DNA from: Lineolata rhizophorae
Taxonomy: Eukaryota > Ascomycota > Dothideomycetes > Lineolatales > Lineolataceae
Length of the DNA: 64,000 nt
Direction: 5' to 3'
Assembly: GCA_010093515.1 (NCBI GenBank)
Contig: MU001680.1
Location: 474,440 to 538,439 of the forward strand
Below are positions 1 to 64,000 of the stretch, piece after piece. The notes under the pieces are model-generated. The model had not been told where the DNA came from. It ran no database searches and saw only the letters and a program-made list of their open reading frames with translations. Within the stretch, counting starts at the first letter, position 1. Each line of letters starts with the position of its first letter. Made by a program: the position numbers and the translations under genes.

Positions 1-1417
1 ATAGGATGATGGTGTTGAGTGGGTCATACCCTGAGGGCGGGTCATACCCTGATAGGAACGGTTAACGAACTCCAGTATTTAACAAAAATAGGGATTCTTG
101 TACTACTAGGGAATGCTTGGACATCGAGGACAATTCCAGAGCTCTGTCCCATAGACGACATTCTATCTTGCATCCGCGAGGATGCATACTACTTAAGCTA
201 ACATAGTATTTAACGTGCAATGTCTTGTTCTTGATGCTCTATCATATACCACGACGCTCATTATATCAAACAATTCCTGCCAGTCGTGCTCACCTCTGCG
301 TTGAATTTAATCTACCTTCGTGATTTCTAGCTGCTATTATTCTAAATTAGCTATTACTTTTGGTACATTATTTTATGGTTCATTTAAATGCCTATTACTA
401 ACTTCAAGTTCTTCTTTCAAAAAGAACCATGACAAACTGATCATGCACTTGCATATTTATTAAGTTGCAACTGTAACTTCTAGATCCTATTTAGTAACGC
501 GGCATTCATTTTATACATATTAACTTATGTACAGGTTAACATCTCAAAATCGTTCACAGGCTATCACTGCCGGGAAATGTTCAACTAGTATATATCGGCA
601 CGAATCTATAACTGGCTTCGAATATGAAGTTGCGATCCCAGGTAGCTTGCAAAACATTTTGAAATAATAGACTGCAGTCTGACGGCAAAAATCATTCCTT
701 GAGGACATGTTTACATGTTACACTACTAAATGGATATAAGTATGCATGAAGACAGTAATTAAAGTAAGCTGCGGCGTTAGCGGCGAAGGTTTACTATCAG
801 CTGGTAACTCTGTGCCTCGGGTCGATTCCGAACTACGCCATCAAAGTAGTTTAGACACTTTATATTGCAATGCAATCAAGAAATCCGAACAGAGTTTACA
901 GTAATCATGATACAATTATGCAATCGACAGGATATAGAGTACACGTGGGCTGGCTGATGTGCCCAACGTTGTCCTGTGCTACGTCGCCGTAACTCCGACG
1001 CTATACAAAAAGTCTAGTCTACAGGAGCGTTCCAAAGCCACAAGATACAAAACAAGTTACAGGATAATACTCTAAAGTTGGCACAGGGGAAACAGGAAAA
1101 AGAATATTTACATAACTTTTATACAGGCGGGAAGAATGTGAAAAAGAAGAAACTTACAGGTGCACTATTCAGACAAGTTTCGCCCCTTTTTTTTGTGGAG
1201 GGTTTTCGTTCTTTGTAATTTTTTTGGGGGATTTTTGGCTTTTGTCTTTAGTGCACGGTAAGTATGCCCAAAATGAAACTCAAAAAGAAGCAAAAGGAAC
1301 CAAGTGAACTTCCTCAGAGTAGAAAAGTACCAGGAGAAACTGAACCAATCAGGCCGATGGTGATACTCGGACTTCGTGTGCTGTCCGTGGCCGAATGCGA
1401 ACCGGCAGAGCCGGCCG
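1..1417. other. AT-rich gene-free left flank
   Basis: No convincing coding frame; the open frames here are short and mostly start with non-ATG codons. A direct repeat of the 14-mer GGGTCATACCCTGA lies at about 21-55, each copy containing the small palindrome GGGTcatACCC. A tRNA-like relic may lie near 771-840. From about 1100 on this is 3' flank of the minus-strand gene ending at 1418. Confidence 0.6.
771..840 (+). tRNA. tRNA-like relic (tentative, not a functional tRNA)
   Basis: A T-arm-like CGG GTCGATT CCG sits just before ACTACGCCA, and GGCGT near 774 can pair with ACGCC at the 3' end. AGCTGGTAA resembles a D-loop. The proposed anticodon arm is missing and two acceptor pairs do not form, so this would be a degraded or deleted tRNA at most. 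Confidence 0.15.
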
Positions 1418-2655
1418 TCAATTATCAAAATCGCCGGGCTGGAGGCCCGGGATGATGCCGCCATCGCCGGTCGAGGTCTCGCCATCGTTTCGTTGCGCCG
1501 ATTGCTCGAGTACGGGGCTCTCCGGCGCAGAAAGCCTCTCCAAGGCACGGCGGCTCCGAGCGTTTTCTGTATTCATACCATTGTATTAACGCAATTATGT
1601 TCCATGAAACTCCTAGCCTTTGTAGAGACTCATATGCCCGCCTTGTGATGTGACTTACCAATTCTCATCTCCCGCAGCATGTCTTCAATCGCCAGAGCCT
1701 CGGCGATCGGACTCATCGTCGTAGGCTGGCCGGGAAAAAAGACGGCCTGAGCGACCGTGGCGGCACGACGACGATTGAAGCCCTCCATGGGTAGGAAGGG
1801 AGGCGGAACGTCGGACAAGGCCTCTGACTCGTTATCCGAGTGCTGCTGGGCCGCCGTGTGCTCTTGGTGCTGCTGGTGACGGAACAAGAGGAGCGCCTCG
1901 ACGCGGCTCATGGTGCATCGACGCTGGCGGCGGAGGGGCGAGTGCTCTTGCGGAATGGCGGAATCAGACTCCGCGAAGTTGTCCGAGGCGGCGGAGGGCG
2001 AGCGGGCAGGAGGGTGGTCGCTCTCGACGACAGACATAGGCGAGCTCAGCGGAGGATACATGCCGACACGAGCACGAGGGATCCAGATGGGCGGAGTCGG
2101 CCCAGGCAGCGGACTCTCTCTCTCGGGGTCATGGCCGACAGTTGGAACCTCTGCGGTACTATCAGCCGCGTGAGACTCCGTCGCGGCACTCTGTACGCCT
2201 TGGGGCTGCGATGATGGTCCCGCAGGCTCTTGGCCCGCTTCGCAGTCGGTAATTGTGACAACCGGCGTAGGCGGATCGATGTGCATATCATCATTGTCTT
2301 CCTGATCCGCGTAGTAAGCTCGGTCTGTGGAACCAGTGCCTGGAGTCCGCGATGCAGGCGAGACTTGAGCACTACCGCAGCGAGGTAGCAGCCGCAGGTT
2401 CAAAGGCGACGGGCGTTGACGGCGCGACGTCGGAACAAGAAGAAAATTGGAGCTCTGGGCTTCGGGGCCAACGGGCCGATCACACCTTGTCTCTTCGCCA
2501 TAGCGGCGGCGACGAGCCTCTTCACGCTCGTAGGGAATGCCGCTGGGGTAATGAAGCAGCATTAGACGAACCGCCACCTCGTTGTCAGAGAGGTCCTCGT
2601 TGAGGAGAATGTCCGTCTCCTCAGGATTAGGAACGAAGAAGTTTAGGAAGGGCAT
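1418..2655 (-). CDS. Unknown Ser/Pro/Arg-rich protein, two exons
   Basis: I do not recognise this family. Exon 1 is 2655..1659 and exon 2 is 1566..1418, giving 381 residues. The start is the first ATG in a good context (GGCAAAATG). The donor is a perfect GTAAGT at 1658 and the acceptor is ACAG ending at 1567. Splicing keeps the frame open (residue G/E at the join) and ends at TGA 1420..1418, whereas unspliced reading stops 10 residues after the donor. The N-terminus (MPFLNFFVPNPEE) and first ~60 residues look folded. The middle is Ser/Pro/Arg-rich and probably disordered. The C-terminal part again looks helical (EDMLREMRI, RRALERL). No signal peptide or membrane span is seen. It might be a regulatory or scaffold protein, but nothing in the sequence decides this. 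Confidence 0.65.
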
Positions 2656-3543
2656 TTTGCCACCTGCCAGTGGAGCTTGCGGCCCAACGCGTTGACGCGT
2701 CTGTTCACGGCGCAGCGATAGAGACGAGGGAGCTGTGAGGCGAGAGGTTCTGGATCAACAAGAAGCAGTGGATGAAGTCCCTAGAAGGTGGTGTGCAAGT
2801 GCAAAGGAGGGATGGAAAGAAGCGTGGGCTAGAACGCGTGTTTGAAGTTGTGGTTGGAGGAAAAGTCGATGTGGAGAGGCATGTGTGGGAGTTTTCTGCA
2901 CGACGCGGGCAGACACCACCACAATGACGGGAACCAAGATGACGGCCCGCGGGGCAACAGTGAACGCCAAGGCACCAATGAGAGCGGCCCCGTCCCCTTG
3001 GGACAGCATCCACGTGGAAAAGCCAATAGGCCCGACGGAACGGGCTAGCACTGGAGCCTGGTTGCTAGGTCTGGCCGTCTAGATATTAGAGACGACAACA
3101 GAATTGAGCAGCTTGGTAACAGCTAGTGAAAGAGCAGATGGCATCATATAACAGATGCAGCTCGTTCCAGCAGCAAGAGACATTGCCCATGGAATTTTAC
3201 ATGAGGGAGTGGAAAAAACGAGCATGTCGGCTAGGTACCAGAGCTGGGGGGGTGGGGGGGTTTAGCACGGCCACACTCTGCCTACAGCGCGGCAGCCTTA
3301 CTCCCCCTACATGACCTGTGGCTGTCGTACATGTGGTACCTGCATTGTTTGACTCGGCCAATCACCATTAGCAGTGCCCACTTGCCTAACGCAAAAAGGA
3401 AACTTGCCGCCTAGAAGAAGCTCGACGCACACATCGCCGTGGTGCGATCAGTTGTCCTCCTCTATGCCCTAACGCCACCCAGTAACGCCTAGACTGATGC
3501 TCGCCATCGCGCTATTACCACGCCCACACCTACTACAGGCCGT
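2656..3543. other. Intergenic: promoter side of 1418-2655 gene, 3' side of Lro1
   Basis: The two flanking genes are both on the minus strand, so this holds the upstream region of the 2655 start and the 3' flank of Lro1. A minus-strand frame around 2755-3051 would encode a hydrophobic stretch (VAPRAVILVPVIVVVSARVV), but it starts with GTG and has no splice support, so I do not call it. A G-run lies near 3246-3260. Confidence 0.5.
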
Positions 3544-5789
3544 TCACTCATCGTCCCAAACCTGGACCTTCTCGGCGTACTCGAGAATATTGGAGTGTAT
3601 CGACTCCGGAACGAGATTGCCCTTCCCACCAGCGACGCGCAAGATCAGATCGTTTAGGGAGGACCGGCCGAGAATGTCCACGTGATCGCCTGCAGTTATG
3701 TCAAAGGTCTCACGCATGCAGAGGAAGTGTGTGTCAGGCTGCCTACCAGTGTTGGGACCCCCACGGGGCGAAAACCTGTCTGGCTCGTGCGGCATCTCGT
3801 ACACCTTGATCGGTATGCCTGCAGGGTTATAGCGCTTAATCTTCCAGCCTTTCGAACACATGTAGCCTGCACTAAGCAGATTTACAGTCCCGTCGCCCTC
3901 GCCCATTACCACTCCGTGGTCTGCCTTGCCGTTAGTGTAGGTCGTGTCGATAGTCACATTGAGAGCCGAGAGAGGGTCCCGGTCCTCGCGATAATAGTAC
4001 GCCCGCTCGGTCGGCTTCCCGACGCCGTAGAAACAGTAAATCTTCAGGTTCGGAGCCAGCGGCAGTCTGGTCTCCAGAGGGTTGATCCATTTGCGAGGAA
4101 TCATCTGGTTGTCCTCCACCTCGTTGCGGGTCCGTGCAACTCCGTGCGAATAATTGCTCTTGACCATCTCTCGGTACCAAGGCTGAGCCTGGTCCATGAG
4201 AAAGTCCAGTGACTCATTCACCGTCAAGTTCTCCGGCGTCGACGATAAATTGCGCTTGTTGAAATTGAGGAACATTCCATAGGAGCCGTTCTGCCCGGGT
4301 CTGTCATCTGGCGCCCAGGTTCTATTTCCCCAAACGGCGTCTCCTCCTATCGGAAGCATGCTGGAAATACCAGGCATAGCTCTGAAAATCTCCGCTCGCT
4401 CTGAGCGACTGAGGAACTTCTCGAGGCCGTACACAGCGAAGGAATTCAATTGCGCTGTGTCCTTCATTTCACCGGACAGAACTGCGGGCAAGCCCTTCAG
4501 CGCTCCAAGCATACAACCACTGATGTTAATCCAGGAATCAACATGAGTGTCCACCCATACTGGTCCGCCACCGCCATAGCCTTCGGCTTCTACCCAATGA
4601 AAGAAGTAGTAGAGCACCTGCGATCCCATACTGTGGGAAAGGAGAACCACCTTTCTACCACTTAAACGGTGTGCTAGTTCGATATGCTCTTTTAGTCTGG
4701 AAAAGTAGTGGTCTCTAACCTCGTAATTAGAGTAGGACAGCCGCCAGTCATATGCCGCAGTAAATGAGTTTGTTGGGTCGTAACCAATCGTGGCAAGGTT
4801 CTCGAGGATCTTGTTCCAGATCCAGTAACCCGTGATGAAAAAATCGGTAGCGTCAAAACCTTGAGCGGCGCGCAGCTTGATGCCAGGGGGGTCGAGACCG
4901 GTCACTTTGTCAACCATAATATGCTTTTTCCACAACGCTTTATCTAGCACGAGGGCGCGCATCATGCTCCAACTTCCCCATAGCCGTTTTCTGAAATACT
5001 GTCGGGAGTCCTGTTCGGTGCCCCAGCTTTCTAAGCCCGTTGAGATAACGCCGGGAACCATGATAACGGGGTGCGTCGCCTCGACACCTTGTGATCGCGC
5101 ATGGAGTCCCACTGCGAAGGAATCGTAGTTCACCGCGTCGCGTTCGTGTTTCTAATCATTTGTAAGTATCCCTAGCCTTACGCGAATTGTCGACTTAGTT
5201 GCACGCGGGCACGGCAGATGATTGGAATCACTCTAGCGAAAGCTGATCGAGAAATAAAAGAAAGGTCGCTTTCCCATCTTCTAGATAAAATACGGACAAG
5301 GACAAGGACGCCATGCGCGCCTTGAGGGCATAATCGCAAACGACAAGAAGAATACCAGTGGCACAAACTGACAAATAGAAGCCCGCTCCATACCTGTAAG
5401 TCCTGCGCGTCCTTGACCAGCCCCGCCGGCAGCACGTCCAGGATGGAGTCCAGGTTCATCTCCGACAGGCTCGTCAGGTCCGGCACGTACTCGGAGTTGC
5501 CGGCGAAGAAGGCGGCCACTGCGAGCCCAAACAAGCCGCCGAGGCCGAAGATCCACACGCTGCGCCGCTTGCTCCCCTTGCCTCCTTTGCCCTTCTTGCC
5601 CAGTTCGCCCAGCTTGTCCAGCTTCGACTTGCTCACCACCTTGAAGCCCTCGCCGGCCTGCTCCTGGGCGCGCCGCGCCGCAGGCGGCAGTGGCGATGAC
5701 TCCCGTGACGAATCGTCTCGCGACGAGTCATCTGGCGATGGGGATGCGGCGCGCGGGTCGCCGGCCAGGCGCCGGCGGAGCGCGGACAT
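3544..5789 (-). CDS. lro1: Phospholipid:diacylglycerol acyltransferase (Lro1/PDAT)
   Basis: This is an LCAT-superfamily enzyme that moves an acyl chain from the sn-2 position of a phospholipid to diacylglycerol, making triacylglycerol at the ER/lipid droplet. Exon 1 is 5789..5394 and exon 2 is 5151..3544, giving 667 residues, the usual size for fungal Lro1. The start is the first in-frame ATG (MSALRRRLAGD). A basic cytosolic segment (KRRSVWIF) precedes one membrane span (GLGGLFGLAVAAFFAG) at about residues 98-117. The luminal catalytic part has the serine elbow LLSHSMGSQ, the Asp motif GEGDGTVNLLS and the His motif AGDHVDILGR, so the triad looks complete. The oxyanion-lid region VPGVISTGLESW is also present. 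Donor GTATGG at 5393 and acceptor TTAG at 5152 give ...DAQDLQ/KHERDAVNY. Identity is essentially certain; the exact acceptor is inferred. Confidence 0.95.
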
Positions 5790-6028
5790 AGCACGGGGGC
5801 GGGTGTGCGTGCCGGTAGGCGGAGCGGAATGGGAGGCTGGTGCGGCACGGTAAAGGAGGATGGGCCCCGGCAAAGACAGGTCTCAGAAGGGGACGGACGG
5901 CGGGCACGATCTTTTATGTATCTGGGTGAAAGCTTGAAAAGAGACCGACGGCTCCGAGCTAGTGAGGAGCGAAGGCGCAGCAAAAGGGACGGCTGAGCGC
6001 TCGTCGTCGCCCGCTGCCTTCCCAGTGG
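5790..6028. promoter_or_regulatory. Upstream region of Lro1
   Basis: This GC-rich stretch lies immediately upstream of the Lro1 ATG. An open frame continues upstream on the minus strand but only from a TTG codon. I see no strong TATA element. No gene is called here. Confidence 0.35.
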
Positions 6029-8776
6029 TCACCAGCGCCTCCCCTGTCCGGGTCGCCCGGAGAGCGTTGCAACGTCAACAGCACGCATATCTCTTGGCTC
6101 GGATCTTGCGCCACGTCGCCTGCGCCACATCGTGGCTGGTGCGGCACATTCTAACCCCCGTACTCCGTAGCGTGGGAGCAGACTCGCAAGGGCCATACGC
6201 AGAATTAGACGATCGTCCACTCCTTCCCACGACCCTTTGTCGTGGTTACCATAAACGGCGGCAATAGCACGTGAGTTCGGGGCCACGTAATGCCGGCCCC
6301 GATTTCGCTCCGTGCAGCAACCCTTACTCTGCAACCTCATCAATACACTCAGTTTGATACCGTGCACTCTGTGACGCTCGACACCCTTCCCGGCCACCTC
6401 CAACTGGGCTCTCGCATTACCCTCTTGGCCGTCGTCACGGGACGCCGTCGGTTCACCTAATGCCGAGCCATTTACAGGAATACAAGGTTGATGAAATGCG
6501 AGAATCAATAACAAAGTTGGGGGCGTGGCTTGACAAGAATGGGGATATTCGGTCCAGAATTTTCGTCTTTTGATAAATCCATTAGCAAGGATATAGGGCA
6601 AAGCATTGGTGAATTCTGGGCAAAAACGGTCACTGTATTCAACAGCTTCATAAATACGCTTGGAAGTCAGACCCCCCGCATTCTTAAGGCGTTGCGAGAC
6701 CTCGTCCTGGCGGAGGATGGATAACAACGATTTACGCGGACAACTACTCATCCCCATTCGCATTTTAAATGGACAGTCTCCGTATATCATGGAAAGACCT
6801 AATGCCGCTACGTTACCAGGACCGGGCTTTTATTTTGTCCATGGCAAAACGGCATATATTAACGAAGACATTGAGTTCCTTATTCTGCAGGAGAGAATAC
6901 CTTTGGCAAATAATGCCCTTGATAACCTAGACTGCTACGGACGAACAGAGTGTACATTCTCGAAACTAATGACAAAATTTATGCATCGTTCTGACTAGCT
7001 CTGTCCACCAGCCCTTAGATAAATCGCCTTGTCAAGGTTGATTTACAAGGGGCTTCACTCGACGAGGGGAAATTCGCCTAGTTGGCTGTCGTAGAAGTGT
7101 CTAGATGCTATCGGGCATTCGCTGAAAGAGCTGAAATCATCCAGTTGAATGCCAATATAAGACACAAGGTCGGGGATATCGTTGAACGAATTGAGATCCG
7201 TAAGTTGGTTGTCGAATAGTCGAGATGCACGAGACTCGTCGCTAATGACATTGTAGAGCACACTTTCCTCGGATGCTGCTTGGGGCTCGTTTGTTCCTGC
7301 CGACCGAGCTACATCTTCTACCAGATATTTCAGATCTGATGCGCTGTTCTAGGCTCCCGATCCAGGCACACTCATCAACAATTGTATCTTATCACGGAGG
7401 AAGCTGTTCCGGAGCTAATTGCGGGAGTGCGGACTCCGTCCCAAGACCCAACCTCGTCAACTTCAGAGTCGTCTTCTGGTGCTGATTCAGTTCCAGTTTG
7501 CATCCCGCCAGCCCTTCTGCGCACTCTTCGACATTCCTGGTCTTGGTCTAACTGCCGTTCGTTTGGCCGATCGGGCATAGACGTGAAAATCTCCACCATA
7601 ATCCGATCTTGACTTGCTACGGACTATCTACCCGTCCTGGTATCGTTATCAACGGTAGATCAGGCTTCCGAAGTATTCGCCGGAGTTGTTAGCAGCTTCT
7701 AGATTACTTGAGATGACACGTAGCGGCTCGAATTCCGGCCTACAAGATTGTTAGCAAACTATGTTGACTTTTCCTTGCTATAGTTGAAACCTCCTCGTTC
7801 GTCGAATTTTTCGGTCCGAACAAGGCAGATGAAATCATCCATCAGGTTGTTCACCGATGGAGTCAGTTCTACCCATCTCTTGTACTGCTTCCACTCTTTA
7901 AGCCACTCGATAAGCTTCGCAACCTTGGCGGGTGGTAACAGCTTTTCAACCTTACTTTGATTGTAAATTTTCACTCACTTATTGGTTTGAAATCAATCTG
8001 CGCTTCCCGAAACTCGAAATCCCCAAATCTTACCCGCGCCCCGGATTCAAAGCACTTCCACTACTAGATGAGTTCTCTTACCCTGATTCGGCTATCGCCG
8101 GATAGCTACTAAACTTTACTCTTATACCTCTGTCCATGTTCGAATGAAGCACAGCGCGTCGTTCTACGGTCTAACATTATACGATACATGGCCTAAAGGC
8201 TGTGCACGGAAGCTGATGATGTATGTTGTATTGGAAACAAAATGTTGGCCTCTAATGTCTACACAAATGTGAGCTCTGAGTTCGCTCATGGGGACACGTA
8301 ACGTAGAGGTTAATTAAGCATGATGTGAGAGGATGACTGACCGTTCGACTCGTATCCGGGAGGAAGGCGGTAGTGGCCCTTCTTAAGCGTGAGAGGGGCA
8401 CCATGATTAGGCCGAGATACTATAGCAATTGCCATTCCTAGGGGCCCGATTTCGGCTACTTTGAATTTAGGAATTGTTCTCGGGAGCGGCAGCGCTTAGG
8501 TTAAGGCGGAGTAGGGGTTCGGACCGGGGGTTGAGCTAGGGTGGATGCTTGGCAAGGAAGAAAAAGTGCACCAGAAAATAACGGCAGAATCCTGTAAATT
8601 CGGCCGTAGATTTCCCGGCACCCTGCGTTTGTAGGTCAAATTTTAGTGTGCTTCTCTGTTACATCTGCTTATCGCAGCGATTTAATATCTAAAAGTATCT
8701 ATCCCTGCTCACCGCAGCCCACTACAGCGGGGTATACACGCAGAAGACGCATTCCTTCAGACTAAACTGACTGAAT
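6029..8776. other. Gene-poor block with unrecognised coding-like relics
   Basis: There are three minus-strand open stretches: 6029-6790 (253 codons from a non-canonical start), 7055-7261 and 7759-7974. None has a recognisable domain or splice structure. The 7055-7261 piece carries two or three degenerate leucine-rich-like units (QLTDLNSFNDIPDL, IQLDDFSSFSE, QLGEF). Base composition drifts toward AT and TpA after about 7600, which suggests decay. 8000-8776 has nothing I can name; it is the 3' flank of the MFS transporter. Confidence 0.4.
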
Positions 8777-10596
8777 CTAGAACTTCAGCGGGGAGCCCTT
8801 CGCCCTCATGCGCTCGCCGAACTGGTGCAAGCAGATGAGGATTAGGAGCGCGAATCCTACGATTGCGGCCTGAATGCCAAACGAAGTCCCGAAGCCCTGC
8901 AACTCCCCCCAGGGGCTCTGGAAGTATCCGACGGCAAATCCGCCGATAGTGCGCGCGAAATTGAGCAGCCCTGCCACCTCGCCTGAGCCCGTAGGATAAG
9001 CATCTAGCGCGTATGCAGTGACGGCGACGGACGCAGTCATCACCCCGAAAACGTAAATGCCCCATCCCATTACTATAGCCGCCCAATGGAGGTGCTTCTC
9101 GAGCGCCTGCCCGACGATGATGAGACCCTGTTGACACGCAGTGTTAGAATTTTAAAAATTCGTCCTTGAAAAGCTAGGCTAGAGCCCGTGGCTTACCGGA
9201 ATCATGCAGACGGCACCAATATAATTCGTCACCAGACGTGCCTCGGGGATGAAGACGCCATCGTGCTTTTTCACGTATCTCCTAGCCACCCAGTCGTTGA
9301 AGAAATGACCGAAAAACTCTCCTAGGCTGACAGCGACAACCGGAGTAAAGTATACGAATCCGACTGCCTTGGCTCCGAATCCATAGCCGCCTTGCTCTTG
9401 AGGGACTTCAAACAGGAGTGAAGAGGTGATGTTGATCCCTAGATTGACGAACCATGTCAGCTAACCGCGTTTCAATACTAGTCTTGGACGAATTGGGGTA
9501 CTGACCGACAGCCCACATGAAGCTAAAACAATAGTAGCACATGGTCGGAATCATGACTGGCTTGAGAAAAACAATAAATAACCTGGCAACCGACCACCCA
9601 ATGGGACGGAAGTAGTTGTTGCGGACTTGAAAGCGCCAGATACCAACAAGCCTGGTGATTCTGTTGCCGCGGGCCGGCTGCTCTGCCATCGGGATATCAC
9701 GGCGATACCAACACTCGTCGGCGAAGAGGACGATGAGGACAAGATCGGCAATGCAAACGGCGAAGACGAGCCAGAAGACTGGACGCCAGTCGCCGGTTCC
9801 ATCGATGATGAAGTTGCCGAATAGCGGACCACAGTACGGCGAAAGTAGAAACATAGCGGCCCAAATACCAATCTTTCGTGCGTGCTCATGGAAGTAAAAC
9901 ATGTCCTTGATGTAGGAGAGCCCGAGCACTTGGCAGACGGTGAGTGTCAGGCCCATCATCGCTCGGAGGCCGTAGAAAGTGTCGAAGTCGTCCGTCACGG
10001 CGCAGCCGAGGGTGAAGAGGGAGCCGCTCACTTGAGTCCAGAACAGCACCGGACCTCTTCCCCAGGAGGCGAAAAGCGGAATCCAGAGAAGACCTCCGAT
10101 GCCACTAGATGCAGCTGTCAGTCGATCGCTCTATTGGGCAATGTTCCATCCGCCTTCGCGTTTACTTACAGCATGAGCACGTTCAAGTTACCAGCAAAGT
10201 TGACATGGTAGGGAGTCATGCCCCATTCTTGCGCCTGGGGCACAATGCAGGGAATACCAGCACCAGAGCCGAAATCACCGCAGAACGCTGCTAGACCGAC
10301 AATGAATAAGATCATGTGCTTCTTGAATGGCGACCAGTTCAGAGGGTCATTGGGATCATCTGAAGGTTGGGGCACGAGAACTGTCTGGAGGAGACGTAAG
10401 CCATTGCGAGTTTCGTGAAAGGCTGCTTTAGATGCCTTACATGACCGTCTTTAGCTAGGCGCAATGAAACGCCGCCCTTCTCGAGGTGTGCGGCTCCAAC
10501 GTCGAGCAGCACGGCATTGTTGCCCTCATCATAGCCCTCATGCCGAGGTGCGCTCTCGATCTGCGCCGATTCGGTTTGGTCCTTTGAGTCCACCAT
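8777..10596 (-). CDS. MFS transporter, DHA1-like, five exons
   Basis: This is a major facilitator superfamily exporter of the fungal drug/polyamine type. Exons are 10596..10441, 10384..10170, 10104..9506, 9438..9197 and 9127..8777, giving 520 residues. Splice joins recover family-typical segments: KDGH/TVLVPQPSDDPNDPLNW before the first membrane helix, NVLML/GIGGLLW, WAVG/INITSSLLF, and CMIP/GLIIVGQALEKHLHW. Cytosolic acidic/basic N-terminus is about 75 residues, followed by roughly 12 hydrophobic segments with a long central loop (about residues 285-330). Donors are GTAAGG, GTAAGT, GTCAGT and GTAAGC. The PQPSDDPxDPLNW motif is common in transporters related to polyamine or xenobiotic export; the real substrate cannot be read from sequence. 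No pathway genes flank it, so a cluster role is not supported. Confidence 0.92.
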
Positions 10597-13500
10597 TGTT
10601 GTTGAGCGGGTTGGGGAGCTGGATGAGTCTCGTAGTTCAAGCCCAATTCCACGGCGGTCGGACGGGGGTCCATGCTTCCTTTATTAATCTTTTCCCGAAT
10701 TGCCATCAAGACGCTGTTGTTGGGTGGAGCTTCGGGCCAAGCATGACTGGATACCTAGTAACTGCCGACCCAATGGCGAGGCTACGTCCTGGCAAGGTCT
10801 GAGGCCCGGAAGCTGCACCCATAGCGCCGCCACTGTGGTTGCCAGCCCTCAGGGTACAAGGGTCTGGATCGGCCGAAACAAAAACCTTCCCTGGGGTGCC
10901 TGTAAGCCTGCCGCCCTTCGAAGGATTCGGTACTAATACTACGTGCTTACTACCCGGCAGATATCAAAAATGCCCGAATGTTTTACATTTAATCCTTCCC
11001 ACACATTTCATTCAGTTTTACAAAGGTTCAGAAAGTACCCATCGCTTGTCTTGGGATTCGTAAGCTCACGGACGAACTCCTCTCCCATTCAATGTCATTG
11101 ACTGTTTTGGTCTTACCTCGGACTGATCGACAACTGACACGCGCCATGCTTTGCGGCACTCCACAGGCCAAGCAAACCCCAAGGTAACCATCGATATCAT
11201 TGGTACTAGCTCTCTTTAACCCCACAAGGTGAGCTTCAAGGAGATTCTGGGGTCGTCTTGTCGTAGATGTGGGGACTAGGTCGTTGTACCCCACATCCGC
11301 TTAATGCGGCCAAGTGCGCCAACTCGGCCCTTCTTTTTGCGGAGACTCCACACTTCGTCCCGCACCCCACGATTCGACCACAGCCTCGGGCCACCGCCGG
11401 AGATGTCCACGCTTGGACGCCTAAGCACGATTCATAGCAATTTCAACCTCTTACTCGCTGCGCTTTTCGGTCATTCGTCAGGCCACTCGGCTTTCACTCG
11501 CTTCTTTGAACTTGCACGGGATTAGTGTCGCTAAATGGAATCCAGCCGGACCTGTACCAAGTACGTTCTTGCTGGGGTCAAGGCTTGAGGCATGTAGACC
11601 GAACGGTCACCTGGCCGCAGGAGGTTTGAGTTAGCGCACAGTCTCAATTGTGGCACTGTTCGCTCGTTCGCGATCACGCTATTCTTCAAGCCTTGTGTAG
11701 CGTCTTCTCCACAATTGTGCCCCGACGTTCAAGAGGAGAGCTATCCGAATTATTGGGCCACGAATGCCAGATTGGCATACTGCCCGACACTTTACACTAA
11801 GACTGATCTCACTTGCGTGGGAGTCATTGCCGACCAAGCTCTGCAGACTGACAAGGACCCAGCGTAGTGGATTTGCTTTGCCGATCACCAAGAGTTGCCC
11901 GGCCCCTGGCAGATCTCACTACCTAGTTCTTTGACCGGGAATTGGTTAATCCCCGCAGGTGCTTCGTAGTGGCTTTAAGGGCTAGGCTGTCTTCTGTTGT
12001 AAATACCACGTGCGTATCCGTGGCGCAGAAGAACTGAAGGTAGAAAGCAACCAATAGAAATTAATATGAAGTGTCAATTCATTAACCAGAGGCCCGGGCT
12101 CCCAAGACGACGAACCTTGGCTGCGCTGACCTTACAATTTCGCCGAACAAACTGTCTGCCCTTGCGTCAAGGACCTTGAGACTGGTAGTGCGGGGAGCTC
12201 CGAGGTTATGGACCGAAGAATCCGTTGAATGTGTTTGCGATGTGACCAGCATAACCCCACTTCAGCCCTGTAATTATTCTTTCCCGGCACTTTGCCGTCT
12301 AAAGCATATATGTGACAATGAAGTTATTTCTAAGCTTGTTTTCACTTCTGGTGCAGAGCTAGTTGCTTCGGTGGGGATTTTGTTCTCCATCAGCAGAGGC
12401 CCACAATGTACGGTGGATATCAACAGGGGCCTCTAGTAGCTTCTCAAGCAAATGGCAATCCTAGTTCTCCATCGGCCATGTTGAGAGCTCTTCATAGTTA
12501 TCATTCATCAAGAACAGTTGAAACAGAATATGCAGATCCTCAAAAGACGCAGCATGATTTATTTCAATCAAAAATAAACATATGATTCATTTTCCATACC
12601 CCAAGTGCTATTAGTCTGATTCTGTAGGTCGTCACTATCTAGACAGATTTTGCGGTCTAGACGTTGCATCCCATTCCCACTTGAGCTTTCCTAGAAATGT
12701 AGACAGCTGACCAAGCAGTATAATTCTTATAGTAAGTACTTTACAATGGCATCAACTGCGATCTAACCAGCGAATTCTACGTGATCATCGTTACGCAACT
12801 AGTGGCAGCATCGTAAGACATTAGGAAAGCCTAGATATCCGCATATAGACACGTCTGATAGTCCTTTCTAGAATCCAAACGCGTTAGCCGTCAAGACCAT
12901 TGTGCGTGATTGATACGATTAGTCCAACAGACAACCTTCCGTTCGTGATATGGTGACGTTTCCGGCCATCCACCATCTATTTGCTTTCCGGCCCTAGAAT
13001 AACCGACTGGAAAAGGAAGCACGACTCCCTTGGCTAACTGAATTGGAACCCTTTGGAATCTCTTCTCAGCGACTTTCACCCACACGTATCACGCTTCACA
13101 CGTGCCAATCTACACTTGTCGATTTGGCTGAGCAGGGGGTGACAATTTATGAAGCATTACAAGTACGATGTCACCACCCGTAGGAATACCACTAGAAATA
13201 GAGATTTGGGCATCAATTTTTGGAGATAATGCCATCTCATGCTCTGTGTCAGAATATGAGCCATGTTCAGTCTCTGCTTTTCTCTTGTATCTACCGTGTA
13301 TGGTGTGATATTACATACACGACCATACGCTCAGGGGTTTCCTGATACGGCCGCTTACTTTCGTAGTTTTCAATAACAACACACTTCTTCTAAAATCAAG
13401 TCCTTCCTGGCCATACCAGCGCTATTGTCCCAACGGCGATGGAGCTGTCCGATGCAATACGTAAATCAACAAAACACCAAAAGCGTCCAACAGAAGATTG

Positions 13501-13684
13501 ATGAAAACTCTTGTCTCAAGCTCAGAAAAATACTACACTGAATGCAATATCCCGGCCTTGATTCAGAACAGGTCAAGGCAAGAACGAAATCCCTGCGGGA
13601 GAGATGCAGAGCGATCGGGGAGTTACACATCAAAGCAATAATTCAGTAGGCGAGAGATTTCCTTCTGCGTGGGTCCCTAGGACA
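10597..13684. other. Gene desert upstream of the MFS transporter
   Basis: The first ~300 bases are the MFS transporter's promoter side. The rest has only short, overlapping frames with no domain and no believable splice structure. 12000-13680 is AT- and TpA-rich. I find no rRNA or convincing tRNA here. Confidence 0.55.
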
Positions 13685-14622
13685 ATGTCTCACGATACTT
13701 TTAGCTACCTCACTGAGGAGCTCGAGTTCCTGTACGGGCAAATGGCGTAGATCCTGCCCTAGCTCTCGCACCCTTCACTTCCACGCATCGGGTCTTTCTC
13801 CGAGATGAGCGAGCTCGAGTTGACCGTCACGGAGAGGCCGATAATGTGCTATACAAACGAGCCGATCTAGCTGGGCGGTGTTCCATTCGATCGGCTACCG
13901 ATGCACGTTTTTACCACCGCGTCATCCTATTACTCCCCTCTAGCAGACATGCACTTCGAGCATCTGTCCGCCCAGCACAACGACGCCGTCGAATCGGAAG
14001 ATGATTGCCGTCGCAATTATGTCACACGACATCTGTTTCGCAAGCTGGCGTGCGAAGGGCGTCCGGAACACCACCCTGAGTTCGAGACCGGGCCTTTCAA
14101 GCTCTTCCGCGACAACCTACGGCCCACGAACGTGCTGGTGACGAAAAGCAACGCGGTTACTGGCGTCATCGACCTGGAGTTCACAATTGTGCTCTTGCTG
14201 CATTCACTTTCAGTCCACCATGGTGTCTGCTGCTTTAACATCCCGATAAGTGTCCCTGAGACATGGACGACTGGGAGAAACACTACGTTGGACGGCTCGA
14301 AACATTTCTCAAGGCGCTCGATATCAAGGAGTAGGAAGCGACCGAGCGAGGGGCTCTCTAGAGCGACTAGATTCTGTCGAACCAAATGCGGAAGAACTAG
14401 GAGACTGGAGCCTTCTAGGTGGACTAGGCCGCGCGGAAGAGCTGGGCGTTCGACGATATCTTCTTCAATCGGTTGGATGAGAAGTATTTCGGGAAGGCCG
14501 AGAAGGACTGGGTTACCCATTGGCTCCCGCTACTAACGGAGGAGCAGAGACAGAACATGGAGCCGTTCGTTTGGAGGAAGATGGCGGAGAGGGCCGATAG
14601 AAGATTGGCGGACCTAAGGTAA
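13685..14622 (+). pseudogene. Broken APH-family (phosphotransferase-fold) gene, 5'-truncated
   Basis: The family is the large fungal aminoglycoside-phosphotransferase-like (APH) kinase group. Recognisable pieces in order are YLTEELEFLYGQMA, LSHPSLPRIGSFSE, HLSAQHNDAV, RHLFRKLA, FKLFRDNLRPTNVLV (the Brenner-type motif with the catalytic His/Asp region changed to FRDNLRPTNVL), GVIDLEF (DFG-like position), WEKHYVGRLETFLKAL, SWAFDDIFFNRLDEKYFG and the C-terminus KMAERADRRLADLR with TAA at 14620-14622. It is non-functional: TAG codons interrupt the N-terminal part at the GQMA and ILP positions and after NEPI, and the frame shifts just after GVIDLEF (near 14188). The first ~150 residues of the family are missing. 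CAG-to-TAG changes and extra TpA fit RIP or simple neutral decay. It is adjacent to a LINE insertion. Confidence 0.85.
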
Positions 14623-14663
14623 TTCGTGTTGCTATAGATAGAGCCTCGCCTGCTAGGGGCACT

Positions 14664-14676
14664 TGTTCCCATGGTA
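14664..14676. repeat. Left target-site duplication of the LINE (13 bp)
   Basis: TGTTCCCATGGTA here is repeated exactly at 15359-15371, directly after the element's A/C-rich tail. This is what target-primed reverse transcription leaves. Confidence 0.88.
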
Positions 14677-15358
14677 GAAATCGTACCACAGAAGACGAGC
14701 ACACTCGCTCTGGAAAACCCTGTGGGCAGCGGCCCCTCAAGGCGAACATCTACGACGGATCGACTCGGCAGTGCCCGGAAACCACGTCCGCGGGCTAAAC
14801 GACTCCCTTCCTCGACACCGAGCCCAGATCCTGGCCCAACTCAGGACCGGACATTCATGGCTCAACACATCTCGGGCGAGGTTTGGCCATAGTGACAGCG
14901 CGCAGTGCAAATGCGGTGCCAGAGAAACGACGGTGCACGTCCTGGTGGACTGCCCCCTCCTCAGGGAACCCAGACAGAGGCTACGACAGCAAATAGGATC
15001 GCGATTCAACTCAATCTCGTTGATGCTAGGAGGGAAACCCCGCCAACAGACCAACCAGCAAGGCGCCCAGAAATGGAAAATCCCCAAGAAAGACCTCGAT
15101 GCAGTCCTGGATTTCGCAATAGAGTCACAACGCTTCATCGGAAGAGCATCAGACAGGGACCAGACACAGAGCTGTCCTACACCTAGAACGGACGAAAACC
15201 CAAACACACAATCAAACCACAGACCACGATAGACCACCCTTTTGCATGTACTAGTACTTTTCATAGACCCATGTAGAGATAGCCGAGTAGTTGTAGCCTG
15301 CATATCCCGTAGCAGGGAGAGGTCAGGGTAAATGAAACAAACCAAACCAAACCAAACC
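14677..15358 (+). mobile_element. 5'-truncated LINE (non-LTR retrotransposon), Tad1/CgT1-like 3' end
   Basis: Only the 3' part of the second open frame remains. From 14678 the frame is open for 184 codons to TAG at 15230-15232. It includes the post-reverse-transcriptase/RNase H region (LRTGHSWLNTSRARFG) and the C-terminal zinc knuckle CKCGARETTVHVLVDC (C-x-C...H...C). A ~125-base 3' UTR follows, ending in a (CCAAA)n tail at about 15335-15358. It is flanked by exact 13-bp target duplications, so the insertion is a single, probably fairly recent event. Lack of stops in the open frame also argues for youth relative to its decayed surroundings. The Tad1/CgT1-like clade is judged from the zinc-knuckle and tail style and is an inference. 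Confidence 0.88.
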
Positions 15359-15371
15359 TGTTCCCATGGTA
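15359..15371. repeat. Right target-site duplication of the LINE (13 bp)
   Basis: Exact copy of 14664-14676, lying right after the (CCAAA)n tail. Confidence 0.88.
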
Positions 15372-15438
15372 TTCCAGTAACGCTATCATACCACCCGCGT
15401 CGCCCTTTCTGCGATTTCAATCTTAAACCTCCCTGGCA

Positions 15439-15521
15439 CAGACGTTTTACGCAGATGAAGGAGCGAAGCTGGTGCTGCAAGACTATGGAGCACAGAGGGC
15501 AGACATAGAGGACCTCACAAG
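15439..15521 (+). pseudogene. Exon-like remnant of a short-chain dehydrogenase (tentative)
   Basis: The frame reads QTFYADEGAKLVLQDYGA followed by QRADIEDLTR. The AxxFxxEGAKLVLxD pattern resembles the first beta-alpha-beta of NAD(P)-dependent short-chain dehydrogenases. It is bordered by an acceptor-like GGCACAG and a donor-like GTAGGT, as an isolated exon would be. No neighbouring exon is recognisable, so this is a fossil at best. The match is short and could be chance. Confidence 0.25.
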
Positions 15522-17808
15522 GTAGGTTTGGCAATTCCGAGCATTTCCGCCGAAAACGGCGTTTAATACTGTTGGTCCCAGAACAAAAGTGGTTGACCCT
15601 AAAAAAAGACCCAAAAAAAAAAACCGGCAAGTTCAGATAGAGTGAGATATCTTTGGAATGTAAGGGTCTATGTCTGGCTGAGTGTTCCAAGAGAAACGTC
15701 ATGCCGGATGGTATAACGGCTTCTATTTAAGGTTAGTTTACCACACCTTGGTAGGGGTCCTACTTTAGATAGCACTATTTTCTAATGTCAATGGGCCTAG
15801 ACAACCCATTCCAGATATCCGCAGAAATATAACAGCGCTTGATCTAGTCGCTGCAGCTTACCGAGTGAAGTATGGTGCTCCAGGAATTATCTATGCAGGC
15901 TAATAATCCTGTCATGCAACTAGTAACGACAGCTCTACATAGCAGTCGGAGACAGTGAAGCTTCTTTCAAATCGTGTCATCAAGTGCATTCTGTCACCTC
16001 CGAGAGCAGGCTAAACCGCAACCGAGCGCTACACCTACACTTCGAAGCCATGGCTCTAAGATATCTTGTTGTAAGCATATCGCCGCTATAAATTCGAATA
16101 TCGCTAAGCCATTTCCATGGTATTTCAACTTGTCTTCGCCTCTCTTTATCCATAATTTCTAGCGAAACGGGCAAGAATTATTCGGTCTTGCCAGTCTGGG
16201 CTCCGCTAACTTTTTTGAAATCCTGCTCTACCGTATCCCTGATACGCCGCTTAGATCTCTCTACCGCCTCTGCGAAAACCTCTGCTTAAATAGCCTAATT
16301 ATGATAGGATACGAATGCGAGTATTTCTTCTACAGATACGGTAGTCGATAGCGACTCTCGAATATCCCCGATCCTATAGATAGCGATCTTATAAGGTATG
16401 CTCTACTAACGAGCATAGCCGAAGCTCTTGTTAACGCTTTTAACTAGTGACCGGGACTCGGGCTGCGGCGGGATAGGTTAATTGATAAATTAGAGACAAG
16501 AGCCACGAAATTTGAAGGGAGGTAGTACGGTCTTGGGTATCTGTGGTCCGTCATCTTACGAAGACGTTAGATCTTGATAGGCCGCTGGGAGGTGTGAAAG
16601 CAAATTCGCATGTAGTATTCTTGAAGAGGAATGTTGAAGCGTCTATAGGTTACCTGTATAAAGTCTAACTAGAGGACAAGAACACGGAAAAGTATTTAAC
16701 TATTTAAAGTTCCAAGTCGCTTATGTGCCTAGTAATATCCATAGGAATGCCTTTGCTATTACTGTAGAGCCCAACCGCGCGACTTGGAGTGTGGCTCTTA
16801 CGCTAAACACTTCTTCCAACAGTCGTCGGCATGATCTTACTAGGCCGATGCTAAGGTGGTGTAGTACGAGCGGCCATCACGCCCGTGTAGACTCACCAGC
16901 TGATTTTTCTAGGTCTTCTTTAAGAACTTGCTGATGTCTGTAAAGTATGTAGGTCCTTGCCAGCATAGCAGGTGAGAAGCTTGTGCCACGAAGCCAATGA
17001 ATATCAGGGACGGAAATACCATTGATGCGGCCGAGGCGTACCATAGATCGCTCAGTTCCAGGAACCAGTCTAGGCAATGAACGTCGCTCAGATGAAATAC
17101 CCTACTTGAGGGAGGACTGGATAGATCGATACTCACACGCAGTGCGCTACAGCGAGCGTATACAAAGCAAAGCCCTTGGATATGCATTAACTATAAGCAA
17201 ACCCTCCTTGGAAATGGCAAACCGGATCCGTAGATGATAAGGAGGGCTCGGACAGTACTCCCGGTAACCGGTCTGATTGCTCTGTGTAGAAAGGAAAGAG
17301 ATGGGCAGAGACAGATAAGGTAGTGGGTAGGATAGCAACTTCGGGTATGTATCGATTCGAGAGATGGTTAAGGTAGGTACTTAGGAAAAGGACCGCACAA
17401 CTCGCCATGTGAGAGCAGCTTAGAGAACCATGGATGAACCAGTTTCCAGCAAACAGCCTAGGAAGCAATGTAAAAGCAGAAAACGGCAATCACCGCGTAG
17501 AAATCAATCAGCAGGCTTCCTCCGCAGAAACTGTTTCCCGAAGAGAAATCGTGACCATGAATTTGCAGTGCTTTCTTCGACAATGAAGGATTAGTGACTC
17601 TCCAGCGAGTTCTATTGACCACCGCTCTTCCTACGTTTGTTTAAATCACTAATCCGCCACCAGTCGCTCCCCTAATGGCCGGCCGCCACTTCCTAGCCTC
17701 CTCTGCTCTTGTCCGGACACTTTCGCAAGTTGCTCCAGAATGCATCCAAGATAAGGTCAAGGAAATGTGCCGATAAGGTATTGTCAGGGTTGCTAAAGAC
17801 AAACATTC
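15522..17808. other. AT/TpA-rich gene-free stretch
   Basis: The 16190-16720 part is dense in TpA steps and TATAGATA-like words, as in RIP-mutated repeats, but no element can be identified. A minus-strand frame at 16877-17187 has hydrophobic runs (VFPSLIFIGFVAQASHLL) but no domain or splice logic. 17500-17808 is the 3' flank of ubc4. Confidence 0.5.
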
Positions 17809-18832
<1,024 letters not shown>

Positions 18833-19714
18833 GTCGTCTGCGTGCGAGGGAGAGAGCGTCGGGGGGACGTAAGCGTGGGCGCGAGAATGCAGCGGGCGGG
18901 CACGGTGGTGATGAGAAGGTGTTGTGAGGTGTTGGTGGAGGGGGGCCCGCTGGCGGGCGGGTCGGCGGCGGTGTCTTGTCAGCGAAGGCGGAAGGCGAGC
19001 GGGCTGCGGCCAAGCGCCCCGTCGGGCAGGGGCGGGCTTGGGCGGGCGAGCACGGATCCGGTTAGCGCCGCCGCACGCAGAGGTGACGTACTGAAACCTT
19101 TTGCGGAGGCCGGCGCAGACCCTCGCAACGCCGGCCGCCTCAACTCGCCCAGGGCTCTCGACCCGCCTGCCTTGCCTGTCGTGCCTTGTGGCCGTATCTG
19201 GTGGCTTGCCCTGCTGCGCGTGCGGCGGGCCGGCGCGGACTCGACCGCGGGGCTTCTGACGGGGAGCGCGGACGGGACGCGGGCAGGGTTTGTTGGCTCT
19301 TGGGTTGCCCGACGATGGTTGGCGCCGGCGGCGAAGGGTGCTGCACGAAGTCTACCTACAGGACCCGCTGCCCGGCGCGTCCTGTGACTGGCTGCGTTCA
19401 GGTGTTGGCCCCTTCTCCCCGCCCTGCCAGCCCACCGCAGGCAAATACTGCTCGGCGCCGTCTTCGGGTTTTCTTTTGACGCTTTGAGTCGCCAGTTTCT
19501 AATTATAGAAAAGCACGGAGCAGATTTTCCTTGCAAGGGGAACCTCTACCATACGTGCACGTGTTCCGTTTCAGCAGCCGTTCAGCAATGCACACCCTTT
19601 TTGATATATGCCTAGTTTGATATATGCCTAGATCACAAACATATCTACAATGGCCCGTTATACCTCTAGTGAGGAAACGAAGAGCAGTCTGAAATCAGAT
19701 AATTTGACGGGCAC
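18833..19714. other. ubc4 promoter and 3' flank of glutaryl-CoA dehydrogenase
   Basis: About 640 bases upstream of ubc4 are strongly GC-rich and open on both strands (for example 18842-19387 plus and 18979-19536 minus) without any domain or ATG context, so I treat them as composition artefacts. An exact tandem duplication of TTTGATATATGCCTAG lies at 19600-19615 and 19616-19631. Confidence 0.5.
19600..19631. repeat. Exact tandem duplication of a 16-mer
   Basis: TTTGATATATGCCTAG occurs twice head to tail. It lies in the spacer between ubc4 and the dehydrogenase. Function unknown. Confidence 0.9.
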
Positions 19715-21348
19715 CTAGCAGAACGCCTGCAGACCGGTAATCGCCCTTCCGAGGATGAGCGCTGATTTGTGACCTAGTTAGCTTGGCGCAAAATGTCGTC
19801 GATCACGATGAAACTCACAATGGATGTCGCTTTGTCCCTCATACGTCTGAGTCACGAACAAGTTTGCGACGTGTCGGCCGATGCCATATTCGTCGCTAAC
19901 GGCATTGCCACCGAAAATCTCTTGGAGACTTGTCTGCTTGTTAACACTGGCGCTCTTTGCATCGGGTTCAGAGTGGTACTCACGCTCTAGCATTAACCAA
20001 TGCTCTGTCACAGTTCTGTCTCTTGATCATGGATACCATCTCTGGGAAAGCTTTGCCTTCGTCCTTCAACCGGCCCACCTGGGCTGCTGCGAGAATGCCA
20101 TACGCCGCGTCAGTGGTGGCATCTGCAAGCTTCTTTTGAACTAGCTGGTACTTCGCGATCGGGTTCCCCTTGAACTGCTTTCTCTCCAAAGCGTATGTCC
20201 TCGCACGGTCGATGCAGTCCTCCAGCGCTCCCATCGTGCCCCACGCGATGCCATACCTCGCCGAATTCAGACATGCAAACGGTCCCTTCAATCCTTCAAC
20301 CTCCGGGAACATATGCTCCTCCGGAACAGGGCATTCGTCCATCTGTATCATCCCTGTGATTGACGCTCTCAGCCCGTTCTTGTTCTTAATCGGTGGCGTT
20401 TCCAGCGTCCCTGGCGGACACATGCTTCGGTCGACGAGGAACCCCCTGATTTTGCCTGTACTCTCCAACTTCGCCCAGACGACTAGCACTTCTGCGATGG
20501 GCGAGTTCGTGATCCACGTCTTGCTGCCAGAAAGCACATAGAACCCCTTCTTGCGAGGATGTGGCCGCGCAACGCTCTCCATGCTTCCGGGATCTGATCC
20601 ATGATTCGGCTCTGTGAGACCAAAAGCTCCCCGAATTTTGCCCTTGGCCATGCCGGGGAGGTACTTCTCTTTGACCTCGGGCGACGCAAACTGGTCGATA
20701 CCACCCATGGCGAGCGCGCTCTGCACACTGTAGCCGGAACGGTAGCCCGAGTCAACGCGCTCGACGGCCCGCGTGATGAGCCCGGAGGCGACGTTGCTAA
20801 CGCCGGCACAGCTATAGCCCTTGATAGCCGCACCGAGCAAACCGAGCTCGCCCATCTCCTCAAGGATCTTGATGTCGTAATCTTCATCGCGGTAGGCATC
20901 TGATACGCCGGTTAGAAACGGCATGTAGCAGTACTGTGTTTTCGTGAGGTGTTTGGGATCTCCGGGGCCCCTTGGTTGAAAAAAGAGGTACATGTGCGGA
21001 GAAAACTCAATAGAATGCGGGATGTGCCATCTTAGACTTTATATTGTAGAGAAATTGTAATAACGACATGTGACTTGAGTGCTCTAAGTTGAAAAGCAGA
21101 TAGGTGGAGCTCTTCAGTGAAGCCCTACCTAACACTCTGGGCAAAAGCCTCTCTTGACAATATGACTCCGCCGTTTCTGCAATAGCCAATTCTTCATCTG
21201 TAAACGTAGTGCTTGCATTGAGCGGGTCCTTCCAGTCAAAGCTAGCTTGCGTATGTTCTCGTCGACACCAAATGCCAGCTGCTCTAGCAGGCCCGGGAGC
21301 CATTCGACGCATGGCAATCGCGCATTGTCTAGAAAGTGGTCTGAACAT
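19715..21348 (-). CDS. gcdh: Glutaryl-CoA dehydrogenase, mitochondrial
   Basis: This FAD enzyme of the acyl-CoA dehydrogenase family oxidatively decarboxylates glutaryl-CoA to crotonyl-CoA in lysine and tryptophan breakdown. Exons are 21348..21129, 20899..19984, 19928..19819 and 19761..19715, giving 430 residues. The N-terminus (MFRPLSRQCAIAMRRMAPGPARAA) is Arg-rich and acid-free, a typical mitochondrial presequence, followed by FDWKDPLNASTTFTDEE. Core motifs are AFGLTEPNHGSDPGSM (FAD/substrate loop), KTWITNSPIAEVLVVWAK, ARYGIAWGTMGA, and LQEIFGGNAVSDEYGIGRH then TYEGQSDIHSLILGRAITG. The Glu in TYEG is the catalytic base, and the ExxH/GRxxTG end is characteristic of this dehydrogenase rather than chain-length acyl-CoA dehydrogenases. 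Intron 1 is 229 nt, longer than most here. The last exon has only 47 nt. Confidence 0.95.
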
Positions 21349-22394
21349 GATTGGGTGCAATCCAGCAACCAATCTACTATTCTGAAGAGGGGGTTTAAGG
21401 AAATCGGGTTGTGGATGTTTGCAGGCGTTGTGTCATCACTGACTCCAGCATGATTCTGTTTTCGGTCCCTCTCGGGCCGAGGCTACCCTAAAATGCTTCA
21501 TTGTGGCGCGGGGCTGAGGGCTTCGGAGCTAAATCCGGCAAAACAGATTAATCGCGCGAGATCTTCAATTGAAAGTCAATCGGTGGAAATCCCGATCTTC
21601 GCCGGTATTGATGTATTGGATTTGAGGTGCAACGTCCTCATCCCTTTGCAGCAGTCCAGACTCCAGTCTAGGACTCTGATCTCGGCGGGCTCATGCAACC
21701 CCCGGAAACGCACGCCACGAACATTCCACGAAGCCTATAGGGGAAATCGACGTTCACTCCGCTAGTCCTCCTTTCACTTTGCTTAGACGACCTCGCAAAC
21801 GCTGGGCTGTGCTTGGGAATGCTGGGGCCCCTCTAGGACTCGGCTTTTTTACGTCATCTATAATCACCGCACTGATGGACACTAGTCGGGCGAGACGCCC
21901 GAAAATCAAGGTAGGGAAAGCCGGGTGCTAGACCGCCATGGTGTTCCTGGCCAAGCATAAGATTCTGAGTATAAGGAACTCCGTCCGTCACCATTGGATG
22001 GTTCTCCCTGCTCTATGATCTGGCCGCTAATGGAAGACGGAAGCATTCAGGGCGAGCTCAGCCCCCGCCCCCCCGAGGCTGAAGTAAGATTTGCCAAGCT
22101 TCTCGCGCCGCGCCCCGCGAGATGCCAGCCCTCAGCTGTCGGTTAGTGGAGCCGTCGTGGACTGAAACGGTCGAGCCCAAGCCCTCTCGACCATGTCGTG
22201 GCACCGTTGGTTATACATAGATCGACGGAGTGCCCTCACGTTTGTCGTTGCCCTTCATTTTCCTCCCTAGAACGTTTTACCCAGCAGAACCATACCACTT
22301 CACCATCTGCTCCCAACCACTGTTAGAGAACTCACGTCTATCACCGAGTTGCTGAGAGGCCCTTACCTAACTCCCGACACCCGATCTTTTCACC
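21349..22394. promoter_or_regulatory. Divergent intergenic region, glutaryl-CoA dehydrogenase / gna1
   Basis: The flanking genes are divergently transcribed, so this ~1 kb must hold both promoters. A C-rich patch lies at about 22062-22075. Short open frames inside have no support. Confidence 0.4.
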
Positions 22395-23502
22395 ATGTTG
22401 GCGGCTCCAGGAGCAGGAGGAGGGGGCCTGAAGCGCTCCATGTCGAAGCGGCAGCGCTTCGTGCAGGCCATCACGAACCCGGACACGCTCTTCGAGCGGG
22501 ACCCGTCGTCGCCGCCGCCGGAGAGCTCCTTCAACGACGACAAGCTGGCCCAGTCGCGCGTCGCGCGCACCCTGTTCAGCCCAAACCGCGACACCTCGAT
22601 CCCGACGTACGCGCGCGACATACCGCTGTCGCACTCGGCCTCGGTGCGCTCGCGCTCCGCCCACTCGCACTCGCACTCGCGCTCCCCGTCCGACCACGAC
22701 CGCCACCTCAGCGCCATCACCGAGGCCAGCGCCCCGAGCCCCAAGGCCGCCACCGCCCCTGCCGCCGTCGCCGCGGCGCCGAGCCCCAACCCCATCCTCG
22801 ACGACCCGCTCTTCCAGCCTCATCTCATCAACCCCCAGGTCGCTGGCGATCTGCCCGAGGGGTACACGATCCGCCCGCTGCAGAGGGGCGACTACGACCG
22901 CGGCTACCTCGATGTGCTCCGGCTGCAGAGCCGCGTCGGCTGGATTGGGGAGGTGGCCTGGGGCGAGCGCTTCGACGCCATGAAGGCGTGCAAGGACACC
23001 TACTTCACGGTCGTGATTTGCGAGGGGAAGAGGGTGGTGGCGGCGGGAACGCTTGTCGCAGAGAAGAAGTTGTGAGTATACCAAGCAGAGCACACTCGTG
23101 GAGACTGATTGCTAACGTGAGGGTCAATCACTAGCTCCTACGATCTCGGCATTGTTGGACACATCGAGGACATCGTGGTCTCGAGGGACCAGAAGGGCCG
23201 CAAAATGGGTCTGCGGGTTTTGGAGGCGCTTACGTTCATTTCCGAGCGTCTTGGTTGCCACAGGGTGAGTGAAAACCTCCGAATCTTGACTTTTAGTCTA
23301 CCGAGAGACATCAAATCTTATTAAATTCCTGACCCCCCCCCCCCCCCCTTTTTTTTTTCTTGCTTGGATTTTTAGCTAATTGTGACAACAGGTCGTTGCC
23401 GATAGCACTGAAGCCAATGAGGCTTTCCACGGGCAGGCCGGCTATGCCAAGGAAGGCTCCATGATGGTTAGACGATTTGGACTGAAGATCGATACTATCT
23501 AG
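22395..23502 (+). CDS. gna1: Glucosamine-6-phosphate N-acetyltransferase
   Basis: This GNAT-fold enzyme acetylates glucosamine-6-phosphate with acetyl-CoA, an early step toward UDP-GlcNAc for chitin, glycosylation and GPI anchors. Exons are 22395..23071, 23135..23264 and 23392..23502, giving 305 residues. The catalytic part is about residues 154-305: EGYTIRPLQRGDYDRGYLDV, then YFTVVICEGKRVVAAGTLVAEKKF, GHIEDIVVSRDQKGRKMGLR (acetyl-CoA binding, Q/R-x-x-G-x-G/A type) and VVADSTEANEAFHGQAGYAKEGSMMVRRF. The other ~150 N-terminal residues are Ser/Ala/His-rich and look disordered; the yeast enzyme is only about 160 residues long. The start is the first ATG (CACCATG). Donors are GTGAGT and GTGAGTG. 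Intron 2 contains a 16-C run followed by a 10-T run at 23333-23358. Confidence 0.93.
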
Positions 23503-23804
23503 TTCGGAACTGTTTCTCTACGCCGGACAATTTTATTCTTCCCTTTTCCTTTTTGTTTACTGTTTTTAGCGGTTAGCGTAGATTGCTCATCCTTTGCTTT
23601 TCTTTTAGTTGGAGTTTGGAGAATCGCGAGCGAGTGTGGGTGGACTCAGGAGTCAGTCTCTTCCACATATACCAGGTTGGGAGCATTCCAGAATGTTTAT
23701 TTTTCTCAAATATTTCACAGCAACTATCTCATTTAATATCACCTGAAGTTTTACTTACCTCAAAAGCATTCACTTCCTTTGGGCCGTCAGATTTTGCTTC
23801 TTTA
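23503..23804. other. Convergent 3' spacer between gna1 and the P450
   Basis: T-rich 3' flanks of two convergent genes. Nothing else seen. Confidence 0.6.
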
Positions 23805-25773
23805 TTATAGCTGTCGAGGTCGAATGAAAATGGTAGCCTCCATTGAAGGTGCTGAAAAGTCCCCTAATGTCTGATTTGGAGGACGCTCGTCCAGAGGGTG
23901 AATGTCATACTTGCGGACAATCTCAGCAAGTACCAACTTCAGCTGCTGAGCTGCGAAAAAGCGCCCAGGACTGTATAAGCGCCACCAAAACAGGGCGGGA
24001 TGTGTCAGCAAGTGCGACTAATTGCTTGATAACCTTGGGTTTCGTTACTTACCAAGCGTGCTTCCCATGCGCAAAGGCCAAGAACGACGGAGTTGTGGTC
24101 ACCATGCTAAGGTTCTTACGACGAAGGTACGGCATGCTCTGATCGTCATCCCCAGCCATCTGGTATCGTTCCGCGTCGCCAGAACGTTCATCAAGAGCAC
24201 CACAAGCTGAGGATCCTACATCAGCGCCGGTCGTTCTCGGCTCTCTCACAAACCGGAAGGCTTCAAAACGCTTGGCGTTTGCGTAGAGCTCTTCATCCTC
24301 ATGCACGGGTTGTATTGGCATCCCAACCCACACTCCGCGTGGCACCCAGCGCCCGTCCGGGAGAACCAGGCCCTTGGGCGCCATTACTTCACGCATCATA
24401 CCACGCCCTCCTAGCCCGCTGACGCGCATGCTCTCGCGGAGAGCGGAGTCCAACTTGGCAAGACGAGCGAGCCCCGCACGCGTGAAGAGTCGTTCGGTTG
24501 AAGACGCCCTGGCCTCCTGCACGCTCTCAGCGCCCGAGCCATGATTAAATGTGCCTGCGGCCGAGACGCTACATTCGGGCGTCCCGAGGACGGCATCGGC
24601 CTCGGCGCGTAGCTCGGCAAGAAATGACTTTGAAGCCGGACTGGCCGCGAGGTCGAATAGGGCGTGGGTCGCAGTCATACTAGTCGTGTGGAGAGCTGCA
24701 AAGCTGATCAGACCGAGGCGAGCGGAAATTATTGATGGATCGAGGTCCGTCGGATTGCCCGACTGGAATGCGGATTCAATCATCCATTGAAGGAGGTCGT
24801 CGTCCCCTTTGTGCTCCTGGTCTACGGATACTTTGTCTTGGTTTCCCAGTTTCAATTTCTCCAATCGCGCCTCGATCTCCGGCACCAAGAATCTCTCGAT
24901 CTTCTTTTGTGCTCGACGATATAGGAGCGCCGCGAGCGGTCCTATAATCGGTTTCACCATGCGGGGCACCACAAAACGTATGAATGCGCCATTAAATACC
25001 AGGACATGTGCGGCGCGACGAACAGCTTCGACGAACTCGGTGCTGCTTCCCAGACGGGGACCGTAGAAGACGTGCGCAGCGCTTGTAGCAAAGACACGCT
25101 CGAGCGTCTTATAGACAATAACGGGCTTCCATTCCTGTTCCTGGCCGTTGATCGCTCTCGAATCAGACGACGATGAAGGGGCGGGGCCACCTTCACTCTC
25201 GCTACCGCTCCATTGACGATGAAGCTCGGCGCTAAGGACTGCATGCATGGGAGGGGCGAGATTTGTGAGAGCTCTCGTTAGACTGATGCGGATCTGGTAA
25301 AGAGGGACGAGGCCTGTGTGGAGCAAAGAAGGCGTCAAGTAACGAAGCTCGAGCATCTTGCTTTGAGCAACGTCAGCGGAGAGTACGGAGTCATCCTGGG
25401 CGTTCAGAAAGGGCAGGCCGGTACTAGGAGGCAAGATGATCTCCGGTCTGAAGCCTCCTGTTGGTGTCGCGAAAGCTAAGTCGTGTTTTGTGTGCTGAAC
25501 AAGTATAACGTAAGTCAGTGGGCAGATATGTTTTCCACGACATAATGTTCACTAGACTTGTACCTTTTCGTATCCCTCAGCGAGCATCTCCAGCGCCTGT
25601 GTCCATTCCCGGATATGTGCTCGAGCAGTCGCGAACCATTGCTTTTTACGACCGACCCATGGAATATCAGGCGGTAAGTCTTCATGTGGTCGTGTTCGGT
25701 GATGGAGGTAGCATAAAAAAGCCGGGAAAGCAAAGAAGACGACATACGGCCGCAGAAGTAGTTCAAGCAACAT
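23805..25773 (-). CDS. Cytochrome P450 monooxygenase (fungal class II)
   Basis: This is a haem-thiolate monooxygenase anchored in the ER by an N-terminal helix (MLLELLLRPYVVFFAFPAFLCYL). Exons are 25773..25564, 25494..24053 and 23970..23805, giving 605 residues, about 80 more than usual. Motifs in order: proline-rich hinge LPPDIPWVGR, EGYEK/HTKHD, I-helix region AALHTTSMTATHALFDLA, K-helix ExxR in LRESMRVSG, FEAFRFVREP (PERF region), and the haem loop FAHGKHA/CPGRFFAAQQL, whose Cys codon is split by the last intron. The extra length is in two low-complexity insertions: Ser-rich around GPAPSSSSDSR and an acidic/Gly stretch after the PERF region. The LRESMR...GRGMMREVMAPKGLVLPDG style resembles fungal terpenoid-type P450s such as the ent-kaurene-oxidase-like group, but the substrate is not determinable. 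No terpene synthase or PKS is adjacent. Confidence 0.93.
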
Positions 25774-26350
25774 CGCAACGACAAGTTAAGTAGAACGTAA
25801 GACTCGCGCAGCAACTTAATGACACTTACAGTCTTGGCACAAAATATCAGAACTCGAAATTGCTAATAAAGAAGTGTTTTTGGCACTTCAATAAAACTGG
25901 TGCTGGAAGGGGGAAGGCAACTTTTAGTCGCGACAGTGCTCAGGGAGCTCAAGGGGTTAGCCATCAAATGAATGAATGAGTTTATCTGACCCTAATGCGA
26001 GATACGAGGTCGGAATAGATTATACGGCCATTTCCAAATTAGGACATCGTTCCGAGCAGCCGCAGTGGGGAGAAGTTAATTTTGCGCTACATTTCTAGGA
26101 AGGGGAATGCTTGCGAGGGGCGCCAAGCTATCTGTCTCACTAGGACAGGGAGTACACTGAATCTACACGGTCTCACTGCCGTTAATCGAACCTTCAAGGC
26201 TTTTCTATATTACAGTTAAGTTTCTAACCAAGGTATACATGCACGTGCCTCCGAACAAGGTGCAGTTCACTACATGCACCAAAATTTATAATTACAAAAT
26301 CTCCAAGCTCGCACTTATCCGGCGTCCAGCTCAATAGCTCCACAGCCCCC
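25774..26350. other. Intergenic, P450 promoter and 3' flank of the poly(A) polymerase gene
   Basis: AT-rich with no gene. The P450 upstream region is the left part; the right boundary is the stop of the next minus-strand gene at 26351. Confidence 0.5.
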
Positions 26351-28393
26351 TCATAACTGCTTGCTTCCGCCCTCCACAGGGTCCGTCTCTCCAACTTGTC
26401 CACCCTCAGTTGTTGTACCAGAATCCTTCTTCTCCATCTCAACTCTTGCCGCAACCTCCCGCTCCGCTCTCAGCTTCTGCCCATATTCCACTAGCTTCCT
26501 CCTCCGTCCCTCAAACAAGCCGAAACTGCTCCCCACTAATGGCGCCAGAATTGATGACGTATCCTTCCTATCGTTTTGCATCCGCGTCTTGACATCATCC
26601 CGCAGCCGCGCTAGCGTGGCTAAAATGTGTTTGATGCCGAACGTCTTGCGGCCTAGGTCGTTTGTCGGGTCGGCCGGGTCTTGCATTACAAGCCGGAATG
26701 GCTGCATAACGTCGATGCAGCCGAGGTTCTTCTGGCCGCGGAAGATCTGGAGGCGCGATGTCAGCAATAAATTCCCACGATTGATCTAAGACGCAAATTC
26801 TGGTGTAGACTGGGGGACTCGCCTTATCCTCCTTCATCCTTTCCTTTATCGCCTTTGAGAGTCTATGGCTGCCATCCCTTTTCTCAAAAAGCTCCGGCTG
26901 AGGCTCTAGAGCCACCCCGAACTTATAGGGATCGAAGTCCGCCCAGAAGTTCAGGAAAGCGACCAAATGTGCCCCCGCATCATCGGCCGGTATCTCTGGG
27001 TGCATCTTAAAGCTCGCCGCTACCATCATGAACAAGCTATAGCTTCCTAGGCCTCCTCTAAACACGTCCTCCAAGCCGCGAATGTCGAGTGTGACCTTGA
27101 GAATCAAATAAACAGTCCTGAGTGCTGGATACATTTCCATGTATCGCTGCATGTAACCCCGGCTAATTTTGGTGTCGTTGGCGCAAACCACCTGCACGTC
27201 GATACCACTGAGACGGTGCTGCAGACTGATGAGAGGGTACCGCGCGTGTCTCATCACTACTAGTATAAAATCCGGATGTCGATGAAAATGCGGGAATAGG
27301 GATTCTAAAGTGATGGTGTTTTGCTTCCTGAATCTCATCCGAGGTGCTCTTTCCGGAAGAGAGCCGCCTTCAAAAAGGCCGAAATTAGGCATCAGACGAA
27401 AGTCGATATCGGAGACTGGTAGGGAAAGGCCAGTACGTTCGCTACCAAAGAGTTCGACTGTGTGCGAAGGGGCGTAGGTGCGGATAAAGTCAGCCACAGC
27501 GGCCATGGTGCTGTCACGAGCAATTCGTTCGGCAGGCGTCATGGCCATGAAGTTGACAAACGAGTCAATCTCCGCGTTCAACCTGGATGTGGCTCAGCAT
27601 GGTCAATTTGTACAATAGTGGTGCAGCTCAAGTCATACTTGTCTGCTCCCGTCAATGGACTTTTACCCAGCCCCTGAACCCATGGCAATCTACCGTCCGG
27701 CACCAGCTGTTCAGCAAAAGGCGCAATGTATATGCCGTCGTAATCCAAGGATGCCGCCTGGGAGCTCTGGTCTCTGTTCCTCGGGTGTACGCGCACCCTC
27801 CTCGAGCGGTCATCCCTCGTCTTTGAGCCTCTAGAGCCGAACTGCTGCACTTCCACGCCGTTCTCCTTTCTCTCTCCCCGCCGACTAGATGCTAGCACCC
27901 TTTCCCGCACCTTCTGCCATCTATCCTGCGGCCAATTTTGGGCCACGCTGTCCTTGGTCGGGAGCTTCACCCACGGTCTCCGGCTTGCGTGTTCTTCGAA
28001 TTGCCTTTTCCACAGGGATTTTGGACTCTCTTTTACTTTTCTGACAACGGAAGCGCGATTCGACGCACGGTGGGCCTCGAGCGTACGCTCCAGGCTATTC
28101 GGATCGATGTCGTCGAATTGCCTATCTTCTACGACGGATGGCTCGCGCCGTCGCGGACGAGGAGCCGATGCAACATCATTCTGGGGCGTTGGCGGCGCGT
28201 CTTCCGTCGTGGAATCAGTTGTAGACGAAGCTGGTTCGGGAGCTGCATTCTGTGGGCTTGAGGAGCTGGTGGTAAACGTCCGGATTGCTATGGCGCTTCT
28301 GGACGAAGCTCGTGGAGCTAAGTCGGGGAACAAAAGAGCGCAACAGAACGCATTAGGTGCCGAACACGCTCTCGACATGCAGGGATGAGGCAT
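26351..28393 (-). CDS. Non-canonical poly(A)/nucleotidyl polymerase (Trf4/Cid1-like), probably mitochondrial
   Basis: This is a DNA-polymerase-beta-type nucleotidyltransferase with a PAP/25A-associated domain, which adds nucleotides to RNA 3' ends. Exons are 28393..27639, 27582..26823 and 26746..26351, giving 636 residues. The catalytic core has FGSERTGLSLPVSDIDFRL (G-S plus D-x-D) with the third acid in GIDVQVV. The associated domain has DVFRGGLGSYSLFMMVAASF and the C-terminal DPANxxNDLGRK-type motif (here DPADPTNDLGRKTFGIKHI). The N-terminus contains RSAIAIRTFTTSSSS, like a fungal mitochondrial presequence, after ~25 residues; a second Met at 28378 could also start it. ~200 basic linker residues precede the core. 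The second intron (26822..26747) fits a GC donor (AAG/GCGAGT), a CTGAC branch point and a CCAG acceptor. Substrate RNA and mitochondrial location are inferred. Confidence 0.88.
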
Positions 28394-29517
28394 TGGCGGC
28401 GTGAGAACTTGGGAAGGGATGGCTCCATGAGGCCGAAGCTTGACGGACGGCTTTTGTTGCTCGCGTCGTGAATTGGTCGCTAGGACCCACTGGGAACGCA
28501 CGTGATTCGACGGCGGTATCAAAAGCGGTGGGCCTTCTGCCGGCCAAACCTGCAGCCGGCTCGAGCAATGGGGCCGAGGCGGATCCCGGCTGCCAAGCGA
28601 AATGAGGTCGACGCCAGAAAATTCGACTTGCCCACGGGGCAATCTGCCCTCTTAGTGCCTAGGCCCTTCTCCTACACACGGTATACCTAGAAATCTGCCA
28701 CGAATTTTGCGGTGCTCTGGCAATCTCCGGTGCATACTCTATAGACCCCGATGACGCGAGCTTGAAGAGTCGGAAACACGTTACTGTCATGTAGGGTTTT
28801 GCCCGTGGCCTGGGAGAGAATTGCTGCAAATGGCGACCCCAACCCTGTCGAGAGCTTTTCGCGCCGTCACTTTATTTCAATTCGGGCAGATGCTAGCCCT
28901 AGGCCGCGTCGAGTCCGGCTAGTGACTCTGTTGGGGGTTCAAACCCGTAGGCTCTCTACGTAGTATGTCACCGTTCCCCTGCCACGCAGTTCTGGCCCAT
29001 CGCGAAGCTTCCCTGCAACGGCGGGGCGGTCCTCCACGAATCGCCGCAACCCCGCCACCCACCACCGTGGGGCGCCCTTCCGCTTCGATCGGCTTCCAAC
29101 GGTCATCCTCGATTGCTTTTCCCTTTTTGCTCTTTTGCTGTGCCCCGAATCCGGCTGTCGACAGCTTCTGCAAGCTTTCGTTCCGCGTTCAGGAGCTTGC
29201 CGGTCCCTGCTGTGCGTGCCCGCTCGACAAGGCCGCCCAGGAACGTCAAAGTGATGCCATCCTGAGCTTGCCGCATCACCGACATCTCGCACCACGCCCT
29301 GCTGCGAATTGCGAGAAGTGTTACACGGCAGCGCATACCACCCGGCAACCCAGTAGGTACGAGACCCACATCGAAGTTTACGAGCGAAGCAAACTTCTAT
29401 TTAGCGGCTATACCCATGGCGCAACATCAGCCCACCACGACCTTCATGTTGAGAGTGCACGTTTCTACGAGCGAGCTCGCCCTTTAGATTTTCCCTCTGA
29501 GGCTGACCTCGTCCGTC
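28394..29517. promoter_or_regulatory. Divergent intergenic region upstream of tps2
   Basis: It lies between two divergent genes. Several open frames on both strands (for example 28965-29537 plus) have no domain and look like compositional shadows. A near-palindromic GGGTTCAAACCC lies near 28936-28947. No stress-element array that I would defend is visible, although tps2 is usually stress-induced. Confidence 0.4.
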
Positions 29518-32500
29518 ATGCAGCGCGGCACATTTGAGGGTGTGCAAAAGGCCGCTAGGATGGCGACCCTCCGTCAGCAGTCGTCGCAGGACTCTGAGGT
29601 TCATCCAGCGCTGCGCAATTCTGTCACCGACGTCCCAGTCACGCCGGGGGTCACAACCGGAGGTGGCTCTTCCTACACGCAGCCCAAGGACGTCAAGTTC
29701 GCCGAGGAGCGTACGCAGTCCCCGGACCAGCTAAACACGCACGATTCGACCGCGCCCCAATGGAACGCGAATTGGTCCTTCCCCCAGGCCAGGGCGAGGC
29801 CTCGTTCCCCGACTGAAGCAGCGAGAGGCGCTAGGTCTGCCGAGGATTTACTGCGGCGTTTGAGCATCGACTCAGACCCGAAGAAGAAGAACGAATTGGT
29901 GGACTTGGGCCCGAAAACCGCATATCCAGGATTGCATCTCAGCGGCCGTGTTCTCAGCGCTACGACTTGTGTCCCGTACGATCTCGGGTTCGCCCCGGGC
30001 GTCGATTGGGTACGGTACATGTTCCCAAGTTTTATGAGACCAGATGGCTAACTCGTTATTTAGGAACTCCGGCAGCGCCGCGGCACGTCCGCTCTCTTCG
30101 ACTCCTTCTCTTACCTTGCCTCTTCTGCTTCGCCTTGGAATCATACGCTCGTCGGGTGGACGGGAGAAATCCGGCAGATACCTGGCGGGCAGCAAGCACC
30201 CGAGACTCGTACGGTTTCGGTCGTCAACGTCAACGCTGTAAACAAGGCAGCAGCTCCAATCCCGGTCGATCCAAAGACACCAATACCGACTACAGTTTCC
30301 AGCGACTCGTTTAAGGTATACCCCGGGGACCGTGCGCGCCTTGAGAAGCAGTTGGAACGAGATCATGGTGGCCGTATTGTCCCCGTATGGCTCAGCGATG
30401 ATGTCGATGAGGAAGAAGACGCCTACGTATTCAAAGACCAATCCAGGTGGCGCAGGTATGCCGAGAATGAACTGTTTCCCCTCTTCCACTACAAGCCTAG
30501 CGATCCGACCGATGGCCGTACCGTGAGGAAAGCTTGGGCAGATTATTACCGCATGAACAAGCTCTACGCAGACAGAATTCTCGAGGTGTATAAACCGGGA
30601 GACATCATCATGATTCACGATTTCTACCTCATGCTACTTCCAAATTTTCTCCGTCAACGGTTGCCAAATGTCTATATCGGCTTCTTTCTTCACATACCGT
30701 TCCCAAGTAGCGAATTCTACCGCTGCTTGCCGCGCAGGAAGGAGATTCTGGAGGGTGTTCTGGGGGCGAATATGGTTGGCTTCCAGTCGTACAGCTACTC
30801 TCGTCACTTTTCCTCGTGCTGCACTCGAATCCTTGGCTTTGACTCATCCTCTGCCGGCGTGGATGCATATGGTGCACACGTCGCGGTCGACGTTTTCCCT
30901 ATTGGTATCAATGCATCTTCAACGTACCGCGCGGCTTTCGAAGACCCTGTCGTAGACGACAAGGTCAAAGCGCTTCAGGAACTCTACGAAGGCAAGATCA
31001 TCATTGTCGGGCGGGATCGGCTTGACTCTATCCGCGGAGTTGTTCAGAAGCTGCAGGCCTTCGACATGTTTCTTGCGCGGTACCCAGAATGGCGTGAAAA
31101 GGTGGTGCTGATTCAAGTGACCAGCCCCGGTAACGTCGATGAAAGGTCCAGCAAAGAAGACAAAACCAAAGACAGAGTTGTGAACCAGATCTCAGAATTA
31201 GTGGCTCACGTCAATGGGAAATACGGCTCGACAATACATGTCCCCGTGAAACATTTCCCGCAATATCTCAGCCCGGAAGAATACTTCGCTTTGCTTCGAA
31301 TTGCGGACGTAGGTCTAATTACCAGCGTCAGGGATGGCATGAACACGACTTCACTTGAATACGTGATTTGCCAACGGGAGAAACATGGCCCGCTGATTCT
31401 CTCAGAGTTTTCTGGCACTGCAGGCTCCTTGGGGGCGGCCATTCATATAAACCCGTGGAACCTTGGCGGGGTGGCGGACGCTATCAACGAAGCCCTCATC
31501 TCTTCCTCCGCTGAACGCAAACTCCAGCACGAGCGCCTCTACAAACACGTCATCATCAACAACGTTCAGCACTGGACGAAGAACTTCCTCAAGCGCCTAA
31601 TGACGAATCTTTCTTCCTTCGATCAGTCGTTTGCAACGCCCCCGCTAGACCAGGTCAAACTCCTAGAGCGGTACACGAAGGCGAGCCGACGCCTCTTCAT
31701 GCTAGACTATGACGGCACTTTGACACCTATCGTGCGCGATCCTCAGAGCGCAATTCCATCCGACCGCGTCCTTCGCACTATTAAGACGCTTGCGGCAGAC
31801 CCGAAGAATAGTGTGTGGATTATTTCTGGTCGTGACCAAGCATTTCTCGATGAGTGGATGGGCCACATCACTGATCTCGGCCTAAGCGCTGAGCATGGCT
31901 CGTTTTTGCGCCACCCCGGTAAGGACCACTGGGAGAATCTTGCTGAGAAGGAGGACATGGGCTGGCAAGATGTGGTCCTAAAAATCTTCCAAGCCTATAC
32001 CGATCAAACACAAGGCAAGTTTTCGTTGCGCTTCTGCTAGATTGCATCTGTTCAGATCTAATTTGAAGCAGGCTCCTTCGTCGAAAAGAAAAAGATTGCG
32101 CTTACCTGGCACTATCGGCGATCCGACCCGGAATATGGTGCATTCATGGCTAAGCACTGCCAGGAGGAACTCGAGAGGAGCGTTGTATCCAAATACGATG
32201 TTGAGGTTATGACTGGAAAAGCCAACCTGGAGGTCCGCCCTCGTTTTGTCAACAAAGGCGAAATCGCCAAGCGTCTCGTGAAGCAGTACGGTTTCGAAAC
32301 TCATGAGGTGCCGGACTTTGTCCTCTGCTGCGGTGACGATTTTACAGATGAAGGTAGGCATTTATACCATTCGTATTGACCAGAAGCAACTCTTACGCTA
32401 ACGATTTACGTCCCGCAGATATGTTCCGCTCCTTGCGGGCTTCTGGCCTAGCGCGCGAGAACGTCTTCGCAGTCACCGTTGGCGCCTCGTCCAAGCAGAC

Positions 32501-32642
32501 CCTTGCGTCGTGGCATCTGCTCGAGCCATCCGACGTCATCTCCTGTCTCTCGCTGCTCAACGGCTCTGCAGATTCTCGAAACGTCGGCACCGTAGCTGCA
32601 CTTGAGAGCTCGGCCCCAGATGCGCTCGCCAGTTTCAATTGA
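29518..32642 (+). CDS. tps2: Trehalose-6-phosphate phosphatase (Tps2)
   Basis: This enzyme removes phosphate from trehalose-6-phosphate, the last step of trehalose synthesis, within the trehalose synthase complex. Exons are 29518..30009, 30064..32014, 32072..32353 and 32419..32642, giving 982 residues. The order is: disordered Ser-rich N-terminus (1-~120), a glycosyltransferase-20 domain (about 125-690: DLGFAPGVDW/ELRQRRGTSALFDSF, PWNHTLVGWTGEI, HDFYLMLLP, LHIPFPSSE), then a HAD phosphatase domain with LFMLDYDGTLTPIVRD (DxDxT nucleophile) and CCGDDFTDE/D (acidic motif). Because the phosphatase motifs are whole, this is Tps2 rather than a Tsl1/Tps3 regulatory subunit. The GT domain is expected to be inactive as a synthase. 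Intron 2 (32015..32071) uses a GC donor (CAAG/GCAAGT); only this join keeps the conserved QTQG/SFVEKKK frame. Introns 1 and 3 carry CTAAC branch points. Confidence 0.96.
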
Positions 32643-33379
32643 TGTGATATACGGTTAACCCCGCGCTGGCGGCGTTGCGGGGAGAAATTTGGTGGGCGCA
32701 GTCTCTCCTGTGAGGTTTAGAAGGTACATCAGCCTCAGGAGCATGGCATGGAGTTGGGGATAGTATACTTTGCGTAGGTGCCAAACAATCGGTAGATCGG
32801 CGCGTAGAACTCAAAATCTCCTAGACTCTTTGAAACTCTGTTGTAAAGGCCATTTGTTACCCTTGCAGTGATGCTTGATTCGCACGGTGTACAAGCGAGG
32901 CTAATCTCCAGCAGAAAAACTGTCCTCGTTTCTCTAGAGCCTAATATCAAACGCGCCTCGCCTGCTATCTGTCTATTCCTATCAAGTACGAAGAGCCCCG
33001 AGGAAGTGGCATACAGTCAATAAGTGTTGAGCTTATCTGCAATTCGTCTCTAACCCATGCGAGGTTTGTCCCATCGAGTTACTGTAGCCGATGACCCAAT
33101 GAATTTGGATCGATTTGCAACGGATCGAACCTGCCCCGCATCAACTTACCGCATGTGGATTGGCATGCCGTATAGGAAGCCTAACATGCAGCTACCCCTC
33201 CGGTCCATCCCACCATTTCCACCAACACTAGTATTCCTCCGCGCGAAATCTAATCACCCCGAGCAGATCGATATCAGTGATACGGACTATGACTCTGTTA
33301 GGGTATTTATCCGCCTCTATTCTTCGGACACTTCTCCCATCCGCAATGCAAATATTATTCAGACTCAATTGAGCTCACA
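32643..33379. other. Intergenic between tps2 and the FMN-binding gene
   Basis: Both flanking genes are on the plus strand. Contains the tps2 3' flank and the promoter of the gene starting at 33380. No supported gene. Confidence 0.55.
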
Positions 33380-34224
33380 ATGGACAGCGAAACCTACCAA
33401 AAGACATCGCGTAATTCGATCAATAGGCTCAGGTATCAGGGTATCATATCCATAACCTACGCTCACTTCCTCTTTCCAGTTCTAACAAATGCCACTTTTG
33501 CCTAGCCGCCTACGACCATGACACCGTCCATTCCATAGTGGACTCCTGTCCGATCTTGCACATCTCCTTCAACCCCGTCTCCGACGACCCATTCCCGACC
33601 ACGCTGCCCTTCCTGGGCTGCATGGGGACCTACGACGACCGGCCCTGCGTGTACATGCACGGCTACATCTCGGCGCGGCTGATGCGGCTCCCGTCCAAGG
33701 CGGAGGAAGAGGCCGGCCACCCGGGCCTACCCGTCTGCGTCGCGGCCTCGCACTTCGACGGCCTCGTCATGGCCCTCGCACCCTTCCACAACAGCTACAA
33801 CTACCGCTCCGCCGTGCTGCACGGCTGGGCCAAGCTGGTCGCCGACGAGGACGAGCGCCTCGCCGCCCTCGAGCGCATCACGAATAACGTCGTCGCCGAT
33901 AATTGGAGCAACTGTCGCATGCCGCCGACGAAGGCAGAGTTGACGACTACGGCCGTGCTGCGGGTCGAGGTGGAGACGGCGAGCGCGAAGGTCAGGATAG
34001 GTGGGCCGGATGACGATCGCGCCGATTTAAGGAATGAGGACGTCGTGGGCAGGTTTTGGACGGGCGTGGTGCCGGCTTGGGTCCAGTACGGAGAGCCTGT
34101 CGAGTCGGATCATAATAAGGTTGCCAAGGTGCCGGACTATTTCAAGACGTTCTTGCAGACGCAAAACGAGAAGAACAAGGAAGTGGCGATCAAAGCCGTG
34201 GAGCCTCCGCCCAAGAAGAAATGA
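33380..34224 (+). CDS. PNPOx-like flavin-nucleotide-binding protein
   Basis: This belongs to the pyridoxamine-5'-phosphate-oxidase-like split-barrel family (flavin-nucleotide-binding type). Exons are 33380..33432 and 33480..34224, giving 265 residues. The start is MDSETYQKTSRNSINRL, a family-typical opening (Y-x-K-T/S-x-R-N-x-x-x-R). Next come AYDHDTVHSIVDSCPILHISFNPVS and LPFLGCMGTYDD, then YMHGYISARLMRL, whose HGxxSARL pattern is the flavin-binding signature. VCVAASHFDGLVMALAPFHNSYNYRSAVLHG continues the barrel, and the helical C-terminus ends in a Lys-rich tail (PPPKKK). Intron 1 is only 47 nt and is placed by frame continuity (RL/SSNKCHF). The family binds FMN or related cofactors; the physiological reaction is unknown. 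Confidence 0.88.
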
Positions 34225-35327
34225 ATGATGCTTATGATGCAAGTAGACTGGCCGCATTTCTCATGTATATGTATATCATTCTGAAACTACTGTAGACGTC
34301 TGTCACGAGATATATAAGACGAAATCGGCTGAACACTTTATTTATCTTCTAGGGAGTTGGCGGCAATATATAGCTAGGTACTGGCAAATATATCATGCTA
34401 GTCTAATCGACTTACGCTCTCTGTGGAACGTGGATAATTGGGCATGTAATTGATGTCTATTTAGAGATTGGAACTATTTTAACTCTAATAACAGTTGTAA
34501 ACTAGATATAGGCACTACATTAAAAATTTACCTAGTTCCTAATTGATAAGATCATCACCTGTTAGTGAGAAGTTCATCGAAGATTATGCCCTCTTGCTCT
34601 TTTATTTGGAAGCTAATCACCAAAATTGCGTAACCATCAAGAGTATTCTTGGCACCTACTATCTTATTTAAGGATTCTAGCAAGGTAGAATTTTGAGTAT
34701 TAAAGCACATATTGGTCCACAAGATTTGCCATTACCTTCTACATGTTAGGCTCGCTATTGCCAAAGCCAAGGAAGGCTACACTTTTAGTAGCTGCACCAT
34801 CCGTCATTAACATCATAGGAGGTTTTACTAGCCGCTGGCATTATGGTTCTTAGTCATTTGCGAGAGACTGAGTGCTTTCACTTAGTCAACTAGGAACCAG
34901 TCCGAAATCGAAATCACATTCCCAGGACGAAGTACGACGTAACAAGTCGAAGGAGAGCCCACAATAAATTGGCAGGGTTGAAAATATTGACCGTCGCCAA
35001 TTCTTGGTTGGACAGGAAGCGGTATGGGTGACGGTATTTATTTCCACGGCTTAGTTTCGATTGAGTGGAATATAATTTTAGAATTTCTACGTTCTATATG
35101 CGATGCTATGAACTCCCAAATCCACTTCACTAGCTACTGAACATGCTCAGGAGCAAGGCATACCAATTTGAGGTGATGAATTGAACACTGATTTATAGTG
35201 TGAAAACTAAATATAAATTCGACAATGATCTAAATATTGTAACTTGAACATGACTATACCAACCAACATGCATATACATGGCGCCCACCTTCCACTTCCA
35301 CCAATTCCTGCAGAATCCGACCCAGAC
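34225..35327. other. AT-rich gene-free stretch
   Basis: Strongly AT-rich with many TA steps and no open frame of note. Nothing recognisable beyond the 3' flanks of two convergent genes. Confidence 0.6.
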
Positions 35328-35435
35328 TTACAGTTTCGCCTCTTCCTTAACCTTTCCAATCTTCAACTTCGGCGCATATTTCTTCAACACACTTTCATTA
35401 TGGTACTAAGGGACCAATCCCGTCAGCAATTTCCA

Positions 35436-35473
<38 letters not shown>

Positions 35474-35692
35474 CGCATTCCCAATGTGCCGTCACAAGTC
35501 AAGGGCTCCTCTCACCTTCCAAAACTGCTTGCTCGCATCCTTGCCGCCGACACGCTTGAGAATCTTGGAGCCGCCCGGGTGCTCGTCCACGAAGTCCGCC
35601 ATGCCGTACACCTCGCCGTCGATGATGATGTACAGGCCGTTCTCGACCGTGCTGTGGTCGGCGACGTCCTTGGTCGAAAAGCTCTGCGACAT
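35328..35692 (-). CDS. Very small cytochrome b5-like haem protein
   Basis: Cytochrome b5 domain proteins carry one haem between two histidines and pass electrons to oxygenases or desaturases. Exons are 35692..35516 and 35405..35328, giving only 84 residues. Exon 1 has MSQSFSTKDVADHSTVENG, YIIIDGEVYGMADFVDEHPGG (first haem ligand in HPGG) and GGKDASKQFWK. Exon 2 supplies YHNESVLKKYAPKLKIGKVKEEAKL and so the second haem His. There is no C-terminal membrane anchor, so it is likely soluble, unlike classic microsomal b5. The stop codon (CTGTAA) overlaps a GTAAGT donor-like site, so an extra 3' exon cannot be excluded. The 110-nt intron contains an 18-unit CA microsatellite. Confidence 0.85.
35437..35472. 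repeat. (CA)18 microsatellite inside the cytochrome b5 intron
   Basis: An uninterrupted dinucleotide run, (TG)18 on the coding strand. It lies about 30 bases upstream of the branch/acceptor region of a 110-nt intron. Confidence 0.95.
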
Positions 35693-36314
35693 GGCGGGCC
35701 CGTATGCGACGAGGTACTAGGTCGATACGCTCGAGGTGGTTGCCTGGGACGCGCTCCGCCAAGAGTCTGTGTGTCCTGGTGCGCTGCTCGGGTCGCCGTT
35801 GGTGGTATGACGTCGCTCGGGAGACCGACACCGCAGTAGTGGATAGACTTTGAGATGCGACCGGGCTTCTATAGGCTCGAGAGCCCCAAAGCGTGGAGGT
35901 GATGGGCGGGTTTGGTAAAAGGCGAAATTGGAGGCGGTTTGGTGAAGCTATTCGGCTGCGGAATAAATGCGCAACGGAAGAATTTAGAAATTTGTCGTAG
36001 TTGATATTCGAGCTCAAAGGGTCGAACCGCTCTCCGGTTGCCGCGGTGGTGAGAACTTGAGAGCCGAGGTTCATGGAAGATCCGACGAGACGCTAGGGAC
36101 GTTTGCCGAACCTTACGGCACCAGATCGCGTGAACTTTGATTGGCCCATTTTGGTGGGGAAGCCTGAGACCGAACCCCTACTCGCAGATGGAAACTGACA
36201 ATGCGCTTCAATGTGGTATTTTATGAAATCCACCACTGCAACTCCCCTAACAACAACAACACACGGCACTAACTCCCCTACACAAGGCCATGACTTCTGC
36301 TCTGTCTGATGACA
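35693..36314. promoter_or_regulatory. Upstream region of the cytochrome b5 gene
   Basis: GC-moderate, with a minus-strand open frame (35499-36074) in another phase that has no domain. Presumed promoter. Confidence 0.4.
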
Positions 36315-37612
36315 TGCAAAATTGCCAACGCGCTGCGGAATGAGGCCCTGCCAGCTCTGGAGCGTCTTACCCGGAACTCCTCTGCGCGAGAGCGCCCTCG
36401 GGCGGTTCGATCGTGACGAGCCTCCACCTTACATTGAGGACGACTGCGAGGGCATGCACATGCCTTTCCCAGCTCCAGGCCCTGCCAACAACTCCACGCC
36501 GGATAAGCTAATTCGTCTCCTCGAAGAGCCACTCGATGACGAGCAACTCTCCTAGGTGGCACACCACATGATAGATTTCGCCTACCCACCCGGAAAGCGC
36601 CATGACAAGGAGGCGGAGTTGGAAAGGCTCCGTGTCGAAGATTGGGCTTTCTACAAGGCTAGCAAAGATACGTGGGATTATTTTGTCCCGCGTAGGCTCG
36701 CGGTAAAGGCGCGGGCTGCGAGCGCCGAAACATCATCGTACGACATAATATCAAGCGGCGCTGGCAGAAGCTCGGCGTCTAGAATCCCGAATAGGGTTTC
36801 CCCGGTAGGGCGAATAAGCAGCCTAATAACTGCACGGATGAATAGAAGTAGCTATAGCAGCACGGCGACGCCGCTGCCGAATAGCGTCTCGCCTACACCG
36901 CACTTTGGCTACGCCAGGGCCTAGGCCGGACCGGGCACAGTCCCGTGCTCCCGTGCTCTTACCTCAGAGAGGATGCTTCAGCTTCCCAGGCGGATTCGTT
37001 TATCACCTCCCGCCCCTGGTTTATGTTTTCGCTCGAATATTGGGAGGAGTGGCGGAGATACTCGCGTATACCCGTGAAGATATAGCAGCTCTACGAGGGT
37101 TCCGTATTTAAGAATATTAGGTAACGCTAGGAGGAGAGGGGGGACTAGCAAGTAGATTAGCGAAATCAGCGCGGGGCGGATATCGTGATCGGGTAGAAGT
37201 GGCAGTATGAAAGCCCTAGCCCCGAACCCGAAGACCTTTCTGGTCTCGAGGACCTGGCTACCTTCGACCTCACTCCCTCCGACTTCACTCCCTCCAACCT
37301 CACTCCCTCCGAGGTCGACGCGCTCAAGGCGGTCCGTCCGCCGTCACCCCCTACATACGCTTCCGAGCCCCTACCGCCGCGACGGAACCGGGCTCTTCGG
37401 CCCAGTCCCTCCGTACTCCCCGCTGGCAGCACCAGAGGAGGCTATCGAGCAGCTACCGCGGCGACGTCGACGTTCACGCGAGCAGCCACCTGCCTAACCT
37501 CTCCGTCGCAGTGCTAGGATCGCCGCCATGGCCGCCAACCGCCCAGCGCCGTATCGTGTGTCCAAGCCTCCGGCTCGGCCTAGACACCAGTTAAGGAAAG
37601 ATCCCACTTAGT
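36315..37612 (+). pseudogene. Decayed copy of the AT-hook orphan gene at 43780-45300
   Basis: Its pieces line up in order with the whole gene 7 kb downstream: NALRNEALPAL with NALQNEALPVL, ALGRFDRDEPPPYI with ALRRFDRDEPPPYV, IKRRWQKLGV with IKRRWLKLGV, ASASQADSFITSRPWFMF with SSASQAESFILSRPWVIY, YESPSPEPEDL with HESPSPEPEDL, and TPSEVDAL in both. It is broken by a frame change near 36405, a TAG at 36553-36555, another frame change near 36730, and many stops (several TAG) between 36780 and 37200, where TpA is high as after RIP. The basic AT-hook tail is largely lost. A 15-bp unit is repeated three times at 37266-37310, encoding (D/N)(L/F)TPS, where the whole gene has one EFTPS. Confidence 0.82.
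37266..37310 (+). repeat. Three 15-bp tandem units in the decayed orphan copy
   Basis: Units GACCTCACTCCCTCC, GACTTCACTCCCTCC and AACCTCACTCCCTCC follow one another. They expand the single EFTPS unit of the intact paralogue. Confidence 0.88.
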
Positions 37613-38164
37613 AGCTTGAGTAAAACCTTCAGATTCTTCTCAAAAGTCTTGTACGTGTCCTACGTATATGTTGACTTGCTGTGGCACCTGAGAGTTGTCA
37701 AAATGTGAACAATAGGTGGGCCTGTTGTTGTATGTAGTCAGTGTGTCAAATATTGTATTTGGAGCGAAAGAAGAATACTCTCTAGCTTGCCTATCTTAGC
37801 GAACAAGGCCGTCTCGGTGATGCTTGCTTCAACCCGGCCTGTATTCCATGCTTGAGACTACTGTAAAGGCGGCAGTCTTATTGGCTGGATTGGTCCACGT
37901 GACCTCCTTTCCCTTGCCCCGCTCCGACACCCCCCCCCCCCCCCCCCGGGGGTCCCCCCGGCGGAAACGTCCGTTCCAGCTGAGCAAGATGACTGCGCTT
38001 TATGCCCTCGATTCGTTTCTAGACACCCCGTCATCATTCGCGGCCTACCAGCAATTTCAACATTCTACAACTACCATCTTGATCGCCACCTAAACCACGA
38101 CCGCTAATTGCGCCCAGCCAGTGTCCGCACTGCCAATGCTACATTTGCCAGTCTTGCGCTTTGG
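37613..38164. other. Intergenic with an 18-C homopolymer
   Basis: No gene. An 18-base C run at 37930-37947 is followed by five G, a T and six C. Convergent 3' flanks of the decayed copy and the DUF7924-type gene. Confidence 0.55.
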
Positions 38165-39873
38165 TCAATGCGACCGATGCGACTGTGATGAGGAGCGCTT
38201 CGCCGGTGGAAGCCTCGGCGAGACTTCTTCCACGGGGGTTTCACTCTCATCCCCATCTCCGGCCTCGACTAGTGTGCTGAGGATTTGGTTGGTTCCGGAG
38301 GCGAAGCTAAGCGTCGTGTTCGATAATTCGGCCTCTTCCTCATCACTGTCGGCATCCTCCTCTGTATCCTCGTCCGGATCCTCTATATCCTTTTCCCCTT
38401 CCACCTCGTCGTCGTTCACGTCTTCGTCATCACCTTCGTCTTCGATTGTTTGCCCCGCCCTCTCGTTCGCCCGCGCAATTGCGTCGTTCCTGTGCTTCTC
38501 TGTCAAGTCAACGGCATTCTTGAACACAGTAGCTCCATCCAGGAAGGTAGCGGCAGAATCAACCATGGAGAACGATCTCAGTCGATGCATGTAATACTCG
38601 GGCCTAGTCCCGGGGCCGTTTGGCTGAGCAACGGAGTGGCTATACATCACAAGGTGTCCGTTTTCGTAGGTTGACGAAATGGTATAGGCGTTATTGTCGT
38701 AGACGGGTTCGCTTTGCCCGTACGAACGAAGACTCTGCATGGCTCTCGCTCCTATCGCACCGTCATGGCAAACCTGCCGTTGAGCCACCACCGCTAGCCC
38801 ACGCGGCCCCTTCGTTTCCAGGAAGAAGTTCGGCACAGCGGGGAGAAGAGTATTGTTCAAAGGGATGATGTACTCGCTGAGCTCGTTGCGGACGTCCGGG
38901 TGGAGCTGATAATGCGATGCACCATAAAAGTAATCCGGTTTGGCCCGCGCAATATCACCCGTCATAGGATCGATGTTGTTGAACAAGGTGTTTTCTAAAG
39001 TGTTCCTTGAAGCGCCCATAGCTTCCAGCATTGCGGGAGGTACCTTGCTTTTTACCATGTCCTCGTTGGACGCATCCGTATCCGCATCCACGAATTTTTG
39101 CTACGCTTCCTCCGGGAATGTAGAAGGCGAAAGGGAACACCGAGGCTGCGCCAATTTTCTACGGGTCTCGTCCCAGTTTGGGGGTAATGGCGGCCGGTTG
39201 CCACTCGGACACTCAACGCCAAAGGGGATAATGCCACCGTCAAAGAGTTTCTGTCCATAGTTGGCGTCATTATGAATAGACGTTTTCTTGTCTTCTTTTT
39301 TTTGCCTATATTTTTCTCAGCTGTGGTTCTCTTGGAGGCTCCGGTCCTCGAAGCAGACGACGAGCCGCGGCTCCGAGACGAACTTGACCGGCTCGGGCTC
39401 ATATTGCGGTCAAGCGGGGCAGGTTCCGGGTACGAAGCAGCATCGTCAGCGCAGGCGCCATAAGTGAAGCACGCAGCACGTACGCCAACGAGATCGGACA
39501 AGTCGGGACCGCCGCCCCGAGCGAAACGCTTGACGTCCTGCAAATGCCCCGGCGCACAGTTGCGCAGAAAGTCGGCGGCGGACGCGGGCGGGAGGGGCGC
39601 GTTCTCGGACGGCGCGGCCAGGGCGTTCCGAGCAGTCGGGAGGCTGCGGGGACGGTGGCGCGGCGACCGCAGGAGACGATTCCTTCGGTCCAGCTCTCTC
39701 AGGGCGTGCTTGGTTAACCAGATCTTGGACAGGCTGTCCCAAAAGGCCGGCGTGTTGATGTATCCGCCGGTGTAAGGTCGGGACTTGTGCCTCTTGGGCC
39801 GCGATTGCGATGGCGGAGGGCGCTCCTCCGCACGCCGTCGCTTGCACGCATTGGAAGGCTGAGACTCGGGCAT
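38165..39873 (-). pseudogene. Disrupted DUF7924-type fungal protein gene
   Basis: The family (I believe catalogued as DUF7924) is multi-copy in filamentous fungi and has no known function. The N-terminal part from ATG 39873 reads YINTPAFWDSLSKIWLTKHALRELDRRN, then a Ser/Arg-rich linker. The C-terminal part (from 39091) is whole: ARAKPDYFYGASHYQLHPDV, NFFLETKGPRGLAVV, DGAIGARAMQSLRSYGQ, PVYDNNAYTISSTY, PEYYMHRLRSFSM, then a very acidic tail. Between them the conserved segment QKLFDGGIIPFG, PPLPPNWDE, AQPRCSLSPSTFPEE lies in a different frame from the N-terminus; the switch is at an 8-A run (39296-39303), and a TAG follows PEEA at 39103-39101. A consensus error could explain the run but not easily the stop, and no intron removes both because the conserved segment would be lost. 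It looks like a recent loss. Confidence 0.72.
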
Positions 39874-40165
39874 GTGGGAGCCATTGACGACAGGGTCACG
39901 GGGGGGAGCAAGCGAGTGTTACGAGCGGGAGAGAAAAAAGGACGTGCGGGCGAGTGTTAAGAGCGGAAAAGAGAAGGGCGTGCGGGCAAGTGTTAAGAGC
40001 GGGCGAAGAGCCGCGATTATATGCCCCGCCCTCGCTTTGTCTGGTCGGACTTTGTTTAGTGCCGGCGCCGAACAACACAAAGCGACAAACGAATGCAGCC
40101 TCAACCTCACCAAGTTCCCAACGCGACCGAATTGCCCCTACTCCCCCGCCCCCCCCTTACCAACC
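39874..40165. promoter_or_regulatory. Divergent promoter, DUF7924-type gene / membrane protein gene
   Basis: This 292-base spacer separates two divergent starts. It contains an imperfect tandem repeat at about 39910-40005 built around the words GAGTGTTA/AGTGTTAAGAGCGG and GGGCGTGCGGGC. Confidence 0.5.
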
Positions 40166-40739
40166 ATGGCATCCGAACTCCCAACCGTCCCGCGCGTCGT
40201 CTTTACCATTCTCGAGCCCGCATCTCTGTACGCCAACCCACCCCCCCTGCTAACCGCATGTCCATCCACCCAATGAAGCCTTAACGCGTCCGTGGCGAAA
40301 CAGCATCGCGGGCTTTCTAGCCCCGCTCGTCGCGCCGGCATACTTCGTCGACGCCCAGCTCCCGCGCACGCCCTTGCTCGCGCCCCCCGGCCACGTCCCG
40401 CACGCGCTGCTCCCCGTCGAGCACCTCCTCGCCCTCCAGCTCGCCAACCTGTACCTCCTGCTGTGCCTGCTCGGCCTGCTCGTCCTGCACACGACGCGCG
40501 AGCCCGCCGTCGTCAAGGCCTACTTGTGCGCCCTGTGGCTCGGAGATGTCGGGCACGTGGCCGTTTCCGCGTGGGCGGTGGGCTGGCAAGGGCTGCGCGC
40601 GTGGCGGGCCTGGACGGCCGCCATCTGGGGAAACGTCGGCGTCACCGTTCTGCTGTGGCTTCTTAGGACGGCGTATTTGGCGGGGCTGTTCGGCGGCGAG
40701 AAGGAGGAGGAGGAGAAGAAGAAGAAGAAGAGGTCGTGA
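40166..40739 (+). CDS. Four-helix membrane protein (DUF7704-like)
   Basis: Exons are 40166..40227 and 40304..40739, giving 165 residues. The start is MASELPTVPRVVFTILEPASL in a favourable context (ACCATGG). Splicing gives EPASL/IAGFLAPLVAPAYFV, the opening seen in a family of small fungal membrane proteins that I take to be DUF7704. Four hydrophobic segments follow at about residues 12-38, 62-82, 94-115 and 125-145 (LLALQLANLYLLLCLLGLLVL; AAIWGNVGVTVLLWLLRTAYLAGL). The C-terminus is a charged tail of Glu then Lys repeats. The donor is GTACGC and a TTAAC branch point precedes acceptor ACAG. No function is known. Confidence 0.82.
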
Positions 40740-41263
40740 GGAGTGGACGACGTGTGTCCAAATGACACACCCGTCGTTCAACAGGAAAGTTTAGTTAGCG
40801 CCACGCTAAGCAGGGGCTACTGCCACTAGCCATATTTGGAAACCAATCCCCGCACCTCACCTCCAAACACCTCGCCCCACTTGAATCCAACTCTACCGTG
40901 TTTGCACTAAGGAGACCGCTGGGAAACGAGTATTTGCATCCTTATCTAAGCCATAGCAACGGGCGAGGTCTTGTAATTAATCCTCAGAGAGAAGTCCATC
41001 CAGAACATAGCCTAGGTTTTCCGGCTGTTTATCAAGTGAAGATCGGTGATTGCGGAGGGACGCTTACCAAACCTGTCCTTGCGGGATTGTCTCTATTTTC
41101 TGATCCGCCCCCTCAGGACTTCGTTTGATTCCACAGGCTGTTGGCCGTCAGCAGCTCGCCTGGGCACACGAACTGGCGTAACGGCTTGGCATTCCATCAC
41201 TGGGCTCATGTTAGATCGCTGGCGCTTACGCGCATCTTCACACCCTTCCCAACTCCAATCAAC
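40740..41263. other. Intergenic
   Basis: No supported gene. A plus-strand frame at 41046-41456 overlaps the small spliced candidate in another phase and has no domain. Confidence 0.45.
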
Positions 41264-41478
41264 ATGTCCAACCTACGAGAGTCCGTGGCAGCGAAACGAT
41301 TGCGAAAGCACATTCCAAGACACAACAGTACGTCACCTTGCCTCGACGACATTGGAAGATCTAATACGTCTTGGCAGACCAAAGCGCTCAGAACGGAGAC
41401 CAGCTCGGGTGGAATCAACAGTTCGAGAGTCTCGATGTTCGCACAGGCCTTTCTGATAAGCTCTCGGTTGTTTTTTAA
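41264..41478 (+). CDS. Candidate small spliced gene, 54 residues (tentative)
   Basis: I do not recognise this. An ATG at 41264 (CAACATGTC) opens MSNLRESVAAKRLRKHIPRHN. A consensus donor GTACGT at 41328, a CTAAT branch-like site and acceptor GGCAG at 41377 define a 50-nt intron. The join continues NQSAQNGDQLGWNQQFESLD and ends VRTGLSDKLSVVF with TAA at 41476-41478. The basic first half and polar second half could be a small nuclear protein. The evidence is only the splice logic and plausible composition; it could be chance. Confidence 0.3.
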
Positions 41479-41625
41479 TCCATTAGATCCATTAGACCCT
41501 TTAGAGTAGAGTCTATCTATCCAGATACAAGACCTATCTACTTTCTACACTAGATATGCTAGACGGTAAGAATGGGGTATATAGTCAAGGAAAGACTTCG
41601 CGCCTGATTTTAACGATGCTTCTTC

Positions 41626-43461
41626 CTACTCCAGGAAGCTGCCAGGTATACGGAACTCCCTTTCCGGCTGTCCCTTCTCTAGTTCCTTGTTAGCCTGTCC
41701 CCGCGAGAGCTCCTTGTCAAGCTGCTCTTCGACCCGATGCCGTATTGCCGGCTTGGAAGATGGTGCCCTCGTCTTCACAATGCCGCCGTCCCGGCGTGCC
41801 CAGGTCGGGGGTGGGGTGTTGGCCGGCGACGCTAGTTCTTTCGACCGCCGACGGCGGTGGCGCGCGTCGTATACGATCAGGGGTGACGCCTTTGCAGCCC
41901 ATGGTGCCTGGGGAGCCGGAACGGGCGTCGGGGCGGCCCCAGAAGATGATGGATCCCCACCGCCCAGTACCGTCTGTTCACATTCAGCCGATGGGGGGGC
42001 CCAGATTGGCAGTACTGCTGCTCTCCGCGTCGTCAAGCCCCGGCCGTTGAAGTGGGCCACAAGCAGCTGAGCGGCCGAGGCCCGGTGGGCGGGATCCTCC
42101 CTCGCCATGTCGGCGAGCTCGGGAGCCAGGAGCACGGCGGCCCGGGCGGCCTGCAGGACGTCGTAGTAGTTCCTCGCATCTCTGGGCGGGAAGGTGAACT
42201 TGGAGTGCACGTCGATGATGGTAGCAAAAAGGGACCACACGTCCATCTTAGGGCTCTGGGGAAACCGGTCCACGTCGTAGAGCTCGGGCGCCTGGTAGAA
42301 GCCTGTGCCGCAGAAGGTCGTGGCATTTTGCTGGTGGTTGACAAGACCGAAGTCAGCCAGTTGAAAGCTGTATATCTCCGGGGCCGTGTTTTGCCAATAC
42401 AGGATGTTCTCGGGTTTAACGTCCCGGTGGCACAGTCCGCGATCGGCCAGGTAGTCGAGGGCGCAAAGCATCTGCTCGAGGACTTGCGAGCACAGCTTGT
42501 CTTCGGAGCACTGCCTCTCTCTGTTCTTGATGAGCAAGCTCAGATTCCCTCGGCGTAGCGGCATGAAGATCTCGGGATTGTTAGTGTCGAACTTGGCGAC
42601 GCCCAGACATTCGACAATGTTCTCCTGCTGGACGGTTAAACAACGACCGCAAAGTACCGCAAGAACGGCATTACGTACGTGTTTCAGCTGTTCAAGAGCT
42701 TTGATCTCCCTATGCAGCGCGGCTCGTGCATGCTCGACTTTGGTGTCGGGCAAGGTATCCAGCCTGACCACCTTCACGGCGAAGGGGTTACCAGACTCGA
42801 AGTCGACGGCTCGATAGACGGCGCCGAACGCGCCGGCGCCAATGAGGACGCGAGGCGCCCCTTCGGCCTCGCGAAATAGGACTTTTCTGGCCGTGTGCAG
42901 CCTAGTATTGTGCCACGAGTGGAGTTCCGAGTCGGTAAACTCGGTCGGGCGGTCGCGCGACCGGACGTTTTGAAGCCGCAGTAGCGAGTCCCGGTACCCC
43001 TCCACTGCCAGCTCTCTTAGACTTTCCACGGTCTTAGCGTCCCGCCATAGCAAGTTGAACATGTAGGACGTGACGCGGATTTTATAGCATATCCCGTAGA
43101 CGAGAACACAATCTTCACTGATTTGTTGGGCTCCCGGGGTACCCTCGTTAGAAACGGTGACCGTCGACGAGCGCTTCGACCGCACCGATAGCAGCACGAC
43201 GTGGGTCTCGGGGTGAATCTCGAATGCGACGTGGACCGCCGACACGTCGCGTCCGGGGAGGATCAGATCGGCATCTCGGCCAAGCCTGGTCATGACACGG
43301 CCCCTGGACATGGATGGAACGTGGAATCCGATTTCGAGTCCCGGTCCTTTAGCACTCGTCGACACGAAGTGGTTGTTATCGGGGTGAAGAAGCGCATTGT
43401 GGGTGGCTTGGTTCACTGGCACCAGATGGAAGAGAGTGCGCGCATTGACGTTCCCGGCCAT
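41626..43461 (-). CDS. FHA-domain serine/threonine protein kinase
   Basis: Exons are 43461..42679 and 42627..41626, giving 594 residues. The start is the first ATG (MAGNVNARTLFHLVP). An N-terminal FHA domain (about residues 25-140; MTRLGRDADLILPGRDVSAVHVAFEI, with the G-R and S-x-x-H signature) should bind phosphothreonine. The kinase domain (about 180-460) is complete: glycine loop IGAGAFGAVYRA, FAVKVVRL, HRDVKPENILYW, ADFGLVNH, GTGFYQAPEL, so it looks active. The arrangement is like Rad53/Cds1/Mek1 checkpoint kinases, but the tail is Pro/Ser/Arg-rich and unrelated. The 51-nt intron (42678..42628) is a multiple of three without an in-frame stop, so retention would insert 17 residues between LKH and QENIVECLG; the spliced form matches kinases better. 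It is head to head with the AT-hook orphan gene. Confidence 0.87.
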   Translation of the reverse strand: MAGNVNARTLFHLVPVNQATHNALLHPDNNHFVSTSAKGPGLEIGFHVPSMSRGRVMTRLGRDADLILPGRDVSAVHVAFEIHPETHVVLLSVRSKRSSTVTVSNEGTPGAQQISEDCVLVYGICYKIRVTSYMFNLLWRDAKTVESLRELAVEGYRDSLLRLQNVRSRDRPTEFTDSELHSWHNTRLHTARKVLFREAEGAPRVLIGAGAFGAVYRAVDFESGNPFAVKVVRLDTLPDTKVEHARAALHREIKALEQLKHVRNAVLAVLCGRCLTVQQENIVECLGVAKFDTNNPEIFMPLRRGNLSLLIKNRERQCSEDKLCSQVLEQMLCALDYLADRGLCHRDVKPENILYWQNTAPEIYSFQLADFGLVNHQQNATTFCGTGFYQAPELYDVDRFPQSPKMDVWSLFATIIDVHSKFTFPPRDARNYYDVLQAARAAVLLAPELADMAREDPAHRASAAQLLVAHFNGRGLTTRRAAVLPIWAPPSAECEQTVLGGGDPSSSGAAPTPVPAPQAPWAAKASPLIVYDARHRRRRSKELASPANTPPPTWARRDGGIVKTRAPSSKPAIRHRVEEQLDKELSRGQANKELEKGQPEREFRIPGSFLE

Positions 43462-43779
43462 GGCGAGAAGTGAAGCCCGAGAGCCCAGCCAAGACGCATC
43501 CCTCCGCGGGAAGACACATATATACGCGGCGGGACCGGCCAAGAATGCTGCATTTCTGCCTCGCCGACGCCCGGCCGACGCCCAGCGTGCGACTCATGTA
43601 CGAGGCAGCCAGTAGTGTTCCAGCTGACATGTACTGGCCCGCGTTGTGCACGCGCTTGGTTGGCGGTCGGTGGTTGGCTGCCTGCTGTGCCAGTTCTTCG
43701 TTTCTACCCAGCCCACCAAGCTTCGCAATCCACCTACACCCCGAAGTACACCACAGCAACGACGACGACGACGACGACA
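43462..43779. promoter_or_regulatory. Shared divergent promoter, FHA-kinase / AT-hook orphan
   Basis: Only 318 bases separate the two start codons, so both promoters overlap. A TATATA lies at 43519-43524, 58 bases upstream of the kinase ATG. A (GAC)n run at 43761-43778 abuts the orphan's ATG. Confidence 0.5.
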
Positions 43780-45300
43780 ATGCCGCCCTTGTTCGACCAC
43801 GAGCAGATCAATAATGCGCTGCAAAACGAAGCCTTGCCAGTCCTGGCGCAATTCGCCGACAATTCCAGCCTGCGCGGCCGCGCCCTCCGCCGCTTCGATC
43901 GCGACGAGCCACCGCCCTACGTATCCTCGACCGATGACGACGAGGAGTACGTCCCGTCGCTGGGCTTTGGCGGCGACGCCCTGTTGGACCAGTTCAAGGA
44001 TCTCATGAACTCTCCTCTCGATGGCGACGAACGAACGAGCGTTGTGCATGCCCTACACTCCTCCGGCAAAGTGTATGACCCCGGAGAACGCTACCGCAAA
44101 GAGGCGCGCATGGAAGAAGAACGAGTGAGGAGCTTCCGCCGGAGGCTCCGTCCCTCCAGCGCCGAGGCAGAGAAATTCCTCGACTTTAAAGGGCGGGCGG
44201 GCGAAGAGCGGCTGAATATCTTAGTCCGGCGCAACATCAAGCGCCGCTGGCTGAAGCTCGGCGTCTGGAATCCTCAATGGGGGATTCCCAACCGGCGGAA
44301 CAATGCACAGCCCAACGACGACACGTCTACATGGAGGTGGAGGTGGCAGCACGGCAGCTCTGCTGCCGAGTGGACTATTTCTCCTACTCCCATTGCTACG
44401 AATCTGCACCATCCTATCATTCGCGCCGTACTCCTGCGCCAAGGCCTCCACCGCGATGAGTATACTCCAGTGCCTCCGCGTTCCCATCTCAGGGATGACT
44501 CATCGGCTTCTCAAGCCGAATCCTTCATCCTCTCACGGCCCTGGGTCATATACTTCATCGAGTTGCTCGAGGAGCGTGAGAGGTTCTTTCGCATTCCCTG
44601 GCAAAAAAGCCGGTTCTATAGAGAGCCCCTGGGGAAGCACGTAATCGATCAGTGGAAGCTTAGGGGGGACTGGAGGAAGGACTGGGTTGATCCAGACGAT
44701 GGAGGATTTGCTCCCGGGTGGAAGTGGCGGCATGAGAGCCCATCTCCGGAGCCTGAAGACCTGACGCCGCTCAACACCATGGATATGGAGTTCACCCCCT
44801 CCGAGGTGGATGCGCTTGACGCCATCCCCCCGCCATCTCCTCCGCCTCGTCCGCGCTCACCCTATTACTTCCCGCCGGGCGATCCACGTCGTCCTCGCGG
44901 GACCGGAATCTTCGCTAGCCCTCCTCCTCCACCTAATATCCCACCGGCACCGGCAAACCCGACGGACGAGCTGGAGGGACCCGAGCCCAGTGAGCAGCTT
45001 CCATTACCACGCCAGCGCCGACGCCGGCAACGAGGCGAGAACCTCCTCCAGCCACCACGGCGCAGTGCCAGGATCGCGGCTATGAAGGCCAACCCGCAGC
45101 AGCAGCAGCAAGAAAGACGCTCGACCGCTCGGCCTATTCCCGCGCGTCCACCACCCGCAGACAAGCCCAAGAAGGGTCGTCCGAAGAAAATGGACAGGTC
45201 GGCCGTATCCAAGGCGCGGCCAGCTCAGCCTGGGCGAGGAACGACAGCGGCCGGCAAGCGGCCGAGAGGCCGCCCGCGGAAGGACGCAGCTCGACAGTAA
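43780..45300 (+). CDS. Orphan protein with two C-terminal AT-hooks
   Basis: One exon, 506 residues, starting at ATG 43780 (MPPLFDHEQINNALQNEALP). I know similar unnamed proteins in filamentous fungi but no function. Residues 1-50 carry RGRALRRFDRDEPPPY. The middle (about 110-330) is rich in Trp and Arg and looks like a compact domain: VRRNIKRRWLKLGVWNPQWG, PNDDTSTWRWRWQ, SQAESFILSRPWVIYFIELL, RFFRIPWQKSRFYREP. SPEPEDL and EFTPSEVDAL lead into a Pro-rich linker. The tail is basic with AT-hook cores KKGRPKK and RPRGRPRK, which bind the minor groove of AT-rich DNA, so nuclear DNA association is inferred. A decayed copy lies at 36315-37612. Reading upstream of 43780 is open but lacks an ATG. Confidence 0.75.
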   Translation: MPPLFDHEQINNALQNEALPVLAQFADNSSLRGRALRRFDRDEPPPYVSSTDDDEEYVPSLGFGGDALLDQFKDLMNSPLDGDERTSVVHALHSSGKVYDPGERYRKEARMEEERVRSFRRRLRPSSAEAEKFLDFKGRAGEERLNILVRRNIKRRWLKLGVWNPQWGIPNRRNNAQPNDDTSTWRWRWQHGSSAAEWTISPTPIATNLHHPIIRAVLLRQGLHRDEYTPVPPRSHLRDDSSASQAESFILSRPWVIYFIELLEERERFFRIPWQKSRFYREPLGKHVIDQWKLRGDWRKDWVDPDDGGFAPGWKWRHESPSPEPEDLTPLNTMDMEFTPSEVDALDAIPPPSPPPRPRSPYYFPPGDPRRPRGTGIFASPPPPPNIPPAPANPTDELEGPEPSEQLPLPRQRRRRQRGENLLQPPRRSARIAAMKANPQQQQQERRSTARPIPARPPPADKPKKGRPKKMDRSAVSKARPAQPGRGTTAAGKRPRGRPRKDAARQ

Positions 45301-46067
45301 GCCTCAGCCGCCGGGGTCCAAAAGCACCAATCCATCCCTACGATATCAGGATGAAGTCGACGCATCAACGCAACTCCTTGCATAGCTCCTCGTAAAACAG
45401 CGGACCCAGCGGCTTCGGAAAGTGAGGGTTTGCGCTACTCGGAACATGTCCTAATAAAGACGAGATCTCTCATATAGCATTTGCCGCTTAATGCCCTTGA
45501 GGCCTTAGATGCCTTGTTAAGCCTCATAGCCTAGCTACCGCAAATGTGGCCTCTCATCGTCAAAACGCAAGACTGGCAAATCTGGAAGTGGCAGTGGCAG
45601 TGGCAGTGCAGCTACAGACGCTGGCCGGGGTAATCAGTTGGTCACGGCTTGGGTAGTGGCTAAAATAAAAGCGTCCGTGTTTTTCTTTTACGTTAGTTTG
45701 CGGTCATATGTGACAGAAGTTCTCCTCCAAGTGTGCAGAGCGATTGGAAATTTGGTAATCTTGCATACTTTTTCCTAGGGCTTCACTACTCCCAATCCTA
45801 GCGCCTAACTTCGAAATATCGGTACAGCAGCCGAATTGTGTGTGCCAATAGAGGGCACCTGCCATTGTACACAAAAGAGAAGTTGTCATACTCAACAGAG
45901 GATCTCAACGAGAATGTGCAGATCTAAAACCAGAAGACGGAAGGAAAGAATAATTAGAAGCGCCTCGAAACTCCACCGCCGAATAATCAACCTATGCTAT
46001 ATATTTACATCATACCTTCCGCCCTAGTGGGGCGTGAAGGCTCAAAGCTTGCGCGGAAACTTTGACT
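45301..46067. other. Convergent intergenic spacer
   Basis: No gene. A hexamer GGCAGT is repeated about four times near 45584-45608. Otherwise AT-moderate 3' flanks of two convergent genes. Confidence 0.55.
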
Positions 46068-47508
46068 TTAACCTAGGATTGCCTTCTCCCAGTTTCCTTC
46101 TTGACCATCTCCATACGCTTTAGACGTCGCCCACTTGACGATCTTCGCGCAAATCGGGTCGATATAGACGGTCCAGGCCAGCGCGAGGCGGTACAAAATG
46201 TAGTAAAATACGGCAATGGCAACGAGGCAATGCGGAAGCGATGCACGCTGGAGATCCATGAGCTCTCCCTTGTCGTTTTTGGGCGGGTTCAGCCAGCTCG
46301 GCGTGTAGATCATCCACACAAGCACGCTCTTCATGAGTTGATTGTGTAGCAAGTAGACCGGAAAACTGACGCGGCCGAGGAAGTTGAAGACCGGGCTGGT
46401 GAGCAACCGGCGGGCGTTCCGGCTGAAGAAGACGCCCATAAGTATGGTCGCCGCGCCCAGGTGGTCCCAGTAACGGCGGAGGTCGGCATGTTCCGGGATT
46501 ATGGGCTCCATGATGACCCTCATTGTATTCGACCAGGGCATCCACTCGGCGCATTCTTGCGGGTAGCCGGACATGAAGAAGCCGAGAAGAATGAGGAAGG
46601 ATGGGACTGGGGTGGGAAGGGTTTCGGTGGCGGAGCTGCCAAGCTCGACGTTGAGTTCGGCAACGAACATCCCGGCGATGATGTTGAGGCTCTTGATGGT
46701 GGCCTCGTGATCTGTAGGAGTGTTATTCTAAAGGATTCAAGCGGTTCACTTAGGTGGAAATTCAATTGACTCACTGTTTCCAGCTAACCAAGCGTACACA
46801 TACAGGGCGCCGTAGATGTATTTGCGAGCCCGAGGGGTCACCAACACTGACGCGAGCATGGTCAGGTACACCATCATGGCACCCTCGAGAAACAAGTGGA
46901 GCGTCCATTGCGTCCCATCGTACTCATTCCAATCCCCAATCCACGTCGCTATCTGAGCACGAAACAAATGGACAATTGCTAGCCAAACAGTTGGTTCCTG
47001 CCGGTGATAGCCTTGCCGAATCCACGTAGCGTCGATGTGCTGTGCCATTTTGTACGCGTTTGTCTGCGCCAGAAACCACGAAACAAATGTCGCGAATATG
47101 GTAGGTAGGACCAGCTTCCCAGAGCGCGCCAGAGCAGAGCGCGCGATGCTGGCAAATGCTCCATCAGTGTTACCGGAGCGTGACTTCGAGATTGGTCCCA
47201 GCGAGTTCACGTAGCCGGTGATGAGGAAGAAAATAGCGACGGCGGCGCGTCCGCTGACGCAAAGCCGCAGAAGCGGCAGCTGGAAGATCCAAGGACCTTC
47301 GTCCTCGGCCATTGCAGGTCGGTGTAGCCATGGAACGAAGGCTGTGCAAAGATGACCGCATACGATCATCAAAGAAGCCGTGCCACGAAGGCCCTGCCCA
47401 GATGCGTAGTTAGTTATAAAATGAGATCAAAGGCACAGACAGGAAAACTTCCAGATCGCAGGATGCTATACGTACGTCTACCCAATTGGCGTCTCTTGCA
47501 GCCGGCAT
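46068..47508 (-). CDS. Acyltransferase-3 family membrane protein (OafA-like)
   Basis: Exons are 47508..47476, 47393..46775 and 46711..46068, giving 431 residues. This family transfers acyl groups to membrane-associated or extracellular acceptors across about ten membrane helices. Splicing creates the signature ANWVD/GLRGTASLMIVCGHL, with the expected DGLRG and the catalytic-type His in CGH. Later come SGRAAVAIFFLITGYVNS and FNFLGRVSFPVYLLHNQ, both typical. Exon 1 is only 33 nt (11 codons), and fungal relatives often have a longer N-terminus, so an upstream exon may be missed; the frame upstream is closed by TAA without an ATG. CTAAC branch point and donors GTACGT and GTGAGT support the introns. 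Substrate unknown. Confidence 0.88.
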
Positions 47509-49829
47509 GTTTAGGCGGAAGGTGTTATCGAAGGCACAGAAGGGAGATTGAGGAAGTTAGGTCCTCAGAAACGTCGCTGGACAACGTGCCATAAAATCGG
47601 AGGTGGCGTACAGTTTCAGGAATAGAAAAGTGGAGTAGGGGAAGAAGTGATACAGAAAGGTGCGGCGAGGAAGCTTAAAAGCGAGCGGCCCAGTGTCGGT
47701 CATGCTAGGAAACTTGCCATTATTTAAGACAAATGAGAAGGAAAGGTGAAGGAAAGATAGACAGTGATGGTTACACTAGAATGCCCAGCCTAAGGGGCAG
47801 CCAGAACAACGAGAAGGGGATGTGTTCCATAAAGTCACGTAGCGGCAGTAGGAGATGGACGGGGCGGATCCACGAGCAGTGTTCCTAGGGCCGCGGTAGC
47901 ATGTCCGCATCCACCAATCTGCAGTCCGCGCGGCATCCCGCATACAAGTGGCCGCGTCCTCTAGGTTTCTCTTTTGCTGGGGCATGACCGGGGTGTTCGC
48001 CATACGTTAGAGCAGAGACATGTGGGCAAGCCTCTCCTCGGCTTTCCAGGGCAACTTTGCAATCCGGGGTGGCTATCACACCCGGGAGCTCCCCTTCCCA
48101 TGCCGATCGCTCTCACTCAGTGCTAAGTGCGTGAAGTCCTTGCCGACTTGTGCGGAACAACCAGCACATCTGGTGACGGCAGGCACCGTATGCACTCCAT
48201 ACAGTCGGCCGGTTATCACGGAAGTTGAAGAGATGCCCAGTCAAGTTGGCGGCACAGTCGTTGCTCGGCCGCTCCTGCACCATTGGGGCGCCGGCGAACA
48301 GCCACAGCGGCGTTGCACGAAACTGATTGGCTTGTTCCTGGGGGTGGCGAACTCGGGCAATTCGAGAATCACCCACTCAACCGGTCGACGACGTACGCGG
48401 CGTCGCAGCCGAGAGGAGACTGAGCCGCGCACGCCGCTCTCCCGTTCTTGGGACCCCTGCCAAGCCTATCCATGCTGCAAATCACAAGCGCCGTTTGCTT
48501 GTCCATTGCTTTTCCACGCCCACCGCCTTCCTCTTCGGCCACCTCAGCCTATTCCCCTCCTGCGACCCGGCCGTTGTTCAATGGCGCCTTCGCCGCCCTC
48601 TGCTTCGCCTTGGAGTCTGAGTGTCAGACGTTGCTGGCATTCTGCGCGTCGGCTGTTTCGTTTGGCTTCGTCATCATCCCGCATTCCGTTATGCCTCGCC
48701 GGCGCCGAGGTTCGCGGGGTGGGTCTGGGCCCCCTGGATCGCGGGACACGCTAATGAGCCCCAAATTCCCGCATCCGGCAATTCCCAGATCTCTCAAACC
48801 GAACTTGAAGTCTGGGACGTCCCAACCGGGGGTTCGGCGAGAGATCGGGATCAGCAACCCTTGGAACCGCCCGGTCTCGCCTGGGGATGGCCTGTCGGAC
48901 GTTTTAGCCGTTCCTCATTCGAAGTAGGTGCTTGTTGACCATACGCGCGTCTATCCTGCGCTTCAACTTTGCATTCCGCACGCTGCAGTATGCGGCTGAG
49001 TATTTTGGCTGTTTTACATGTGTCGGACCGCTCTGCTCTGGGTATTGCAATTCGAACACATTGACGCGGTCGCTCAAAGCGGATCCCAGGTCGCAGCCTC
49101 AAGCGCTGTTTCTTATGAACATCGCCTCCTCAAGGTAACAACATGAGTGAAACAGTCTTGTGCCACTCAAGAACTTTTCTCGTTTCTCTTTGACCGTTTC
49201 TACTTTCTAGTCACCGACCCGCCAACCGAATAGCGACTCTTTTGTCTTGTTTATTGTTGGAAATGAATAGAATCTATGAACTGTCGTGTTTCTTGACCCC
49301 GGTCCGACTAATACTAGCTTGACTGGATGAAGATCAGAGAACTGACATAGACTTTGCCCGGCTATACCTTACGCAACGAAAAGACTTAGTTGGGAAGCGC
49401 TGAAAAATCTTCGCAGTCATCTGCGAGTGCTGATTCGGACAGACAATGAAATCTGTGGTAGTCATAGCGATAATTCTTTCACGTTTTCTTTCATAGCGTC
49501 ACCGCATGTCTGGAGACATTACGTACTATCTAGTGTTCTTGTAACTCAACGGAACATGCCACTCATAAGAAAACCCTCCTAAGTAGAGCAAACTTTCACA
49601 CATAGGGAGCAACTAGGAGTTGACATAGCCATATGTATTCACGACATGCTCACTTTAAGGCATCTGACCCGCTTGCCATTATCTGAGACTTTTCGGTCAC
49701 CTCGCCACAAGCCCTGTACCACAGCCAATTTTATGCCTAGCTCACTGTTATCGTGCGTAGGTTGCCCAAGCCTGCAGCCCTACTAAACTGCCATATCACA
49801 AAGTTTTCGACCTACATACCTAGTACACC
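47509..49829. other. Long intergenic region
   Basis: The plus-strand frame 48020-48754 is open but has no domain, overlaps equally open frames in other phases and probably reflects composition. 49140-49830 is AT-rich with no feature. The left ~300 bases are the acyltransferase upstream region. Confidence 0.5.
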
Positions 49830-51049
49830 ATGTGCGTCGCACCAAACGACAGCCTAGTTTCCCTTCGGGCCGCGAGACCACCGGGATGACCCCGCTGTGC
49901 GCGATACTCTACGTACCTATGTTGGAGTCAGGCTTCACGAGGCCTCACTGGCGCCAACTGGGCAGTCAAGGATCCGATGACGTGCAGCAGTGGCCGCGCA
50001 GGCCTAACTGCGCGAGGCACGCGCCCAGGCGGGCATATCACACCACTCCTGAAAGGTGCCCCGGCGACCTTATCCTGTATGCGGCACAGGGCGCGAAGAA
50101 ACAGCAACGGGGCGTAATGGGTGTACTGGCAGCGCTCTACCAAGGTGGCCGAGAGCCCTCTACCTACCGTACATGCTCGGCCTACCGCAAAGTTGGGCTC
50201 GTCGAGAGACGCCACGAGGACCAACGCCTGCCCACGTTGCCCGTAGGGCACCGGGCGGGCATCCGCGACGGACCGCGCGCAGATCCCGTGGGCGGGCCCA
50301 GGGCCGGCGATCAGAAAAAGAATGCTCCGCCCGTTACCCGAAAAAGAGGAACGATGGCCACAACGCACGCTCGACTCCGTGCCAGACGCGGAAATAACAC
50401 GCGCCGACGTTCGACGTTGGGAGGGGACGGTGCCGCGCTTCCCTTTTGCGGCGAGGCCCGGGCGGCAATCCTCGAAAGGGAGCGGAGCGCGCTGCGTTTC
50501 AGCGCGAGGGGGCGCGCAACGGGAGCGAGCGCGCGAGGGCTGGTGCGGCGAGAGGGGCTTGCGGCGGGGCAGAGACCTACCCGGCGTCTCAGCTGGAGGC
50601 ATGTGGATAGGTGGGGACCACGGGGGCGCTCGTCATCGTCGTTGCCCGGCTTGGGCGCCTCGGGCAGGGGTGCGCATGGTGTTGGGGACGGGCTCGACCA
50701 CGCCGTGCACCCCTTCCAAGGCGAAGGCGGCGCGGAGACTATTACGTGGACGGGAGATGCGCAAGGTACAATCAGACTCGACGGATCTGCTCGCTTGCTT
50801 GAATGTTGGGTCAGCTTGCAGATGCGAGGCCCGCAAAAGGCTTTTTCCTTTGGGGCGTTGTTCTCGGTCGCGAGAACTGCAAGCCTGCACGGTTGCAGGT
50901 TTTCTGCCACAGTAGGGGAGCAGCGGGTCGCCGCTGACGTGGAGCCTTGCAAGAGGTACCCCGTACTACGGACGCCATTGAGCCTGCTCTGTGGGCTGGC
51001 CGCAGGCGAGCGAGATAACCTAGGTAGAACCAAGCGCGCGAACAAGTAA
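49830..51049. other. GC-rich block open on both strands, no gene called
   Basis: A 405-codon plus-strand frame begins at a GTG (49832), and minus-strand frames of 224 and 244 codons overlap it. None shows a domain, a good ATG or splice sites, and composition is Arg/Gly/Pro-heavy as in random GC-rich DNA. The base composition contrasts sharply with the AT-rich DNA on both sides. Confidence 0.45.
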
Positions 51050-54000
51050 CGAGAACACCGTTCTTATCGCCCAACGTGAACATCTCCAGCCCTGGAACTT
51101 CACCAGTCAATCCAGTTTCCAGCATCGGTTGCCGATCCCGTTTACGCTCTTCCATTGGCCGCGCGCAAAATCAGTCGTGGTTAGGCTTGATTGCTCCTCT
51201 GGACTTTGATGCTAACACCGGTGACATCAGAAAGCAGAGTGCCAACCGGTGACAATGAGGGATAGACGCAGAGTACCCATAGATATTGGATTTCGCCCAA
51301 TATGTCATCTTCAAAAAGGTCGCCGTCTCGTGGCAAGCTCGGGGAGGCACGAATTACGTCTAGTGATATCGAACAGTCAGAAAGCAGTCGAGTAGAATTT
51401 TCTGCGCTGACATGTGATCAAGCAATATTCTGGTGGAGCTCCTAGTTCCGATGAGGCCGGGTTCGCTTCGTAATTCTGGTGGCTCCTAGGACGACAATTT
51501 CTAGGTAGGTGTTTACCTAGTAGTGGCGACAAGGTCCTCAGGAAAGTTGGGTTCGCATGACTTAATCGAGGAATCATCTAGAAAAGAGCGCCGGAGTCAG
51601 CTCCGGAGCCTCCAAAACGTGTAAGCATTAGGTAGAATGATGCTAGTTTGCTCTAGGTAAAAGAAAGCACGAGGTGTGGAGTCCTACACGCGAAAGGAAG
51701 GTTGACATACTACGTAAAGGCAATTCTATTGAACTAGGATTGGTTCGAAGGCGCATTTAGAAAGTGAAGATCACGAAGATCTATGTATTTCCACGTCTAA
51801 GTAGTAGTTTTGCCTAAAATTCCCAACAACGGTGGACCATCGTCACAATGTAGGATCATCCACCAAAAAAAAATATCTAATCGCTTTAAAGACAATTCAT
51901 CAGGGACTCGGCAGGACATTGACGGAAGGTCCTTTGGTTGATAGTAGAGGAGCTAAAAAACTCAGCGTTGGGCTTGACATTTAGGTACTTACTCAGTATA
52001 CATTTTATGCCTAGTACAGCCTCAACATGGAACCGGCAGGTGGCATGTACACCGGTCTGAACGCGTGCGACGAATGAGTTAATATATCATCGACGCTTTT
52101 GCGCGTCCGGTCGATGGAGCTGCTGCAGGATGCAGCCGTGCAGCGGACGTGCAGCGAGGGTATGGCCGGGGTTTAAATCCATTGGGCGAACAGCGCACTA
52201 TTTCAACAGCGATCTGATCAGGCGCGCATAGCAGAAACACGCGGTAGCCTTTCGCCGATGGATAACGAGCCTAGCGAGGGGACATCCCTGTGGACAAGAG
52301 GAATGGGGATGTTTTACCGTGCGATAGGTAGATGTTGAACGGCCGTCTGCATGTCCATCATCTGCCGCTCTACATAGTACATAGCTGAGTGCACGACGTT
52401 TCAAAACATGATGTGATGCGATTGGGCTCTGGATAAGGCTCAGATTCCGTGCATCAAAGCGGTCAGTCGATCGCATCCCTTTTGTCGCTGGCCGCAGAAA
52501 AAAACTGTTCGTCGGACAGCACGATTTGCATGTAGTGGCGGGAGCGGAATGAGGCAAAATAAAGATCTGGACAAGTATCGCAGTCCTGGTCGATTGGTGA
52601 GGCAGACCAGCTGAGGGTGTGAGACCTGGCGAGTGAGGGCCTATAGGCAAGGCTAGCCTTTCATCCAATGGTAGCGCAGATAAGAGTGCAGCACACGTGG
52701 CCCGTTGGTAGCTACGGCGCAACCTCTCGCCGCTATTTCACCGATACTGTGGCTATGCGGGGGAGATGGTGTGGAGGCAACACGATGTCAGGAGGAAGAG
52801 GAGGATTGCGGCGCAGAAGGAGGGTGTAGCGGCACGGCTCGAGGAGAGCGTGGCAGGCGGCCGTTTTGCGATCTGCTCGCGGCAGAGACGCCAAATAACT
52901 CCCCGTGCTGTCGATCTGCGTGGACATGCGAGGGAGTGGCGCCGGTGGTGGGCCGCGAAGCCGTGGCGCGGGGCTGACCCTGGCAACGGCGGACCAATGA
53001 CGGACTGGGTTTGTTTTCTGGCCAAAGCAGCGAGGAGAGCTGTCCACACTCTCTCGGCGGACGGCGGCCGCAAGCGGCGAGAGCCCGCCGGCCAAGGTCT
53101 TATTTATTGCGATGCCCGCGAGCGCTGCGATGCGAGGAGTCCGGGCAGATTGCGACGTGCAAAGCCTCCGTCGCGCACCCCGGCGGGAGCGTTCCCGAAC
53201 CGTCTTCGTCCCGAAATAGCGAGCCCGCCAACCCTTGCGCAGGCCGCCGCGAAACGCGTGGAGGGGCAGAGCCCACTACGTCACCTGCCCAGTCAGCCCC
53301 GGCCCTGCTGCGCGCAGGCGTCGCCCGCGGTGCCGCCGCCTGCCGGACCAGAAGAGAGCTCGCTGGCGCGCCGCCCGCCTGGAAACCAGTCGAATCTTGC
53401 TTCCCGGCAGCCGGCCGGGATTGCTGAAATCAGGCTCGGCGCCCAAGAGCGGCTGCCCGCCCCGCCCCCCTTGCGCCCAGACTGCCTACGTCTTCCCGGC
53501 TCTGTCTTGCGCTGGGCCTGCGTCTCTGTAAAAGCCCACCCCATTTGAATCCTCAAGTCCCCGCACCGTCGTTCCTGTTGTATCCTCTAGCACACAGACC
53601 GCTTTCTATAGCAGACGTCGCCCTAACATAGCAGGATCGGCGCAAACCGCTCGTGTCGGCTACCGTTAAACCCGCCCGGTGGCGCCGGCGAGCAGGTCAT
53701 TCGGTCGTGCAGCGGCCGCCTGGACCACGCTGAGCGACCAACCTCTCGCCATCGCCGCCTACTGGCTCACCGGACGAGCCGCAACCCACCCCGCCGGTCG
53801 AATCACGACATCGCCGCTGCCCGCCTCTTATTAACTACCCGCCCCTACCATTCGACCTGTTCCCGCCAAGAATCATCGACTCGTCAGCCATCGCATCGCG
53901 CATCGCGCATCGCGCGTCATAAGCAACTGCCGCAAAGCTAAATTTTCACTCTTGCGCACGCATAAGGCCCACGCTACTGAACCGCGCATCTCCTCGGAAC

Positions 54001-54058
54001 ACCTGTTGGAACCCGCATCGCTTTCGCTCCCAACAACCAGGAAGATCGCGCCAACACC
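51050..54058. other. AT-rich stretch then GC-rich upstream region of the DUF3824-type gene
   Basis: 51050-52650 is AT-rich and featureless. 52650-53560 is GC-rich with overlapping open frames on both strands and no domain. 53560-54058 is Cys/Pro-like low-complexity DNA and the likely promoter/5' UTR; the tandem CGCATCGCGCATCGCGC lies at about 53891-53912. Confidence 0.5.
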
Positions 54059-56756
54059 ATGTCCACAATCGTCCGGGACCGCGATTGGGAGGAGGAGTCC
54101 ATCCGCAGCGGCCAACCCGCGCGTTTCACCACCGTTCGGCGATACAAAGTGCCTGATCGCGACTTCGACCGTGGTCGCTATCAGGAGGACGAGCGGTTCG
54201 AGGAGGACGTGCGGGTTTCCCGCCGGGAGGGGCCGCGTCGGCCAGCCTACGATGACGAGCGCATCGACTTCCGCTACGTAGACCGCGAGGTAGACCGCGG
54301 CAGGGATCCGCGCAGGAGCGAGGAAGTCATCCGCTTCGAGCGCGAAGTGGAACGGTCGCCGTCGCCGGAGTACAGGCGCGTCTGGGAGGAACCGCGTCGC
54401 AGCCCCTACGAACTAGAACGCTACTCGAAGTCGACTGAATACTTTTCGCGACCGGAGCCTCCGCCTCCGCCGCCACAGCCCATCATCATCCGCAACGATC
54501 CGCAGCCCGTTCAACCCATCATCATCCAGGAACAAGCGCCGCCGCCCCAGCAAGTCATTGTGAAACGAGAGGAACCGTCGTACGAGATCGCGGAGCGCAC
54601 CGAAGTTCAGGAAGTGGAGCCGAGACGACCGCCACCGGCTAGGCGCGACGATGATTATTACTACGAGCGCAGAGTCACCGAAGTTGACAACGGCCCGAGA
54701 CGCGACCGCTACAAGGATTATGAGCGCGAGTACCGCCGCGACCACCGCGAAGACCCGCGCAGCTACAGTGACGACGACCTCGTGTACTTCCGAGAGCGTC
54801 GCGAATCGTGGGACGAAGGCCCACACCACAAGGCAGAGCTGCTCGGAGGTGCTGCCGCCGGCCTCGGTGCGGCGGCGCTGATGCGGCATCACCGCCGGAA
54901 GGAAGGCGAAGATCCGGGCCATCGTGGGCGTCAGGTCCTAGGGTACGGCGCTGCTGGCGTCGCTGCGGCCGAGGCCCTGCACCGATTCAGGTCCCGGTCG
55001 CACTCGCGGAGCCGCAGCCGGCACCGGCATGTCCACCGTCGCGGTAGCCGGAGCCGGTCCCACTCGCGGGGCAAGAAGCTCGCTGGCGCGGCCGCGCTTG
55101 CCGGGCTCGGCGCGCTCGCGTACGCGATCGGAAAAAACAACTCGGATAAGGTCGTGGTCCAAGATAGACGGAGCAGGTCGCGGCGCCGGAGACACTCCGT
55201 CTCGTCGCGGAGGCACAGCAGCTCCAGCAGCCGGTCTTCTAGCCGGCACATGGACCCGGAGCACCGGAACCGCCGCGTCGCGCAGGCGGGGCTGGCCAGC
55301 GCCGCGGTCGCGGGGCTCGTGGAGAAGGCGCGGAGCCGCTCTCGCTCGCGGAAGGGGAAGAAGTCGCGCAGCCGTAGCCGGCTGCGGACCGGAGTGCCCA
55401 TCGCTGCCGCCGGCATGACGGGAGCCGCCGCCGCCGGCTTGTACGAGAAGGCGCAGGCCAAGAAGGAGGAGCGCCGGTCCCGGTCGAGGTCGCGGTCGAG
55501 GTCGGTACACCGCTCGAGATCCAGAAGTGTGCGCGGGAGTGACGGTGGCCTTATAGAGTACGGCGACGATCCCATCTACACTGATCCGGCGGGAGGCCGC
55601 TACCACCGCCGCTCGCGCAGCCGCGGCCGAAGCTCTAGTTCCTCGCGCTCGCGCAGCAGGAGCAGAGGCCGCGCTAAGTCGGCGGCGGAAGGTGCGGCCC
55701 TCGCCGGCGCGGCCGGCTTGGCGATGCACGAGATCAAGAAGAGACGCGAGCGGAAGAAGGGAGAGAAAGAGCTTGAACGTAAGTTGTAGTTGTGCGAAGT
55801 TCTGGGTTCTTTCGCTTACCGGTCGTTCCTCTAGGTCGCTCACGTTCGCGTTCGCTTTCGCGCTCTCGTTCGCGCTCTCGTTCGCGCTCGCGCTCAGCCG
55901 GCCCTCCATACTCGCCGCCCCCCGGAGAGCCACGCTACTATCCCGAAACCAACCAATTCCCTCCTCCACCCACTGCTCCCGCAGGCGGGTACAACCCTGC
56001 GCCGTACAACCCGGCGGACTACGGCCCGCCACGACCTCAAGACCCTTACGGATACCCGCCTGGGGGACCTGATCCGTATGCGGACAACAGGTACCGGAAC
56101 GGTCCTGAGAATGTGAGTGCTCCTGAGTTCCCCGAGCACGAACGCGAGCACTCGGATCCCGGTGGGTCTAGGCGTGTTTAAATGCCTGAGACACACTCAC
56201 AGAAGGGATATGCTAACGATAGTCACGGACACAAATAGGTCTAGCCACCCCTCGCGCGTCATCCCCGTCGCAGCAAGTAGCGCACGAAGAACCGCAAAAC
56301 CAGCCAGAAGAAGAACACCCACAACCAAAATCCGTACAATTCGATCTCGGTTCAGAACGTTCCAGCTCGCCGGACCGGTCTCGCTCCCGCTCCCGCTCCC
56401 CAGGTCGCCGCAACACCCGCCACGGCGGCGCCTACGACGATTATGACCCCGTCGAGGAGGACTCGAAAAGCAGCCGGAGGCGGTACTACGGCCGCCGCCA
56501 CGGCTCCCCGCCCAGAGGAAGCGACTCAAGGCGGAGGGACGAGTCGCCATCGGCGTCGTCGGACGCCAGCGGCGAGACCATCGACCTGCCACCGCGCTTT
56601 GACGAGCACGGGCGCAGGATGCCCGACCGCGGCGAGGACCCGGTGGCAGATAAGCTGGAGGATTTTCTGGCGGGCAGGAACACGGCGGGGAAGATTTTCC
56701 AGCGGCTGACGGGGGACTTGCTTGCGCCGGCCGGGGGTGGGTCGCGGAGGAGATGA
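54059..56756 (+). CDS. DUF3824-type SR-rich / Ala-Gly-rich protein
   Basis: Exons are 54059..55778, 55835..56161 and 56239..56756, giving 854 residues. The start is ATG in MSTIVRDRDWEEE. The first ~270 residues are charged (RDRD, ERRVTEVDNG) with a PPPPPPQPIIIRND segment. Then Ala/Gly glycine-zipper-like hydrophobic stretches (ELLGGAAAGLGAAALM, GKKLAGAAALAGLGALAYAIG, AAAGMTGAAAAGLYEKA) alternate with Arg-Ser tracts (RSRSRSRHRH). Exon 2 carries the signature PPPGEPRYYPETNQFPPPP then PAGGYNPAPYNPADYG. The C-terminus (DLPPRFDEHGRRMPD, DPVADKLEDFLAGR) matches the family's end. The exon 2 donor is CCCG/GTGGGT at 56162, because the earlier GTGAGT at 56113 would lead straight to a stop; a CTAAC branch point lies in intron 2. 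Function is unknown; such proteins may be membrane- or surface-associated. Very repetitive sequence makes alignment uncertain. Confidence 0.9.
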
Positions 56757-58385
56757 CGTCTGTTGTAGTCTAGGTGGTTGCTGTTTTCGAACTTCCCTTG
56801 TGCTTTCCGCTTTTCCGTCTCCACAATTATTCTTTTTGCCCGAGTCACGGCTTAGGCTTGGATTGTTAACGGTCAGACGTGCTTGTTTTCTTTTTACCCC
56901 TTTCCTTGTCTTTGGACAGATGTTATGTAACGAGTTGCTACTGTGTTCCGAATAGTTCGGTGAGATTCCCGAGTCTGGCATCCCGTCACGCACGTCATGG
57001 GACGATGAGGTTTCCTATTCTGTGCAATGTTATATGTAGTCTAATGATATCGAGTCCTGCCTGGTGACATGCCTACTGTGACTAGTCGGAAATTTGCATC
57101 TGTAAGCGATTTGGCACTAAAATTCAACATATCTATGAAACTACATATAGCACGAAAGTGGTGGGGCTGCCTCGAACTCATTAAATAAAATATGAGCACT
57201 TTTTATACTGGAGAATAAGGCTAAGCTCGTAAGTAAAGTAAGCGCTTGGAAACCATGCTATAAATTTTGATTAAATTGAGAATTTCAGCTGTAAAAGTAT
57301 CGACTTTTGGTGGGAGTGTCACTCAGACACGAACTTCTGACGTAGTCCGGAGTACTGTACCAGTAGCTAACGATTGCTGCCTGGAGCGGTCGTCTATTGT
57401 CAATACATGCAAGTTGCTTGCCAAGACAACATCTAATTCGCTCCATATAGATGAGCCGCGAGGCTGCGAGCTATGTACGTAGCAGAATCTCGCCGCGCAT
57501 GCGTATTCACTCCGAAAAAAGAAAAGCGAAAAGGGACATGGCCGTGCGGAACAGAGAGATGCAGGGTGGGTAGGCGCGGACCGGATTTGCGGCGCCGTGC
57601 AGGCTTATCGACGCTCGGACCCGCCCGGCTGGCGGAGCCTACTTCCCCAGACGAGAGAACCGGCCAATCAGGGCCGCGCGCGGGGCCTTCTCGAGGCGTT
57701 TTTGGCGCACCGGGATGCCGGGAGGGAAGGGCGAGGCAGCCCGTTGGGCGGGACATACCATGGGACGGGCAGCGGCAGCGCGGCTTCGAGCTCGGCGGCC
57801 CAAGGGTCGCGCGAGAAGAAGGCGTCGAGGCCGGCACTACTGCGGTATTTGTGTGGTACGTACCTAGGTAGTAGGCCCGATGCGGGAGCGACGGCTGGCT
57901 GGCCTGCTGCGGCAAGCTGCAGGCGCGGGGAGTCACAAACTTCCTCGCTCCCCGACTGCTGTCTCCCCCCATCCATCCAACAAGCTGCGGTCGCACGCTT
58001 TTTCCTTTTCGTCGTTTTTCCCTTTTGCTTCGCGTCGTCCGCGTGTCCTTCGTACCTACCTCTGTCCCCGGCGTGGCATCGCGCAATTCGCACCTTTTCT
58101 TCGCGCCGGCTTGTTTCGTTGCGTGCTCTGTGACTCTACTCGAAGATCTGCGTGACGAGCTCGTCTCGTTGACAGATACCTAACGCTCTCCTCGCTCGTA
58201 CTACCTACCTACACCGCCATGTATTACTAGACCAGCACCCGCACGCAATTGGCGCTCCCTCCTGCGGTGCGCCCCCCTCGCCGTCGCGTCTTGTCGCAAA
58301 TTCGCGGTCAAGGGAAGGCAAGTGAAGGGATGCTTACGCCCGCGGCCAGCTACCTACGCCTAGGCAGCTATTCGTCCCTTCCCCC
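56757..58385. other. 3' flank, AT-rich spacer, then GC-rich promoter of the 58386 gene
   Basis: 56990-57450 is AT-rich. 57480-58385 is GC-rich with overlapping open frames lacking ATG context or domains, and is the likely promoter/5' UTR. No supported gene. Confidence 0.5.
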
Positions 58386-61300
58386 ATGGCTGCCTACGCC
58401 CAGCACAATCGCAACCACAACCATCAAAACCGCGTCAATCCGAACGGTAGCGCCGCAAGCAACAACGTCAGCGACGGCAACGACAACCGTGACAATGCCC
58501 ATCGGCGCGCCCGCCGCGCGCCCGCGACCTCCCCCCAGACCTCATCCCACCTGCCACCCTACATACCCCCGCTCCCCGTCCGCGCATCGCAGGACGAACT
58601 GCCCGACACGGATGAGCGCGCGAGCGCGAGCGTGAGCGCGAGCTCCAGCGCCGTCGGGGCCGGCGCGCAGCCGCGATATCAACAGCAGCAGAGGTCGCGG
58701 AACTACACGCCCCAGCTAGGCGGTTGGGGACGGGGAAATGGTGGTGCTGGTGGTGCCGGTGGAAGCAGGCAGCAGCAGCAAATGCCGCAACAGTCACCGC
58801 CCAGGCCGCACCCGCGCGGCCCCTGCCACTACCGCGACCTGAAGCTGGGGGCCGAGGCGCCGTGCTGCGGCTGCAGGCGGTTCTGGCTCGACGAAGAGCG
58901 CGCCGCGGTGCGGTCGCCATCGCTGGCATCGTTCACGGCGGGAAAACATCGGATCGGTGGCTGTGGAGCGGCTGCTGGTGGCGGTGCGTCTGGCGCTAGG
59001 CCGAGTCCGGTCTCACCGGCGCGGGAAAGCCCCTGGTGCATGTGCGGACATCATGGGTGTTTTCATGACTTTGCGGAGCCGGGAGGCGCTGCTGCTGCTG
59101 TGGCTGGGGCGAGTGAGGCGCGTGTGGGCGAGGGGGAGACGCAAATAAGCGGTGGTGGTGCGTCTAGGGGCCCACCGGTGGCGGCGGCTCTGCAGCGGGG
59201 CGGGGAGACCGTTCCTGTACTCGTGCAGGGGCAAGGAGGGCTCCGGTACCAGCTCGTCGCGGGCTCGCACCCCGTGAGCTTGAAAAGGTTGCGAGACACG
59301 GCGCCGAGCAGTTCCGCGAACCTGGGGAGCCCAGATCACCAACCTCGGCCGCGGGCCGAGACCGGGTCCCAAGGTATTGGCAATTCCTCGCCGGATGGTG
59401 GTGCTGCATACCCTGGTAACGGACCGGATCTACCTAATCCTTCCCAGGTCAGCACGTCGTGCCTCCCGCCGATCCCGTCGCAATGCCAGCTTCACTCGGA
59501 CGACATGCGGCCCTTCAGCCAGGGGCCTTCGTCGCGGCCCCGAGGCGGCCAGCACCAGCTTCACTCGGGGCCGTCCGGGTTGGGCTTGGTTATGCAACCT
59601 TCCATGCCTTCGCTTGGCTCGTTCAATGGGCAATTCCACGACGCTCTGTCGACCAATTGTTCAGGCGCTGCGGACATTCCGACTGATTGGCAGTCCGGGT
59701 CCACCCGGCGGAACACGCCCGAGTCCTCTGGCCAACAACCGAGTCTACGAGAGGGCTTCACGGACAACCAAGCGACGCGTTCCCGAGTTGTAGACAAGCC
59801 GCCTCTGGATGTTAATAATGTTCAGCCTGGATTAGGCCTTGAGAACCTCCTACTGAGCGCAACTGAGCTAGCGACGCCGAGCAACGGCAACACACCAGCT
59901 TTGGGTGCTGCGCAAGAAAACGCGCTGGACGAGGGCAAGTCTCTGGTGGATGCGTTGAGTAGAGAGGTCGAGGCCGCTAGCCTCGAGGCTGCCGCGCAGA
60001 GAGACGACAATGAGGACCAAAGGGGCAAGGAACACCCCTCGTCGCTCTCCCAGCGGAAGCTAGAACTGGTCCGGCGAGACGGGACTTCTAAGACTTGGTC
60101 CGTCGATGCGTCGACACTCACGCAGTTGCTTTCTCACTTGAGTTCTCTCCAAAACTTCGTCTCCCAGGCCTACGTCCCGTCGGACTTGGGTTTAACCGTC
60201 AAAAGCCTGGCTCAGCGACTCGAATTGCTCGAAAACACATCCTTCTCCCACGTTCCGATTGAGGAGGTGGAGGAAAAGTTTGAACTGGTTGATGGTCGGT
60301 TGGTTGAACTTGAGACTCGCGTGACTGAGCACGACAAGCTTCATGCCGCTAAAGAGGCCGAGCAAGACGGCAGGGACCACGCAGGCCGCCAAAGCAGACA
60401 TCTTAGAGATGCAGGCGAAGAGGGCGCGTCGTTCGCTTCGAATGTCTCTCGTCAAAGTAACTCTTCCGCATTGGTGGAAGCTGCCCTCCACAAGCTTGAG
60501 ACGGATTCCAGGCTCGGTGACATCGACAAACGGCTCAACAGCATTGAGACGACGGCTGTTCCGACTTTTGATCGCCCGTGGGAGGTTGAGGTGATCGTTC
60601 TACCCTGGGGCCGCAACCTGCGAGGCATCTGGTTTTCGCCCGACGAGCCTGCCGCTAGTGGCAGTAGCCACCCTACATCCACGCTTACAACGCAAGATTC
60701 CGGGGAGTGGACCCAGGCGCATAGTCTCCAATCATCAAGCGCTCTTCTCGGCGATTCCCGTTTCGGGTGGAGTGCTCAGGCCATTCACAATTGGGCTGAC
60801 AGGACGGAGGAGTGGCTCTCGCCCAAAGCTTGTGGTACGAACGCGTTGGTGTACAAGAGGCTCCGGAGCCGTGGCTTTGTGAAGACAGTGACGTTACGTA
60901 GCGGTGGCGCTCGCGATACCGCGCGTACTGTGTGCTCTGCTTTCGGCGAGTTGTTGTCTAAGTTGAGCTCGCCTCAACCTCCTGGGATGGATAGAGACTT
61001 CCACCAATCGATTCCCCAGCAAGAGGGCCATCTCTCGTACGACACGAGTGAGAACGCTGACGGAGCAGAGACCTCTGCGTACCTCGGACTCCAGTCGCCA
61101 TTCATCCCCCTGCGCAAGGTGCACAGATCATCCCGGTTGTTATTCCTGACTCCCTCTGAGATGCTGTCCTCAGCCTTCTGGACCGCTTCCTTCTTGGCCT
61201 CTGGCGTCATGATGCGCGCCGCCCACGGCCAGAAGCGACTGTTCGTCACCCATCGCGACGGCTACCTCCAGCCCCTCAGCTCCGAAGCCAAGACACGTGC

Positions 61301-62501
61301 CCGAGCGGACGGTTGGACGTGGCAAGCCCTTCGCGAGCTCGATCGCGCGTATCCTCCGCCTTCTGCCGGTGGCAGCAACGTCGCGAACAGCTTCGACAGC
61401 CGAGACTCAGGCGTGCCCGAGGCGGACGCCAAGGAAGAGTGCTGGGCCTACCATCCGAACCTCGATCCGGCGCCGCCTCGAGACGGCACCAGCAGCTTCG
61501 CCTCGTCCTGCTCGGTCCCATTCGGTTCCACTAGAAGCCACCCCTCTCACCATATCGATCCAAGCTCTGCGGGCAAGGGGCATCTCGGCATCGGCAATGC
61601 GTCCTCCTCCGCCCAGGAGGAGGCCCGCCGTCGCCCGCCCATCACGCCGGTTTCAGAGGCTCCGCCCCTGTACCACCGCCGCACTGTGTCCGTGCCGCTG
61701 ACAGCTGACAAGGCATCGCCCATGGCTGCTGGCAGTGCATACGGCAAGCGTCCCATCGCCTCGTTCGAAGCCGGCAACAACAAGGGCTCGGGTTCCGGGT
61801 CCGGCTCGGGTTCCGGGTCCGGGTCCGGCTTCGGACCTTCCTCCAAGCTCGCTCACCACAGCTCCGCCTCCACCATCCGCATCGCCAAGCGCCGCCGCCT
61901 CACCCGCTCCCCGGACGCGGCGCGCGACTCGGCGAGCACCGCTGTGCTGGGCGCCTCCACCGCTTCGGCGTCTCACACGGGCGGCGAGCGCGTCGAGCCC
62001 GCGGCCACGGGCGACGACGACGACCCGGGAAGCAGCGTCGCTGACGCGACCGTCCGCTTGTGGGGCGTCACGCCGCGGCGGTCCAAGGAGCCGCAGAGCC
62101 CGCTATTTTTCGGCAGGAGCGGAGGCGGCGGCGGGGCGGCGTCGGGGTCGGGATCGGGGTCGGCAGCTGCGGCGGCTGGCGCTAGTGCCAGCGCGGCGAA
62201 AAGGGGCGTCACGCCCGTGGCGTACGCGACGCCATATTCGGGGCCGGTGTTTGCGGGGAAGTTTGCGAAGAGCGAGAGCGAGGAGGATGATAAGGGGGGT
62301 TTCTTTGAGCGAGCGGGTAGTGGGGAGGGCGAGGAGGAGGAGGGGGGTGATGATGAGATGGAAGAGGCGTGGGAGGGGTTGCAGGAGGGGGCTGAGGAGG
62401 ACGAGGAAGAGGAAGATAGCGATGATGATGATGTTGTTGTTGGATTTGACGACGACGAGAGTAATGAAAGTGGGTTCGTGGACGAGATGGACGAGGAATA
62501 G
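58386..62501 (+). CDS. Large unknown protein with Cys/His cluster and acidic tail
   Basis: One long exon of 1371 residues from ATG 58386 (CCCCATGGC context, MAAYAQHNRNHNHQN). I do not recognise a named family. The first ~130 residues are Asn/Gln/Ser/Gly-rich. A Cys/His cluster at about 145-230 (GPCHYRDLKLGAEAPCCGC; PWCMCGHHGCFHDF) could bind zinc. Residues ~560-720 have heptad-like helices suggesting coiled coil (VKSLAQRLELLENTSFS; EVEEKFELVDGRLVELETRV). A conserved-looking region follows: PWEVEVIVLPWGRNLRGIWF, EWLSPKACGTNALVYKRLRSR and RLLFLTPSEMLSSAFWTASF, then TWQALRELDRAYPPP. There is an (SG)n run near 1135-1155, a basic patch (AKRRRLTRS) that may be a nuclear signal, and a very acidic C-terminus ending MDEE. 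It may be a chromatin or nuclear regulator; this is only a guess from composition. Confidence 0.82.
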   Translation: MAAYAQHNRNHNHQNRVNPNGSAASNNVSDGNDNRDNAHRRARRAPATSPQTSSHLPPYIPPLPVRASQDELPDTDERASASVSASSSAVGAGAQPRYQQQQRSRNYTPQLGGWGRGNGGAGGAGGSRQQQQMPQQSPPRPHPRGPCHYRDLKLGAEAPCCGCRRFWLDEERAAVRSPSLASFTAGKHRIGGCGAAAGGGASGARPSPVSPARESPWCMCGHHGCFHDFAEPGGAAAAVAGASEARVGEGETQISGGGASRGPPVAAALQRGGETVPVLVQGQGGLRYQLVAGSHPVSLKRLRDTAPSSSANLGSPDHQPRPRAETGSQGIGNSSPDGGAAYPGNGPDLPNPSQVSTSCLPPIPSQCQLHSDDMRPFSQGPSSRPRGGQHQLHSGPSGLGLVMQPSMPSLGSFNGQFHDALSTNCSGAADIPTDWQSGSTRRNTPESSGQQPSLREGFTDNQATRSRVVDKPPLDVNNVQPGLGLENLLLSATELATPSNGNTPALGAAQENALDEGKSLVDALSREVEAASLEAAAQRDDNEDQRGKEHPSSLSQRKLELVRRDGTSKTWSVDASTLTQLLSHLSSLQNFVSQAYVPSDLGLTVKSLAQRLELLENTSFSHVPIEEVEEKFELVDGRLVELETRVTEHDKLHAAKEAEQDGRDHAGRQSRHLRDAGEEGASFASNVSRQSNSSALVEAALHKLETDSRLGDIDKRLNSIETTAVPTFDRPWEVEVIVLPWGRNLRGIWFSPDEPAASGSSHPTSTLTTQDSGEWTQAHSLQSSSALLGDSRFGWSAQAIHNWADRTEEWLSPKACGTNALVYKRLRSRGFVKTVTLRSGGARDTARTVCSAFGELLSKLSSPQPPGMDRDFHQSIPQQEGHLSYDTSENADGAETSAYLGLQSPFIPLRKVHRSSRLLFLTPSEMLSSAFWTASFLASGVMMRAAHGQKRLFVTHRDGYLQPLSSEAKTRARADGWTWQALRELDRAYPPPSAGGSNVANSFDSRDSGVPEADAKEECWAYHPNLDPAPPRDGTSSFASSCSVPFGSTRSHPSHHIDPSSAGKGHLGIGNASSSAQEEARRRPPITPVSEAPPLYHRRTVSVPLTADKASPMAAGSAYGKRPIASFEAGNNKGSGSGSGSGSGSGSGFGPSSKLAHHSSASTIRIAKRRRLTRSPDAARDSASTAVLGASTASASHTGGERVEPAATGDDDDPGSSVADATVRLWGVTPRRSKEPQSPLFFGRSGGGGGAASGSGSGSAAAAAGASASAAKRGVTPVAYATPYSGPVFAGKFAKSESEEDDKGGFFERAGSGEGEEEEGGDDEMEEAWEGLQEGAEEDEEEEDSDDDDVVVGFDDDESNESGFVDEMDEE

Positions 62502-63922
62502 CCGGCGGCGTCGGCTCGCTTGCTATGCTTTTGTTTTGGTCCGCCCGGCAGGGCGTGGTTTACATCCGCCTTTCGGGATTGATGTGCCGGCGCAGTTTCA
62601 GATATGGTGTGATATATGGTCTCATGTGGCTGAACTTAGGTTTTTGGTATTCGGTCGGGTTTGTTCTATGCGTGGCTGGTATCCTCTCTTGCTGAAGTGG
62701 CGGGATGGCGGCGCCGGTTCGGAAGGCTGCGCGCTGCCGGCTGGTCTTGTGCTTAGATTTTTCTATCAGCCAATAGGTTTTGCGTCTGCTCTGGATCTAA
62801 TTGGGCTTGATCGAGTGTACGTTTACCTGAGCTGGGAACTAGGAGCACACATCTTTCCTGTGCTAGCGTTTGTAGACCTTTTCACCCTTCCCAAGTGGAA
62901 GTGAATCTCTCTTGTTTTCATATGTTTGGCACCTTTTCTCTTTCCATCCTCCCTCGATGTATGATCTAAAAAGTTGGGTGCGAGTGTTCCAATGGCTTAC
63001 AGCTACACATAGCCTTCTGAAAGGAAGCGGAAGGAGGAATCATCAATTGATTTTGGGTCCCACGGTCTCCGTAAGTGCTGCGTGAGTTCCTTCGTTGCCA
63101 CTTGGACACGTAGCCGTGGGATGTCAGCGTTATAGGGACCAACTACAACTGCGATCGAGTTGGGCCTACGTAGGCCTACTTGTATTCGGTAGGTCTATCT
63201 GAAAGCAGTTTGCGAAGGGCGGATGCCGAACACTTCCAGCAAGGAAATTGCAGGTGCATCATATTGAGAACTCCCCGTTGCCGAATTGATGGGATGTAGG
63301 GCGTACATAAAGGACATACTATTGTTGTAGATTCACTTGTAATGGAAAAGATTAGTATCATTCAATTCTCATTCCTCGGGTATCTAACTCTTAAACTCTA
63401 TCCGCCTTCTAAAAAGTCCAAGTAATGCGAACTCGTGCCAGACGCTATCATCTATCCCCGCACATGCATCATCATACGCTTCAATGATGCAATGTCGCCC
63501 CTCTCTTCAAAGCACATCCAGAAATTTGATAGACTGAGAAAGGCACAAGAGACAACCGAACAAAGCAAGCTAAACAAAAGAGGAATGTGGACGATAGATG
63601 CGTGGTAATACTAGAGCGAAGTTAGCGAGGCGAGATGACAGTGAGGGAGCATGCAACCCAAGCCTCCACCACAGACCGATCCGCCACGTCCGCCCAATCA
63701 AAACGCCACAACGCAGCAAGAGCAGACTTGATCCTCTGTCCAAGGCCATCTAGAGCGCCCTAGCCTGGACGAGACTCCAAGAGCCCCGCGAATCTAATGC
63801 CGGTGCTAACGCAGAGGAGACGGCAGAGGCGGGTTGAAAGCAAGAATGAGATAAGACGTGTATCCCTCTCGTAACATGGAAGCAGCCAGCGGAATGGGGT
63901 CCGGCGGCCTCCGCCCAATCCC
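62502..63922. other. 3' flank and intergenic region
   Basis: No gene supported. 62940-63600 is AT-rich. The frame continuing to 62904 belongs to a shadow phase of the preceding gene and is not called. Confidence 0.5.
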
Positions 63923-64000
63923 CTAGGAGCGGGCCGCGCGCGCGAGGCCCGAGCCGTTGGGGCAGAAGTGAGGCTGCGGCAACCCCACGGGAGTGGGGTA
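63923..64000 (-). CDS. Possible C-terminal end of a gene running off the window (tentative)
   Basis: On the minus strand the last 75 bases before TAG (63925..63923) read YPTPVGLPQPHFCPNGSG then LARAARS. The frame is open to the window edge and the composition is protein-like. There is too little to name it, and it could be chance in GC-rich DNA. Confidence 0.25.
   Translation of the reverse strand, partial: YPTPVGLPQPHFCPNGSGLARAARS

Follow-up and report, generated by a model that had tools for sequence, protein, structure and literature searches.

A 64,000-nucleotide stretch of the Lineolata rhizophorae genome, referred to here as the window (G000:C11:474440-538439, in a genome of 31 Mb and 48 contigs), carries an intact AT-hook gene and, on the same strand, a broken homologue of it. 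The question raised by this locus is how the two are related. The original prediction took the broken copy to be a duplicate that had decayed within a multi-copy, RIP-exposed family. We compared the two loci with each other and with the rest of the genome, and extended the comparison to the gene beside the intact copy.

The intact gene and its broken homologue

The features of the two loci in the window are as follows.

43780-45300, + strand: intact AT-hook/Trp-rich gene, a single open frame of 506 codons, with a third-position excess of differences on its own branch
44188-44370, + strand: Trp-rich repeat 1 (aa 137-197), placed by local alignment with repeat 2
44605-44751, + strand: Trp-rich repeat 2 (aa 276-324), placed by local alignment with repeat 1
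45172-45189, + strand: AT-hook motif KGRPKK (aa 465-470), a motif match
45265-45282, + strand: AT-hook motif RGRPRK (aa 496-501), a motif match
36252-37769, + strand: broken homologue, given as 36315-37612 in the original prediction and here at the full extent alignable with a further copy on contig C23

The product of the intact gene (506 aa) contains 14 Trp, 66 Arg and 68 Pro. AT-hook proteins are defined by a GRP core with basic residues on either side, in at least one copy, and both KGRPKK and RGRPRK showed the core and the basic flanks at the level of a motif match, in line with the earlier description of a Trp/Arg-rich product with two AT-hooks. Searches of the intact protein against Pfam and against the PDB sequences gave no matches at E<=1, and the view that it belongs to no known family is supported. 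Trp-rich look-alikes probably exist among Sordariomycetes as hypothetical proteins, and the label of orphan may therefore not stand. Pattern scans matched 2 and 3 stretches in a viral contig collection and 26 stretches in a prokaryotic one, with a homologue confirmed in none of them; being viral and prokaryotic, these collections are uninformative on fungi.

The Trp-rich region of the protein appeared to be double. The two segments, which were chosen by eye before scoring, aligned with a local score of 60, compared with 33 +/- 6.6 for the shuffled repeat-2 segment, and none of 500 shuffles reached 60. A structure prediction of residues 110-330 had been proposed as a check, and an AlphaFold model of the Trp-rich core was obtained (256 aa, 4 rows), but its pLDDT of 37 was too poor to establish a fold and left none that could be used.

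The homology between the intact gene and the broken copy was confirmed at both the protein and the DNA level. The broken copy matched the intact protein with 50% identity across residues 140-373 (E 4.7e-43), in a reading that contained 11 TAG and 1 TAA, and a separate N-terminal piece matched at E 3.7e-10. In the DNA, ungapped blocks of 93 nt and 52 nt matched at 75%, and the nucleotide-level alignment on which the original prediction had staked itself was recovered by a DNA search, at 69% across ~170 nt (E 1.6e-10). The segments FDRDEPPPY, IKRRWxKLGV and ESPSPEPEDL were colinear in the intact gene and the broken copy, as had been noticed before.

Three loci and their relationship

When the whole genome was searched with the intact protein at E<=10, at least 10 matches came back (match counts from the genome searches are lower bounds), 7 of which fell in three loci, namely the broken copy, C23:4202-5480 and the intact gene itself. 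The remaining 3 covered the C-terminal half only, at E values from 1.3 to 9.7, and were not counted as homologues. The third locus, at about G000:C23:4172-5486 on the minus strand, was also broken. As a separate observation, this copy lies ~4 kb from a contig end that lacks a TTAGGG array.

With three loci in 31 Mb at E<=10, a single one of which was intact, the predicted multi-copy family was not borne out, and we read the family as low-copy in this genome. Nor did the expected subtelomeric place find support, since the window occupies 474-538 kb on contig C11 (1.10 Mb), with no TTAGGG array there. Exact TTAGGG x4 arrays were observed on C1, C4 and C43, together with one single match on C15, and none were present on C11 or C23. 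Such arrays, like the RID-like methyltransferase ORF described below, are in keeping with a filamentous ascomycete. The copy count that had been suggested as a check for an accessory family thus yielded three loci, none of which was shown to be subtelomeric.

Comparative analysis of the three loci placed the two broken copies together. The broken copy in the window and C23:4022-5524 were 73% identical over 1579 alignment columns, in an alignment that reached ~60 bp before 36315 and ~160 bp beyond 37612, whereas the intact gene could be aligned with either broken copy only in short blocks (69-75%). In a three-way alignment in the coding frame, nine in-frame indels relative to the intact gene, as well as an in-frame stop at the W167 codon, were common to both broken copies. 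The nine common indels, the W167 stop and the closer identity together support that the window broken copy and the C23 copy are sisters, with the intact gene as the outgroup. The presence of the W167 stop in both suggests that the ancestor of the broken copies was already dead, or it may reflect a parallel change. A recent tandem duplication of the intact gene was considered as the origin of the broken copy and rejected, because the broken copy belongs to a sister lineage in common with the C23 copy, which is itself separated from the intact gene by a dS of about 1.2. The original prediction of a duplication followed by decay was therefore right in the decay and wrong in treating the broken copy as a simple duplicate of the intact gene.

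The three lineages also differed in how they had evolved. Polarised differences at codon positions 1/2/3 numbered 98/103/171 on the intact branch, 47/45/41 in the window broken copy and 31/26/21 in the C23 copy, which indicates that purifying selection acted on the intact branch but on neither of the broken lineages after their split. NG86 estimates, which are rough because codons were read through the alignment in the intact gene's frame, were dN 0.45 and dS 1.19 between the intact gene and the C23 copy (446 codons, 4 skipped because of stops), dN 0.50 and dS 1.63 between the intact gene and the window broken copy (428 codons, 15 skipped), and dN 0.23 and dS 0.30 between the two broken copies (415 codons, 16 skipped). 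We take the long branch from the intact gene to the ancestor of the broken copies to have evolved as protein-coding sequence. The three loci would then provide a clean case of gene-lineage death, in which two dead copies from one ancestor stand beside a living relative.

The kinase neighbour and the kinase/AT-hook arrangement

Immediately upstream of the intact gene, two further features come into play.

41626-43464, - strand: gene for a Ser/Thr protein kinase of 612 codons, starting with the ATG at 43464 (Pkinase E 1.3e-31), divergent neighbour of the AT-hook gene
43465-43779, no strand: candidate shared promoter, the 315 bp between the divergent start codons, defined by coordinates and with a putative promoter role

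The translation of the kinase gene has readable motifs that we take to be the glycine loop, HRD, DFG and APE. Gene-context analysis further showed that a kinase relic on C23 (L015:5946-6633, +) adjoins and diverges from the AT-hook relic (4172-5486, -), and the relative placement of the two relics is the same head-to-head geometry as in the window. The kinase relic matched the DNA of the window kinase at 69% across 194 nt (E 4e-15) and at 74% across 102 nt (E 1e-9), and its protein at 64% over query residues 368-413; FRIPGSF was readable at the C-terminus of both. The first ORF of the relic matched Pkinase in Pfam at E 4.4e-07 with 30.0 bits, under the curated cut-off of 31.7. A kinase match within 1 kb and in that orientation would be expected by chance about 0.002 times, as calculated from the 53 kinase matches in the genome, the query included. 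The N-terminal half of the kinase had no match at the C23 locus, and its N-terminal 205 residues had no other match in the genome at E<=1.

On these comparisons, the dead C23 locus is read as a sister copy of the kinase/AT-hook arrangement in which both genes are degraded, and the broken copy in the window as a second, solitary dead member of that sister lineage. Apart from weak, scattered matches, a tblastn search at E<=10 gave no kinase remains alongside this solitary copy in the window. The kinase/AT-hook gene pair looks like an old unit. Judged by their titles and abstract openings, none of the open-licence PMC papers listed in our literature searches described such a gene pair or family.

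The N-terminus of the kinase is FHA-like by eye only (GR..DLIL..SxxH). The N-terminal 205 residues gave 7 weak matches to PDB sequences, all designed beta-trefoils (best E 0.0088) and none an FHA protein, and with the whole kinase the best PDB matches were CaMK and PLK3 chains, with RAD53 lower among the best 60 of 1593. A single-sequence AlphaFold model of the N-terminus (225 aa) showed several consecutive strands but was poor (pLDDT 31). Neither the FHA reading nor a Trp-rich fold is established by the predictions, with pLDDT values of 31 and 37, respectively. Rad53, Chk2 and Dun1 are the type names of FHA-domain kinases. The present kinase resembles these in its Ser/Thr kinase domain and in the by-eye N-terminal motif, but differs from them in that no FHA domain was found by Pfam at E<=10 and no FHA match was obtained via the N-terminus in PDB. 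It may also be compared with the expanded accessory kinases of fungi (PMC6001611), in that the genome holds a degraded relative of the kinase gene at another locus, and is unlike them in that it adjoins an AT-hook gene.

We consider it quite possible, though somewhat short of probable, that the kinase and AT-hook genes form a long-standing functional pair whose products are jointly active in the nucleus. In such a pair, the common 315-bp region would drive the expression of both genes. AT-rich DNA or chromatin would be the target of the AT-hook tail, the double Trp-rich region may serve to bind proteins, and the AT-hook partner would either be phosphorylated by the kinase or recruit it in the nucleus. 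Selection to keep the genes together would account for their persistence side by side in both descendants of the old duplication. The joint function is weakened by there being only two instances, both in one genome, and the 315-bp intergenic region had no blastn match to C23, which counts against it; the solitary broken copy without kinase remains indicates that an AT-hook gene can be duplicated, or survive, by itself. Were the pair to prove real, it would give a so far uncharacterised, probably nuclear protein a defined biochemical partner, and with it a substrate relation open to testing. A broader reading appears rather doubtful to us, namely that the locus represents a new two-gene fungal module, made of a kinase with an FHA-like N-terminus and a dedicated Trp-rich AT-hook partner that are co-expressed from one common region and kept or lost together. 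Its role would be that of a kinase-to-chromatin switch or of a module in genome conflict.

Adjacency could also have been inherited with no functional meaning. The two genes would then be functionally unlinked neighbours in a segment that was duplicated once, with a chromatin role of the AT-hook gene that is independent of the kinase. A single segmental duplication suffices to carry both genes, and the window broken copy is without a kinase, as such a history would allow. We nevertheless judge it rather unlikely, given the age of the duplication (dS about 1.2) and the adjacency still present in both descendants. Neighbours with no functional link would generally be expected to drift apart over so long a period.

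RIP-type damage and the remaining alternatives

The decay of the broken copies was further analysed for RIP by polarising C>T changes with the help of the relatives and counting those at CpA, whichever the strand. In the window broken copy, C>T changes were concentrated at CpA, with CpA>TpA at 19/59 sites compared with 23/277 at other C contexts (p 6e-6). The changes were clustered in one part of the copy.

36740-37240, + strand: RIP-type decay block within the broken copy, with CpA>TpA at 15/28 compared with 3/104 at other C contexts (p 1e-9), the block limits having been set after the stops were seen

In the aligned stretch of the broken copy outside this block, 4/31 CpA sites and 20/173 other sites were changed (p 0.77). 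No RIP bias was detected in the C23 copy (4/42 CpA vs 12/241 others, p 0.27) or on the intact branch (11/82 vs 67/453, p 0.87). Of the TGG codons in the intact gene, 14 were aligned gaplessly; in the broken copy these read TAG at 10, TGG at 3 and GTG at 1, and at the 10 TGG>TAG sites the C23 copy had TGG at 8, TAG at 1 and a gap at 1. The broken copy had also been correctly described as TpA-rich, with a TpA/ApT ratio of 1.20 compared with 0.79 in the whole window; the ratio was 0.53 in the intact gene and 0.63 in the C23 copy. We conclude from these patterns that a RIP-type mutator struck ~500 bp of the window broken copy only, and not the C23 copy. One of the two dead copies would thus carry RIP-type damage and the other none.

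Open reading frames of mobile elements bear on whether RIP acts at present. Reverse-transcriptase matches had open frames of at least 800 codons with no stop within the match in 12 of 15 cases, and two LINE copies were 99.87% identical across 3747 nt, with an open frame of 1403 codons. Because the C23 copy is without bias and the young LINE copies are intact, present-day RIP exposure is not clearly supported; for the past, the predicted RIP exposure is borne out by the CpA>TpA bias in the broken copy. Besides a second methylase ORF that we take from its appearance to be DIM-2-like, the genome has an ORF for a RID-like DNA methyltransferase with an EQT triad and with PVCK at motif IV. The EQT triad marks Masc1/Rid enzymes, and a conserved PCQ triad is described for motif IV (PMC6709928). 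The locus is like RIP-mutated duplicates of filamentous ascomycetes in its clustered CpA>TpA changes, its TGG>TAG stops and the RID-like methyltransferase ORF of the genome, and unlike them in that only one of two dead copies was hit, over ~500 bp, with near-identical LINE copies left intact.

These observations make it unlikely that the AT-hook gene belongs to a lineage-specific multi-copy accessory family held in check by RIP, with the kinase adjacent by accident. Only three loci were found at E<=10, the C23 copy lacks the bias, the LINE pair is intact with its frame open, and the C23 kinase relic repeats the arrangement, against which can be set the existence of broken copies, the RIP-type bias in one of them, and the RID-like (EQT) and DIM-2-like methylase ORFs.

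An inverted repeat at 38128-38163 / 45561-45596 could mark the ends of an old mobile element of 7,469 bp, containing a DUF7924 gene, a DUF7704 gene, the kinase and the AT-hook gene. Such an element is very improbable: its arms match at 31/36, bracket the pair, occur genome-wide at these two sites only (20-mer pattern, <=2 mismatches) and have a local score of 47 vs a best of 32 in 60 flank shuffles, but no target-site duplication was seen by eye, the ends have no other copy in the genome, no transposase was recognised (with no family-specific transposase search), and 0/37 DUF7924 matches lie on C23, so that the C23 pair does not represent the entire unit in a second copy.

A general link between DUF7924 genes and kinases was set aside, as accessory-gene clumping might be enough to produce it and the search for the kinase N-terminus turned up no further copy. 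The count behind it, made after 53 kinase and 37 DUF7924 matches had been hand-merged to 50 and 29 places and the window's own had been excluded, gave 5 DUF7924-kinase pairs within 10 kb, compared with 0.94 expected under uniform placement, and two of the five pairs had the same DUF7924.

The inverted repeat and the DUF7924 gene

Four genes in the window, namely DUF7924, DUF7704, the kinase and AT-hook genes, were found to be enclosed by two inverted arms.

38128-38163 and 45561-45596: inverted repeat, arms identical at 31/36 positions
38165-39873 (-): DUF7924 gene, two overlapping frames, Pfam model match in the 3' ORF only

A genome-wide pattern search located the 20-mer core of the repeat at just two sites, namely both arms, and no target-site duplication was seen by eye at the repeat. 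The two overlapping frames of the DUF7924 gene reflect either a frameshift or an intron.

DUF7924 relatives and kinase neighbours

Of the 37 DUF7924 matches across the genome, 13 were interrupted by internal stops, and nine, in about 7 places, lay on contig C31. In Neurospora crassa, DUF7924 is listed with the most divergent gene families (PMC13412767). Five DUF7924-kinase pairs lay within 10 kb of each other (on C31, C6, C19 and C5) versus 0.94 expected under uniform placement, an excess that may be mere clumping of accessory genes.

A possible degraded gene on C23 and a RID-like methyltransferase

L015:7446-7769 (contig C23): M16 peptidase inactive domain, weak match (E 0.0058, under the curated cut-off)
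L065:604-2415 (contig C21): RID-like methyltransferase ORF, EQT present

The M16 match sits slightly past the kinase relic and looks like one more degraded gene on C23. EQT is the Masc1/Rid-type mark according to PMC6709928, which gives PCQ as a conserved triad of motif IV; in motif IV of the RID-like ORF, PVCK replaces PCQ. This ORF, alongside intact young LINEs, is consistent with weakened RIP and is no proof of it.
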